From NCBI RefSeq assembly GCF_006175995.1, contig NZ_VDMB01000022.1:910-51008 (forward strand): 50,099 nt of DNA. The letters run 5' to 3'. The stretch's first letter is position 1; the number at the start of each line of letters is the position of its first letter. This document shows, one piece after another, positions 1 through 50,099 of this stretch. The stretch is from Desulfobotulus mexicanus. Lineage in GTDB: Bacteria; Desulfobacterota; Desulfobacteria; Desulfobacterales; ASO4-4. Made by a program: the position numbers and the translations under genes. The notes under the pieces are model-generated. The model had not been told where the DNA came from. It did no database searches and saw nothing but the letters and a program-made list of their open reading frames with translations.

Positions 1-150
1 AAGCTGATAGCACAACAGCGTGTAGGTAACAGGCCCGGCCGAATAGAACCTCGTGAACGTAAAAAAAGGCCTAAAAAATTTCCAAGGCTCAATAAACCAA
101 GAGATGAAAAAAGACTTGAAATTATGAAAAATTGGGACGTTAAATGTTAA
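1..150 (+). pseudogene. C-terminal end of an IS4-type transposase, cut by the window edge
   Basis: The frame is open from base 1 to TAA at 148-150 and gives 49 residues containing RVGNRPGRIEPRERKKRPK and a basic tail ending WDVKC. This Arg/Pro-rich ending (RPGR-EPR-KRRPK) is typical of the C-terminus of IS4-family DDE transposases. The catalytic domain would lie outside the window, so it cannot be said whether the gene is intact. It is followed within 15 bases by a perfect palindrome and then by a broken IS91-family gene, so it is part of a mobile-element pile-up. Confidence 0.6.
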
Positions 151-163
151 ATTCAGTGCCATT

Positions 164-176
164 GGGGTCTGACCCC
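164..176. repeat. Perfect palindrome GGGGTCTGACCCC
   Basis: GGGGTC and GACCCC pair around a single T, 13 bases after the transposase stop codon. The IS91-type transposase remnant begins just after it (an in-frame stop sits at 179-181), so this is close to the junction between two mobile elements. Palindromes of this kind are often seen at ends of insertion sequences or REP-like elements in this group; the assignment to an element end is inference. Confidence 0.5.
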
Positions 177-181
177 TTTAG

Positions 182-388
182 CTTGTTAAGCATGTCCTGC
201 CCAAGGGCTTTCGAAGGATCAGGGACTATGGATTTCTTCATAGCAAAGCCAAAAAGCTGCTTTCACTCGTTCAATATGTCCTGCGTGTCCAGCTTGAGAG
301 TATGACTCCTGTCCCAAGGGCTTCTTTCAGCTGTCCTCGCTGCAAGGCTCCCATGGAGGTTCTGTTTTTTCTTCTGAGACCCAGATGA
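182..388 (+). pseudogene. C-terminal remnant of an IS91-family (Y2) transposase
   Basis: Translation from 182 to TGA at 386-388 gives about 68 residues with HVLPKGFRRIRDYGFLH near the start, followed by AKKLLSLVQ and a late CPRCKAPM cysteine pair. These are the hallmark C-terminal blocks of IS91/ISCR rolling-circle transposases: the HVLPKGF-R-YGFL block and a terminal zinc-binding CxxC. The catalytic HUH and double-tyrosine region is absent. An in-frame TAG at 179-181 closes the frame upstream, just after the GGGGTCTGACCCC palindrome, so the 5' part was lost, probably when the left-hand element inserted or recombined. Confidence 0.75.
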
Positions 389-607
389 AAAGGATTCATT
401 GGTAATAACCAGGCATTAACTGAATCGTGGAGGTGGCAAAGCTATGAAAATACAGTGCTTTTTTTAAGCCTTGTAAAAGGCCTTGCCCCTCTGCGTCCTC
501 AAAAAATTCTTCCTTCCAGACTACCTCCGGATACACCGCTTCCAAAAAATGCTATTTTCTTATAATAGAAACCTGTCGGGGATGCCGCTACGGGCTGGTT
601 CAACGTC

Positions 608-644
608 GGATAAGATCGTGGTTCGTCCCTCACACGATCTATCC
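608..644 (+). repeat. Strong hairpin behind the IS91 remnant (possible oriIS end)
   Basis: AGATCGTG (613-620) pairs perfectly with CACGATCT (633-640) across a 12-base loop, and GGATA (608-612) continues pairing with TATCC after one bulged base. The hairpin lies about 220 bases after the IS91-type stop codon, where IS91-family elements carry their replication-origin end, and 14 bases from the end of the HEPN-like gene. On the plus strand it is followed by a T-rich stretch. Assignment to oriIS is inference; it could also act as a terminator. The rest of 389-657 holds no credible gene. Confidence 0.45.
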
Positions 645-657
645 TTATTTGTTAGTA

Positions 658-1623
658 TTATGCCGCCCGTATCTGATTTATTAGACGAAATATTCCTTTA
701 CTTAAAGGTAAAGAAACTTTTCCTGCGCGCTCGTAACCATAATTCATAAGATGGTACATTAATGATACAATTGAATTACTCACATTATATAGAGTTAAAA
801 TATCATTGTTCTTCCCACCCAAGTCAAAAGAAACTGGACTTTTTAGCCATTCAGTATTTCTCAACACTATATCATGATCATGAAGAGCTCCTTTATAAGG
901 ATACCAAACACCGTGGGTGTGCTGATAATTAACTTTATTTCGAATTTGAGATGGCCAATTTCCTTTTGCGGCACCAGACATATGTAAAGCCGCTTTAATA
1001 TTTGAAATCAAAGTTAATGCATCCGACTTATGCTTTCCAAGTCCGGTAGTATTTGAAATATTATCAATCAACCATATAAGCAACTTTGAAAATGACAACC
1101 ACGTATCAGCATGTGAGTCTTTTAGTTTGTTGAACTTAATTTTATTATTCAAAATTGATGAAAAATAGAATCCATTTTCTATACTAGAAACACCGCCATC
1201 TAGCTCCGTTACACTCGCAATTTGAAATACTTTATCAACATAATCCCCCTCCAATTGACTACATGCCAATCCATAAATTCGCAATAGAGCATGAGCCGCA
1301 AAAAAAGCAGAATAATACATTTGAACAGCTGCCCATCCCGTACTCTTTGGCAATTTATTAATCTTTCCCACACTCCATATAGATTCAATCGCCGCTTGAG
1401 CAAATCTATTACAATCGTTTGCTAAAGATGCATGTAAGATTTCTGATTGCTGAAACTGTAACTCAAATTCAGTTGCTCGATTTTTTGTGGATGGCTCTAG
1501 ACACTCGGAAACTAAATAGTGACCATTTGCAACCCATGCCTTCAGGTCAGATTCCGTTAATAATTTCACTTCAAATATTTCATTCAACGAAAGCTGGTGA
1601 ATTATTTTTATCTCAGGAATCAT
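658..1623 (-). CDS. HEPN-like domain protein, second gene of a DGQHR-HEPN pair
   Basis: A 321-residue protein that I cannot assign to a named family. Two features suggest a HEPN fold. A helix at about residues 96-116 carries YYSAFFAAHALLR, resembling the Tyr/Ala-rich helix of HEPN proteins. A second segment has Arg228 and His235 in RNKVNYQH, which fits the R-x4-6-H motif of HEPN ribonucleases. There is no signal peptide or clear membrane segment. The ATG (1621-1623) directly follows the stop of the upstream DGQHR gene (TAAATG, no gap), so translation is probably coupled. Base composition is visibly more AT-rich than the arg genes. The 3' end lies 14 bases from a hairpin behind an IS91 remnant, so the last residues may have been altered by that junction. 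A role in RNA cleavage or defence is inference. Confidence 0.55.
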   Translation of the reverse strand: MIPEIKIIHQLSLNEIFEVKLLTESDLKAWVANGHYLVSECLEPSTKNRATEFELQFQQSEILHASLANDCNRFAQAAIESIWSVGKINKLPKSTGWAAVQMYYSAFFAAHALLRIYGLACSQLEGDYVDKVFQIASVTELDGGVSSIENGFYFSSILNNKIKFNKLKDSHADTWLSFSKLLIWLIDNISNTTGLGKHKSDALTLISNIKAALHMSGAAKGNWPSQIRNKVNYQHTHGVWYPYKGALHDHDIVLRNTEWLKSPVSFDLGGKNNDILTLYNVSNSIVSLMYHLMNYGYERAGKVSLPLSKGIFRLINQIRAA

Positions 1624-2595
1624 TTAAAGAGTAAACTCCTGTTTTAATGACTCCTCTAGGTGATCTACGATCGGCTTATAAGCATTAGTAGGGGTTGCAA
1701 GCTTGGCCGGTTTAATTCTTTGACCAGTAATTTCCGTAAACTCATAATAATTATCTACTGAGTAAATTGCTCCGAATCTGTCTTTTACTCTCGCAGTAAT
1801 TATTGGAAAAAAACCCGAAATTGCTTTAAAGACAGTTGTATTAAACGCTTGCTCCTCTAACTTATGGGGGACTAAAACTCCTTCATTGAAAGCAATCAAA
1901 TAAGAATTAAATATTTCATATATTTCGTCTGAATTCTTGTTTCCAAATACTTTCACTAATGGCTTTACGGCAGTGTTAAACACCGAACGTGTTATCTTCC
2001 CCTTTTCTCTCTTCGATGCTGACAGCCTGTTATATAGGACACTGTCATTTTCCGTCGAAAATGTATCGAATAGCTCTCTGAGATATTGCTCAGTATCATT
2101 CTCATACTCGGCCATTTTCTTTATATCTAGGAGAAGCTCGGTAGGCACGCCTTTCTGCTTTGAATTGATATCGATAAATAGCCTAGATTCATCACGTTTA
2201 GATAAATTTTCATAAACTACAACAGGTATTCTGAGAGCCGTTTTTGCGAGCTTAAACCCGTAAACTCGATGCTGTCCATCTATGATTAAAAACGCCTTAT
2301 TAATGCTCAAAAAACTTACGGACTTCCTCTTTGAATCATAATAAAAATCAGAGTCTTCTTGAGCTGATAAGACAATTGAACTAGGTATTGTCCCTAATCC
2401 TGAATCAATGTAATTAGCTATTTCGGCCGCTCTTTTTTTATCCAATTCTCGTTGAAAACCTTCAATAGGGTCTTCATCGCGATTCACAACGAAACATGTT
2501 TCTGCAAGCACGTCACTCGGCATAGTAAATGAGTAAAACCTATAATCACCTTGGCGAACTAGACTTACACTACCATAGCTTACTTTGTCACTCAT
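1624..2595 (-). CDS. DGQHR-domain protein (DndB/DpdB-like)
   Basis: A 323-residue soluble protein with the family's defining motif DGQHR at residues 106-110, preceded by hydrophobic AFLII. The typical flanks are present: an FQR-x-LDKKRAAEIANYI segment at about 47-63 and an FIDINSKQKGV segment at about 140-150. This family, related to the ParB/Srx fold, includes DndB, the regulator of DNA phosphorothioation, and DpdB of 7-deazaguanine DNA modification. None of the partner genes of those systems is nearby; the only partner is the HEPN-like gene that follows with no gap. The ATG at 2595 has an AAGGAAG ribosome site six bases upstream. The gene is AT-rich and sits between mobile-element debris and argH, which suggests transfer. 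The family call is firm; the function is not known. Confidence 0.8.
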   Translation of the reverse strand: MSDKVSYGSVSLVRQGDYRFYSFTMPSDVLAETCFVVNRDEDPIEGFQRELDKKRAAEIANYIDSGLGTIPSSIVLSAQEDSDFYYDSKRKSVSFLSINKAFLIIDGQHRVYGFKLAKTALRIPVVVYENLSKRDESRLFIDINSKQKGVPTELLLDIKKMAEYENDTEQYLRELFDTFSTENDSVLYNRLSASKREKGKITRSVFNTAVKPLVKVFGNKNSDEIYEIFNSYLIAFNEGVLVPHKLEEQAFNTTVFKAISGFFPIITARVKDRFGAIYSVDNYYEFTEITGQRIKPAKLATPTNAYKPIVDHLEESLKQEFTL

Positions 2596-2625
2596 CTGAC
2601 TTCCTTAGTTTGATACCAAGTTTGA

Positions 2626-2631
2626 ATTATA
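2626..2631 (-). promoter_or_regulatory. Possible -10 element of the DGQHR-HEPN unit
   Basis: On the minus strand a perfect TATAAT lies 30 bases before the DGQHR ATG. No good -35 box stands 16-18 bases upstream (AGGTCT or GGTCTC are the best), so this is a weak prediction. Confidence 0.3.
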
Positions 2632-2712
2632 ACACCTCTATACCAATGAGACCTTCTCCTAAACCTACTATCTAGCCTGCTGGATTCCCACCCGCATCTT
2701 TTGATCTTTTTT

Positions 2713-2734
2713 AAAAAAAGCCTTCTTTGAAGCT
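2713..2734 (-). terminator. Weak terminator-like hairpin downstream of argH
   Basis: Read on the minus strand, AGCTTC and GAAGGCT can pair around a short A-rich loop with one bulged G and are followed by seven T. A longer stem without a T-run lies closer to argH: CCCTGCTTC-TGCC at 2752-2764 pairs with 2773-2786. Together they probably end the arg transcript. The stretch 2596-2901 holds nothing else that I recognise. Confidence 0.35.
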
Positions 2735-2751
2735 GAATCTCCCGGAAAGCC

Positions 2752-2786
2752 CCCTGCTTCTGCCTTCAGTCAGGCAAGAAGCAGGG
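2752..2786 (-). repeat. Inverted repeat downstream of argH
   Basis: A 13-base arm at 2752-2764 (starting CCCTGCTTC) pairs with 2773-2786 (ending GAAGCAGGG) with one bulged A and an 8-base loop. No T-run follows on the minus strand, so it may protect the 3' end or act with the weaker T-tailed hairpin beyond it. Confidence 0.45.
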
Positions 2787-2901
2787 TCAAGAACTGTTTT
2801 ACTGCGGACAATTACCAGAAACCTACCAAACACATCTCCAGTCAGCGCAGCCCCATCTTCAAACAGCGAGAATCCGGCCATTTTAAAGCCTGCGCCTTAT
2901 C

Positions 2902-4290
2902 TTACACCCGCTCCTGCGCCAGAACCTCTCTGGCAATATTCACAGCCTTTTGTACATTTTCCGTGGCCGTACCCCCGGCAGATTTTCTGCGGTTTATCAT
3001 ACTTTCTACGGAAAGAGCCTCAAAAAGATCTTCTTCCACAAGCTCAGAAAAACCCTTCAACTCTTCTAAGCTAAGATCCTGCAATTCCTTTCCAAGGGAA
3101 AGGGCGTATGCCACAGCTTTGCCCACAACGCTGTGGCATTTTCTGAAGGGCAGCCCCTTCTCCACAAGGTAATCCGCCATGTCCGTTGCATTGAGAAAGC
3201 CCTTTTCGCAGGAAGACCGCATCCGGTCGGCCAGCACCTTCATGTTGGGCAACATGCGGATATAAATATCCACAACTGACTTCAGGGTATCCACACCGTC
3301 AAAGAGGGGGAACTTGTCCTCCTGCATATCCCGGTTATAGGCCATGGGCAGGGATTTCATGAGGGTGAGAATATTCATCAGATGCCCGTAAACCCTGCCC
3401 GTCTTGCCCCTCACCAATTCAGGAATATCAGGATTTTTTTTCTGGGGCATGATGGAAGAGCCGGTTGTGAAGGCATCGGAAAGCTGAATAAAGGCGAATT
3501 CCGAAGATGACCATAAAATCAGTTCTTCGGAAATCCTTGAAAAATGCATCATGCAGATGGAGGCACAGGCGAGAAACTCCGCCACAAAATCACGGTCCGC
3601 CACCGTATCCATGCTGTTGGCGGAAACCGCCGGGAAATTCAGAAGACTGCGGGTCATTTCCCGGTCTATGGGATGGGGAGTTCCTGCCAGTGCGGCAGCT
3701 CCCAGGGGCAGAACATTGATGCGCTTCAGGGCATCTTTGAGTCGTTCCGCATCCCTTGTGAACATCTCATAATAGGCCATCATGTGGTGGGAAAAAAGCA
3801 CGGGCTGTGCCCGTTGCAGATGGGTGTATCCCGGCATGGGTACTCCCATATGGGCTTCGGCCAGATCCACAAAGGCCCTGCGCAGGGTATGCAGCCCTGT
3901 TATGATCTCTTCTGTTTCCCTGCGCAGCCAGAGTCTGACATCCAGTGCCACCTGATCGTTACGGCTGCGGGCCGTATGGAGTTTTCTTGCCGTATCCCCA
4001 ATTTTTCCCGTAAGGGCCGACTCGATGTGCATGTGAATGTCTTCAAGACTGTCATCGTGCACAAAACGACCCTCTGCAATGTCCTTTTCAATTTCCCTTA
4101 AGCCCTTTTCAATGGCATCGGCTTCATCGGAAGAAAGAATACCCGCAGAAACCAGCATGCGGGAATGGGCAATGGAGCCTTCTATATCTTCCCGGAACAT
4201 GCGGGAATCCGTGGCAATGGACGAGGTAAAGCGCTCCACGCTCTTATCCGTGGGGATATCAAAACGCCCGTCCCATAATTTTTCCGCCAT
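2902..4290 (-). CDS. argH: Argininosuccinate lyase
   Basis: Cleaves argininosuccinate to arginine and fumarate, the last step of arginine synthesis, in the cytoplasm as a tetramer. The 462 residues match the family length. The signature GSSIMPQKKN is at 277-286, carrying the catalytic serine of the mobile loop. HTARSRNDQ is at 105-113, and the YTHLQ block at 155-159 has the His of the acid-base pair. It is the last gene of the arg run, 12 bases after argG. The ATG at 4290 has AAGGAA nine bases upstream. Only mobile-element debris and the DGQHR pair follow. Confidence 0.97.
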   Translation of the reverse strand: MAEKLWDGRFDIPTDKSVERFTSSIATDSRMFREDIEGSIAHSRMLVSAGILSSDEADAIEKGLREIEKDIAEGRFVHDDSLEDIHMHIESALTGKIGDTARKLHTARSRNDQVALDVRLWLRRETEEIITGLHTLRRAFVDLAEAHMGVPMPGYTHLQRAQPVLFSHHMMAYYEMFTRDAERLKDALKRINVLPLGAAALAGTPHPIDREMTRSLLNFPAVSANSMDTVADRDFVAEFLACASICMMHFSRISEELILWSSSEFAFIQLSDAFTTGSSIMPQKKNPDIPELVRGKTGRVYGHLMNILTLMKSLPMAYNRDMQEDKFPLFDGVDTLKSVVDIYIRMLPNMKVLADRMRSSCEKGFLNATDMADYLVEKGLPFRKCHSVVGKAVAYALSLGKELQDLSLEELKGFSELVEEDLFEALSVESMINRRKSAGGTATENVQKAVNIAREVLAQERV

Positions 4291-4302
4291 GATTATTTTT
4301 CC

Positions 4303-5502
4303 TTATTTCTGCATCAGCCGCTGAATACGAAGGCGCAGGGCGTTGAGCCGGATAAAGCCTTCCGCATCCCGCTGCTGGTAAACGCGGTCATCTTCAAAGG
4401 TGGCAAAGGCTTCGGAGTAGATGGAGTTATCGGACTTCCGGCCCAGCACATAGCATTGACCTTTGTAAAGTTTGAGACGCACCACACCATTTACCACGGT
4501 CTGGGTTTCGTCAATCATGTGCTGTAAAAGACGCATTTCCGGAGAGAACCAGAAGCCGTTATAAACCAGCTCCGCATATTTGGGGATGAGGCTGTCACGC
4601 AGATGGGCCACCTCCCTGTCCATGGTGATGGATTCCATGGCCATGTGGGCCTTGCGCAGTACAGTGCCGCCGGGTGTTTCATAAACGCCTCTGGACTTCA
4701 TGCCTACAAAGCGGTTTTCCACAAGGTCAATGCGGCCAATACCGTTGCGTCCACCAAGGGTATTCAGGGTTTTCAGCATACGGGCGGGGCTAAGCTCCTC
4801 GCCATTGACTGCAACGGGGTTTCCGGCACGGAAGGTGATTTCTATGATTTCAGGGGTATCCGGTGCTTTTTCCGGAGCCACGCTCATGGTGTACATCTCA
4901 TCCGTGGCTTCCTGCCATGGGTCTTCCAGCACACCGCCTTCATAGCTGATGTGCAGCATGTTACGGTCTGTGCTGTAGGGTTTTTTAGGGGTGTTGGGCA
5001 CAGAGATATCATGCTTTGCGGCAAAGGCCATGAGGGCCGTGCGGGATGTGAGATCCCATTCCCGCCAGGGAGCAATAATACGGATGTGGGGATCAATGGA
5101 GAAATAGCTCAACTCAAAGCGCACCTGATCATTGCCCTTACCCGTGGCTCCGTGACTGACGGCATCCGCCCCTTCCAGCTTGGCAATTTCCATCTGCCGC
5201 TTGGCAATGAGGGGCCGGGCCAGGGAAGTTCCCAGAAGATACTCCCCTTCATACATGGCATTGGCCCTGAATGCAGGAAAAACATAATCCCGTACAAACT
5301 CTTCCCGCAGATCATCTATGTAGACCTTGGATGCACCGGTTTTCAGAGCCTTCGGCTCAATGAAATCCAGTTCTTCTTCCTGCCCCACATCGGCAGAAAA
5401 TGCGATGACTTCACATTCATAGCTTTCTATAAGCCATTTGAGGATAACGGAAGTATCCAGACCACCGGAATAGGCAAGTACCACCTTTTTAACACCACTC
5501 AT
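4303..5502 (-). CDS. argG: Argininosuccinate synthase
   Basis: Joins citrulline and aspartate with ATP to form argininosuccinate. The 399-residue protein starts [18 protein letters not shown], with the PP-loop AYSGGLDTS at 10-18 that binds ATP. I place the start at ATG 5502 because GGGGGAG lies 9 bases before it. An in-frame ATG at 5520 would add six residues but has no ribosome site and places that G-run inside the gene. It lies between argF and argH in the same transcript. Confidence 0.96.
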
Positions 5503-5564
5503 AAATTGTTTCTCCCCCATCGGATACAGGCCCCTTGGATGCCTGATGGTTCATGAAATTATCT

Positions 5565-6485
5565 TTATTTATTTACCAGGCAATCCAGCAGAGCAGCATG
5601 CATGTGCATCTTGTTTTCCGCCTGATCCCATAGCTCAGGATGGGATTCCATAACACCATCCGTTATTTCCTCACCCCTGTGGGCAGGCAGACAATGCAGC
5701 ACAAGGGCATCCTTTGCCGCCAGTTTCATGCGGGCCTCATCCACACAGAAGCCTTTAAAATCATTTTCCCGTTTTTTCTGCTCTTCTTCCTGCCCCATGC
5801 TGGCCCAGACATCCGTATAAACGACATCCGCACCCGCCATGGCCTCCTCGGGGCTTCGTACCACCTTCACCCGGCCGGGGGATCTTTCTTCCGCCAGCGC
5901 AAGCACATCCCCATCCGGATCATAGCCCTCAGGGCAGGCCAGCATCAGAGAAAAGCCCAGAACACCTGCGGCATTGATCCATGACTGGGCCACATTGTTT
6001 CCGTCTCCCACCCAGGCAAATTTCAGATCTTTAAGTTTATCAAAGCCACCCTTAAGCTCCACCACCGTCAGCAGATCGCTTAAGATCTGGCAGGGATGAA
6101 ATCGGTCACTCAGGGCGTTTATCACGGGAATGGAAGACCATTTGGCAAACTCTTCAATGAGATCCTGAGCATAGGTACGGATCACCAGAACATCTATATA
6201 GCGGGACAGAACCCTTGCCGTATCTTTCACCGGCTCGGATCTGCTCATCTGTGTGGCTCCGGTGGACAGGAACATGGGATGCCCCCCCAGACGGGCCCAA
6301 GCGGATTCAAAGGAAACCCTTGTCCGGGTGGAAGCCTTGTCAAAGACCATCCCCATAACCTTACCCGCAAAGGGTCTGTCAACGATACCCAGACGCCTGC
6401 GGGCCTTCATTTCCAAAGCCCTGTCCATGAGCATGCGGAAATCTTCCCGGCTCAGTTCTCCAAGATGCAGCAGATCCTTTTTCAC
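5565..6485 (-). CDS. argF: Ornithine carbamoyltransferase
   Basis: Transfers the carbamoyl group from carbamoyl phosphate to ornithine, making citrulline. The 306 residues carry the carbamoyl-phosphate loop STRTR at 52-56, HPCQ at 130-133, the ornithine-binding DVWASMG at 225-231 and HCLPAHRG at 264-271. The SMG loop and HCLP motif separate it from aspartate carbamoyltransferase. The start is GTG at 6485, with GGGAGG upstream. It follows argD after about 70 bases that contain a small stem-loop. Confidence 0.96.
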   Translation of the reverse strand: MKKDLLHLGELSREDFRMLMDRALEMKARRRLGIVDRPFAGKVMGMVFDKASTRTRVSFESAWARLGGHPMFLSTGATQMSRSEPVKDTARVLSRYIDVLVIRTYAQDLIEEFAKWSSIPVINALSDRFHPCQILSDLLTVVELKGGFDKLKDLKFAWVGDGNNVAQSWINAAGVLGFSLMLACPEGYDPDGDVLALAEERSPGRVKVVRSPEEAMAGADVVYTDVWASMGQEEEQKKRENDFKGFCVDEARMKLAAKDALVLHCLPAHRGEEITDGVMESHPELWDQAENKMHMHAALLDCLVNK

Positions 6486-6508
6486 CAGTCCTGTTCCTCC
6501 CTAGAAAA

Positions 6509-6532
6509 GCAGCACAGTGGAAAAAATGCTGC
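6509..6532 (-). terminator. Stem-loop with T-run between argD and argF
   Basis: On the minus strand GCAGCA (6532-6527) pairs with TGCTGC (6514-6509) across a 12-base loop and is followed by TTTTC. The stem is only six pairs, so this is at most a leaky terminator or a stabilising element inside the arg operon. Confidence 0.3.
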
Positions 6533-6556
6533 CGTATATTAAAAAATATTGAAATA

Positions 6557-7741
6557 TCAAAGCCCGGACAGCAGCTCCGCCAGAGCCTCAATCATTTCAT
6601 CAATTTCTTCCCTTGTAATGATAAAGGGCGGTGCAAAACGAAGGGTGTTGCCCTGCACGCAATTGATGATAAATCCTTTTTCCATCATGGCTTTCACCAG
6701 AGGCGTTCCCTCACAGGTAAGCTCAATACCCAAAAGAAGACCCAGCCCCCGGACCTCCTTTGCCACGGCTAAGGAAAGAAGACCTTCCAGTTTTTTCTTA
6801 AAATACTGCCCCGTCTCAAAACAGCGCTGCACAAGATTTTCCTGTTCAAGCGTCTCCAGCACAGCCAGCGCACCGGCAGTCACAAGGGGTGTACCTCCAA
6901 AGGTACTGGCATGGGAACCGGGCGTGAAGCTTGCCATCACCCTGTTTTCTGCCAGCATGGCACCAATGGGAAGACCATTGCCAAGGGCTTTGGCAAGGGT
7001 CATGATATCTGGTCTGACACCGCTGTGCTCATAGGCAAAGAGAGTTCCCGTACGGCCGATACCCGTCTGGATTTCATCAAATATCAGAAGAAGCCCCATT
7101 TCATCACAGATGCGGCGAACAGCCTCAAGATAGCCAGTCTCGGGTACGCGCACCCCGCCTTCTCCCTGAACAGGTTCCAGCATAATGGCGCAGGTATGAT
7201 CCGTGATCATCTTTTCAAGGCTTGTGAGGTCGCCATAGGGCACATGGTCAAAACCTTCAAGGACAGGGGCAAAACCCTCCCGGATTTTTTCCTGACCTGT
7301 AGCCGAAAGGGTGGCCATGGTGCGGCCGTGGAAGGATTTATCCATGGCAATGATGCGGTGGCAGTCTGCCCCTTTGTGCTGGTGGCCATATCTGCGGGCC
7401 AGCTTGATGGCGGCCTCGTTGGCCTCTGCACCGGAATTACAGAAAAAAACCTTGTCGGCAAAGCTTCTGGCGGTCAGCCATTCGGCCAGCTTCACCTGAG
7501 GCTCTGTATAAAAAAGGTTGGACACATGCACAAGCTCTGCTGCCTGTGCTGCCATGGCCTTTACCAGAGCAGGATGGCTGTGGCCAAGGCTGCAAACGGC
7601 AATGCCGCTGATGAAATCAATATATTCACGGCCCGTTTCATCCCAGAGCCGTGTTCCCTTCCCCTTCATAAGGGTCAGGGGGTAGCGGGCATAGGTGTGG
7701 GCCATGACCGCATCGGCCCTTTGTTGCAGATTATCCGTCAT
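6557..7741 (-). CDS. argD: Acetylornithine aminotransferase
   Basis: A PLP-dependent class III transaminase that converts N-acetylglutamate semialdehyde to N-acetylornithine. With the start at 7741 it has 394 residues, the usual length. Visible are SGAEANEAA at 103-111, the FDEIQTGIGRTG block with the PLP-binding Asp near 222, and the Schiff-base Lys near 251 in TLAKALGNG. The start at 7741 gives an exact ATGA overlap with the argB stop; a frame open further upstream to 7825 would run inside argB and is not needed. Confidence 0.95.
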   Translation of the reverse strand: MTDNLQQRADAVMAHTYARYPLTLMKGKGTRLWDETGREYIDFISGIAVCSLGHSHPALVKAMAAQAAELVHVSNLFYTEPQVKLAEWLTARSFADKVFFCNSGAEANEAAIKLARRYGHQHKGADCHRIIAMDKSFHGRTMATLSATGQEKIREGFAPVLEGFDHVPYGDLTSLEKMITDHTCAIMLEPVQGEGGVRVPETGYLEAVRRICDEMGLLLIFDEIQTGIGRTGTLFAYEHSGVRPDIMTLAKALGNGLPIGAMLAENRVMASFTPGSHASTFGGTPLVTAGALAVLETLEQENLVQRCFETGQYFKKKLEGLLSLAVAKEVRGLGLLLGIELTCEGTPLVKAMMEKGFIINCVQGNTLRFAPPFIITREEIDEMIEALAELLSGL

Positions 7742-8616
7742 AGAAGCACTTCCGTTCCAATTCCCTGGTCCGTAAACAGTTCCAGCAGCAGAGAATGCCG
7801 CCGGGTTCCATTGATGATATGACATTTGCCCACACCACCGGAAAGGGCGGAAAGGGCATACTCAAGCTTGGGAATCATCCCGCCCACAATGCTTTCATCG
7901 CTGATCATACGCCGAACTTCACCCGTATCAATGGAATGGATCAGCTTTTTATCCCTGTCCAGCACACCATCCACATCGGTGAGAAGAATCAGCCGGAAAG
8001 CCCCCAGAGCCGCTGCAATGCGGCAGGCCACCACATCGGCATTGATATTGTAGGTTTCTCCGTTTTCTCCAACGCCAACTGGTGCCACCACAGGGATAAA
8101 GCCTCTGTCCGTGAGGGTTTTCAGAATATCCGGATTTACATGGGTCACTTCTCCCACAAGACCCGGATCAATGATTTCAGGAGGTGCGTCCCCTACTCCC
8201 TCCTTCATGATGGTCATTTTCCGTGCAGAGACCATGCCTCCGTCCTTGCCCGTAATCCCCACGGCCCGTCCCCCTGCCTGGGCAATCTGGGCCACAATGG
8301 ACTTATTGACCTTACCGCCCAGAACCATTTCCACCACATCCATGGTATCGGCATCCGTAAGGCGCATGCCCCGCACAAACTGGGTTTTTATACCCATGCG
8401 GTCCATGACTTCATTGATCTGGGGACCACCGCCATGCACCACCACAGGATTGATACCTATGTATTTAAGGAGGGTTATATCTCTGGCAAAATCCATTTTA
8501 AGCTGCTCGTCCACCATGGCATGGCCACCATATTTCACAACAATGGTGCTTCCGGCAAACTGGCGGATATAGGGCAGGGCCTCAATGAGAATATCGGCTA
8601 CGTTCTGTGATGGCAT
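7738..8616 (-). CDS. argB: Acetylglutamate kinase
   Basis: Phosphorylates N-acetylglutamate, usually the arginine-inhibited control step. The amino-acid kinase fold shows VKYGGHAM from about residue 27 and VVHGGGPQINE at about 59-69. I prefer ATG 8616 (292 residues, start MPSQNVADI), which has GCGGAA upstream. A TTG at 8664 would add 16 residues unlike the family. It overlaps argD by 4 bases and begins 61 bases after hslU. Confidence 0.95.
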   Translation of the reverse strand: MPSQNVADILIEALPYIRQFAGSTIVVKYGGHAMVDEQLKMDFARDITLLKYIGINPVVVHGGGPQINEVMDRMGIKTQFVRGMRLTDADTMDVVEMVLGGKVNKSIVAQIAQAGGRAVGITGKDGGMVSARKMTIMKEGVGDAPPEIIDPGLVGEVTHVNPDILKTLTDRGFIPVVAPVGVGENGETYNINADVVACRIAAALGAFRLILLTDVDGVLDRDKKLIHSIDTGEVRRMISDESIVGGMIPKLEYALSALSGGVGKCHIINGTRRHSLLLELFTDQGIGTEVLL

Positions 8617-8677
8617 GGTATTTTTTCCGCAAACATTTAAGGTATCGAATAAATTATTCAGCAATACTAAGAATAAA

Positions 8678-10081
8678 TCAGAGAATGAATCGGCTCAGAT
8701 CCTCATCGGATTTCAGCTCAGATAGTTTTTCCCGCACATAGACAGCATCTACAAAGATATTCTTTTCCTTGACATCGGGACCATCAAAAAGCGGATCTTC
8801 CAGAAGGCGTTCCATCAGGGTATGCAGCCTGCGGGCTCCGATATTTTCTGTTCTTCGGTTCACGTCCTCTGCTATGGCAGCAATCTCTTCAATGGCATCT
8901 TCCGTAAACTCAAGGGAAAGACCTTCCGTCTCCAGAAGGGCAGCATACTGCAAAGGAAGCCGGTTCTGGGGTTCCGTGAGAATACGGATAAAATCTTCCT
9001 TCTCAAGACTGTCCAGAGTAACCCGTATGGGGAAACGCCCCTGCAGTTCGGGAATGAGATCCGAAGGCCTGCAGATGTGAAAGGCACCCGCTGCGATGAA
9101 AAGAATGTGATCGGTTTTTACCGGCCCATACTTTGTAGTGACGGTGCTTCCTTCCACTATGGGAAGAAGATCCCTCTGTACACCTTCACGGGATACATCC
9201 GGTCCCTTTCCGCCACTGCGGGCAGCAACTTTATCGATTTCATCCAGAAACACAATACCGGAATTTTCCACAAGGCTGACAGCTGAGCGGCCCACCCTTT
9301 CCATATCCACAAGGCGCTGGGCCTCTTCCGTGGCCATGGTCTCAAGTGCCTCTTTCACAGTCATTTTCCTGCGGCGGGTCTGCTTGGGAATGAAAGCTGC
9401 CATCATGTCCCTGAAATTATTACCCACATCTTCCATGCCTGTACCGGAAAACATATCCATGACCATGCCCTTGGGCTTTTCGGTCATTTCAATTTCCACC
9501 TCCCGCTTATCGAGCTTCCCCTTGCGCAGAAGTGTACGCAGCTTTTCACGGGTACTGCCAGCGTCACCGGAACCAACCATATCAATGCTGCCGTCCAGTA
9601 CAGGACTGGAGGTGCGTCCCGGCGGCAGGAGAGCATCAAGAACCCGGTCTTCGGCAAGGCTCAGGGCCTTTTCTGCCACGGCTTCTTCTTCCTTTACCTT
9701 GACCATGGAAACGCCAATTTCCGTCAGATCCCGGATCATGGATTCAACGTCACGGCCCACATAGCCAACCTCCGTAAACTTGGAAGCCTCCACCTTGATA
9801 AAGGGTGCATCCGCAAGCTTGGCCAGCCTGCGGGAAATTTCTGTTTTACCCACACCGGTAGGGCCGATGAGAATAATATTTTTAGGTGCTATCTCATCCC
9901 TTAAGTGTTCGGGAACCTGCTGCCTGCGCCAGCGGTTGCGCATGGCAATGGCTACGGAACGCTTGGCTGCCTTCTGGCCAATGATATAGGCATCCAGCGC
10001 CTCAACGATGCGTGCCGGTGTCAGGTTGTCTGTGTCGGTGATGGCAGGATTTTTTTCTTCTGTGAGGGCAATTTCGTTCAT
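8678..10081 (-). CDS. hslU: HslU, ATPase subunit of the HslVU protease
   Basis: The AAA+ unfoldase that feeds substrates to HslV. With the start at 10081 it has 467 residues. Walker A GPTGVGKT is at 73-80, the pore motif GYVGRD at 106-111 and Walker B VFLDEIDK at 277-284. The C-terminal tail ends in LSRFIL, the segment that inserts into HslV pockets. The ATG at 10081 overlaps the hslV stop as ATGA and has GAGGAGAT upstream; a frame open to 10123 is rejected because it would run further back into hslV. Confidence 0.97.
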
Positions 10082-10620
10082 CCGATCTCCTCTATGGTGA
10101 ACTGGGAGTTGGTATAGACGCAAAGGCCGGATGCAATCTCCATGGCTCCTTCTGCAATCTCTCTGGCACTTTTATCCGTATGCCGAAAAAGGGCTTCTCC
10201 GGCTGCCTGAGCCGCTACGGACCCGGAACCGATGGCAATGACACCGCTGTCCGGCTCAATGATATCCCCTGTACCGGAAAGAAGATAAATATTCTCATCG
10301 GAAGCAGCAATCATCATGGCCTCCAGGCGGCGCAGCATACGGTCCGTACGCCAGTCCCGGGCCAGCTCAACCGCCGCCCTTGTGAGATTGCCGCCAAAGG
10401 CTTCCAGCTTGGCCTCCAGTTTTTCAGAAAGGGTGAGGGCATCGGCAGTGGCTCCGGCAAAGCCGACAACTATTTTATTTTTATAAATACGCCGGACCTT
10501 ACGGGCACCGTGTTTGACCACAGCGCTGCCAAGGGTGACCTGACCGTCTCCGGCCACAACGGTTTTATTGTCCCTGCATACGGCGATAATGGTTGTGCCG
10601 TGAAAAGTTTCCATAGTCAT
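10078..10620 (-). CDS. hslV: HslV, threonine protease subunit of HslVU
   Basis: The peptidase ring of the bacterial proteasome-like HslVU complex. The 180-residue product begins MTMETFHG followed by TTIIAVCRD. The family's N-terminal nucleophile is the first Thr of this TT pair, so an 8-residue leader must be removed. AGDGQVTLG follows as in other HslV proteins. The start overlaps the xerC stop (ATGA) and the end overlaps hslU (ATGA), which supports co-translation of the three. Confidence 0.97.
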
Positions 10621-11555
10621 TCCTTTGTACCGCTTCTGGGATGGGCCTTGTCATAAACCGCCATCATCCTGTCAAGGGTCATGTGGGTATATCGCTGGGT
10701 TGTGGAAAGGCTTTCATGGCCTAAAAGTTCCTGCACGGATCTGAGATCCGCACCACCATCCAGCATGTGTGTGGCAAAACTGTGGCGGATATCATGGGGA
10801 GAAACCCTCACTGCCAGGCCCGTAGTGCGGGCCGCCTTTTCCAGAATAGTGCGGATACTGCGTACACCAAGCCTTCCCATACGGGTATTCCGGAATAAAG
10901 CCCCCTTATCATCATTGAGCAGCCGGAAAGCAGCCATGCCAGAAAGGGCTTCCCTGTAGTTTTCAAGGGCCTTCAGTGCAGGAACTCCCAGAGGCACCAG
11001 CCTGTCTTTTTCTCCCTTACCGGAGCGAACCCGCACCAGTTCACGTTCCCTGTCTATATCCGAAGCATCCAGACCGGCCAGCTCCGAAACCCTCAAGCCT
11101 GTACTGTAAAGGGTTTCAAAAAGAGCCCGGTTACGCAGATCCTTCCAGTCCGAGGCAGGAAGACTGTCCAGCAGCCGAAAGGTTTCATCCACCGTCAGCC
11201 AGCGGGGAAGATGCTTTTCGGTTTTCGGTGTGGCAATCCCTGCGGTCGGGTCCGTTTCACGCAGATTCTGCCGGATCAGCCAGCTGCAGAAACTGCGCAG
11301 GGCCGAAAGCCTTCTGCCTATGGTGGTTCTGGCCATCTTTCTCCTGAAAAGATCGGCCAGCCAGAGCCGTACCATGTCCTTATCCAGCTCGGCAATGGCA
11401 AGGGGGGCTTTTCTTTTTTTTTCCAGAACATCCAGAAAATCAGAAATATCCCCTTCATAGGCACTGAGGGTATGCATACTGGCATTGCGCTCTGCCTTCA
11501 GGCTTTCCAGAAAAAAAGGCAGTATATCCCGCAAAAATTCATCTTCCATGATCAT
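10617..11555 (-). CDS. xerC: Tyrosine recombinase XerC
   Basis: Resolves chromosome dimers with XerD at the dif site. The 312-residue protein has an N-terminal SAM-like core-binding domain (about 8-95) and a complete catalytic set: Arg155 (in GLRVSEL), Lys180, His254 and Arg257 (in HDIRHSFATH), His280 (in LLGH) and the nucleophile Tyr289 (in QRYTHM). The xerC-hslV-hslU order is a common arrangement, which favours XerC over an integrase. ATG 11555 overlaps the stop of the HAD gene. Confidence 0.92.
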   Translation of the reverse strand: MIMEDEFLRDILPFFLESLKAERNASMHTLSAYEGDISDFLDVLEKKRKAPLAIAELDKDMVRLWLADLFRRKMARTTIGRRLSALRSFCSWLIRQNLRETDPTAGIATPKTEKHLPRWLTVDETFRLLDSLPASDWKDLRNRALFETLYSTGLRVSELAGLDASDIDRERELVRVRSGKGEKDRLVPLGVPALKALENYREALSGMAAFRLLNDDKGALFRNTRMGRLGVRSIRTILEKAARTTGLAVRVSPHDIRHSFATHMLDGGADLRSVQELLGHESLSTTQRYTHMTLDRMMAVYDKAHPRSGTKE

Positions 11556-12154
11556 ACACCAAAAAAATCCGCCAGATCCGACCAGCCCCTGACCTCATGA
11601 AAGGAGTGGGGTCTGCGGTTCCAGGGCTGAACAAAGAGAACCGGCTCTATGCCAGCCTCTTTCAGATGAAAACAGGTCTCCAGCCTGTCTTCCACAAAAA
11701 GCTTTTTTCCCCGGCTCTGCAGAATTTCCGCCTTGGCATCAAAGCTTCCAGTGGCAATAACCTCACAGATATCCTCACCCATATTCAGAGTGTCCTTCAG
11801 CCAGCATTTCACGGATTCTCCATCGGGCCGAGCCGTAACAAAAAGCAGGGGACCGCTTTTTTCTGCAAGTTTGTTAAGAATATCTTTAGCTCCGGGCATG
11901 GCCCCAAGGCGGTGATTGTAGTCCGCACTTACCACACGGGTGATAATCTGAATAAGCGTATCCATATCCACATCCAGACACCGGCTCAGGTCATAATCCG
12001 TTATCTTTTCAGGATAAAGATCCGATAATCCGAACTCGTCCCTGCCAATGGCGGCAAACAGACTCATGGTATCTGCCACAACCCCGTCAAAATCAAAGGC
12101 AAAGGTCTGATCTTTTAAAAATGACTTCCCGATTTTTTCCAGCGAAACCACCAT
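11552..12154 (-). CDS. HAD-superfamily hydrolase (nucleotidase-like)
   Basis: A 200-residue cytoplasmic phosphatase-like protein. Motif I is FDFDGVVADT, with the nucleophile Asp at about 21 and the second Asp at 23. Motif II is LLFVTARP, and a late VEDRLET block is motif IV-like. The length and the insertion after motif I resemble 5'(3')-nucleotidases or phosphoglycolate-phosphatase relatives, but the substrate cannot be read from the sequence. ATG 12154 has GGGAGAAG upstream. It is the first gene of the run leading into xerC (ATGA overlap). Confidence 0.75.
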   Translation of the reverse strand: MVVSLEKIGKSFLKDQTFAFDFDGVVADTMSLFAAIGRDEFGLSDLYPEKITDYDLSRCLDVDMDTLIQIITRVVSADYNHRLGAMPGAKDILNKLAEKSGPLLFVTARPDGESVKCWLKDTLNMGEDICEVIATGSFDAKAEILQSRGKKLFVEDRLETCFHLKEAGIEPVLFVQPWNRRPHSFHEVRGWSDLADFFGV

Positions 12155-12191
12155 GGATCTTCTCCCTGCTTGGCGTAAAAAACAAGCTGGA

Positions 12192-12221
12192 ACCTTAGCC
12201 CAGACCAAGAAAGACTGTCAA
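12192..12221 (-). promoter_or_regulatory. Predicted promoter for the HAD-xerC-hslVU-arg run
   Basis: On the minus strand a perfect TTGACA (12221-12216) is followed after 18 bases by TAAGGT (12197-12192) as a moderate -10 box. The start codon of the first gene lies about 38 bases further on. The rest of the stretch to 12452 shows no gene. Confidence 0.5.
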
Positions 12222-12452
12222 TAAACACAAAAAAATTCTGCTTATCCCCTGACGCTGTAACAGTTTGATGGTCCTGTTGGTCCCAAACAATAACACAATC
12301 TAATCACCACTGTCTTTCAGCCGCATCAACCTTAAGCTATTGAAATCAAATAATCATATTTTAAGCTTGTAGGCAGACACCCGTAAAGGATGCTCCTTCA
12401 AGGCATGGCCCGGTGGTGAGGGCAAAATCCGGATGACCCGTATAAATCAGGC

Positions 12453-12812
12453 TTAAAGACTGATCACGGCACTTTCACAGGAAAGATCGATAAGCTCCAT
12501 GGCAGTGGCATAACGGGCACCCTCAATGAGTTCGTCCTCACCGATGCGCCGTGCTTTGGCGCATGGAGTACATGCCAGAATAGGAACCTCAAAGGCCTGC
12601 AGATGGGCAATGAGATCCTGAGCAATGTCACCGGTTGCAGCCCTCAGGTTATCGGCAAGGCCTTCTTTGGCAATAAACACGGCATCATCCAGCAGGAAAA
12701 CCGCCACATCCCTGCCCTGTTTCTGGGCCACAGTGGCCAGATGCAGACCGCGGGTGGCACGGTTGGGATTGTCAAGGCCACAGGAAATCACGATCAGAAC
12801 TTTTTCAGACAT
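12453..12812 (-). CDS. DsrE/DsrF-like family protein
   Basis: A 119-residue protein with the DsrE-like fold pattern: IVISCGLDNPNRATRGLHLA at the N-terminus, a middle VAVFLLDDAV strand and a late CTPCAKAR segment holding two cysteines. Relatives include small sulfur-relay proteins and functionally unassigned cytoplasmic homologues; which applies here is not known. A strong AAGGAGG ribosome site lies five bases before ATG 12812. It stands alone between two non-coding stretches. Confidence 0.8.
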   Translation of the reverse strand: MSEKVLIVISCGLDNPNRATRGLHLATVAQKQGRDVAVFLLDDAVFIAKEGLADNLRAATGDIAQDLIAHLQAFEVPILACTPCAKARRIGEDELIEGARYATAMELIDLSCESAVISL

Positions 12813-12969
12813 AAGAACCTCCTTGGGGGAAAGAATAATACAAAGTAATTATTCAGCAAAATTTAATCCAAAACTCCAATGCTGTAACTTCAGTATCTTC
12901 GTAACATTGCAAGGTACCTTGGCTGTTTGCAAGTGACATTGCAATCGTTTCGGATCAGAGCTTTGAAGG

Positions 12970-13090
12970 CCTGTGCGACAGAAGCGGCAAACTGTCTGAG
13001 CCGCCACAAAGGCAGCATACTAAAGCCTGCCATGGTAATAAAAAAGCTTATCCTGCCTGTGGCGGGGAGTTTTTGCCGCTTCCGCACAGG
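12970..13090. repeat. Large imperfect palindrome, about 120 bases
   Basis: The left arm (12970-13015) starts CCTGTGCG, then GAAGCGGCAAA and GCCGCCACA, and ends GGCAG. The right arm (13053-13090) is its near reverse complement: CTGCC, TGTGGCGGG, TTTGCCGCTTC, CGCACAGG. Small insertions separate the paired blocks and about 37 unpaired bases lie between the arms. It looks like a MITE-like or structured-RNA element in a gap without genes. A 78-codon frame inside it is not a credible gene. Confidence 0.6.
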
Positions 13091-13111
13091 ACAATAAGCT
13101 CCCGAATAAGA

Positions 13112-13155
13112 TTGCGTCACGGGCAAATAGCCTGGTGCCTGTGCACCTGCCTGAC
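13112..13155 (+). repeat. Dispersed repeat, copy A
   Basis: This 44-base stretch matches, with few differences, the reverse complement of 23625-23669. The perfect shared core is ACGGGCAAATAGCC (13119-13132). The similarity runs from GCGT before the core through TGTGCA to CTGAC at the end. Both copies lie outside genes. In this copy two hairpins compete for the same bases: GGTGC/GCACC (13134-13147) and CACCTG/CAGGTG (13144-13160). Confidence 0.6.
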
Positions 13156-13210
13156 AGGTGGGGTACTAAAAAAAATGTGCTGAACAATTACAATACAAAT
13201 ATCTCAGAAA

Positions 13211-13939
13211 TTAGAGAGCCAGAAACTCCATAACCTTACGCACATCCTCCCATGTATCCCGCTTCAGCCCCGGATCTTTCAACATATCCGCAGGATGGTG
13301 GGTAATCATCAATGGCAGAGACTCAAAGGAAAGAAAGCGACCCCTCAGGCTATGCAGGGGAAGATTTTCACCGGAAAGAAGCTGCCCAGCCCTTTCTCCA
13401 AGGGCACAGATAACCTCGGGCCGCAAAAGACGGATGACATCCGAGAGAAAAGCCCTGCAGGGTAAAGATGCATAGGATGGCGAAGTCTGGCCCGGTGACA
13501 GGCGGCACATCCTTGTATGGGTCACATAGACCGCATCCGGATTCAGTTTCATGGCCCCCACAATTTTCCAAAGCAGGGCTCCGGCTTCCCCCCCCATGGC
13601 ACTGCCTTCCCTCAGAGCGGCCCGGTCCGGCATTTCATCCACAAAAAGCACCCGCACACTGCCCGGTGGTGGATGCAGCAGTTTTCCCCGAACAGCAGCA
13701 GGAAGACCACAATGGCTGCATGAAGCAACCTTTTTAATCAGCTCAGGAAAATGACCCGGTTTTCCACCCTTCCCCCATTCCGAAAGTATTTCAAGGGTTC
13801 TGGGTGAAGCATGCACGCCGTCCAGCCCGAGAAAACGCAGATCATCCAGACAGACTGCAGCATTCTCAAGACCTGCCAGGAGGAGTGCCCGTAAATTTTC
13901 TTTGCTGGAATGCGAGCTCATGTTCAGACCATCAGACAT
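13211..13939 (-). CDS. Uracil-DNA glycosylase-like protein (family 4/5 type), divergent
   Basis: A 242-residue member of the iron-sulfur uracil-DNA glycosylase superfamily. Four cysteines sit as in family 4: C-x2-C in CSHCGL (74/77) and C-x15-C (145/161). The late HHPADMLKDPGLKRDTW block matches motif B (HP-x-LL...KR..W). The usual catalytic motif GEAPG is replaced by VDEMPD, so activity or specificity may differ. There is an extra N-terminal region of about 70 residues. ATG 13939 has GGAG upstream and overlaps the coaBC stop by eight bases, suggesting coupling. Confidence 0.75.
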   Translation of the reverse strand: MSDGLNMSSHSSKENLRALLLAGLENAAVCLDDLRFLGLDGVHASPRTLEILSEWGKGGKPGHFPELIKKVASCSHCGLPAAVRGKLLHPPPGSVRVLFVDEMPDRAALREGSAMGGEAGALLWKIVGAMKLNPDAVYVTHTRMCRLSPGQTSPSYASLPCRAFLSDVIRLLRPEVICALGERAGQLLSGENLPLHSLRGRFLSFESLPLMITHHPADMLKDPGLKRDTWEDVRKVMEFLAL

Positions 13940-15149
13940 GACCATTTCTCCGGGAATGCATGCGGGAAACTATGGCATCCAGAAGTTTATCCGCCACCTT
14001 TTCCTTGGGCATGGATTCCAGAGCTTCCTCACTGCCATCGGAGTAAAAAAAGGTCACTGTATTCTGATCCGAACCAAAGGCCGAATCCGGACCGGATACA
14101 AGATTACCGACGATCATATCGAGATTTTTCTTTGCAATCTTGTCCTTTGAATAGGCAGAAAGATCCCTTGTTTCCGCAGCAAAGCCCACAAGAAACTGCT
14201 GATTTTTCCTCTGTCCAAGGGTTGCCAGAATGTCGGGGTTTTTCTCAAGCTCAATGACAGGCAGGCCATAGGTTTTCTTGATTTTATGATCCGAAGCATT
14301 TTTCACATAAAAATCCGCCACAGCCGCCACCTTAATGATAATATCCGCCCCATCCATCCGGCTTTCCATGGCGTGGAGCATTTCCCGGGCGGCCTGCACA
14401 TGAACAGCCTCAACCCCATGGGGAATGGGGAGATTCACAGGTCCTGTCACCAGGCAAACTTCAGCGCCCCTGTATTCCGCAGCCCTTGCAATGGCATAGC
14501 CCATTTTACCAGAGGAATGATTGGAAATATACCTCACAGGATCAATGGCTTCCATGGTAGGTCCTGCGGTCATTAGAACACGCAGCCCCTTTAAGTCTTT
14601 GGTACGAAGCAGCTTTTCCAGCCGGTCTGCAATAAAGGCAGGATCAGGTAAACGGCCGGGCCCTGTCACTCCGCAGGCAAGATCTCCGCTGTCCGGCTCC
14701 AGAACCGTCATGCCGGAAGCTTCCAGAAGGTCCAGATTCCTCTGGACCGGGCGGGACTCATACATGTTCGTATTCATGGCAGGACAGACCAGAACCGGAG
14801 CACGGACCGCCAGCATCAGGGTTGAAAGGGCATCATCTGCAAAACCATGGGCCAGTTTTGCAACACAATTGGCCGTTGCCGGTGCAATGACCACGGCATC
14901 GGCCCATTCTGCCCAGTCTATGTGGCGGATGCCACCGCCCTCACCTTCGGCCATCACATCAATATATACAGGAGATCCTGAGATGGCCCGAAAAGTCAAA
15001 GGCCCCACAAAAGCAGCTGCATTTTCCGTCATTACCACCCGTACAGAAGCTCCTGCCTTCTGCAGCAGCCGCAGAAGCTCCACAGCTTTATATGCGGCAA
15101 TGCCACCGGTCACTCCCAGTAATATTTTTTTATTTTCAAGAACGCCCAT
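13932..15149 (-). CDS. coaBC: Bifunctional phosphopantothenoylcysteine decarboxylase / phosphopantothenate-cysteine ligase
   Basis: Two consecutive steps of coenzyme A synthesis on one chain of 405 residues. The N-terminal flavin-dependent CoaC half shows GVTGGIAAYK, the catalytic His76 in IRHIDWAEWAD, PAMNTNMY at 123-130 and the Cys159 loop ACGVTGPGR. The C-terminal CoaB half begins with AGPTMEAIDPVRYISN and has KKNLDMIVGN near residue 355. A strong GGAGG lies before ATG 15149. It is followed by the overlapping glycosylase-like gene. Confidence 0.96.
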   Translation of the reverse strand: MGVLENKKILLGVTGGIAAYKAVELLRLLQKAGASVRVVMTENAAAFVGPLTFRAISGSPVYIDVMAEGEGGGIRHIDWAEWADAVVIAPATANCVAKLAHGFADDALSTLMLAVRAPVLVCPAMNTNMYESRPVQRNLDLLEASGMTVLEPDSGDLACGVTGPGRLPDPAFIADRLEKLLRTKDLKGLRVLMTAGPTMEAIDPVRYISNHSSGKMGYAIARAAEYRGAEVCLVTGPVNLPIPHGVEAVHVQAAREMLHAMESRMDGADIIIKVAAVADFYVKNASDHKIKKTYGLPVIELEKNPDILATLGQRKNQQFLVGFAAETRDLSAYSKDKIAKKNLDMIVGNLVSGPDSAFGSDQNTVTFFYSDGSEEALESMPKEKVADKLLDAIVSRMHSRRNGHV

Positions 15150-15363
15150 AATCCCTCCTATATAAAAAAAAATGCTTCTCCGGGTTTCTATGGGATCAAT
15201 AATTTTATGTCAATGATGGTCTCCCATCCCAAAAAAACAAAACCAGATCTTGCCCTATTTTTTTCTTTGCATTAAAATGTTTAACAATATTATACAAGGG
15301 CTTTTCTTGAGACATGCAGTCACTGCCTTCAGATCTTCATTCCACCCCAGCCAAGGACATCCC

Positions 15364-17010
15364 ATGCCTTCCTGCCCCGTGTCACTAAAAGACAACTCCT
15401 ATGATGGCAGAATTCTCAATGAGCCCTGCTCTGCGGAACTGCAGAAAAGGCTTGTGAATCTTCTGACCACCTCAAGCATAATGACCTCCATGAATCTGCC
15501 TGTCCTTCACTACATTGCCGCATGGAAGGATAACAGAACGGATATCTGGTATGAATTTGCCGATCCAAGATTCTGCGGACTCTTCACCAGCCGTTTGCAT
15601 CTGCTGGCACCAGCCTTCCGTAAAGCCATTGTTGAACAAAAAGTCTACCCTTCTGACTGCGATGCACTGAGGGTTGAAATGCTGGAGCCTCAGGCATTGA
15701 ATAAGGACAGATCCATTCTGCGCAACAAAAATATTGAAGATGGGATTTCTGAAGCCATTTACAAAGTTAAACTTCAAGACACTTCTCATATATGGCTGAA
15801 GGATCAGGCAAGGCTTGAATATTTTCCCGGAGATAAAATTACACTGTCTGTGGGCGTTCTCACGCCGGTATCAAGGGAAATGGCCATGGAAGAAGCCCTG
15901 CGCCGGACGGAAAAGGCTTTGAGCCAGAGTGAAAAACAATTCAGGGATCTCTTTGCCCAGAGCAACGATGCAATTTTACTGCTGAATCCTGAAGGCCGCA
16001 TTCTTAAAGTCAATAAAAAAGCCGAAGAACTTACAGGTCTTTCACAGGAGATGCTTGCCGGAAAACCAGCCTGTGATCTTTTTCCTAAAACCGAACAGGC
16101 CCAGATCCGAAAAGTCAGGGATGATATCAGCTCCGGCAGAAGTATCCGCCTTGAAACCCTGATGCTGAAAGATGACGGAACTTTAAGCGTGGATATCAAC
16201 GCCAGGCAGGTTATCAACACAGACAATCCAATGATTCAGGCCGTTGTGAGGGATATATCCATACATAAGCGCATTGAGGTTGAACGCAGTAAAATCGAAA
16301 AGTTTGACATGCTCAAAACCCTTGCCGGCGGTCTGGTCCATGACATGAACAACATGCTTTCGGTGATTATGGGCAATCTTTCTCTGGCAAGCTTTGAAAA
16401 CGATCTGCCCCAGGGGGTGGCCACACTGCTTTCACGCATTGAAAATGCAACGGCCAATCTGAAAAATATTACCCGCAAGATGCTGGTACTGGCGGATGCG
16501 GATACAGGGATGCGTATTCCCGGACAGCTCCATGCATGCATACACAAGGCTCTGGATATGCTGGGAGCCATTCCCCCGCAAGTCCGTCTGCACATGGATA
16601 TTCCTGTGATTCTCCCGGCCTTTACCATGGACAAAAAAGGACTTTCCGAAGCTTTTGCTTCCATAATGGAAAACAGCCTCGATGCAATGCCAAAGGGCGG
16701 CGTACTGTCCATTAAAGTCAAGGGACTTCGCATAGAAGCCTGCGATGACGATGAGCCACTCCTGCTGAATCCGGGGGATTACCTTGCCGTTCATTTCACA
16801 GATACTGGCTCAGGCATCATGGAAAAAGATCTTCCAAGAATCTTTGACCCTTATTTTTCCACCAAAAACCGGGATGCCCGCAAAGGGACCGGCCTTGGAC
16901 TCTCACTTGCCTATGCCGTAATCAAACAGCACGGCGGACAGATCATGCCACTTCCTCAGGAAGAAGGTCAGCAAGGCACCACCATTGCCATTTATCTGCC
17001 GCTTTCCTGA
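15364..17010 (+). CDS. PAS-domain sensor histidine kinase
   Basis: A 548-residue cytoplasmic kinase without membrane segments. Residues 1-170 form an unrecognised region with two Trp-rich segments. A PAS domain follows at about 190-305 (SEKQFRDLF, ending VRDISIHKR). The H-box LVHDMNNMLSVIMGN carries the phospho-acceptor His at about 326. The ATPase domain shows MENSLDAM (N-box, about 435-442), DTGSGI at about 480-485 and GTGLGLS at 508-514. ATG 15364 has AAGGA eight bases upstream; the frame is open further back only to a TTG at 15250. No response regulator is adjacent, so it is an orphan kinase here. Confidence 0.88.
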   Translation: MPSCPVSLKDNSYDGRILNEPCSAELQKRLVNLLTTSSIMTSMNLPVLHYIAAWKDNRTDIWYEFADPRFCGLFTSRLHLLAPAFRKAIVEQKVYPSDCDALRVEMLEPQALNKDRSILRNKNIEDGISEAIYKVKLQDTSHIWLKDQARLEYFPGDKITLSVGVLTPVSREMAMEEALRRTEKALSQSEKQFRDLFAQSNDAILLLNPEGRILKVNKKAEELTGLSQEMLAGKPACDLFPKTEQAQIRKVRDDISSGRSIRLETLMLKDDGTLSVDINARQVINTDNPMIQAVVRDISIHKRIEVERSKIEKFDMLKTLAGGLVHDMNNMLSVIMGNLSLASFENDLPQGVATLLSRIENATANLKNITRKMLVLADADTGMRIPGQLHACIHKALDMLGAIPPQVRLHMDIPVILPAFTMDKKGLSEAFASIMENSLDAMPKGGVLSIKVKGLRIEACDDDEPLLLNPGDYLAVHFTDTGSGIMEKDLPRIFDPYFSTKNRDARKGTGLGLSLAYAVIKQHGGQIMPLPQEEGQQGTTIAIYLPLS

Positions 17011-17220
17011 AAAATCTCCCGAATTCAGAGCCAACACCATCCTTGCCCTTTTTGATATCCCCTGATATGAGGACTCTTCATCGGAGAATAAAGGGCAGAA
17101 AGCCATAAGTTTTATTCTGCCGAAATACACAGCAGGAATCTGAACCCAGAAAAAATAAGACTCCTGCACAAAATAATATTAAATGTTTTTTTATGTTTCT
17201 CTTTATAATAAGGAAGTTTC

Positions 17221-18129
17221 ATGGAATTCCGGAGCATCGAACACGTCATCGAAGCCCTGTCCGCATCCCGCTACATTCCTTCAACGGAAATTGCCACAGT
17301 GGTATTTCTTGCGGCAGCCACCCAAAAACCCATTCTTGTGGAAGGCCCTGCCGGAGTTGGCAAAACAGAGCTGGCCAAATCCATATCCCTATATCTGGAT
17401 CGGCCACTTATCCGCATGCAGTGCTACGAAGGTCTGGACGAGTCCAAGGCCCTTTATGAATGGGAATATGCAAAGCAACTGCTTTATACTCAGATGGTGA
17501 AGGATAAAATCCATTCCGTAGTGGATTCAGCCGACACCCTGGCAGAAGCCGTAGAAAAAATATCCGAACAGGAAGATGCCTTCTTTTCAGAGCGTTTTCT
17601 CCAGGCCAGACCACTTTTGAAGGCCATTCAGTCGGAAAAACCCGTGGTACTTCTCATTGATGAGGTGGACAAGTCCGATCCTGAATTTGAAGCTTTTCTG
17701 CTGGAGCTTTTGAGTGATTTCCAGGTTTCCATACCTGAAATCGGGACCATCAAGGCAAAATCCATCCCCTTTGTCCTGCTCACATCCAACAACTACCGTG
17801 ATATGAGTGATGCCCTGAAGCGCCGCTGCATCCACCTTTTCATTGATTACCCTGAGATTGAAACGGAAAAGGAAATTGTCCGTATGAAAATACCGGGCAT
17901 TGAAGAGGCCCTTCTGGACAAGCTGGTGCGTACCGTTGCCAACATGAGAAATCTTGATCTGAAAAAACGTCCCTGCATATCAGAAACCCTGGACTGGGCC
18001 AGATCCCTCATGATTCTGCAGGCGGATACCATTACGCCGGAGCTGCTGGCATCCACACTGAATATGCTGGTGAAATTTAAAAGTGACGCCGAACTGGTGA
18101 AAGAACGCCTCGAAACGGTCATCGCCTGA
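17221..18129 (+). CDS. MoxR-family AAA+ ATPase
   Basis: A 302-residue ATPase. Walker A GPAGVGKT is at 42-49, Walker B LLIDEVDK at 144-151, sensor-1 TSNN at 188-191 and an arginine finger in KRRC at 200-203. MoxR proteins act as chaperone-like ATPases with a VWA-domain partner, and one starts 19 bases downstream. This CoxD/CoxE-like arrangement is linked elsewhere to cofactor or metal insertion; the target here is not shown. Coding starts at ATG 17221 after AAGGAAGTTTC. Confidence 0.92.
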   Translation: MEFRSIEHVIEALSASRYIPSTEIATVVFLAAATQKPILVEGPAGVGKTELAKSISLYLDRPLIRMQCYEGLDESKALYEWEYAKQLLYTQMVKDKIHSVVDSADTLAEAVEKISEQEDAFFSERFLQARPLLKAIQSEKPVVLLIDEVDKSDPEFEAFLLELLSDFQVSIPEIGTIKAKSIPFVLLTSNNYRDMSDALKRRCIHLFIDYPEIETEKEIVRMKIPGIEEALLDKLVRTVANMRNLDLKKRPCISETLDWARSLMILQADTITPELLASTLNMLVKFKSDAELVKERLETVIA

Positions 18130-18148
18130 CCAGAAAAGGGCTGCCTCC

Positions 18149-19558
18149 ATGCTTGACATGATCACCAAATTTTCCGCCTGTTGTAAGGCTGCCGGTCTGA
18201 AAGTCTCTCCCCTTGAGGTTATCGACTGCATGTCCCAGCTGCGCCACATTGACGCCACTGATGAGGCTGCCTTCCGCAGCCTGCTCATGGCAAATTTTAT
18301 TAAAAGCCGCAGGGATCAGCCGAGATTCCTTGAAATTTATCACCTTTTTTTCCATGAGCTGCGCACAAGCTTTCAGGATGCAGTAGAAGAAAGTGATGAT
18401 CCTGAAACACCCAAACAAAAAAGGGTAAAAGAAATCATTGAAAAGATAAGGGAAGAGCTGGGAGAAAACATGGAAGGCCTTGAAAACCTTCTGGATTACC
18501 TTGGCGGAGACCCCGAAGACTTTCTCAATGAGGTGCAGGAAATCCACAATATGGTGGAACAGCGCTCCATGGCCATCAAGGTAAAGTCCAACATGGGCCA
18601 GCTTTCCAATCGGCTTTCCGTTATGCTCAAAATCAACCAGATCCGGCAAAAAGCCCTGCAACTGGCAGGGGATCTGGATGCAGAAGGCGACACCTTCACC
18701 CGAAGGGAAATTGAGGCCTACTTTGCCACCATGCTGGACCGTTCCTTTGATCTTCTGACGAGGGACAAAAGGCCGGATAATATTGCCCTGAAGGAAGTTT
18801 CCCGGACAGATCCACGCTTCTTTGATATCGGAGAAAAACCCTTTGCCACCCTAACCCCTGTGGAGATGGAACGCACAAAGGAAATCACGGACAGGCTGGT
18901 GCGCAAGCTTAAAGATATGGCCACAAGGCGCTATGCCGCCCGGAACAAGGGCGTACTGGATGTCCGCAAAACCCTGCGCAGGGCCGGACGCTTTCAGGGT
19001 GTGCCTTTAGAGCTACATTTCCGGGATAAACCCCTGCGCAAGGGTAAAATTGTTGCCCTTTGTGATGTCTCCGGCTCCGTATGGTCCGTTGCCCGTTTCA
19101 TGCTGGCCATCCTGTACTCCCTTCAGGAGTGCTTCAACGGCATCAAAAGCTATGCCTTTGTTTCCGATGTGGCGGATATCACGCCCCTTTTCAAAGATAA
19201 CCCTGTGAACGAGGCCATTGAAAAGGTCTTCTCTGAGTCGGGCATTGATACACGAATGCTTACGGATTACGGCTCAAGCTTTGTCAGTTTTCGGGAACGG
19301 CACATGCAGGAACTTTCCACCAAAACCACCCTGCTCATCATCGGTGATGCCCGGAGCAATTACCAGAATCCCCACCAGGAAATTTTAGAAGAAATGCGGG
19401 ATCGCTGCCGCAGGGTTATCTGGCTCAATCCCGAACCCATGACCACATGGAGCAGCGGGGATTCGGAAATGTTCACCTACAAGGCCCATTGCCATGAAAT
19501 CCGGCCCTGCAGGAATCTAAATCAGCTTGTCACCTTCATAGAGGAACTTGTACTGTGA
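18149..19558 (+). CDS. VWA-domain protein, CoxE-like partner of MoxR
   Basis: A 469-residue cytoplasmic protein with a charged helical N-terminal half and a C-terminal VWA domain (about 300-469). The metal-ion site DVSGS is at 306-310, with TDYGSSF near 372 and IIGDARSNY near 397-405, as in the CoxE-like family. The late EEMRDRCRRVIWLNPEP motif is also typical of CoxE. It lies next to the MoxR ATPase and its stop overlaps the next gene's GTG by four bases, so the three are probably one operon. Confidence 0.9.
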   Translation: MLDMITKFSACCKAAGLKVSPLEVIDCMSQLRHIDATDEAAFRSLLMANFIKSRRDQPRFLEIYHLFFHELRTSFQDAVEESDDPETPKQKRVKEIIEKIREELGENMEGLENLLDYLGGDPEDFLNEVQEIHNMVEQRSMAIKVKSNMGQLSNRLSVMLKINQIRQKALQLAGDLDAEGDTFTRREIEAYFATMLDRSFDLLTRDKRPDNIALKEVSRTDPRFFDIGEKPFATLTPVEMERTKEITDRLVRKLKDMATRRYAARNKGVLDVRKTLRRAGRFQGVPLELHFRDKPLRKGKIVALCDVSGSVWSVARFMLAILYSLQECFNGIKSYAFVSDVADITPLFKDNPVNEAIEKVFSESGIDTRMLTDYGSSFVSFRERHMQELSTKTTLLIIGDARSNYQNPHQEILEEMRDRCRRVIWLNPEPMTTWSSGDSEMFTYKAHCHEIRPCRNLNQLVTFIEELVL

Positions 19559-20691
19559 GCAAGCAGGAGCTTTTCCATGAACTCTTAGATTTTCCCCATG
19601 CCCTGCCGGAGCTGCGCAGCATGGCAGAAGAATTTGCAAGAAATTCAATAGGTCAGTTTCCTGACCTTGCCTGCCAGCATCCCATGCCGCCTGGCATCTG
19701 GGAAGAAGCAGGTGAATCCAGCCTTCTGGGCATCGGTATCCCCGTAGAAAACGGGGGGCAGGGTGGCGGATACGCAGACATCGCTGCGGCAGGTGCTGAA
19801 ATCAGCTTTGCCTCGGCCTGCCCCGGCCTTGCCCTTTCCGTTCTTCTGCATCACCTTACTGCCTCCTTTGTCATAGGAAGTCTTGGAACAAAAGAACAAA
19901 GGCTTAAGCTTCTGCCACGCCTTGCCACAGGGAAACTTACTGCTTCCATGGCCATTTCCGAACCCGGAACCGGAGCAAACCCCAAGGGTCTTCGTACAAA
20001 GGCGGAAAAAACAGAAAACGGATGGATTCTAAGCGGTCATAAAACCTTTATCACCAATGCCAGTCTTGCCGGTATTTTCATCGTTATGGCCGTTACAGGA
20101 GAAAAGGATGGAAAAAAAGCTTTTTCCGCCTTTCTGGTTCCTGCTGAAAGCACAGGGCTTTCTGTCATGGATCTTGGACCTCTGCCCTTTTTCCGGCCCG
20201 CTCCCCACGGAGAAATCCGTCTCGACGAGATAGAACTTCCCTATACTGCCCTTCTGGGCGAAGAGGGGAAAGCCCTTGATATGCTTGCAAAAACATTCAG
20301 AGGAATTGAAGATGCACTCATGGCTGGAGCCGTGGCAGGGGGGCTTGCAGCCCTTCTTTACAGGTGCTGCAGGGATCTGAAAGAGGGTCATGTCAATCTG
20401 GATGAAAAGCATATGGCAATGGGTCTGATACAGGCCCGTATTGCAGGGCTTTCTGCCATGGCTGCCCGTGCAGCCCAGAGCCAGCCACCTTCCCCTGTGG
20501 CAAATCGTCTCAACCTTGCCATACGCAATATGGCCGCAGAAATACTCCGGGAACTCCGCAACACCACAGAGGGCTGCAGCCTTCAGACGGACACCCTGCT
20601 TCTTTTCAAGGATATGGAAAAATCCGGCAGTATTGCAGGCAATGTGGCAGCCATAAGACAGGCACAAATGGGGAAAATTCTGCTGGGCTGA
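19555..20691 (+). CDS. Acyl-CoA dehydrogenase family protein
   Basis: A 378-residue flavoprotein-type dehydrogenase that would form an enoyl-CoA from an acyl-CoA. Family blocks are present: GIGIPVENGGQGGG, the FAD/substrate block MAISEPGTGANP and GHKTFITNA. The usual C-terminal catalytic Glu (EGT) is missing: the matching stretch reads SGSIAGNVAAIRQAQ. However, Glu252 in GIEDALMAG aligns by eye with the alternative catalytic Glu of isovaleryl- and long-chain acyl-CoA dehydrogenases. The GTG start overlaps the VWA gene (GTGA), linking it to the MoxR/VWA pair. The substrate is unknown. Confidence 0.85.
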   Translation: MSKQELFHELLDFPHALPELRSMAEEFARNSIGQFPDLACQHPMPPGIWEEAGESSLLGIGIPVENGGQGGGYADIAAAGAEISFASACPGLALSVLLHHLTASFVIGSLGTKEQRLKLLPRLATGKLTASMAISEPGTGANPKGLRTKAEKTENGWILSGHKTFITNASLAGIFIVMAVTGEKDGKKAFSAFLVPAESTGLSVMDLGPLPFFRPAPHGEIRLDEIELPYTALLGEEGKALDMLAKTFRGIEDALMAGAVAGGLAALLYRCCRDLKEGHVNLDEKHMAMGLIQARIAGLSAMAARAAQSQPPSPVANRLNLAIRNMAAEILRELRNTTEGCSLQTDTLLLFKDMEKSGSIAGNVAAIRQAQMGKILLG

Positions 20692-20751
20692 CAGGCAGAT
20701 TTTCCATGGAATGGGCTAAAAACCTGAAAATCCGATTAAAAAGGAGACAGG

Positions 20752-21135
20752 GTGCATAGCATTCAGGCAGACATCTTAAAAAACCGACTTTACCTCACCC
20801 TTGGGAATATCTCCAGTAAAAAAGAAATTCAAAATATAGAAGTACTGGTACTTCAGCAGGTTAAGCACCTTAAACAGGGCTTTACCTGCATCAGTGACCT
20901 GAGAACCTTCTGTATGGAAAAAAGCTTAAGCGATAATTTCATGCAGGAAATTCAGGAAATTCTCTGGGACAGCGGCGTCAGGGCAGTAGCCCGCATCAGC
21001 CCCATAAGAGAATGCAAGGGTCATTTTCGCTTTGAAAAAGGTTCAGCCCTGTGGCCGGGCTATAAAATTATTCCCGTGGCAAGCCTTGAGGAAGCAGAAG
21101 AGAAACTGGATAGTCTTGATACTCCCTCAGTATGA
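20752..21135 (+). CDS. Small protein of unknown function
   Basis: A 127-residue protein I do not recognise with certainty. It starts at GTG 20752 with GGAGAC a few bases upstream. The pattern of alternating strands and helices (KNRLYLTLGNI, then a helix, then FTCISDLRTF, a helix, then VRAVARI) recalls STAS/SpoIIAA-like folds. There is no signal peptide or membrane segment. It follows the acyl-CoA dehydrogenase after 60 bases and is probably co-transcribed. Confidence 0.6.
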   Translation: MHSIQADILKNRLYLTLGNISSKKEIQNIEVLVLQQVKHLKQGFTCISDLRTFCMEKSLSDNFMQEIQEILWDSGVRAVARISPIRECKGHFRFEKGSALWPGYKIIPVASLEEAEEKLDSLDTPSV

Positions 21136-21271
21136 AGGTCTGATATTCAGCATATTTTGTTCTTAAATTCCAGAACTGACGCTTCAGCTCCTTAATAGCG
21201 GTGCAAGACCTGCCCCTTCCGATTGTATTTTTTCAAAATATGGTTCATAAGTTGCTACCGGATCATTTCAA

Positions 21272-21300
21272 GGTTTTCGGAAGAAATGCCGTGTTTTTTT
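21272..21300 (+). terminator. Attenuator-like hairpin in the xpt leader
   Basis: TTTC and GAAA pair around a GGAA tetraloop, with GG/CC closing the base after a small internal mismatch, followed by GTG and seven T. It ends about 50 bases before the xpt start. Upstream at 21237-21260 lie ATATGG and AAGTTGCTACCGG, which resemble parts of purine riboswitches, but the expected P2 helix does not form. Control by attenuation is therefore possible but unproven. Confidence 0.4.
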
Positions 21301-21349
21301 CAATGCATATGGATTGTCTTTTTTTTATAAAGAAAAACAGGAGATTAAA

Positions 21350-21928
21350 GTGAAATTACTGGAGGATAAAATTGTAAAAGAAGGACAAACCATAGGCGAG
21401 CATATTTTAAAAGTAGATCATTTTTTAAACCACCAGCTGGATATTGAACTTTTAAATGCCATTGGTAAAGCTTTTAAGGAACGCTTTAAAGAAGAACACA
21501 TTACAAAAATTCTTACAGCAGAAGTATCTGGAATTGCCATTGCGGCAATTACAGCACAGCATTTTAAAGTACCTGTGGTCTTTGCCAAAAAAAGCGAATC
21601 GCTGAATCTGGATAAAGAAACCTATGAGGGGCATGTTTACTCTTATACCAAAGAAAAAAACTATAAAATCAGGGTTTCAAAAAAATATCTGCTCTCAGAT
21701 GACCGGGTTTTAATCATTGATGACTTTCTGGCCAAGGGCGAAGCCATTAAAGGCCTCTGGGAAATTGTGGAAAGTGCTGGAGCATATCTTGTGGGAGCAG
21801 GCGTGGTCATTGAGAAATATTTTCAAGGCGGCGGGAACAAACTCAGGGAAAAGGGCCTGAACATTCAGGCGCTGGCCAGCATCACCTCACTGAAGAATGG
21901 TCAGATCACCTTTTTAGAGAACCGGTAA
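21350..21928 (+). CDS. xpt: Xanthine phosphoribosyltransferase
   Basis: Salvages xanthine to XMP using PRPP. I start it at GTG 21350, which has AGGAG seven bases upstream and gives the typical N-terminus VKLLEDKIVKEG (192 residues). The PRPP-binding motif VLIIDDFLAKGEA is at 120-132 and the FAKK purine-side segment at 78-81. Length and motifs match the Firmicutes-type enzyme closely. The gene is more AT-rich than its neighbours, suggesting transfer. The purine permease follows, a pairing often seen with xpt. Confidence 0.92.
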   Translation: MKLLEDKIVKEGQTIGEHILKVDHFLNHQLDIELLNAIGKAFKERFKEEHITKILTAEVSGIAIAAITAQHFKVPVVFAKKSESLNLDKETYEGHVYSYTKEKNYKIRVSKKYLLSDDRVLIIDDFLAKGEAIKGLWEIVESAGAYLVGAGVVIEKYFQGGGNKLREKGLNIQALASITSLKNGQITFLENR

Positions 21929-22041
21929 AAGATTTTTATAATTTTGCCTTTTCTGCATTTCTTCAAATTTCATATCTGATTACAGGATTTTACGGTGAAC
22001 TCCATAATAATTATCTACATTAAACGGGGGGAAATATTTTT

Positions 22042-23529
22042 GTGAAAACAGTACATTATCCATTATTCAAGAGAGAAGACCTGGATGGCTTCTTTGCTTT
22101 GTTCCAAAACAACCTGGCAAACTTTGTCATAATTGCCATTACCATGCTTGCCATGGGATATCCTGCAGCTATTGTTTACGGAAAAGTTATTCCAGGTGTG
22201 GCCATGGCAGTTCTCTTCGGAAATCTCTACTATGCTCACATGGCAAAAAAACTGGCTGAAAAGGAAGGACGCACTGATGTAACAGCCCTTTCCTATGGCG
22301 TCAGTACACCTGTTATGTTCATTTATCTCTTTGGGGTTTTAAAGCCAGCCCTTGTCCTTACGGGTGATCCTGAACTGGCATGGAAAATTGGTCTGGCCGC
22401 CTGTTTCCTCGGAGGCGTCATAGAGGTACTGGGCAGCTTTATCGGTAAGTGGGTGCATTCCAGACTGCCCAGAGCCGCCATGATGGGTGCCCTGGCCGGT
22501 GTTGCCTTTGCTTTCATCGGCGGAGAACTTTTTTTCAGAACCTATGAAATGCCCGTGGTTGGCTTGATTGTTATGACCATAATTCTGATCGGGCTGATTA
22601 CCAAAAAACCCATGCCCTTTAAGATTCCGGCGGCACTTTTTGCAATTGTCATCGGCACCTTTATAGCCTACAGCATAGGCAATTCAAACCTTGGTCAGAT
22701 TAAAGAGGGTTTTTCCGCCTTTGGATTTTACCTGCCCATCCCCACCCTTGGACTCTTCCACGGTCTTCAGCTGCTTTCAACCGAAATGATCGGCCTTTTT
22801 GCCATTCTGCTGCCCATATCCATATACAATTTCATTGAGACCATGAACAATGTGGAAGCCATGGCCTCCGCAGGGGACCGTTACAGCGTACAGGAAGCAC
22901 AGGCGGCAGATGGTACTGGTACCATTATTGGAACCATTTTCGGCGGTGTTTTCCCCACCACTGTATATATTGCCTCCATCGGATCCAAATGGATGAACGC
23001 AGGCCGGGGCTACTCCATTCTGAACGGTTTTGTGTTTCTCTTTGCTTCCGTTTTCGGCATAATTGCAGCCATGGCTTCGATTATTCCCGTACCGGTCATT
23101 GCCCCAATCCTGGTTTTTGTGGGCATATCCATGATCTCCCAGGCCTTTGACTCCGTCGAAAACAAACATTATCCTGCCGTTGTCATTGCAATGTTTCCCT
23201 ACTTTGCCAACTACATCATGACCCGCTTTAATTTTGCAGCAGGCGAAGCTGTTGCCAACCTCTCCCATGCCATAGTACCCTTGGGACAGGGAGCCATGTT
23301 CACAGGGCTTATATGGGGCTCCATTCTGGTCTGCCTTATTGATGAAAGCTACAAAAGAGCCTCCGCCTTTGCCCTCGTCGCAGCGGCCCTGAGTGTGACA
23401 GGTTTTATGCATGCACCAAGGCTTGCCTTCAATATATCGAGCGAATATGCCTTGGGCTACGGGCTGATGGCTGTCATGCTAATGGGTTTTCATTTTCTAT
23501 ATCGGAAAAACCATACTGCAGAAGATTAA
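22042..23529 (+). CDS. NCS2/AzgA-type purine (xanthine/guanine) permease
   Basis: A 495-residue inner-membrane transporter with about twelve or more hydrophobic segments. TALSYGVSTP near residue 80 and the later FIETMNNVEAMASAGDRY segment match the NCS2 superfamily, in which this region binds the nucleobase. It probably imports a purine base by cation symport. It lies about 110 bases after xpt, so uptake and salvage are likely linked. The start is GTG 22042 after GGGGGG. A strong terminator follows. Exact substrate is inferred from the neighbour. Confidence 0.85.
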   Translation: MKTVHYPLFKREDLDGFFALFQNNLANFVIIAITMLAMGYPAAIVYGKVIPGVAMAVLFGNLYYAHMAKKLAEKEGRTDVTALSYGVSTPVMFIYLFGVLKPALVLTGDPELAWKIGLAACFLGGVIEVLGSFIGKWVHSRLPRAAMMGALAGVAFAFIGGELFFRTYEMPVVGLIVMTIILIGLITKKPMPFKIPAALFAIVIGTFIAYSIGNSNLGQIKEGFSAFGFYLPIPTLGLFHGLQLLSTEMIGLFAILLPISIYNFIETMNNVEAMASAGDRYSVQEAQAADGTGTIIGTIFGGVFPTTVYIASIGSKWMNAGRGYSILNGFVFLFASVFGIIAAMASIIPVPVIAPILVFVGISMISQAFDSVENKHYPAVVIAMFPYFANYIMTRFNFAAGEAVANLSHAIVPLGQGAMFTGLIWGSILVCLIDESYKRASAFALVAAALSVTGFMHAPRLAFNISSEYALGYGLMAVMLMGFHFLYRKNHTAED

Positions 23530-23563
23530 AGTCAATCGCTTATCCCATGTAGAATAAAAAACG

Positions 23564-23600
23564 AAAAACGGGCAGGGGATAGAAATCCCGCCCGTTTTTT
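23564..23600 (+). terminator. Strong intrinsic terminator after the xpt-permease pair
   Basis: AAAAACGGGC (23564-23573) pairs with GCCCGTTTTTT (23590-23600), with an inner GGGAT/ATCCC stem around AGAA. Six T end the stem and a second run of six T follows. Confidence 0.85.
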
Positions 23601-23624
23601 AATTTTTTAAGATAAGTATCATAC

Positions 23625-23669
23625 GTCAGACGAATGCACACAAACCAAGGCTATTTGCCCGTAACGCCA
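23625..23669 (-). repeat. Dispersed repeat, copy B
   Basis: The reverse complement of this stretch matches 13112-13155. The perfect core is ACGGGCAAATAGCC (23662-23649 on the minus strand), with GCGT before it and TGTGCA and CTGAC after it in the same order. It lies between the permease terminator and the end of msbA, outside any gene. Confidence 0.6.
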
Positions 23670-23724
23670 AAAGTCAGGATGAGCTTTTTGACCACCATAG
23701 CAGGCTTGACCACTCAAGGCTGTA

Positions 23725-23771
23725 GAAAAAAACCCAGATCCTGACTCCAGAACAAGCAGGAGAATCAGATC
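23725..23771 (-). terminator. Terminator-like hairpin after msbA
   Basis: On the minus strand GATC-TGA-TCC and GGA-TCA-GATC can pair with small bulges, followed by TGGG and seven T. It stands just beyond the msbA stop and probably ends the long lipid A transcript. Confidence 0.5.
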
Positions 23772-23773
23772 CT

Positions 23774-25531
23774 TTATGCATCCATTTCCCCTTGATCTGA
23801 AAACTGCATCCGGTAGAGCCTGGCGTAGGCCCCCTTTCTGGCAAGAAGTTCATCATGACGTCCCATTTCCACCACCTCTCCGTTCACGAGTACAGCAATG
23901 GCATCGGCCCGTACAATGGTGGAAAGACGATGGGCAATGACAAAGGTGGTCCGACCCTGCATGAGATTATCCAAGGCCTTCTGCACAACCTGCTCTGCCT
24001 CAGTATCCAGAGCTGATGTGGCCTCATCCAGAATCAGAATGGGAGCATCCTTAATCAACGCCCTTGCAATACAGATCCGCTGCTTCTCTCCACCGGAAAG
24101 CCGGTTACCCAGCTCTCCGATATGGGTATCATAGCCATTGGGCATCCTCAGGATGAAATCATGGGCATAGGCTGCCTTTGCCGCCTGCTCAATCTCCTCA
24201 TCCGTGGCAAAGGGTCTGCCATAAATGATATTGGCCCGGATACTGTCATTGAAAAGAATGGGCTCCTGGGTAACCACTGCAATCTGGGCGCGCAGGGAAT
24301 CAATGGAAAAATCCCTGATATCCACACCACCAATACGTATACTTCCTGAGGAAACATCATAAAAACGGGGGATAAGATTCACAAGGGAAGTTTTACCTCC
24401 ACCGCTCATGCCCACCAAGGCCAGTACTTCTCCGGAACGCACCTCCAGAGAAACATCCCTGAGAACCTTCTTTCCATCTTCAGTATAGGCAAAGGACACA
24501 TTTTCAAAGGACACATCCCTGGATCCGGATGTTAGCAGAAGGGGATTTTTCTTTTCCTCTATATCGGACTTTTCATTCAAAATACTGAAAATTCTGTCTA
24601 CGGCAGCAAGACCTTCCTGCAGGGCATTATTAAGCTTGCTCATTTTCTTTACAGGATCATAGAGCATCAGCACGGCAGCCAGAAAGGAAACAAAGGTTCC
24701 AGGCGTATAAATACCCTGAATAACACGCAGGCCTCCGTACCAGATGATAAAGGCAATCCCCACACCGGCAAGAAATTCCATTACGGGAGAAGACATGGAT
24801 TTGGCAATGGCCTGACGGATTTCAAGACGGAAAAGGCTCTGGGTTTTTGCATGGAAACGTTTTTTTTCATAGGCTTCCATGCCGAAAGCCTTGACAATCT
24901 TATTGCCCGTAAAGGTTTCATGGAGAAAGGCATTCATCTCCGCCATGGCTTCCTGGCACCCTGTACTGGTTTTACGGACTTTTCTGCCAAAATAGACGAT
25001 GGGATAAAATGCGGCAGGCAGCACCAGAAAAGCAATAATGGCAAGTTCCCATATCTGATAAAAGGTATAGGCCACAAGGAAAATGATGGTGAAAAAATCA
25101 CGAAGGGAGCTTGTAACCACACTGGAAACCATGCTGCGTACAAGATTGACATCATTTGTAATGCGGCTCATGAGGACGCCAGTGCGCTCATTCTGAAAAA
25201 ACCTTAAGGGCAAATCCACAATACGGTCATAAAGCCCATTGCGGAAATGACGGATGATCACCTGTCCCACATAATTTAAGAAAAACTCCTGACCATACAT
25301 ACCAAGGCCCCGGAGAGTAAAAACCACAAGAACGGCTCCGGGAATGATGTAGAGCTTCATGGCATCCCGGTTCATGAAAATATCATCCAGAACCGGTTTT
25401 ATCAGCCATGCGGAAGCCACCGATGTCAGGGAAACCACCAGCATGGAAAACATGGCCAGAAAAAGCCGCCATTTGCTCTCCAGTACCAGGGCCATTACCT
25501 TTTTGTGGCGTTCTTCAACCTTTAAAGGCAT
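23774..25531 (-). CDS. msbA: Lipid A flippase MsbA (ABC transporter, fused permease-ATPase)
   Basis: Flips lipid A-core across the inner membrane. The 585-residue half-transporter has an N-terminal six-helix membrane domain (about 20-310) and a C-terminal ATPase: Walker A GMSGGGKT near 380, Q-loop VTQEP, signature LSGGEKQR and Walker B ILILDEATSALD. The position directly after lpxB identifies it as MsbA rather than a drug exporter. The ATG overlaps the lpxB stop by one base (TGATG). Confidence 0.93.
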   Translation of the reverse strand: MPLKVEERHKKVMALVLESKWRLFLAMFSMLVVSLTSVASAWLIKPVLDDIFMNRDAMKLYIIPGAVLVVFTLRGLGMYGQEFFLNYVGQVIIRHFRNGLYDRIVDLPLRFFQNERTGVLMSRITNDVNLVRSMVSSVVTSSLRDFFTIIFLVAYTFYQIWELAIIAFLVLPAAFYPIVYFGRKVRKTSTGCQEAMAEMNAFLHETFTGNKIVKAFGMEAYEKKRFHAKTQSLFRLEIRQAIAKSMSSPVMEFLAGVGIAFIIWYGGLRVIQGIYTPGTFVSFLAAVLMLYDPVKKMSKLNNALQEGLAAVDRIFSILNEKSDIEEKKNPLLLTSGSRDVSFENVSFAYTEDGKKVLRDVSLEVRSGEVLALVGMSGGGKTSLVNLIPRFYDVSSGSIRIGGVDIRDFSIDSLRAQIAVVTQEPILFNDSIRANIIYGRPFATDEEIEQAAKAAYAHDFILRMPNGYDTHIGELGNRLSGGEKQRICIARALIKDAPILILDEATSALDTEAEQVVQKALDNLMQGRTTFVIAHRLSTIVRADAIAVLVNGEVVEMGRHDELLARKGAYARLYRMQFSDQGEMDA

Positions 25532-26664
25532 CAGCTGTCTCCCAGCATGGAAAGGGCAAGACCTGCCGTACGTTCTGCAACACCGGGACTGCCCAGGGCA
25601 GCCCGGACTTCGGACAAGGCATGGTGGTGGAGCTTTCTGCGATCCTTATCCTGCAATAACATACATACCGCTTCACATACTTTTTCAGGTGTGGCATTTT
25701 CCTGAAGAAGCTCCGGCATTATCTCTGCCCCGGCAATGAGATTGGCAAGGCCTGCATAGGGTACATTAACAACCCTTCGGGCAACGGCGTAACTCAGTGC
25801 AGACATACGGTAAACGAGAACTCCCGGAACTCCGGCCAAAGCCGCTTCCAGGGTAACGGTGCCGGATACAGCAGCAACAACATCTGCTGCGTCAAGAACG
25901 GGATAGGCCCCGCTGACAACCTCCATATGGGAAGGTGCGCCGGAGGCAGCTGCCCATGCCTGAATATCGGCAAGGTGGGTTCCGGGGGCAGCAGAAAGAA
26001 TAAAACGTGCTCCGGGTATTTTTTGGGAAATCAGTTCCGCCGCCTCACAGAGGACAGGAAGCATTCTGCGTATTTCTCCGGGTCTGGAGCCGGGCAAAAG
26101 GCCAATAACAGGATTTGAGGCAAGCACATCATCAGGCCGCATTTCCCTGAATTCAGGTGCCTGATCCATCAGGGGATTACCCACATAAACCGCCTGATCC
26201 ACCCCCCTTTCCTGAAACCACTCCACTTCAAAGGGAAAAATCAGAGCCAGCTTGTCCACCCTTTCCGCAATCTGCTGAACACGGGAAGAGCGCCATGCCC
26301 ATACCTTGGGACTTATATAATAAAGAACAGGAATATGATTTTTTTTTGCTTCCTGGGCCAGACGCAGATTAAAGCCAGGATAGTCAATCAGTATAAGAAG
26401 ATCCGGTCTTAAAGAAGCCAGAATCATTTCCGCAGTTTTATATACTTTACGGATTTTTAAAAAACTCCCAATAACTTCGGTGACACCCATCACCGCAAGA
26501 CCGGAACTGTCTGCCACAGGGCGCATTCCTGCCCTGCGCATCTGGTCTCCTCCGATACCACAGAAAAAAATCTGAGGATCCTTTTCAGCCATGGCTCTGA
26601 TGAGAGCCGCACCATGCAGATCACCCGAAGCTTCGCCGGCCACAAGCATAACAGTCCGGTTCAT
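25531..26664 (-). CDS. lpxB: Lipid-A-disaccharide synthase
   Basis: Condenses lipid X and UDP-2,3-diacylglucosamine to the lipid A disaccharide at the inner face of the cytoplasmic membrane (GT-B fold, family 19). The 377 residues show the N-terminal LVAGEASGDLHGA, GIGGDQM, LIDYPGFNLRLA, YYISPKVWAWR and GLLPGSRPGEI blocks of LpxB. The start overlaps the lpxI stop as ATGA and the end overlaps msbA by one base. Confidence 0.96.
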   Translation of the reverse strand: MNRTVMLVAGEASGDLHGAALIRAMAEKDPQIFFCGIGGDQMRRAGMRPVADSSGLAVMGVTEVIGSFLKIRKVYKTAEMILASLRPDLLILIDYPGFNLRLAQEAKKNHIPVLYYISPKVWAWRSSRVQQIAERVDKLALIFPFEVEWFQERGVDQAVYVGNPLMDQAPEFREMRPDDVLASNPVIGLLPGSRPGEIRRMLPVLCEAAELISQKIPGARFILSAAPGTHLADIQAWAAASGAPSHMEVVSGAYPVLDAADVVAAVSGTVTLEAALAGVPGVLVYRMSALSYAVARRVVNVPYAGLANLIAGAEIMPELLQENATPEKVCEAVCMLLQDKDRRKLHHHALSEVRAALGSPGVAERTAGLALSMLGDS

Positions 26665-27569
26665 GCAGCCCCCTTTTCGGATAAAAGCATTGCCAGATTT
26701 TCCGGATCTTCAATACCAAGAACACAGATACCCAGCCTGTCCGCCTCAGCAACAAGGACATCCCTTTCCAGTGCCAGGGTTTTTCCTGCCTCAAGGACCA
26801 GAACAGCTACTCCGGATTCCGCCATTATACGTATGGTCTCCGGTCCCACTGCAGGTATATCAAAGCGCATGTCCTGTCCCGGCTTGGCAACCTTCACCAG
26901 CACTGCATTGCCACGGCCAAGGTCTCCACCCCTGCGGATAGTGGCATCGGTTCCGTCAATGGCTTCAACGGCCAAAACAGACCCCCCGCCTGCCACAACA
27001 CACTGGCCCACATCCAGCTCACCTATACGGCGGGCCACTTTCCAGGCAATTTCAATATCCGATGCAGCACCTTTGGGCAGACGGGTCCGGGTCCAGAGAC
27101 CCGGTGGAGATAAAAGCTCCGGCAGCATAGCCGTAGAATCCACAACATGAATACCATGGTCTGCAAGGATACCGGCAAAAAGCCGCAGAACGCCGTCATC
27201 GTGGCTGTGCCGCATACCGGCCATAGCCCTTATGGCAAGCATATCCGGCCTTACGTCCACAAACATTCGCGTCTTCCGGATACCTCCCATCATTACAACG
27301 GTATCCACATCCTTATCCTTAAAGAAACGGATGATTTTTTTTACCTGCCCCAGATATACCCATCGAAAAGCCTGGGAAAGATTTTCAAGGCAGACATCTC
27401 CTTCTCCGCGGAAAGCCACAGTAAAAACGGAAAAACCCTGTGCTGCGGCTTTTTTAACAAAGGTCACCGGAAAAGAACCATTTCCTGCAATGACACCAAT
27501 ACGTTTCTCACGATGGCTGCTACTGCCAGGGTCGCTGCTGTCCAAGGGACGCCGCCTCTCCTTTCTCAT
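26661..27569 (-). CDS. lpxI: UDP-2,3-diacylglucosamine pyrophosphatase LpxI
   Basis: Cleaves UDP-2,3-diacylglucosamine to lipid X and UMP; it replaces LpxH in alpha- and delta-type bacteria. The 302-residue protein has IGVIAGNGSFP at the start of the N-terminal domain. The C-terminal domain shows GQCVVAGGGSVLAVEAIDGTD and VLVKVAKPGQDMRFDIPAVG, the family's characteristic blocks. No lpxH is present in the cluster. The chosen ATG 27569 has no clear ribosome site; an internal TTG with GAGG before it is possible. It lies between lpxA and lpxB. Confidence 0.95.
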   Translation of the reverse strand: MRKERRRPLDSSDPGSSSHREKRIGVIAGNGSFPVTFVKKAAAQGFSVFTVAFRGEGDVCLENLSQAFRWVYLGQVKKIIRFFKDKDVDTVVMMGGIRKTRMFVDVRPDMLAIRAMAGMRHSHDDGVLRLFAGILADHGIHVVDSTAMLPELLSPPGLWTRTRLPKGAASDIEIAWKVARRIGELDVGQCVVAGGGSVLAVEAIDGTDATIRRGGDLGRGNAVLVKVAKPGQDMRFDIPAVGPETIRIMAESGVAVLVLEAGKTLALERDVLVAEADRLGICVLGIEDPENLAMLLSEKGAA

Positions 27570-27575
27570 ACCGGA

Positions 27576-28349
27576 CTAGCGGGTAATTCCACGGTCCGAA
27601 TTTTTTATGAAATCAATAAACTCACAGACCTCTGGAATCATTTCCACACTGGCCCTTACCCTTTCAATGGCTTCTTTAAGGGTAAGGCCATATCGAAAGA
27701 TAATTCTGTAGGCCTGTTTCAGATGCTTTAAAGTTTCTTCAGGAAATTCCCGCCTGCGAAGCCCTACCTTGTTCAATCCATGAAGGGTAGCCCTGTCACC
27801 CGATGCAATGACAAAGGGTGGGATGTCCTTTACCACGGCGGATTTTCCACCAATGTAGGCATGGTCCCCCACCTTCACAAACTGATGCACCGCAGCAAGA
27901 CCGCCAACAATTACGTGATCTCCCAGGGTAACGTGACCCGCAAGGGTGGCATTGTTGGAAAGAATCACCCCTTTTCCCGTATGGCAGTCGTGGGCCACAT
28001 GACAATAGGCCATGAGAAGATTTTCTTCTCCCACTGAGGTCAGACCTCCACCAAGTCCCGTACCCCTGTGAAGGGTGGCAAATTCACGGACTACCGTCTT
28101 TCGCCCCACTTTGAGCCAGGATTTTTCTCCCCTGAATTTAAGATCCTGAGGATCTCCGCCAACGGCGGCATAAGGGAAAATAACGCAATCCGGACCGATT
28201 TCCGTATAGTTATCAACCATGGAATAGGCACCAATACGGGTTCTGGCACCTATACACACATGTTCCTTTACAATGGCAAAGGGCCCGATTTCCACTTCAT
28301 CGCCAATTTCTGCCCCTGCATCCACAATGGCTGTGGGATGAATAGCCAT
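27576..28349 (-). CDS. lpxA: UDP-N-acetylglucosamine acyltransferase
   Basis: The first step of lipid A synthesis: transfer of a 3-hydroxyacyl chain from ACP to UDP-GlcNAc. The 257-residue protein opens with IHPTAIVDAGAEIGDEVEIG. It continues as a left-handed beta-helix of hexapeptide repeats, with the catalytic His in LMAYCHVAHDCHTG (about 115-128) and a C-terminal helical part. It lies between fabZ and lpxI in the usual order. Confidence 0.96.
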   Translation of the reverse strand: MAIHPTAIVDAGAEIGDEVEIGPFAIVKEHVCIGARTRIGAYSMVDNYTEIGPDCVIFPYAAVGGDPQDLKFRGEKSWLKVGRKTVVREFATLHRGTGLGGGLTSVGEENLLMAYCHVAHDCHTGKGVILSNNATLAGHVTLGDHVIVGGLAAVHQFVKVGDHAYIGGKSAVVKDIPPFVIASGDRATLHGLNKVGLRRREFPEETLKHLKQAYRIIFRYGLTLKEAIERVRASVEMIPEVCEFIDFIKNSDRGITR

Positions 28350-28358
28350 AGTACATTC

Positions 28359-28817
28359 CTAATCTCCCAGAACGGCCATAAACTCAGCTTCCACGGCTTT
28401 TACACCATCTACCGTAGCCACACCGCGCATTCTTACCGCTCTGGATTTCAATTTAATAAGGGTCACTTCCATCCGGATCTGATCTCCTGGAAGCACTTTA
28501 CGCCGGAAACGGGCCTTGTCCGCACCCGTAAGAAGGAGAGGGTATTGTCTTTTTTCTTCAGGCCATGAAGCAAAGGCCAGAATACCACCTGCCTGGCCCA
28601 TGGCTTCCAGAATCAGGACACCGGGCATAATTGGAAAGCCCGGAAAATGTCCTGAAAAAAAAGGTTCATTGATACTTACATTTTTTATGGCACAGATGGA
28701 TTTGCCCACTTCCAGTGACAAAACCCTGTCCACCAGAAGAAAAGGATAACGATGGGGAAGAATATCAATAATATCAATAATATCAATTCCACCATGTCCT
28801 TCTGCATCCACGCTCAT
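28359..28817 (-). CDS. fabZ: 3-hydroxyacyl-ACP dehydratase FabZ
   Basis: A hot-dog-fold dehydratase of fatty acid synthesis that competes with LpxA/LpxD for 3-hydroxyacyl-ACP. In the 152 residues, LPHRYPFLLVDRV carries the catalytic His and GHFPGFPIMPGVLILEAMGQ holds the catalytic Glu. Just before LPHRYPF the chain reads IDI three times, encoded by three perfect 9-base repeats (28761-28787), which lengthen the N-terminus. The ATG overlaps the lpxD stop (ATGA). Confidence 0.96.
   Translation of the reverse strand: MSVDAEGHGGIDIIDIIDILPHRYPFLLVDRVLSLEVGKSICAIKNVSINEPFFSGHFPGFPIMPGVLILEAMGQAGGILAFASWPEEKRQYPLLLTGADKARFRRKVLPGDQIRMEVTLIKLKSRAVRMRGVATVDGVKAVEAEFMAVLGD
28761..28787. repeat. Three perfect 9-base tandem repeats within fabZ
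   Basis: AATATCAAT occurs three times without change. On the coding strand it encodes three Ile-Asp-Ile units in the FabZ N-terminus. Nine-base units keep the frame if copies are gained or lost. Confidence 0.9.
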
Positions 28818-29860
28818 GTTTCAGCCCCTTCTTTATGGTCCATATCCAGCTTCCTTTCCAGGGCTGTAATGCGCCGACGCATTTCCGGCAGCCTTGGCAG
28901 AATGCGCTGTACCTTGAGCCATTGACGGTGGGGCATTTCAGGTGCGCCGCTCACAATCTGACCATCGGCTACATCATGAGCAACTCCTGCCATGGGTCCT
29001 ACCTGCACTCCGTCTCCGATGCGGATATGTCCTGACACACCAACTTTACCCGCAAGGATACTGTTTTTACCCACCTGAGAACTGCCTGCAATTCCCACCT
29101 GAGCCACCAGAAGGGTATTCTCACCAATCTGGACGTTGTGACCTATATGCACCTGATCATCCAGTTTTACACCCCTGCCGATGCGGGTCAGGCCGAAAGT
29201 ACCCCGGTCCAGAGTGCAGCCAGCGCCGATCTCCACATCATCCCCCAGCTCAACGGAACCAAGATGGGGAATTTTCTCCCAACTACCTGACCTGGGGGCA
29301 AAACCGAAGCCATCGGAACCTATGACAGAGCCGCTGTGAACACGAACCCGGTTGCCCAGCCTTGTACCCGGATACAGGGTTACATTGGGATAAATTACGC
29401 AGTGGTCTCCCAACACACAACCATCGCCTATAACACTGTTGGCTCCGATACGGCAGCCCTCGCCCATCTTTACATTGCTACCGATCACCACAAAGGCATC
29501 GGTAAAAAGATTGCCTTTACAGATAAAGTTCCCGCCTACTGAGGTGCTGGCATGAATGCTGTTACAGGGTTCAGGATCAGTATAAAAGAACTGTAAAATT
29601 CTGGCAAAAGCCCAGTAGGGTGCATCAGAGATCAGATAATTCCCCTTTGGAAGATTTTCCTGAACACCCTCACCCACAATAAGGGCCCCTGCCCGGGAAG
29701 AAGCCGCCTGACGGAGATATTTTGCGTTCATGGCCAGTGAAATATCTTCAGGCCCTGCACTTTCAAGGGGAGCAATACCCCTGACTTCAAAGGAGGGATC
29801 ACCTGAAACCTGACCTTCGCAGATTCCTGCAAGCTCACCCAGCATAACCCTTTTTTTCAT
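28814..29860 (-). CDS. lpxD: UDP-3-O-(3-hydroxyacyl)glucosamine N-acyltransferase
   Basis: Adds the N-linked 3-hydroxyacyl chain in lipid A synthesis. The 348 residues have an N-terminal uridine-binding domain (about 1-100) with LAMNAKYLRQA. A long hexapeptide beta-helix follows (about 105-310), with the catalytic His region LDDQVHIGHNVQIG. A C-terminal helix ends the chain. The start overlaps the skp stop (ATGA). Confidence 0.96.
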   Translation of the reverse strand: MKKRVMLGELAGICEGQVSGDPSFEVRGIAPLESAGPEDISLAMNAKYLRQAASSRAGALIVGEGVQENLPKGNYLISDAPYWAFARILQFFYTDPEPCNSIHASTSVGGNFICKGNLFTDAFVVIGSNVKMGEGCRIGANSVIGDGCVLGDHCVIYPNVTLYPGTRLGNRVRVHSGSVIGSDGFGFAPRSGSWEKIPHLGSVELGDDVEIGAGCTLDRGTFGLTRIGRGVKLDDQVHIGHNVQIGENTLLVAQVGIAGSSQVGKNSILAGKVGVSGHIRIGDGVQVGPMAGVAHDVADGQIVSGAPEMPHRQWLKVQRILPRLPEMRRRITALERKLDMDHKEGAET

Positions 29861-30387
29861 GACCCGCTTTTTCCGTATTTTTCGTCATGTTTGAGAATGA
29901 GACGTTCTGTGATATCCACACGATCCGGAGCATAGACAACACCAATATTTTCCAGAATCAGAAGATAGTTCTCCTTTTCACCGATCTCCTGAATAAGCTC
30001 CCGGACCTGGCCCTGAATCCTTGCCATAATTTCATTCTGCTGCTGGTTAAAGGAGCGGGTAAAACGCTGTTCCATGTTTCTTAAGTCCATGGCTTTAATC
30101 TGCAGATCGCGCTCCCGCTGGCTTCTAGCTTCATCGGAAAGCACCATGGCCTCCCGCATCAGGCTGTCCCGGAGTTTTTCTATCTCGTTCTTTTTGACCT
30201 CCAGCTGTGCTTCCAGTTTTCTGGCTTCTTCAGCCACCTGATTTTTAGCCTGCTGTCCGGACTTTGAGTTTTTCAGGAAGGTTTCAAAATCAAACACTCC
30301 TATTTTCGCCACATCTGCGGCAAAAGCAGTTCCTGCAAACATAAAAGCGAGTATGAGTGCCTGTATTCCACGGGTCAATTTCATCAT
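29857..30387 (-). CDS. skp: Periplasmic chaperone Skp (OmpH family)
   Basis: Holds unfolded outer-membrane proteins on the way to BamA. The 176-residue product begins MMKLTRGIQALILAFMFAG with a signal peptide cut near AFA. The mature part is a long charged coiled coil, from about AEEARKLEAQLEVKK to the Gln-rich QQQNEIMARIQ. I start it at ATG 30387, which fits the signal peptide; the frame is open further back into the bamA end. It lies between bamA and lpxD, the usual place. Confidence 0.92.
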   Translation of the reverse strand: MMKLTRGIQALILAFMFAGTAFAADVAKIGVFDFETFLKNSKSGQQAKNQVAEEARKLEAQLEVKKNEIEKLRDSLMREAMVLSDEARSQRERDLQIKAMDLRNMEQRFTRSFNQQQNEIMARIQGQVRELIQEIGEKENYLLILENIGVVYAPDRVDITERLILKHDEKYGKSGS

Positions 30388-30431
30388 AGCCTTCTTCCTT
30401 TCTTCGTAATCTATACGTTTTTTAACCTTTA

Positions 30432-33128
30432 TTAAAATGCACCACCCATGGTGAATTCCCATCGAGCACTCTGCTTGGATCCGTCAATTTTATTCTTTGG
30501 GATCCCATATTCAAGACGGATGGGACCAATGGGAGAAAACCAGCGAATACCATAACCAACACTTCTTTTTATGCCATCCGTAGTGATTCTTTCGTCCGTA
30601 TCATAGACATTTCCAAGATCATAAAAAACAAGACCCATAAGTCCGGCGTCCCTTACCAGCGGAAAAATAAATTCAAAATTGGCCTGCATGAACTTATCGC
30701 CACCCTTGTTCTTCCGGTAAGAGACTGTTTTTGTCTCCACACCCGTAACATTTCCATCGGAATCCCGGATAACCTGATCATAGGTGTAGTCACCATCATA
30801 ATAAACGGCAATATCACGCCAGCGGTAACCCCTCACGGAGTTCAACCCCCCAAGATAAAATTTTTCATAATCCGGCAGATGACCGTCGCTGTTTTTATGA
30901 ACGTATCCGGTTTCACCATGCATGAAAAAAACCGTTTGCCAGAAAAGGGGAAAATACCATCCAACCTCCGCCAGATATTTTGTAAAAGCAATATCCCCCC
31001 CCAGAGGACCACCTGCATGTTTCACAGTCAGCCTGTGGTTAGACCCTTCGGAAGGATTAAAAAGACGGTTGGTGGAATCATAATTCAAACCCAGAGTCAT
31101 GGTACTGGCAAGACTTAAGGGTTCCATGGCCAGAATATCCTCATTGACCAGCTGCTGCTTGCCCGAATCCACTTTTACATCAAAACTTTCAATACCATAA
31201 GACATAAAGGCACGGGTATAATCCCATACGGGGTAACCAAGCCTTACAGTACCTCCAGTACTTTTCTTTGTATAATCATTATATTCCCTGTCCCAGTTAT
31301 ACACATCAAAACCGGCGGAAAGGGGTTTATCAAAGAGATAGGGTTCCGTAAAACTTAAGGTATACCTTGTGGATGAACTGCTCACATCCGCCCGCAGGTT
31401 AAGGGTCTGTCCCTTACCCCTGAAGTTCCGCTGGGTCACGGAAACCTGACCGAAGAGATTATCCTGGGAGCTGTATCCTGCACCAAAGGTGAACATACCA
31501 GTGGGTTTTTCCTCCACACTGACCAGAAGATCCACCTTCTCAGGATCCGGCGTACTTTTGATATTCAGCTGCACATCTTCAAAATAATCCAGCCGATTCA
31601 GGTTACGCGCAGCCCTTCTGATTCTGCTTCCACTGTAGAGCTCCTGTTCCAGCAGAGGAATCTGTCTTCGGATTACCTTATCACGGGTCTTTACATTGCC
31701 CGTAATTTCTATACGGTCTATGTACACCTGTTTTCCCTGACGAACAGAATAAAGGATGTCCACAACCCCGGCCTCATCATCCTTGCGCAGCTGGGGAAAT
31801 ACATCAGTATTTGCATATCCCGCATCTCCGTAAAGATCCGTAAGTGCCATCATATCCTGATGCACCACATCCCTTTTGTACCACTCTTCTTTTCCAATGG
31901 CAGTAATCGACAGCAGTACATCCTCAGAAAAAAGCTGATCTCCCTCCACGGAGACTTCTCCGATACGATAGCGCTGTCCTTCAACAATTCTGAACATAAC
32001 CCTGGCTTCGGGGCCTTCAAAGGTTATTTCCGGATCAGAAACCCTGGCATCCACATAGCCTTCATTATGATAAAAAGCCGTAAGCCTTGCAGAGGCATGC
32101 TGCACCGCCTCCTTTTTCAATTCTCCTGAACCCGTAAGCCATGAAAAAAACCCCTTCTCCGAAAGACCTGTCTGTTTTCTCAGCTGCCTCTCGGTAAAGC
32201 TCTCACGGCCCTCAAAAACAAGTTCTGTCACCTTGACCTTTTCACCTTCTGAAATAACAAAAACAAGGTCTGCCTGATTGTTATCCAGCTCCCGGATTTC
32301 ATAGTTCACTTCCGAGTGGTGATAATTTTTGCTTCGGTACAGGTCCCGAATCCGCTCTATATCCCGCCTAACCTGGAAAATATTGAGAATTGACCCGGTT
32401 TTTGTGGTCACAACTTCCATAACCTTGTCATCTTTATATACCCTGTTACCCCGTATAAAAATCTGACGTACCGTGGGTTTTTCCTGAACCGTGAAAATAA
32501 CAACCTTGCCGACATCCCTTTCTTCCACAGCCACACGAATATCGTCAAAATAGCCCATGGCATAAATTGCTTCAAGATCATCGGAAAGGGCTTTTTGCAG
32601 ATACACATCTCCCGGGCCACTCTGAATAACCCGAAGAATGGCATCACTTTCTATGCGCTGATTCCCCACAATCTCCACAAGGGCAACGGTTTCTTTGCCC
32701 ACAAGGAAATCCGCGACCTTACGTGACAGACTGGCAGATGCCAGAAAAAGCGTATCTACGGAAGATCCCTCCTCCACAATACGTCGCTCCATACCTTCAG
32801 AAAACAATCTGCCGGAAAGACGGAAACCCCCGTTTTCCAGAATAAGACGACCCCAGACAGCGGATTCAGCACCCACGGATGCCATGCTTTTCCGCACATC
32901 TTCAAGATCTTTTCCAGGATCATTCCCGATCTGGGAAGAAAGCCCCGCAGCCGTCAGTTCACGGGCCACCCTATCCGCCACCTGTTTTCCTAAGCTTACG
33001 GAACGAAGATCTCCTTCCACGGAAAAAGGTGCAATCCATACCTGCGGAGAATCCGCAGCACACACACTAATATTTCCCAGCATCATCAGCAAAAGCAGCC
33101 AAAAGCCACAGACAGAACTCCGATTCAT
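30432..33128 (-). CDS. bamA: Outer-membrane protein assembly factor BamA with an extra N-terminal domain
   Basis: Inserts beta-barrel proteins into the outer membrane. The 898-residue protein starts at ATG 33128 (GAGGA upstream) with a signal peptide ending near VCAADS. Residues about 26-145 form an extra domain with VWIAPFSVEGDLRSVSLGKQ, resembling TolB-N/FlgO-like periplasmic domains. POTRA repeats then run from about 147 (VALVEIVGNQRI) to about 500, followed by a 16-strand barrel with the loop-6 motif SVRGYRW and a final aromatic residue in MGGAF. E. coli BamA is about 810 residues and lacks the extra domain. Confidence 0.95.
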   Translation of the reverse strand: MNRSSVCGFWLLLLMMLGNISVCAADSPQVWIAPFSVEGDLRSVSLGKQVADRVARELTAAGLSSQIGNDPGKDLEDVRKSMASVGAESAVWGRLILENGGFRLSGRLFSEGMERRIVEEGSSVDTLFLASASLSRKVADFLVGKETVALVEIVGNQRIESDAILRVIQSGPGDVYLQKALSDDLEAIYAMGYFDDIRVAVEERDVGKVVIFTVQEKPTVRQIFIRGNRVYKDDKVMEVVTTKTGSILNIFQVRRDIERIRDLYRSKNYHHSEVNYEIRELDNNQADLVFVISEGEKVKVTELVFEGRESFTERQLRKQTGLSEKGFFSWLTGSGELKKEAVQHASARLTAFYHNEGYVDARVSDPEITFEGPEARVMFRIVEGQRYRIGEVSVEGDQLFSEDVLLSITAIGKEEWYKRDVVHQDMMALTDLYGDAGYANTDVFPQLRKDDEAGVVDILYSVRQGKQVYIDRIEITGNVKTRDKVIRRQIPLLEQELYSGSRIRRAARNLNRLDYFEDVQLNIKSTPDPEKVDLLVSVEEKPTGMFTFGAGYSSQDNLFGQVSVTQRNFRGKGQTLNLRADVSSSSTRYTLSFTEPYLFDKPLSAGFDVYNWDREYNDYTKKSTGGTVRLGYPVWDYTRAFMSYGIESFDVKVDSGKQQLVNEDILAMEPLSLASTMTLGLNYDSTNRLFNPSEGSNHRLTVKHAGGPLGGDIAFTKYLAEVGWYFPLFWQTVFFMHGETGYVHKNSDGHLPDYEKFYLGGLNSVRGYRWRDIAVYYDGDYTYDQVIRDSDGNVTGVETKTVSYRKNKGGDKFMQANFEFIFPLVRDAGLMGLVFYDLGNVYDTDERITTDGIKRSVGYGIRWFSPIGPIRLEYGIPKNKIDGSKQSARWEFTMGGAF

Positions 33129-33287
33129 ACAACCATCCTCTGGTGTCAATGCCCCTAAGGTTTAAAATGGCAAAAAAAAAGTACCGAAACAGCCCACTGG
33201 CTATACTTCAAAAAAAACACAATGAAAAGAAAAGCTGTACTTTATGTGCGCCATCATAAGAGCCACACAGTCTACGGCTTTAGCAAA

Positions 33288-34016
33288 TCATGGAGTGAAA
33301 ACCAAACCATTCGCAGCATGAACCGGTATATCCCCGTCAACAACCAGCCCATCCCGCAGAGTTATCTGTGTCTGCATCATCCCTGCCAGCTCCATATTGT
33401 GGGTTACCACAACAAGGGCACATTTTTTTTCTGCATGTATTTCCAAAAGCAGTTCATGGACCTTTCTGCTGTTATCAATATCCAGATTGCCTGTGGGTTC
33501 ATCAGCAAAAAGAAAGGGCGGAGACATAACAAGGGCCCTGGCAAGAGCAGCCCGCTGCTGCTCTCCTCCGGAAAGCTGGGAGGTTCTGTGATGCATACGA
33601 TGAGAAAGGCCCATCCGGTCAAGGAGTTCCTCGGACCTCCCCCTGGCTTCTGAAATAGCAATACCTGCTATACGGGCAGGCATCATGACATTCTCCAAAG
33701 CAGTAAACTCCGGGAGCATATGGTGAAACTGAAAAACAAAGCCCATAACCCCATTACGGACCCTTGCCAGCCCTGCATCATCAAGGGACAGAATATTGCG
33801 GCCATTAAGCAGCAACTTCCCGGCATCAGGACGATCCAGAGCACCCATAATATGCAGCAGTGTGGATTTTCCAATACCCGAAGGGCCTACGATGGCAATG
33901 GTGTCTTTACGGCTTACCGTCCAGTTCACATCTTTGAGCACGGGGACAGGCTGTACACCATCAAGGAAGGTTTTGTGCACACCGCAAAGCTCAAGAATAT
34001 CCCTGCAATCATCCAT
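33288..34016 (-). CDS. lolD: Lipoprotein-releasing ABC transporter ATPase LolD
   Basis: Powers release of lipoproteins from the inner membrane to LolA. The 242 residues show Walker [10 protein letters not shown], a Q-loop in [17 protein letters not shown], signature LSGGEQQR and Walker [29 protein letters not shown] is characteristic of LolD. ATG 34016 has GGAGGG upstream and overlaps the lolC stop by eight bases. The 159 bases between lolD and bamA hold no gene. Confidence 0.93.
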
Positions 34017-35229
34017 AACGGATACCCTCCACAGGATCAAGACGGGAAGCCTGCATGGCAGGATACAGGGTTGAAAGAAAACATATCAGCAGGGAAGCCA
34101 GGCCAATTGCCGTGACATCACTCCATTCGAGAAGAACAGGAAGGGTTGTGAAGGGATAGGCTTCGGGAAGGCGGATAATGGGATAACGTTCCAGAAACAG
34201 GCAGAGGGCAACACCTGAAACAACACCGAAAAAAGTACCCAAAATGCCTATAATCATCCCCTGAATTACAAAAATTCTCCGGATCAACGCCCGGCTGGCC
34301 CCCATGGCCATGAGGATGGAGATATCCCTTGTTTTTTCCATCACCATCATAATGAGAGAGCTGGCAATATTAAAAGCCGCCACAAGAATAATCAGGGTAA
34401 GAATGATGAACATGGCCGTTTTTTCAAGCTTCAGGGCAGAAAAAAGGCTTTTGTTCATCTCCATCCAGTTGCGGGTCCAGTAGCCCCAGCCAAATTCATC
34501 CTGAATCCTTTTCCCAAGCTCTTCCGCTGCATACACATCATCAATCCAGATACCAATGCCAGTCACCTTTTCTCCCATGCCCAGAAGCCTTGATGCCTCA
34601 TCCATGCGAATGTAGCAAAGGGCACCATCATACTCAAACAGGCCGGAAGAAAAAAAACCACTTACCTGAAAACGGCGGACCTTGGGCAGCATTCCCACGG
34701 GAGAAAGCATGAATTCCGGAGACATGACCTGCACAGTATCTCCAATGGCAACTTTAAGTTCAGCAGCAAGGGTTCTGCCCAGGATAATACCGGGGGCATT
34801 ACCTGACTCCGCATCCTTCAGCTGCTCAAGAAGACTCTCTCGATCTATCCCTTCAATGGCCACGCGTTGTGCTTCCGGATCAATGCCCCGTAAAAAGGCA
34901 CCTCCCATCCCACCGGATGTCCTGAGAACCACCTTACCATAAACAAAGGGAGCCGTAGCTGAGACCTGTGGGAAAGCACGGATTCTTTCCTGGGCTTCAT
35001 GGGGGTTCTCCAGACCGCCCCCCTGTCCCATGAGAAGAATATGGGGTTCCAGGCCCAGAATCCTTTCCCTGAAATCCCTTTCGGCGCCACTCATCACGGC
35101 AATCACCACCACCAGGGCCATTACACCCAAGGCAACACCAAAAACCGAAAGGATGCCCGTCAGGGAAATAAAACCCTGTTTTCTGCGGGCACGAAGATAT
35201 CTTCCTGCAATAAAAAGTTCCAGGGACAT
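34009..35229 (-). CDS. lolC: Lipoprotein-releasing ABC transporter permease (LolC/LolE family)
   Basis: A 406-residue inner-membrane protein with the family topology: one N-terminal membrane helix (about 20-50, LTGILSVFGVALGVMALVVV), a large periplasmic domain and three C-terminal helices. AGRYLRARRKQGFISL at the start is typical. Only one permease gene is present, so the complex may use two copies of it, as proposed for single-permease Lol systems; that is inference. Confidence 0.92.
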   Translation of the reverse strand: MSLELFIAGRYLRARRKQGFISLTGILSVFGVALGVMALVVVIAVMSGAERDFRERILGLEPHILLMGQGGGLENPHEAQERIRAFPQVSATAPFVYGKVVLRTSGGMGGAFLRGIDPEAQRVAIEGIDRESLLEQLKDAESGNAPGIILGRTLAAELKVAIGDTVQVMSPEFMLSPVGMLPKVRRFQVSGFFSSGLFEYDGALCYIRMDEASRLLGMGEKVTGIGIWIDDVYAAEELGKRIQDEFGWGYWTRNWMEMNKSLFSALKLEKTAMFIILTLIILVAAFNIASSLIMMVMEKTRDISILMAMGASRALIRRIFVIQGMIIGILGTFFGVVSGVALCLFLERYPIIRLPEAYPFTTLPVLLEWSDVTAIGLASLLICFLSTLYPAMQASRLDPVEGIRYG

Positions 35230-35284
35230 AGGGGATATGAGGTCGCCTTTTTGAAAGAACCGGCGGAAATCCCGCCGTTTCTTT

Positions 35285-36796
35285 TTATTGATGAGAAACT
35301 GGTTTCATGTGTGGAAACAGAATCACTTCCCTTATGGAAGCTGCATCCGTCAAAAGCATGGCCAGACGATCCATACCTATACCCTGACCTGCCGTAGGTG
35401 GCATACCATATTCCAGGGCTTCAATATAGTCATCATCCATCATGTGGGCTTCGGAATCACCGGCTTCCCTCTCCTTAACCTGCATGAGAAAACGTTCCCG
35501 CTGATCTTCGGGATCATTGAGCTCAGAAAATCCATTACCAATCTCACGTCCGGCAACAAAAAGCTCAAACCGTTCCGTCAGCATGGGATTTTTATCCGAT
35601 CGCCGTGATAAGGGAGAAACTTCCACAGGATATCCCGTGATAAAGGTAGGCTGTATAAGCTTTGGCTCTACAAGAACATCAAAAAGTTTTGTCAGTACCT
35701 TGCCGAGCTTTTCCGTCTTGGTTACGGAAATATTTTTTTCCTTTGCAAAGGCCAGAAGACCTTCCAGATCATCCAGCAGCGCCTTATCAACACCGCCGAT
35801 TTCAACCAGTGCATCCAAAAGGGGAATTTTGGGCCATGTTCCGTCAAAACGTAAGGCATGTCCCTGATAGTTCACCACCACATCACCGGTAACCGCCTTT
35901 GCCACATGGGCAAAAAGCTCTTCACTGAGGGCCATGAGGTCTTCGTCCCTGGCATAGGCCCAGTAGAATTCCATCATGGTAAATTCTGGATTATGGCGGG
36001 TGGATACCCCCTCGTTCCTGAAATTACGGTTAATTTCAAAAACCTTATCAAAACCACCAACCACAAGCCTCTTTAGATAAAGCTCCGGTGCGATGCGCAG
36101 AAAAAGATCCATACCGAGAGCATTGTGATGGGTCACAAAGGGTGTGGCTTCAGCACCACCGGCAACGGTCTGCATCATGGGTGTTTCCACCTCAAGGAAA
36201 CCGCGGTCAATAAAAAACTCACGGACAGCCTGTACCATACGGCTTCTGCGAAGAAAAATTTCCCTTACTTCCGGATTCATAATGAGATCCACATAGCGTT
36301 TGCGGTAACGCTTTTCCGGATCTTTCAAACCATGATATTTTTCAGGCAGGGGCCGGGTTGCCTTGGAAAGAAGCCTGAAAGCACTGGCATCCAGAGTCCA
36401 TTCCCCTGTGCGGGTAGTAAAAAGGGTTCCTGTCACCCCCACAAAATCCCCCACATCCAGCTGCTTGAAAAGATCAAAGGTCTCACCCAGCGTTTTAGAC
36501 TGAAGGTAGGCCTGAATCAGTTCACCACTTCCATCCTTGATACGGATAAAGGCAGATTTGCCAAAGCGGTTAATGGCCATCATACGGCCAGCCACGGAAA
36601 AAGCCTGCCCATCGGGTCCCATATTGTCCGGAGCATCTTCAATCTCCTGGCGGACAGTAGCGATATCATGGGAAATTTTAAAGTCATTGGGATAAAGATT
36701 AATCCCTGCGGCCTTCATTTCCTTATTTTTACGCCGCCTCTGACTGAGGACATCCACGGCATCTTCCTGAATGTTTTCGCTTTTGTTTTCTTCCAT
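35285..36796 (-). CDS. lysS: Lysyl-tRNA synthetase, class II
   Basis: Charges tRNA-Lys. The 503-residue protein has an N-terminal OB-fold anticodon-binding domain (about 60-170, VAGRMMAINRFGKSAFI). Class II catalytic motifs follow: motif 2 FRNEGVSTRHNPEFTMMEFY and motif 3 GIGMDRLAMLLT near the C-terminus. It lies 55 bases before lolC in the same direction. Confidence 0.97.
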   Translation of the reverse strand: MEENKSENIQEDAVDVLSQRRRKNKEMKAAGINLYPNDFKISHDIATVRQEIEDAPDNMGPDGQAFSVAGRMMAINRFGKSAFIRIKDGSGELIQAYLQSKTLGETFDLFKQLDVGDFVGVTGTLFTTRTGEWTLDASAFRLLSKATRPLPEKYHGLKDPEKRYRKRYVDLIMNPEVREIFLRRSRMVQAVREFFIDRGFLEVETPMMQTVAGGAEATPFVTHHNALGMDLFLRIAPELYLKRLVVGGFDKVFEINRNFRNEGVSTRHNPEFTMMEFYWAYARDEDLMALSEELFAHVAKAVTGDVVVNYQGHALRFDGTWPKIPLLDALVEIGGVDKALLDDLEGLLAFAKEKNISVTKTEKLGKVLTKLFDVLVEPKLIQPTFITGYPVEVSPLSRRSDKNPMLTERFELFVAGREIGNGFSELNDPEDQRERFLMQVKEREAGDSEAHMMDDDYIEALEYGMPPTAGQGIGMDRLAMLLTDAASIREVILFPHMKPVSHQ

Positions 36797-36879
36797 TTTT
36801 TCCTGTATTTCTCCCGAAATTCTTTTGAGTACCTGCTGATTTTAAACCAGTCAGTAGCTACCCTATTGCTCACATGGTG

Positions 36880-38193
36880 TCAACCACGGCCAGCATTACA
36901 GGACTCCGGAGAATATGGAAGACAGGGCATGCGTAGAATAAAGGTGCTTCCTTCTCCGGGTGTACTTTTTACATCCAGTCTCCCTCCCATGGCTTCCAGT
37001 ATGCGCACGGCAATGGACAGCCCCAGCCCGGTACCCTTTGCTTTTGTGGTATAAAAGGGTGCAAAAATGGATGCCATATCCGAATCCGCAATACCACAAC
37101 CAGTATCTTTTATGGCTATGCGCACATTTTTTCCCCTCTCCACATCAAGGCTCACTCGAATCTCCCCCTCCCCTTCTATGGACTCTACGGCATTCAGCAA
37201 AAGATTCCATAGAACCTGCCGCATACGATCCGGATCTGCATCCACCCATACTTCCGGTTCGAGAAAAAGGGAGTAGATAATTCTTCCCCGGCTGCCCTCA
37301 CTCTGTTTCAGAATCTGAACACTTTCCTGGATCATACTTCCGACTTCTACAGGCTCAGGATTTCCTTTGTCCGGTCTTGCAAAGTTTAAAAACTCCGTCA
37401 CAAGGTTGGCCAGACGATCCGCTTCCCTGCGGACAATGCGCATGAGCCGAACAGAATCCGTATCCTTACAGACTTCCGTTTCCAGAAGCTCAATGGAACC
37501 CCTCAGGGAAGCAAGGGGATTTTTAATTTCATGGGCTAGCCCTGCGGCCATTTCTCCAACAGTAGCAAGGCTTTCCATGCGTTTGACATAGTTCCCCATA
37601 TAGCGGATCTCTTCTCTGGCTTTGCGCAGCTGAACGGAAAGAAAACTTGTGAGTACAGAAACGGAAAAGCAGGCAACTGTAGTGGCCAGAATACGGAAAA
37701 AAACGGACCAGAAATCAACCCGATCCATAAGAGGTGTATTTATTTCTCCCAGAGCCGGCAAAATGCCGTAGTATTCAAAATCCACCAGCAATCCAAAGGC
37801 AATGGCAGAAACCGCTGCGATCAAAAGGCTTTCTTTACGGGAAAGAAGAATGCTGGCGTTGATGATCACCAGCATATACAAAAAAGTCAGAAGGGAATCA
37901 TATCCGCCTGTCATCCAGATCAAAGCCGTGATGAGAAAAACATCCACTATCAGCTGAACAATGGCAAAAAAACGTGGTTTTTTTGTTCTCGTAGACCAGA
38001 AAGCAAAAACAAGGGAAAAAATCAGGGTGAGGGTTGCAAGAATATACAGGGCTGCAGCAGGAAAAATTTTAAAGACCAAGCCCCCCTGGGACTGGACCAG
38101 TGCTGAAAACATCAGCAGTATGAGTGCAAGGATGGCCCTTACACCCATCAGCCAATTTATTTTTTTCAGGATATCCTTATCCTGTACCTGCAT
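36880..38193 (-). CDS. Membrane sensor histidine kinase, PilS/NtrB-like
   Basis: A 437-residue kinase with about six hydrophobic N-terminal segments (about 15-185), a short linker and the kinase core. The phospho-acceptor is His221 in GLAHEIKNPLASLRG. The N-box is LLNAVESIEG, followed by DTGCGI and GTGLGLSIAVR. The six-helix input and NtrB-like core are typical of PilS, and pilC lies 75 bases upstream, so control of pilus genes is plausible. No PilR partner is in the window, so the name is not assigned. Confidence 0.85.
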   Translation of the reverse strand: MQVQDKDILKKINWLMGVRAILALILLMFSALVQSQGGLVFKIFPAAALYILATLTLIFSLVFAFWSTRTKKPRFFAIVQLIVDVFLITALIWMTGGYDSLLTFLYMLVIINASILLSRKESLLIAAVSAIAFGLLVDFEYYGILPALGEINTPLMDRVDFWSVFFRILATTVACFSVSVLTSFLSVQLRKAREEIRYMGNYVKRMESLATVGEMAAGLAHEIKNPLASLRGSIELLETEVCKDTDSVRLMRIVRREADRLANLVTEFLNFARPDKGNPEPVEVGSMIQESVQILKQSEGSRGRIIYSLFLEPEVWVDADPDRMRQVLWNLLLNAVESIEGEGEIRVSLDVERGKNVRIAIKDTGCGIADSDMASIFAPFYTTKAKGTGLGLSIAVRILEAMGGRLDVKSTPGEGSTFILRMPCLPYSPESCNAGRG

Positions 38194-38268
38194 ACAGGTC
38201 CTTTCAAGACATGACAGTACGCATTAATAAATTAAGACTCATAAAACAAATACATATCATAACCAGTT

Positions 38269-39477
38269 TTAACCAATGGCTGCAGCCATCTGGAAAACCG
38301 GAAGATACATGGCAACCACAAGGCCGCCGATGACCACTCCGAGGAAAACCAGCATAAAAGGTTCAATCAGGGCTGTCATGTTTTCTACGGCCTGATCTAC
38401 CTCGTCATCATAGAAATCTGCTATTTTTTCAAGCATGGCATCCAGTGCACCCGTGGACTCCCCCACGGCAATCATGGAACAGACCATGGAGGGAAAAACA
38501 CCGGATTCGGACAAAGGGTCTGCCATGGTCTCACCTTCGGAGATACTGGCCTTTACATCATAAATGGCGTCTTCCACCACCCGGTTGCCGGAGGTTTTTG
38601 CCACAATATCCAAAGCCTCCAGAATAGAAACGCCGGAAGAAAGCATTGTTCCCATGGTACGGGTAAACTTGGCTACGGATACCTTGCGGATCATAATACC
38701 CGCCACGGGCAGTCGGAGAAAGATGGTATCAAAAATCTTACGTCCTTTATCCGTACGATATACTCTTTTAAATAAAAATATAAATACCACAATACTGATG
38801 ATGATATGCAAAATTTTCGCCTGCACAAATTCACTCATATTAATGACAATCTGTGTTGGAGCAGGAAGAGCACTGCCAAAATCCGCAAACATACTCTCAA
38901 AAACAGGAATAACAAACACAAGAATTACACCCACCACAACAAAGGCAATAATTAAGGTGACAAGAGGATAGGTCATGGCCCCCTTTACCTTTTTTTTCAG
39001 CTTGGACATCTTTTCCATATATGCTGAAACACGGCGGAGAATAACATCCAGAATACCGCCTGCTTCACCGGCAGCCACCATATTGACAAAGAGGGTATCA
39101 AAAAGGCTGGGGTGCTTTTTTAACACATCAGCAAGGGTTTCTCCCCCTTCCACACCAGCCTTAATTTCCTTGATAATCTTTTTAAAGGTTGGATTTTCCT
39201 GCTGCTCACTCAGAATATCCAGACACTGTACAATGGGAAGACCAGCATCAATCATGGTGGAAAATTGACGGGCAAAGATAATCACATCCTGTTCCGTCAC
39301 CTTAGGCTGGAGAAAAGAAATATTTTCCAGTATATCCTTGGGCTTTGGCTTTACTTTAACAGGTGTAATCTTCTGCTGGCTCAAACGGGTTCTTACGGCG
39401 GCCTCATTGGGTGCCTCCATCTCACCTTTTCGCTTCTGACCTTTGCGGTTTTTACCTTCCCAGACAAATACGGGCAT
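38269..39477 (-). CDS. pilC: Type IV pilus inner-membrane platform protein PilC
   Basis: The polytopic protein that couples the PilB/PilT motors to pilin assembly. The 402 residues contain the two T2SF (GspF-like) repeats: one starting IIFARQFSTMIDAGLPIVQCL (about 64), the second starting FTRTMGTMLSSGVSILEAL (about 268), with three membrane helices. The N-terminal MPVFVWEGKNRKGQ is typical of PilC. Motor genes are not adjacent in this window. Confidence 0.93.
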   Translation of the reverse strand: MPVFVWEGKNRKGQKRKGEMEAPNEAAVRTRLSQQKITPVKVKPKPKDILENISFLQPKVTEQDVIIFARQFSTMIDAGLPIVQCLDILSEQQENPTFKKIIKEIKAGVEGGETLADVLKKHPSLFDTLFVNMVAAGEAGGILDVILRRVSAYMEKMSKLKKKVKGAMTYPLVTLIIAFVVVGVILVFVIPVFESMFADFGSALPAPTQIVINMSEFVQAKILHIIISIVVFIFLFKRVYRTDKGRKIFDTIFLRLPVAGIMIRKVSVAKFTRTMGTMLSSGVSILEALDIVAKTSGNRVVEDAIYDVKASISEGETMADPLSESGVFPSMVCSMIAVGESTGALDAMLEKIADFYDDEVDQAVENMTALIEPFMLVFLGVVIGGLVVAMYLPVFQMAAAIG

Positions 39478-39781
39478 AGTACTCCCCCATAATTATTAAT
39501 TATCAAGTTAAAATCACCACCAAGAAATACAAAAAAAAGCTTAAAATGCCAAAAAAAGTCAACCCACCGCATAAACAAAAGTTAGAACTGCGCTTAGACT
39601 ACTTCCGGGATTAAAAGTCCTCAAAAATTGGACCCTCAACCAAACCACCGCTCAGAAGCAACCCGCACTATGTTACGCCGTTTTGTCATAAAGTAACTCT
39701 TGAAGTTACACATCAGGAGAGAAAAACAAACAAAAGGTATCTATATTTCAGGCAATTAAGCTGATATGTCCGATCCTTTTT
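39478..39781. other. Intergenic stretch before pilC
   Basis: About 300 AT-rich bases between pilC and the radical SAM gene. It contains a short inverted repeat GTAACT-CTTGA-AGTTAC and probably the pilC promoter; a TTGACT on the minus strand could be a -35 box, but I see no convincing -10. No gene is visible. Confidence 0.4.
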
Positions 39782-40735
39782 TCACTCAGGAAGGATATAA
39801 AAATCTCCCCTGGGCATTTTCTGCACTCCAAGCCTTTTTGCAAAACGCATACCCGAAAGAACCTCAAGGGCTTTTTTCCTGTCCACCCCTTGAGTTCGCA
39901 CCACATCCTCCAGAGTAACGGGCCTTCTCAAAACCATGGATAAAATATTTTTTTTCAACTGATCATCATCCATGCTAACGGAATTTCCTGAACCCTGAAC
40001 CTTTCCTGTCAGTTCAGCAGCGGCAATGCGCTTTTGAAAACGATCAAGCAAAGTATCTCCCGCCGGCTCCACCCAGGACTCCGTTCCTGGCCTGTCCAGA
40101 GTATTGAGCTGTACCCGGTCCGGCCTGATTCTGGCGGCAGCTGCTGCAATGGCGTCAATTTCCCTGTCCCTGTCATTGACTCCTGGAATTACAAAAATTT
40201 CCAGCCAGAGTTCTCCTGTAAAAATTTCCCTGAAAGCCACCAGACCTTCCAGCATACGGTCAGGGAAAAGTCCGGGATAGGGACGGTTCAGGGCTTCAAA
40301 AACCTCCGGACTGGCAGCATCATAATTAGTTATTACACGATCAGCATGGACCAGATCATTGCGTACCTCTTCCTGCCAGAAAAGAGTTCCGTTGGTAAGA
40401 ACTGTCACAGGATATCCCGGCCACCTGGTATGGATGGTATCAATGATGCGACCGATCCCCGTATGCAGTGTCGGTTCACCGGAACCAGAAAAGGTGACAC
40501 TGTCCAGCTCCGGCCTTTCATCCAAAATCTGCGCCAGTTCAGCAATTACGGCTTCGGTGGGTACCCATTCCTTCCGAAGAAGGGTTTTGCGGGTGGTTCG
40601 TCCTGATTCACAATATATACAGTCCAGGGTACATGTTTTACTCGGAAGAAGATCCACCCCAAGGGAAAGTCCAAGACGACGGGAAGCCACAGGACCAAAA
40701 ACATATTGAAAGTCTTTTATTTCTCGATTATGCAT
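39782..40735 (-). CDS. Radical SAM protein with a C-terminal winged-helix-like region
   Basis: A 317-residue protein with the iron-sulfur motif C-x3-C-x2-C at Cys35, Cys39 and Cys42 (CTLDCIYC), preceded by FGPVASRRLGLSLGVDLLP. This N-terminal block marks the COG0731-like radical SAM group, relatives of Tyw1 and of uncharacterised bacterial enzymes. FSGSGEPTLH is the glycine-rich SAM-binding motif. The last 60 residues (RRPVTLEDVVRTQGVDRKKALEVL) look like a winged helix. Substrate is unknown. It is transcribed away from the DHH-CBS-PAP gene, so the space between holds both promoters. Confidence 0.85.
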   Translation of the reverse strand: MHNREIKDFQYVFGPVASRRLGLSLGVDLLPSKTCTLDCIYCESGRTTRKTLLRKEWVPTEAVIAELAQILDERPELDSVTFSGSGEPTLHTGIGRIIDTIHTRWPGYPVTVLTNGTLFWQEEVRNDLVHADRVITNYDAASPEVFEALNRPYPGLFPDRMLEGLVAFREIFTGELWLEIFVIPGVNDRDREIDAIAAAAARIRPDRVQLNTLDRPGTESWVEPAGDTLLDRFQKRIAAAELTGKVQGSGNSVSMDDDQLKKNILSMVLRRPVTLEDVVRTQGVDRKKALEVLSGMRFAKRLGVQKMPRGDFYILPE

Positions 40736-40988
40736 GTCCAGTCCGGAAGTATCGTTAATTAAAAGTGTCTATCACAGTTCCGGCATTGAAACAATCATAC
40801 CGGATTCTTTGCTTTATGGCAGATCAAAAACAAAAAAACAGCTAACATCTGATTTTTTAAAAATAAAATATATAACTTCCATCAGAAGACCAGCCAACCG
40901 CATCGATCTTCAAAACCATCAAGAATGGAACAACTCAGGAAGTTACCTGCTTTTCACAGAATCATCCATGTTTTTTCGGAGGCCTCCC
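40736..40988. promoter_or_regulatory. Divergent intergenic region
   Basis: AT-rich DNA between the radical SAM start and the preferred TTG start of the fusion gene. It must contain promoters for both. The plus-strand frame is open across it from an ATG at 40734, but the encoded residues are unlike any DHH or PAP protein. The palindrome GGAGGCCTCC at 40978-40987 contains the likely ribosome site. Confidence 0.45.
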
Positions 40989-43697
40989 TTGCAGCAGCCA
41001 GACAAAACCATTAACGAGGCTCTTACCCACACCCTCATAACCACACATAAAAATGCGGATCTGGACGGCATTGCCTCCATGCTGGCGGCCAAAAAACTCT
41101 ATCCCGAAGGGCGTATCGTTCTACCGGGCAGCGATTCTCCCCAGATAAGACACTTTTTTGTCCAGTCCCTGCTTTATCTCTTCGACCTGATCCCCTTCCG
41201 TGAAATCCGACCGGAAGAGGTACAGCGCATCGTGATCGTTGATACAAGACAGGCTGAGCGTATAGGAGAACTGGCCACCATGGCCAGAGAAGAAAGAATA
41301 GAGCTTCATATTTACGACCATCACCCGGCAGCACCGGGGGATCTTGAGGCAGACAAGCTGGTTTCAGGAGAGGCGGGTGCCACAGTAACCCTCATGGTGC
41401 CTCTGCTTCAGGAGCATAACATAAGGCTGACCCCGGAGGAAGCCACACTGCTGGCCATGGGGATTTTTGAAGATACCAGCCATCTGACCGGTTCCGGAAC
41501 CACGGCAGAAGATTTCGAGGCCCTGGCCTGGCTTGTGAAACAGGGCGCACACCTGCCTACCGTGGGAGATGTGCTGGCCAGAGAGCTGGACCCGCTGCAA
41601 CTGAGACTCCTCAATGAGATGCTGGACAATACCTCGGAAATTACCATCCACGGTACCCCGGTTACCCTGACCCGGCTTTCCAGTGAAGCCTACGTACCGG
41701 ATCTGGCTTTTCTGGTACACCGTTTCATGCGCATGGAAAAGGTGACCATCCTTTTTCTTCTGGCCCGCATGGACGGCAAGGTTCATCTCATTGGCCGAAG
41801 CCGGCTTACGGATATGGACATCGGTGCCATCATGAGACACTTTGAAGGGGGAGGACACTCCGCTGCGGGTGCGGCCACCATCCGGCATCAGACCCTGGCC
41901 CAGGTGGAAAGTCAGCTCATCGGCCTTCTGGATACCTTCACCCCCCGCCGCTTCCGGGCAAAAGAAATTATGAGCACCCCTGCCCATACAATCCATCCCG
42001 AAGCCACCTTCCGCATGGCCAGCCAGACCATGACCCGCTACAATGTCAATGCCCTCCTGGTAACGGAAAAGGGAGATAGCGAAAGTCCGCTAACCGGACT
42101 TATTACAAGGCAGATTGTGGAGCAGGGCCTCTCCCATGCCATGGATACCACCCTGGTAGAGGATTATATGATCAGCGATTTCAGCACGGTGGATTCAGAT
42201 GCCTCCCTCAACCGGATTCAGGATGCCATTGTCGGCGGTAAACAACGCATCCTTCCTGTGCTGGATAAAGGAATTATTGCAGGGGTCATCACACGCACGG
42301 ATCTCCTTCAGCTCATGGTGCAAGAACAGGAAGAAATCATATCTGAAAGGGAAGGTTCACTGGCAGAAAAGCTGCCCAAAACAAGAAACATAACCAGTCT
42401 CATGAAAGAAAGGCTGCCGGAAAAAATTCTGGATCTGCTTTCCACTATAGGAAAAAGTGGGGATGAAACCGGATGCAATGTCTTTGTGGTTGGCGGATTT
42501 GTAAGGGATCTTCTTTTATACAGAAAAAACGAAGACATAGATATTGTGGTGGAAGGTGACGGGATACATTTTGCTAAAAACTTTGCTGCCTCAAAGGATG
42601 CAAGAATCCATGCCTATTCCAAGTTCGGCACCGCAGTAATTACTCTGGAGGATGATTTTAAGGTGGATGTTGCCACAGCACGAACGGAATATTACACCTC
42701 TCCTGCGGCCCTTCCGGAGGTGGAGAAAAGCAGCCTCAAGTCAGATCTATACCGCAGGGATTTTACCATCAATACCCTGGCCATACAGCTGAACGAAAAA
42801 CACTACGGTACCCTCATCGACCATTTTTCAGGTCAGAAGGACATCAAGGACAAAACCCTGCGCATCATCCACAATTTAAGTTTTGTTGAAGATCCCACCC
42901 GTATTTTCCGGGCGGTCCGCTTTGAATCCCGTTTTGGTTTCAGCATCGGTAAGCTCACCGTTCGACTCATTGAAAACGCCATACGCATGGGTGTTTTTAA
43001 AAGGCTTTCCGGTGCCAGAGCCATGGGAGAAATCATTTCCATACTGGAAGAAAATGATCCAGTTCCCTCCATCAAAAGACTGGGAGAATTCCGTCTTCTG
43101 GCGACTCTGCACCCGTCCATGGCCCTTACGGAAAAAACAACAGCCCTTCTCATGGAAACCCGCAAGGCCCTTGACGGCTATGAACTTCTGGCCGAAGACC
43201 TTCGCTGTCAACGCTGGCTGGTTTATTTCATGGTACTTATCAGCCCCTGCAATACGGCAGAGGCTAAAAAGGTATGCCGCCTGCTGCGCCTTGCCGGATG
43301 GCAGGAAGAACTCTGCGTAAAGGAAAGGGAGCAGGCGGATCTCTGCATCAAACGCCTTACAAGGGAACTTCCCCTGGATAACAGTATCCTTTACAACAGA
43401 CTGCATGTTTTCAAAACGGAAGTTTTAGTATACATGATGGCCGCTGCGGAAAGAAAGCAGGTAAAAAAGGCCATTGCCCATTATCTTTCAAAACTTCGCT
43501 TTGTCACACCACTGATACAGGGGCGGGATTTAAAGGAAATGGGCCTTCCCCCCAGCCCCCGTTACCGGAAAATTCTCATGCAGGTTCAGGATGCCAGGCT
43601 CAACGGCATGCTGCATTCAAAAGAAGATGAAATGGCCTTTGTGGCCGGTATTTTAAAAAATACGCCGAAGGAAAACGGCAGGGAGCAAAAAAAATGA
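40989..43697 (+). CDS. DHH phosphoesterase - CBS pair - poly(A) polymerase/CCA-adding fusion
   Basis: A large multidomain protein (902 residues from the preferred start). In order: a DHH domain (about 14-300) with [20 protein letters not shown] and the DHHA1 loop GGGHSAAGA; two CBS modules (about 325-445); and a class II nucleotidyltransferase head with [10 protein letters not shown] near 500 and the metal-binding DID at 516-518. Helical RNA-binding parts follow to the end. Such fusions in this phylum are annotated as A-adding tRNA nucleotidyltransferases. I prefer TTG 40989 because GGAGG lies six bases upstream. ATG 40968 and ATG 40734 lack ribosome sites. The stop overlaps trpS (ATGA). Confidence 0.87.
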
Positions 43698-44707
43698 CTC
43701 AAAAACAAAGGGTACTCACAGGCATAACCACCACAGGCACGCCCCATCTCGGCAATTATGTGGGCGCCATTCGCCCGGCCATTGAAGCCAGCAGAAATCC
43801 GGATATGGATGCCTTTTATTTTCTGGCGGACTACCATGCCCTGATCAAATGCCACGAACCCGCACGGGTGGCAGCATCCCGCATGGAAGTGGCTGCCACA
43901 TGGCTGGCTCTGGGTCTGGATACGGATAATGCAGTATTTTATCGTCAGTCCGACATTCCGGAAATTCCTGAGCTGACCTGGATTCTTTCCTGCGTGGCAG
44001 CCAAGGGGCTTCTCAACCGTGCCCATGCCTATAAAGCCGCCGTTCAGGTCAATGAGGAGGAAAAGGCAAAGGATCCTGACAAAGGCATCACCATGGGACT
44101 TTTCAGCTATCCCGTACTCATGGCTGCAGATATCCTGATGTTCAATGCCCATAAGGTTCCGGTCGGGAGGGATCAGATTCAGCACATAGAAATGGCCAGG
44201 GATATCGGTGGCCGATTCAACCATATCTTCGGCCAGACCTTTGTTCTTCCCGAAGCCCTTGTGGATGAAAAGACAGCTGTGCTGAGCGGCATTGACGGCA
44301 GAAAGATGTCCAAAAGCTATGACAATACCATTCAGCTTTTTCTGCCTGAAAAAAAGCTGCGCAAAACCATCATGAAAATAAAAACCAACTCACAGGAACC
44401 TTCAGAGCCCAAAGATCCTGACACCTGCACCCTTTTTGAAATTTATAATGCCTTTGCCACACAGGAAGAAATCCTTGAGGTACGGAAGCGCTATGCGGAA
44501 GGTATCGGTTGGGGAGATATGAAAATTCTTCTTTTTGACTATCTCAACGCCATTCTGGAGGAGCCCAGAGAACGCTATGCCGAACTGATGGCAAACCCTG
44601 CAAAGGTTGAAAAAATTCTGCTGGAAGGTGCAGAAAAGGCCCGCAGCGCTGCAGGTCCCTTTCTCTCGGAAATAAGAAAAAAAACAGGACTTCTTCCCTT
44701 TTCATAG
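43694..44707 (+). CDS. trpS: Tryptophanyl-tRNA synthetase
   Basis: A class I synthetase of 337 residues. The HIGH-equivalent is TPHLGN at about 16-21 and the KMSKS loop is [10 protein letters not shown] near residue 205. The [14 protein letters not shown] block is also characteristic of TrpRS. The ATG overlaps the previous stop as ATGA, so it is co-translated with the nucleotidyltransferase fusion; both act on tRNA. Confidence 0.97.
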
Positions 44708-44739
44708 CAGGTAATCATTAACTACATTGAAAGGACAAC

Positions 44740-45750
44740 ATGCAAGAAATCCAGTCCCCGCAGACCTTCAGCGACCTGACACCGGAACATATTCTCCGTG
44801 CTGCTGAAAATGCCACAGGCCTTCACTTCACAGGGCTTGTGGCTCCCCTTCCCAGTTATATTAACCGGGTCTATGAACTGCAGGACATGGACGGCAGACG
44901 GCACATCATCAAATTCTACCGTCCGGCCAGGTGGTCCGGCTCTGCCCTTGAAGATGAACACCGCTTTCTGCTGGACTGCGCTGAGGCAGAGCTGCCCGTT
45001 GTGGCTCCTGTCTTACTTAAAAACGACACTACACTGGGAAAAACCGGCCCCATCTTCTTTGCTCTTTTTCAGAAACGGGCAGGCAGGGAGCTGGATATCA
45101 CCCATGACAGGGACTGGGAGCAGCTGGGTCGCCTTATAGCAAGGCTCCACAATGTGGCTGCGGCAGATAAAGGCCCTAACCGTCTGTACCTGCATCCGGA
45201 CAGAACCCTTGCAAGGGATGCGGATGAGCTTCTGCGGGGGTGTATACCAGCTGGGATGCGGAAAGATTTTCAGGACCAGATTGAACAGCTTAAAGATATC
45301 AGTCGTCCCCTTTTTGAAAAAGAAACCCTGATTCGGCTGCATGGAGATCTGCACCGTAAAAACATTCTGCACCGGCCCGGAGAAGGTCTTCTTCTTATTG
45401 ATTTTGATGACATGATGACGGGACCGGCCATGCAGGATCTCTGGCTGCTGCTTCCCGACCGTCTGGAAAAATGCCGAAGGGAAGCAGGGCTGCTGATGGA
45501 GGGATACCGAACCTTCCGGAATCTTTCCCAGAGCAGCACAGAACTCATAGAGCCCATAAGGGCCATGCGGCAGATCTATTTTCTTGCATGGTGCCATCGC
45601 CAGAAAAATGATACCCGCTTCAGCGCCACCTTTCCCAACTGGGGCAGTGAATCTTTCTGGCGTCAGGAACTTAAGGATCTGAGGGATCAGGTACAGAGAT
45701 TACAACCCCAGTCCAGCAGACCTGCCTTTCATTTCATTGCGGATCTTTAA
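44740..45750 (+). CDS. srkA: SrkA/YihE-like serine/threonine kinase (APH fold)
   Basis: A 336-residue cytoplasmic kinase of the stress-response kinase A family. The catalytic loop is RLHGDLHRKNIL (about 200-211) and the metal-binding DFDDM follows in LLLIDFDDMMTGP. SYINRVYELQD and IIKFYRPARWS match the SrkA N-lobe. In E. coli SrkA counters stress-induced death; the role here is assumed by homology. It follows trpS after 32 bases. Confidence 0.88.
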   Translation: MQEIQSPQTFSDLTPEHILRAAENATGLHFTGLVAPLPSYINRVYELQDMDGRRHIIKFYRPARWSGSALEDEHRFLLDCAEAELPVVAPVLLKNDTTLGKTGPIFFALFQKRAGRELDITHDRDWEQLGRLIARLHNVAAADKGPNRLYLHPDRTLARDADELLRGCIPAGMRKDFQDQIEQLKDISRPLFEKETLIRLHGDLHRKNILHRPGEGLLLIDFDDMMTGPAMQDLWLLLPDRLEKCRREAGLLMEGYRTFRNLSQSSTELIEPIRAMRQIYFLAWCHRQKNDTRFSATFPNWGSESFWRQELKDLRDQVQRLQPQSSRPAFHFIADL

Positions 45751-45780
45751 GATCTTAACCCACAAAACAAGGAGAATCCC

Positions 45781-46308
45781 ATGTTCATGGATCTTATACG
45801 CAAACGCCGCAGCGTGAGAAAATTCACGGATCAGACCATAGAAAAAGAAAAGCTGGAGCTTCTCAAGGAATCAGCCCTGCGCAGTCCCTCCTCCCGCAGC
45901 CGCAATCCATGGGAATTTATTTTTGTAACAAATCCCGATCTTCTAAAAAAACTTTCAGAAATAAAGCCCCATGGCGCTTCCTTTCTCCATGGAGCACCTC
46001 TGGGAGTGGTGGTATTAGCAGACCCTGAACGTTGTGATGTCTGGGTAGAGGACTGCTCCATTGCCATGATTTTTCTTCAACTGGCCGCAGAGTCCCTTGG
46101 CCTTAAAAGCTGCTGGGTGCAGGTGAGAAAACGCATGCTCAATGACCATGTCAGCGCAGAGGAAAAAACCCGCAGTCTCCTTGGTATTCCGGAAAAAATG
46201 AAGGTTCTCGCCATACTTGCCGCAGGCTATGGGGCAGAAAAGCTGGAAGGCCACCCGGAAGAAAGTCTCATGCGGGAAAAAATTCACACCAACACCTACG
46301 GAGGCTGA
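45781..46308 (+). CDS. Nitroreductase-family FMN oxidoreductase
   Basis: A 175-residue protein of the nitroreductase fold. The N-terminal RKRRSVRKFTDQ is the FMN-binding basic segment, LRSPSSRSRNPWEFIFV follows, and KSCWVQVRKR lies near 118. The length fits the small, single-domain members whose substrates are varied or unknown. A clear AAGGAG precedes ATG 45781. The lgt ribosome site lies inside its last codons. Confidence 0.88.
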   Translation: MFMDLIRKRRSVRKFTDQTIEKEKLELLKESALRSPSSRSRNPWEFIFVTNPDLLKKLSEIKPHGASFLHGAPLGVVVLADPERCDVWVEDCSIAMIFLQLAAESLGLKSCWVQVRKRMLNDHVSAEEKTRSLLGIPEKMKVLAILAAGYGAEKLEGHPEESLMREKIHTNTYGG

Positions 46309-46311
46309 ACC

Positions 46312-47118
46312 TTGGCATCCCCACTGATCTGGCATGCAGACCCCATTCTTTTCTCCCTCGGTCCCCTCAGTGTACGCTGGTATGGACTGTTTTTCGCCTG
46401 TGCATTTATCTGCGGCATGATTTGGATGCAGTATGTCTTCAAAAAAGAAGGCAAGGATGCCGATGCCCTCGAACCCCTTTTGTACCGCATCATGGCAGGA
46501 GTTATCATCGGAGCCAGACTTGGCCACTGCCTTTTCTATGAACCCGGCTATTACCTCAGCAATCCAGTAGAAATCCTTAAAATTTGGGAAGGCGGACTTG
46601 CCAGCCACGGCGGTATTCTGGGCCTTTTCATAGCCCTTTATGTGCACAGCCGAAAATACGAAGAAACCCCTTTTTTCTGGCTGGCGGACCATCTCATGGT
46701 GGCTGGGTGCATGGGAGCGGCCTTTATACGGCTTGGCAATTTCTTCAACTCCGAGCTGGTGGGCATTCCCGTGAAATCCGGATGGGGCATTGTATTCAGC
46801 CGTGTGGACATGATCCCAAGGCACCCGGTGCAGCTCTATGAATCCATGGCCTATGCCACATGCAGCCTGCTTCTTTTTCTTGCATGGAAAAAAGGAGCAG
46901 GACAAATCCCATTCCGTCTTACGGCCATCGCCCTTATCCTTGCGGCTACGGCCCGTATTCTGCTTGAAATCTTTAAAACCCAGCAGACAGCCTTTGCCTT
47001 TCCCGTACATATGGGACAGCTCCTCAGCCTTCCCTTTCTTTTCTGCGGGATTCTTCTTTATCTTTATTCAAGGAAAAATCCCCCTGCGACCAGGCACAGG
47101 CACAAAAAAACACAGTGA
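46312..47118 (+). CDS. lgt: Prolipoprotein diacylglyceryl transferase
   Basis: Transfers diacylglycerol to the lipobox cysteine of prolipoproteins in the inner membrane. The 268 residues have about seven membrane segments. Visible are VRWYGLFFACAF, GGLASHGGILG and the signature RLGNFFNSELVGIP, followed by HPVQLYESMAY. The start is TTG 46312, supported by GGAGG eight bases upstream. It supplies the lipoproteins that LolCD releases. Confidence 0.95.
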   Translation: MASPLIWHADPILFSLGPLSVRWYGLFFACAFICGMIWMQYVFKKEGKDADALEPLLYRIMAGVIIGARLGHCLFYEPGYYLSNPVEILKIWEGGLASHGGILGLFIALYVHSRKYEETPFFWLADHLMVAGCMGAAFIRLGNFFNSELVGIPVKSGWGIVFSRVDMIPRHPVQLYESMAYATCSLLLFLAWKKGAGQIPFRLTAIALILAATARILLEIFKTQQTAFAFPVHMGQLLSLPFLFCGILLYLYSRKNPPATRHRHKKTQ

Positions 47119-47858
47119 GGCCCATGCATAAGAAAGCTTTTGCGGTTTTATCCGATATCCACGGCAATTATGAAGCCCTTGTTCAGGTGCTGAAGGACAT
47201 GGAGTCTCTTGGGATTGTAAATGCCATCAGCCTTGGGGACAACATCGGCTACGGGCCATACCCCAACGAGGTTGTTGCCGCACTGCTGGCGGCAGAAATT
47301 CCTTCGGTACTGGGTAACCATGAATCCGCCATTCTTAAAATATCTGAGCAGAACTGGTTTAACCCTTCAGCAAAACAAGCCCTCATGCAGACACGGAAGA
47401 TGCTGAATTCCGATACGCTGACCAGTATCCGTAAATATCCAAGGTTTAAAACCATATGTAACTGCCGTTTTGTTCACGGCTGTCCCCCTTCGGATATCCG
47501 GACTTATCTGTTTCAGAAGGATGATGAAGAAATCATAAAATTATTCAGCCTGTTTAATGAGTCAGTCTGCTTTGTGGGCCATACCCATGAACTTGAAATC
47601 ATACGCTGGGACGGAGAAAAAATTTCTCGCAGCATCCCCGATGAGACCCCATTTTTTTTAAAGGAAAAAGAACGTATCATCATCAACTGTGGCAGTGTGG
47701 GGCAGCCAAGGGATGGGGATAACAGGGCAAAATACATCATCTATGACCCCATTGAGAAATCCGTTCTTATCCAAAGGGTTTCCTATGACGTAAAAAAAAC
47801 CGTCTCAGCCATTCTCAGGGCCGGACTTCCCAAGGTCTACGCAGACAGACTCCTCTAG
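47115..47858 (+). CDS. Calcineurin-like metallophosphoesterase
   Basis: A 247-residue phosphoesterase with the full metal-binding set: LSDIHGNYEAL, SLGDNIGYGPYP, LGNHES, and later GHTHELE. A C-terminal NCGSVGQPRDGD block is typical of the YfcE/ApaH-related group that includes protein phosphatases and phosphodiesterases. GTG 47115 overlaps the lgt stop (GTGA); ATG 47124 is an alternative. It ends eight bases before a Ser/Thr kinase, so it may be the opposing phosphatase (inference). Confidence 0.88.
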   Translation: MRPMHKKAFAVLSDIHGNYEALVQVLKDMESLGIVNAISLGDNIGYGPYPNEVVAALLAAEIPSVLGNHESAILKISEQNWFNPSAKQALMQTRKMLNSDTLTSIRKYPRFKTICNCRFVHGCPPSDIRTYLFQKDDEEIIKLFSLFNESVCFVGHTHELEIIRWDGEKISRSIPDETPFFLKEKERIIINCGSVGQPRDGDNRAKYIIYDPIEKSVLIQRVSYDVKKTVSAILRAGLPKVYADRLL

Positions 47859-47865
47859 GAGAAAA

Positions 47866-49212
47866 ATGAGAACCATAGGAAAGTATCAGATTGCAGGAGA
47901 GCTGGGCCGGGGAGGCATGGGCCGGGTTCTCAAAGTGCGTCACCCGGAAATTCAAAGGATTCTTGCGGCCAAGGTGTTTCTCCCCCACCCTTTTCTTCTG
48001 TCTTCCGTGGGAGAAAAACACCTGCTTTCAATGTTCATGGAAGAGGCCCGAAAAATGGCCATGCTGCACCACCCCAATGTGGCAGGTGTGGAAGATCTCC
48101 ATTGCGGAGAAAAAACTTTTTATACCATGCCCTGTTATTCCAGAAGCCTTGGCCTCATCATGGGAGAAAATTCAGATATGGAGGCTCCCTGCAGAAGCCT
48201 GGATCCGGATACTGCCATTCATTATATGAAACAGCTTCTGACGGCACTGCACTGCCTGCACTTTCACGGTATCATCCACAGGGACATCAAACCCTGGAAC
48301 CTGCTCATGGATGATGAAGACAGACTTATTCTCGGTGATTTCGGCCTGAGCCGCCTGCGCAGGGAAACCACGGGCACACCGGAAAATATCAAAGTAGGCT
48401 CCCCCTGGTACGCACCACCGGAGCAGGAAAAGGATGCTGACAGTGCCGATGAAAGATCGGATATTTATGCAGCAGGCATTGTATTTCACCGCATGCTGAC
48501 GGGACTCTTTCCTCCGGATAATACTGAAAAAAACAGCCTGCTGCCTGAACCTGAAGAACTGTGGCAGGATTTTCTGAAAAAATGCCTTGCCAAAAATCCA
48601 GCCCATCGTTTTACCAGCGCAGAAAAAATGCTCAAGGCTTTGGATATTCTGGATCATTCATGGATTAATTTCAGGGAAAAGGAATGTTCCTTTCCCTTTA
48701 GCGCAGAAGAAAAAAACGATCATGGTCCCCTTAAGCTGAGAAGTTTTCCCCTTCGTACCGGAGTTCGGGGATCACTTGCAGATATGCTGGAGGCAGATCC
48801 CCTTTTCCGGCCAGCCCTTTTAGTTCAAAATAATTTCATTACCGGACCTGAAGAAGACTTCATCTATGACAAGAATACAGGACTTCTCTGGGAAAAAGCT
48901 GGAAGCCCCTTTCCAATGAACAGAAATGATGCAGAAAAATGGATAAGAATGCTCAATGGAAGGGCTGCTGGACATAAGAGAGAATGGCGATTCCCAACGG
49001 TTCCTGAACTTTTTTCCCTCACACGCCAGACCATGACACCCAAAGATTACTGCAGGGAGTACCCCCTTGATCCCCGACAGGGCTGGGTATGGAGCAGCGA
49101 TGGACGCAGCCATATCAGCTACTGGTTTGTTGATCTTTTCAGGGGTTTTACAGCACCCATGGACAAAGACGGATACTGTTTTGTAAAAGGTGTTGCAGGG
49201 CCTTTTAACTGA
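47866..49212 (+). CDS. Ser/Thr protein kinase with a C-terminal DUF1566-like domain
   Basis: A 448-residue Hanks-type kinase. The glycine loop GELGRGGMGRV is at 11-21, the catalytic Lys at about 36, HRDIKPWNLL at 138-147, DFG at 158-160 and APPE at 183-186. The kinase ends near 270. After a linker, residues about 334-447 match DUF1566-like (FGE-sulfatase/Lcl-like) domains: FIYDKNTGLLWEKAGSP, WRFPTVPELFSL and a Trp-rich end. No membrane helix separates the two, unlike PASTA-type kinases. It is the last gene of the plus-strand run. Confidence 0.9.
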   Translation: MRTIGKYQIAGELGRGGMGRVLKVRHPEIQRILAAKVFLPHPFLLSSVGEKHLLSMFMEEARKMAMLHHPNVAGVEDLHCGEKTFYTMPCYSRSLGLIMGENSDMEAPCRSLDPDTAIHYMKQLLTALHCLHFHGIIHRDIKPWNLLMDDEDRLILGDFGLSRLRRETTGTPENIKVGSPWYAPPEQEKDADSADERSDIYAAGIVFHRMLTGLFPPDNTEKNSLLPEPEELWQDFLKKCLAKNPAHRFTSAEKMLKALDILDHSWINFREKECSFPFSAEEKNDHGPLKLRSFPLRTGVRGSLADMLEADPLFRPALLVQNNFITGPEEDFIYDKNTGLLWEKAGSPFPMNRNDAEKWIRMLNGRAAGHKREWRFPTVPELFSLTRQTMTPKDYCREYPLDPRQGWVWSSDGRSHISYWFVDLFRGFTAPMDKDGYCFVKGVAGPFN

Positions 49213-49470
49213 AACCAGAAACCTTGTCAAAACACCGTAAATAGATACCCCGGACATAAATCAGCTTAAAATAATCCGTTACCACTCGAATATCATAGCG
49301 ATAATTATGAACTATTATTAGGTATTGAAGCTTAAGGCCACTTCCGGGGTTTAATGTACCATTAGAATACAACCTGTTTTCAATTAAAGTAAATATTCTG
49401 TAACTCCATGGCACATTATAAATTTAATATCCATTATTCTTTAAAAAGTTAAACGACCATTTATATTCAG
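49213..49470. other. AT-rich intergenic stretch
   Basis: About 260 bases between the kinase stop and the right-hand insertion sequence. I see no gene, no clear terminator and no RNA gene. A short minus-strand frame crosses the kinase end and is not convincing. Confidence 0.4.
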
Positions 49471-49565
49471 TAGTGTCCGGTTAGGTTTTTGCATGAAAAA
49501 AAGTTTTAATTTTTAACAAAAAACATGATTTATGTCTTGACAAATCAATAAAAATGTAAATTTCG

Positions 49566-49597
49566 CCTTGAAATTATTATTAACTATAATTTCAAGG
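49566..49597 (+). promoter_or_regulatory. Perfect hairpin covering the transposase ribosome site
   Basis: CCTTGAAATTA (49566-49576) pairs perfectly with TAATTTCAAGG (49587-49597) around a 10-base loop. The likely ribosome site AAGG (49594-49597) is inside the right arm, eight bases before the GTG start. In a long read-through transcript the site would be hidden. This is a known way for insertion sequences to prevent transposase expression from outside promoters. A TATAAT at 49585-49590 lies partly in the loop. Confidence 0.6.
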
Positions 49598-49605
49598 ATT
49601 TGTGC

Positions 49606-50099
49606 GTGAAGATTTTTACAGATGAAAAGAAGAAAATTGATTCTTTAACCTTTAACAAGTTCATGTTACCGATTATTAAGATATTACCAATAATACCAGC
49701 TCTTTTATCAAGAGGACATAGACCTTTAAAAATGAATTTTGAAGATCAGTTAAAAGCTCTCATATATTTTCATCTTCAGGAACATGGTTCTGCCCGTCAT
49801 CTTATTCAGGATATGAATGAAAACAATTTTGCAAAAGAGAATATTGCTCCTGAAGGTGGTATTAGCATAAGCAGTTTTTCAGAGATCATTAACAGCAGAG
49901 GGCTTGAGCAGCTGTTATTTGTTTTTCAAGAACTTTACAAACAGGCTTCATTCATAATTCCAAAAAAATTCACGGATCTTGGAGAGCTTGTATCGATAGA
50001 TGGAAGCCTTATTGATGCCGTTCTTTCAATGTTTTGGGCTGATTACAGGAAGAGCTCTAAAAAAGCAAAAGCTCACTGTGGTTTTGATATCAACCGTGG
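49606..50099 (+). CDS. IS4-type DDE transposase, N-terminal part
   Basis: The frame opens at GTG 49606 and runs to the end of the window (164 codons). It contains PALLSRGHRPLKMNFEDQLKA, HLQEHGSARHLIQDM and LVSIDGSLIDAVLSMFWADY; the Asp of SIDGS is probably the first residue of the DDE triad. KKAKAHCGFDIN follows. These are typical of one IS4-family group found in many delta-type genomes. The rest of the gene is beyond the window. Its visible part does not overlap in sequence with the transposase tail at base 1, so whether they are the same element cannot be decided. Confidence 0.8.
   Translation, partial: MKIFTDEKKKIDSLTFNKFMLPIIKILPIIPALLSRGHRPLKMNFEDQLKALIYFHLQEHGSARHLIQDMNENNFAKENIAPEGGISISSFSEIINSRGLEQLLFVFQELYKQASFIIPKKFTDLGELVSIDGSLIDAVLSMFWADYRKSSKKAKAHCGFDINR

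Follow-up and report, generated by a model that had tools for sequence, protein, structure and literature searches.

Control of a nuclease by an NTPase is the logic that has been proposed for SspE, GmrSD, and BrxU (PMC4619093, PMC13251355), and QR, DGQHR, and FxxxN are described as three motifs common to DGQHR and DUF262 domains (PMC4619093). The N-terminal part of DndB has been assigned to the AbiU1/AIPR family of abortive-infection proteins, a family said there to carry HEPN domains (PMC3506569). HEPN proteins of the MAE_28990 family are described as encoded in an operon with ParB nuclease and DNA methylase genes (PMC3710099). In that same description, AF0298/AbiV-type HEPN domains possess a conserved histidine between helices 2 and 3, with the canonical histidine dispensable and the basic residue kept, and an alternative His/Arg site is put forward as a possibility. 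HEPN toxins with an MNT partner are documented as well (PMC4621449).

Considered here is a DGQHR gene, for a putative nucleotide-binding protein of the DNA-surveillance kind, followed by a gene for a HEPN-fold protein that probably cuts RNA. The pair resembles an anti-phage module, or one of toxin type, of a sort not described before. No description of such a pair was found in the literature searched, nor any paper combining ‘DGQHR’ with ‘HEPN’, subscription papers and preprints being outside of that search's reach.

The gene pair, its setting and its spread

The window, that is, the whole stretch of DNA analysed, consists of 50,099 nucleotides from Desulfobotulus mexicanus. Features at and beside the pair are these:

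1..150 (+), 3' end of a transposase gene, a mobile element on one flank (from sequence, with a near-identical stretch on a second contig)
658..1623 (-), partner gene P0001, 321 aa, predicted HEPN-fold RNase effector (ORF list)
1624..2595 (-), DGQHR protein gene P0002, 323 aa (ORF list and translation)
2601..2606 (-), likely ribosome-binding site AAGGAA, 5' of gene 1 (judged from sequence)

Both ORFs lie where a first-pass annotation had placed them, with the DGQHR pentapeptide as residues 106-110 and with zero spacing, i.e., the gene 1 stop abuts the gene 2 ATG (TAAATG) such that the partner begins on the very next base. The AT-richness then pointed out is seen too, at 33-38% GC versus 46-56% GC over window positions 3001-12000. 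The description of the unit as ‘IS-flanked’, however, stands for one side only, where a transposase gene, which we take to be IS4-like, ends at position 150; a stretch of a different contig is 98.99% identical to it. On the opposite side lies argH, and an insertion with IS elements on both sides is thus rejected. Scanning for promoters and terminators gave results at about chance level.

Nucleotide similarity to homologues is limited to the two ORFs (window 648-2607). It ends, for the closest homologues, at the AAGGAA element, with blastn blocks stopping at 2607 (L015) and 2606 (L017). The nearest relatives of the DGQHR protein are gammaproteobacterial (88-92% at the amino-acid level), and copies of the pair are carried by plasmids and phages, including a filamentous phage. 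The pair spreads horizontally, and the mobile context suggested earlier is borne out by this ORF-bounded similarity, by the plasmid and phage copies, and by the finding of a close homologue in 0/95 relatives. The junction following argH is variable among congeners. One congener has there the HEC-01A/B genes of PADLOC, a defence-type pair; the junction holds genes for an AAA ATPase and a DUF4276 protein in genome G001 and an MFS gene in G002. Similarity of congeners to the window stops at 2886 or 2921.

The pair is conserved well beyond its source genome. Among the nearest 80 loci of a DGQHR-seeded scan, the partner is directly downstream in 53, absent from 23, and cut off by a contig end in 4. 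As the seeds all were DGQHR proteins from pair loci, 53/80 describes the DGQHR branch of the window protein rather than DGQHR proteins at large. Hosts of these 53 pairs include Proteobacteria, Bacteroidota, Clostridia, Cyanobacteria, Acidobacteria, and Verrucomicrobia, among others. The 23 partner-less loci along with one cut locus constitute a single Methylocystaceae-type clade, which shows that DGQHR can be kept alone. A partner-seeded viral scan returned 13 loci, one beginning at a contig end (L125) and two repeating known contigs (L126, L127), with DGQHR directly upstream in all 10 of the new contigs (full-length in 9, a 70-aa remnant in 1). On one plasmid, a HEPN gene is present with no DGQHR gene within the stretch examined. 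With the same gene order in 53/80 loci and on 10 viral contigs, adjacency as a local accident, or as something peculiar to this genome, is rejected. The two proteins furthermore co-vary (Mantel r 0.80 over 66 pairs, 0/5000 permutations as high), as found upon omitting the repeats L024, L126, L127, and L139, then L100 and L138, as well as loci with a DGQHR protein of 280 aa or less or a partner of 250 aa or less. Mean pairwise identity is 44% for DGQHR versus 22% for the partner.

Predicted folds and invariant residues of the two proteins

The DGQHR protein scores above the TIGR03187 cut-off (162.4 versus 58.85 bits), which together with its pentapeptide places it in that family, and it matches Pfam DndB at 68.7 bits. 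Assignments to more specific proteins fail, i.e., to DndB (TIGR03233; 32.1 bits versus an equivalog cut-off of 328), to DpdB (NF041060; 53.9 versus 300), and to DGQHR_dnd_1 (84 versus 450). Within PADLOC its only matches are DpdB (1e-13) and DndB (1.1e-7), and no known or candidate PADLOC system had its models for both genes matched. Many plasmid records name DGQHR proteins by domain alone.

As modelled (pLDDT 89.0, pTM 0.73), this protein appears to consist of an N-terminal ParB/Srx-type domain, approximately residues 4-165, followed by a helical C-terminal half. Structure comparison gave 13 rows of ParB, Noc, PadC, and KorB at Z 7.2-8.7, the best ParB-type row having an rmsd of 10.4 over 137 residues and the next five of 2.3-2.8 over 92-99, and gave sulfiredoxin at Z 4.7-6.2. 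Rows 1-7 from Foldseek are all ParB-type, but with a best E of just 3.9e-3. Solved structures were not matched by phmmer with the DGQHR protein, nor by profile searches with either family. Membership of the predicted domain in the ParB/sulfiredoxin superfamily is nevertheless supported by the model. Three motifs are kept in 50/50 aligned DGQHR proteins:

2449..2454 (-), QR motif, Q48 R49, invariant (50-sequence alignment)
2266..2280 (-), DGQHR motif, residues 106-110, invariant (50-sequence alignment)
2164..2178 (-), FxxxN motif, F140...N144, invariant (50-sequence alignment)

For the partner, the model (pLDDT 94.6, pTM 0.93) has as its top structural match AF0298 (2hsb; 123/126 residues aligned, 2.8 A), at a Z of 10.4, short of the 13 given by the comparison tool for helical bundles. 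HEPN or Roquin/ROQ chains fill rows 1-6 (sacsin HEPN at Z 8.1, Roquin/ROQ at 7.1-6.4), and the first unrelated row follows at 5.9. Foldseek alone found no HEPN match in the PDB at E 0.001 and nothing among viral models. Because of this lack of a Foldseek match and a Z of less than 13, some doubt remains over the HEPN helical bundle.

At E 1 or better, the partner matches 0 families of Pfam, NCBIfam, or PADLOC, and of 51 members compared with Pfam HEPN models one reached E 0.13 (PF05168) and one 0.092 (PF01934), none of them above the gathering score. The partner profile matches a UPF0332-like HEPN profile (4 sequences) with 78-79% probability, confined to one helix. Column-shuffled controls, 40 in number, did not exceed 2.4%, and reversal gave about 1%; the other PF05168 subtype gave no match. 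So far as it can be tested, the HEPN fold put forward in the first-pass annotation has held, and what the model supports is a HEPN-fold domain into which beta strands are inserted and which is preceded by an N-terminal extension.

That annotation also described an R-x6-H motif (R228, H235) and a helix rich in Tyr and Ala (YYSAFFAAHALLR), all of which are present. Residues of note across the family are as follows:

1312..1317 (-), Y103-Y104 in HEPN helix 2 (YYSAFFAAH); Y103 in 62/62, Y104 in 61/62; local UPF0332-like profile match
1111..1113 (-), H171, candidate alternative catalytic histidine; 61/61 with a letter there
925..942 (-), R228-N229-x3-Y233 motif, in helix 223-234; R, N, and Y each 61/61
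919..921 (-), H235, the histidine of R-x6-H, variable in the family; 41/61

These counts omit identical partner sequences, i.e., L015 (= L003) and L024 (= L004). With 11 sequences added, R228 and Y233 are found in 72/72 and N229 in 69/72. The canonical Rx4-6H, by comparison, is present in the window protein and 41/61 members and missing in 20/61. R-x6-H as a family-wide catalytic signature is accordingly rejected, and the active site earlier placed at R228/H235 gives way to a candidate one at the conserved H171 plus R228/N229/Y233. Residues that stay invariant at a mean identity of 22%, as H171, R228, and Y233 do, usually belong to a site of catalysis or binding. The residues to mutate are these three instead of H235. 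The pattern of H171, R228, N229, and Y233 seems to resemble the AF0298/AbiV-type alternative HEPN site. The order of H171 and R228 fits the helices of the partner model, though a forced global profile alignment with UPF0332-like HEPN (16%) leaves both off their expected counterparts.

Neighbouring methylases and the competing readings

Methylases neighbour the pair in four settings: an N6/N4-MTase and a NotI-family REase upstream; an MTase upstream, in a phage; a C5-MTase and NgoMIV downstream plus, at a greater distance upstream, an N6/N4-MTase; and a D12-MTase downstream. All six NotI-type loci fall into a single clade of the DGQHR tree (support 1.0), and the partner tree keeps five of the six together (0.979) and puts L006 beside L059 (0.862). 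The number of independent events of linkage to restriction-modification is thereby reduced. Six loci in one clade represent at best one acquisition, and what is counted therefore is four settings rather than nine loci. An MTase-like ORF is found, farther off, at 2/23 partner-less loci too. Pfam and PADLOC scans covered 270/274 chosen neighbours (those of the window and of L024 left out), and among the families listed (25 of 114 and 25 of 127) the neighbours are largely ordinary.

Conservation and co-variation of the pair, its mobility, the predicted HEPN and ParB/Srx folds, the invariant motifs, the restriction-modification neighbours, and the HEC-01A/B congener lead to the reading which we prefer and which we judge about as apt to prove right as wrong: a mobile module of an NTP-switched DGQHR sensor and a HEPN RNase effector, employed for abortive or backup defence. 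The DGQHR protein would bind nucleotide and DNA, acting as sensor or switch. Triggered by DNA that is foreign, damaged, or wrongly modified, it would change its nucleotide state and thereby release or activate the HEPN partner. The latter may then cut RNA via the alternative site of H171 with R228, N229, and Y233, and growth of the infected cell would stop. In some lineages, the pair may accompany type II restriction-modification genes and provide abortive defence as a second line behind them. We infer binding of nucleotide and DNA, sensing and its trigger, activation and RNase activity of the partner, and phage defence. Counted against this sensor-and-effector reading are a HEPN Z below 13 with no Foldseek match, sequence similarity to HEPN over one helix only, the absence of Rx4-6H from 20/61 members, the scan seeds all coming from pair loci, the single clade of NotI-type loci, the MTase-like ORFs at two partner-less loci, the partner-less DGQHR clade, and the largely ordinary neighbours.

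The main rival is toxin–antitoxin addiction, with HEPN as toxin and the upstream DGQHR protein as antitoxin and autorepressor, the unit stabilising its mobile element and any effect on phages being secondary. We regard this as unlikely. Proteins of about 320 aa each are large for a type II pair, a mere antitoxin presumably would not need three invariant nucleotide-site motifs, and DGQHR occurs without a partner in one clade as does HEPN without DGQHR, within the stretch examined, on one plasmid; yet the presence of two genes in conserved order at near-zero spacing and their carriage by plasmids and filamentous phage speak for addiction, and a HEPN toxin with an MNT partner provides precedent (PMC4621449). 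Roles might instead be reversed, such that the HEPN protein is a nucleic-acid or nucleotide binding subunit rather than an RNase and DGQHR either acts as effector, by depleting NTP or nicking DNA, or regulates transcription under HEPN control. The loss of H235 from 20/61 members, the greater conservation of the DGQHR half, and the nuclease and NTPase activity described for ParB-superfamily members (PMC10853773) all are consistent with such a reversal, which we consider quite improbable given H171, R228, and Y233 being invariant despite a 22% mean identity and given the published possibility of an alternative His/Arg HEPN site (PMC3710099).

Very improbable, lastly, is that the pair regulates or assists DNA modification and happens to accompany methylases, rather than being a defence effector. 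The four methylase settings and the precedent of DndB (PMC10853773) speak for it. However, the methylase probes (N6/N4 and one C5 enzyme) match only a minority of pair loci within the stretch examined, and the source genome (98.14% complete) has no DndC match and for DndD a best match of 30.1 bits versus a cut-off of 245.85. Membership in a Dnd phosphorothioation system is rejected on these DndC and DndD results, and the earlier statement that dnd or dpd partners are lacking stands as regards DndC and DndD.

Comparison with described systems

As a two-gene unit with a HEPN protein, the pair is like HEPN-MNT toxin–antitoxin systems as documented, but its second protein is predicted to be ParB/Srx-type rather than MNT. 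In MAE_28990, as described, the HEPN gene likewise shares an operon with genes of the ParB superfamily and for a DNA methylase; MAE_28990 is nonetheless tabulated with Rx4-6H, whereas the conserved site of the window partner is H171/RN-x3-Y and the partner matches no Pfam family at E 1. To AF0298, its top fold match, and to AbiV as described, the partner appears to be similar in keeping the basic motif residue, in the dispensability of the canonical histidine, and in having a second conserved histidine, located between helices 2 and 3. It differs in its length of 321 aa, to which a beta-strand insert and an extension at the N-terminus contribute, and in its tie to DGQHR. With DndB, DpdB, and DGQHR_dnd_1 the window protein has the DGQHR domain in common, but lies far below their equivalog cut-offs (32/328, 54/300, and 84/450 bits). 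With this pair, one branch of DGQHR proteins acquires a fixed partner that has a predicted active site, as well as a model open to testing. It would tie to RNA cleavage the ParB/Srx-type sensors, which so far are described as controllers of DNases (SspE, GmrSD) or of gene expression (DndB).

A bolder version of the sensor-and-effector reading, possible if rather doubtful, is that of a widespread, stand-alone system against phages. Here a DndB-like NTPase, no longer attached to phosphorothioation machinery, would read DNA state or modification and by NTP hydrolysis license a HEPN RNase with a non-canonical His-Arg-Asn-Tyr active site. If true, this would be an RNA-cutting counterpart of SspE/GmrSD-type modification-dependent restriction. 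The DUF262 NTPase-plus-nuclease proteins SspE, GmrSD, and BrxU, as described, have a ParB/Srx-type domain with QR, DGQ[QH]R, and FxxxN, and the DGQHR model matches the folds of SspE (3.6) and BrxU (3.4) weakly. SspE, GmrSD, and BrxU join this domain to an HNH DNase, whereas the window pair has a HEPN partner instead.

Adjacency of the two genes

The unit consists of two ORFs situated exactly where the first-pass annotation had placed them, with zero spacing, i.e., the stop of the first abutting the start of the second:

2595..1624, minus strand: gene 1, DGQHR-domain protein, ORF of 323 aa
1623..658, minus strand: gene 2, the partner, ORF of 321 aa

The region is AT-rich (33-38% GC), as had been claimed. 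Gene 1 matches TIGR03187, the DGQHR domain, at 162.4 bits (cut-off 58.85), whereas gene 2 has no family match at E 1 in Pfam, NCBIfam or PADLOC. The host genome (3.83 Mb, 98.14% complete) holds single copies of the DGQHR gene and partner, gene 1 being its sole Pfam DndB-family protein; DndC is absent from it and no DndD is found above cut-off, in line, for these two, with the reported lack of dnd partner genes. As DndB, DpdB or DGQHR_dnd_1, gene 1 falls below each model's own cut-off. Just 3' of the partner's stop codon, at 613-640, is a perfect 8-bp inverted repeat (AGATCGTG/CACGATCT), which a terminator scan did not call.

Contigs were scanned with nine DGQHR seed proteins, all from pair loci; this confirmed 373 loci, the best 80 of which are considered here. 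The partner lies directly downstream of DGQHR in 53 of these 80, that is, the adjacency is not peculiar to the window's genome. Partners were detected with an 11-sequence profile (weakest E = 1e-24); the L015 and L024 partners repeat those of L003 and L004, both of which were in that profile. ORF-start offsets run from -50 to +29, the larger negative values reflecting upstream start choice. DGQHR is split over two ORFs in L019, L057 and L060, and the L062 partner ORF is only 142 aa. Four further loci (L021, L063, L081, L085) end less than 300 bases from DGQHR and 23 are without partner. As these 23 plus L081 form one clade (support 1.0), all others among the 80 with enough sequence thus carry the pair. 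Hosts of that clade are Methylocystis, Methylosinus, other Methylocystaceae, and unresolved alphaproteobacterial/Hyphomicrobiales MAGs; the 23 partner-less loci, between L064 and L094, encode related DGQHR proteins (41-44% identity) with no HEPN partner.

Searching instead from the partner, an IMG/VR scan gave 13 loci, of which L125 starts at a contig end and L126 and L127 repeat already known contigs; in all ten new loci DGQHR is directly upstream, albeit in L130 as a 70-aa remnant only. DGQHR matches were found in 42 plasmid and 3 phage records. Among eight of these 45 inspected, six have the partner, each having itself contributed to the partner profile, and two (Lactococcus, Novosphingobium) do not. 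A partner-first plasmid search returned two records, one the pair and the other a Tritonibacter plasmid with no DGQHR within the 10.7 kb fetched:

L007:4848-5777: orphan partner gene, Tritonibacter plasmid, with transposase-like ORFs (IS21-like) occupying DGQHR's expected place directly upstream

Within the window's phylum the partner occurs in 2 of 395 genomes, both also with DGQHR. Pairwise distances among the DGQHR proteins track those among their partners (r 0.80; 66 pairs; 0/5000 permutations as high), host relatedness not being factored out; these are 68 pairs minus L100 and L138, the 68-pair set (r 0.81) having included the window twice.

Spread between hosts

The closest DGQHR homologues (88-92% at the amino acid level, among the best 80 of 373) are from Neptunomonas, Alcanivorax, Oceanimonas and a partial Shewanella locus. 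Across 95 searched relatives within the window's genus or order, no close homologue turned up; three gave distant DGQHR matches (23-35% identity). Nucleotide similarity to the best five loci is confined, within the first 6 kb, to all or part of window 648-2607, i.e., a block of the two genes plus a putative ribosome-binding site. The pair, then, moves between hosts. Copies are borne by plasmids (L006, L008, L011, L014), by a filamentous Pseudomonas phage (L009) and an Acinetobacter phage (L010), and by IMG/VR contigs.

On the Providencia plasmid (L008, 2790-7286) annotated umuD and umuC enclose the pair, and in Pseudomonas phage PfAC19 (L009, 3536-5953) it adjoins the annotated repressor gene of this filamentous Pf phage. 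Novosphingobium plasmid pNL1 (L013:3293-5602) encodes a protein of 769 aa in which the DGQHR domain is central; the ~230 residues before it and ~200 after it have no Pfam match at E 1e-4.

In two congeners the argH protein is 93-95% identical to the window's, with similarity to the window stopping near the argH end (window 2886 and 2921). One has an MFS gene at this junction and the other, G001, the following:

L145:5848-7850: AAA ATPase + DUF4276 two-gene unit, beside argH (PADLOC HEC-01A 583 bits, HEC-01B 286 bits)

As window and congeners differ after argH, the junction takes different cargo, one PADLOC-listed; possibly the 3' side of argH is a hotspot at which small cassettes insert. The description of the unit as IS-flanked holds for the far side only, where there is an IS4-like transposase; argH is on the other.

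Predicted folds and candidate active site

The DGQHR model (pLDDT 89.0, pTM 0.73) resembles ParB-type domains (Z 7.2-8.7) and sulfiredoxins (4.7-6.2), the first seven Foldseek rows likewise being ParB-type (best E 3.9e-3). The motifs QR, DGQ[HQ]R and FxxxN, which PMC4619093 gives as common to DGQHR and DUF262 domains, are invariant in 50/50 DGQHR proteins.

For the partner, modelled from 51 sequences (pLDDT 94.6, pTM 0.93), Foldseek found no match at E 0.001. A second structural aligner placed the AF0298 HEPN first (Z 10.4, 123/126 residues, 2.8 A), followed by sacsin HEPN (8.1) and four Roquin/RC3H2 chains (7.1-6.4), ahead of the first unrelated row (5.9); the Roquin ROQ region contains HEPN-like parts. 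The HEPN fold proposed earlier thus appears upheld by the predicted structure. Sequence matching to UPF0332-like HEPN proteins is limited to helix 2 (YYSAFFAAHALLR), at a probability of 77.8% versus 1% reversed and, in a second comparison, of 79% versus <=2.4% in 40 shuffles.

The R-x6-H motif (R228/H235) pointed out in the partner does not hold for the family. H235 is found in 41 of 61 sequences, the remaining 20 having no histidine that fills Rx4-6H, whereas H171, R228, N229 and Y233 are each present in 61/61 and Y103 in 62/62 (the short L062 ORF stops before, or is gapped at, those four). With 11 more sequences the counts are 72/72 for H171, R228 and Y233, 69/72 for N229, and 45 of 73 rows for H235. 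PMC3710099 describes AF0298 and AbiV as typically without the Rx4-6H histidine and retaining the basic residue, a further conserved histidine, located between helices 2 and 3, being one from which an alternative site could form. The partner, with H235 variable, keeps R228 along with H171, which the model positions after helix 2 (96-116) and before the R228-bearing helix (223-234); H171/R228 would be a candidate for an AF0298/AbiV-type site.

Neighbouring genes and possible function

An N6/N4-MTase is upstream in six loci (L006, L047, L048, L051, L056, L070), with a NotI-family REase between it and DGQHR in five, that of L051 just below the Pfam cut-off (21.4 vs 22). The six form a single clade in the DGQHR tree (support 1.0) and almost do in the partner tree, where L006 stands apart; hosts are Acinetobacter, a betaproteobacterial MAG, Microvirga, Caulobacter, Nitrosomonas and a Vampirovibrionales MAG. 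Separate settings are an Acinetobacter phage (RsrI-like MTase directly upstream of the pair), Yoonia (C5-MTase and NgoMIV REase directly downstream, N6/N4-MTase farther upstream) and a SAR324 MAG (D12-class MTase overlapping the partner's end). This last (L088:1-3954) reads HEPN (a PF05168 protein), DGQHR, partner HEPN, D12 methyltransferase, i.e., one DGQHR gene surrounded by two HEPN proteins and a methylase. L128 has a C5-MTase-like ORF on the opposite strand ~1 kb away, and L014, likewise on the opposite strand, a gene annotated as restriction endonuclease. In L004 the pair adjoins a TIR-domain gene (CAP12/Pycsar type). MTase-like ORFs, farther away, occur also in two partner-less loci. 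The remaining neighbour families, among the matches listed, are largely ordinary.

There is perhaps an even chance that the DGQHR protein would serve as sensor or switch and the HEPN partner as RNase effector, the module acting in abortive or backup defence. Toxin-antitoxin action would explain gene order and mobility equally well and is a distinctly less probable reading, with a non-catalytic HEPN protein more improbable still. The sensor-switch reading draws on an analogy with SspE, in which, according to PMC13251355, GTP hydrolysis requires the motif's arginine and in turn licenses the nuclease; the DGQHR protein has the same arginine-bearing motif.

The literature searched, in the portions available, yielded no description of a DGQHR-HEPN pair. 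The partner family is absent from Pfam, NCBIfam and PADLOC. Neighbourhoods of HEPN, ParB-family and methylase genes have already been described in general form (PMC3710099).
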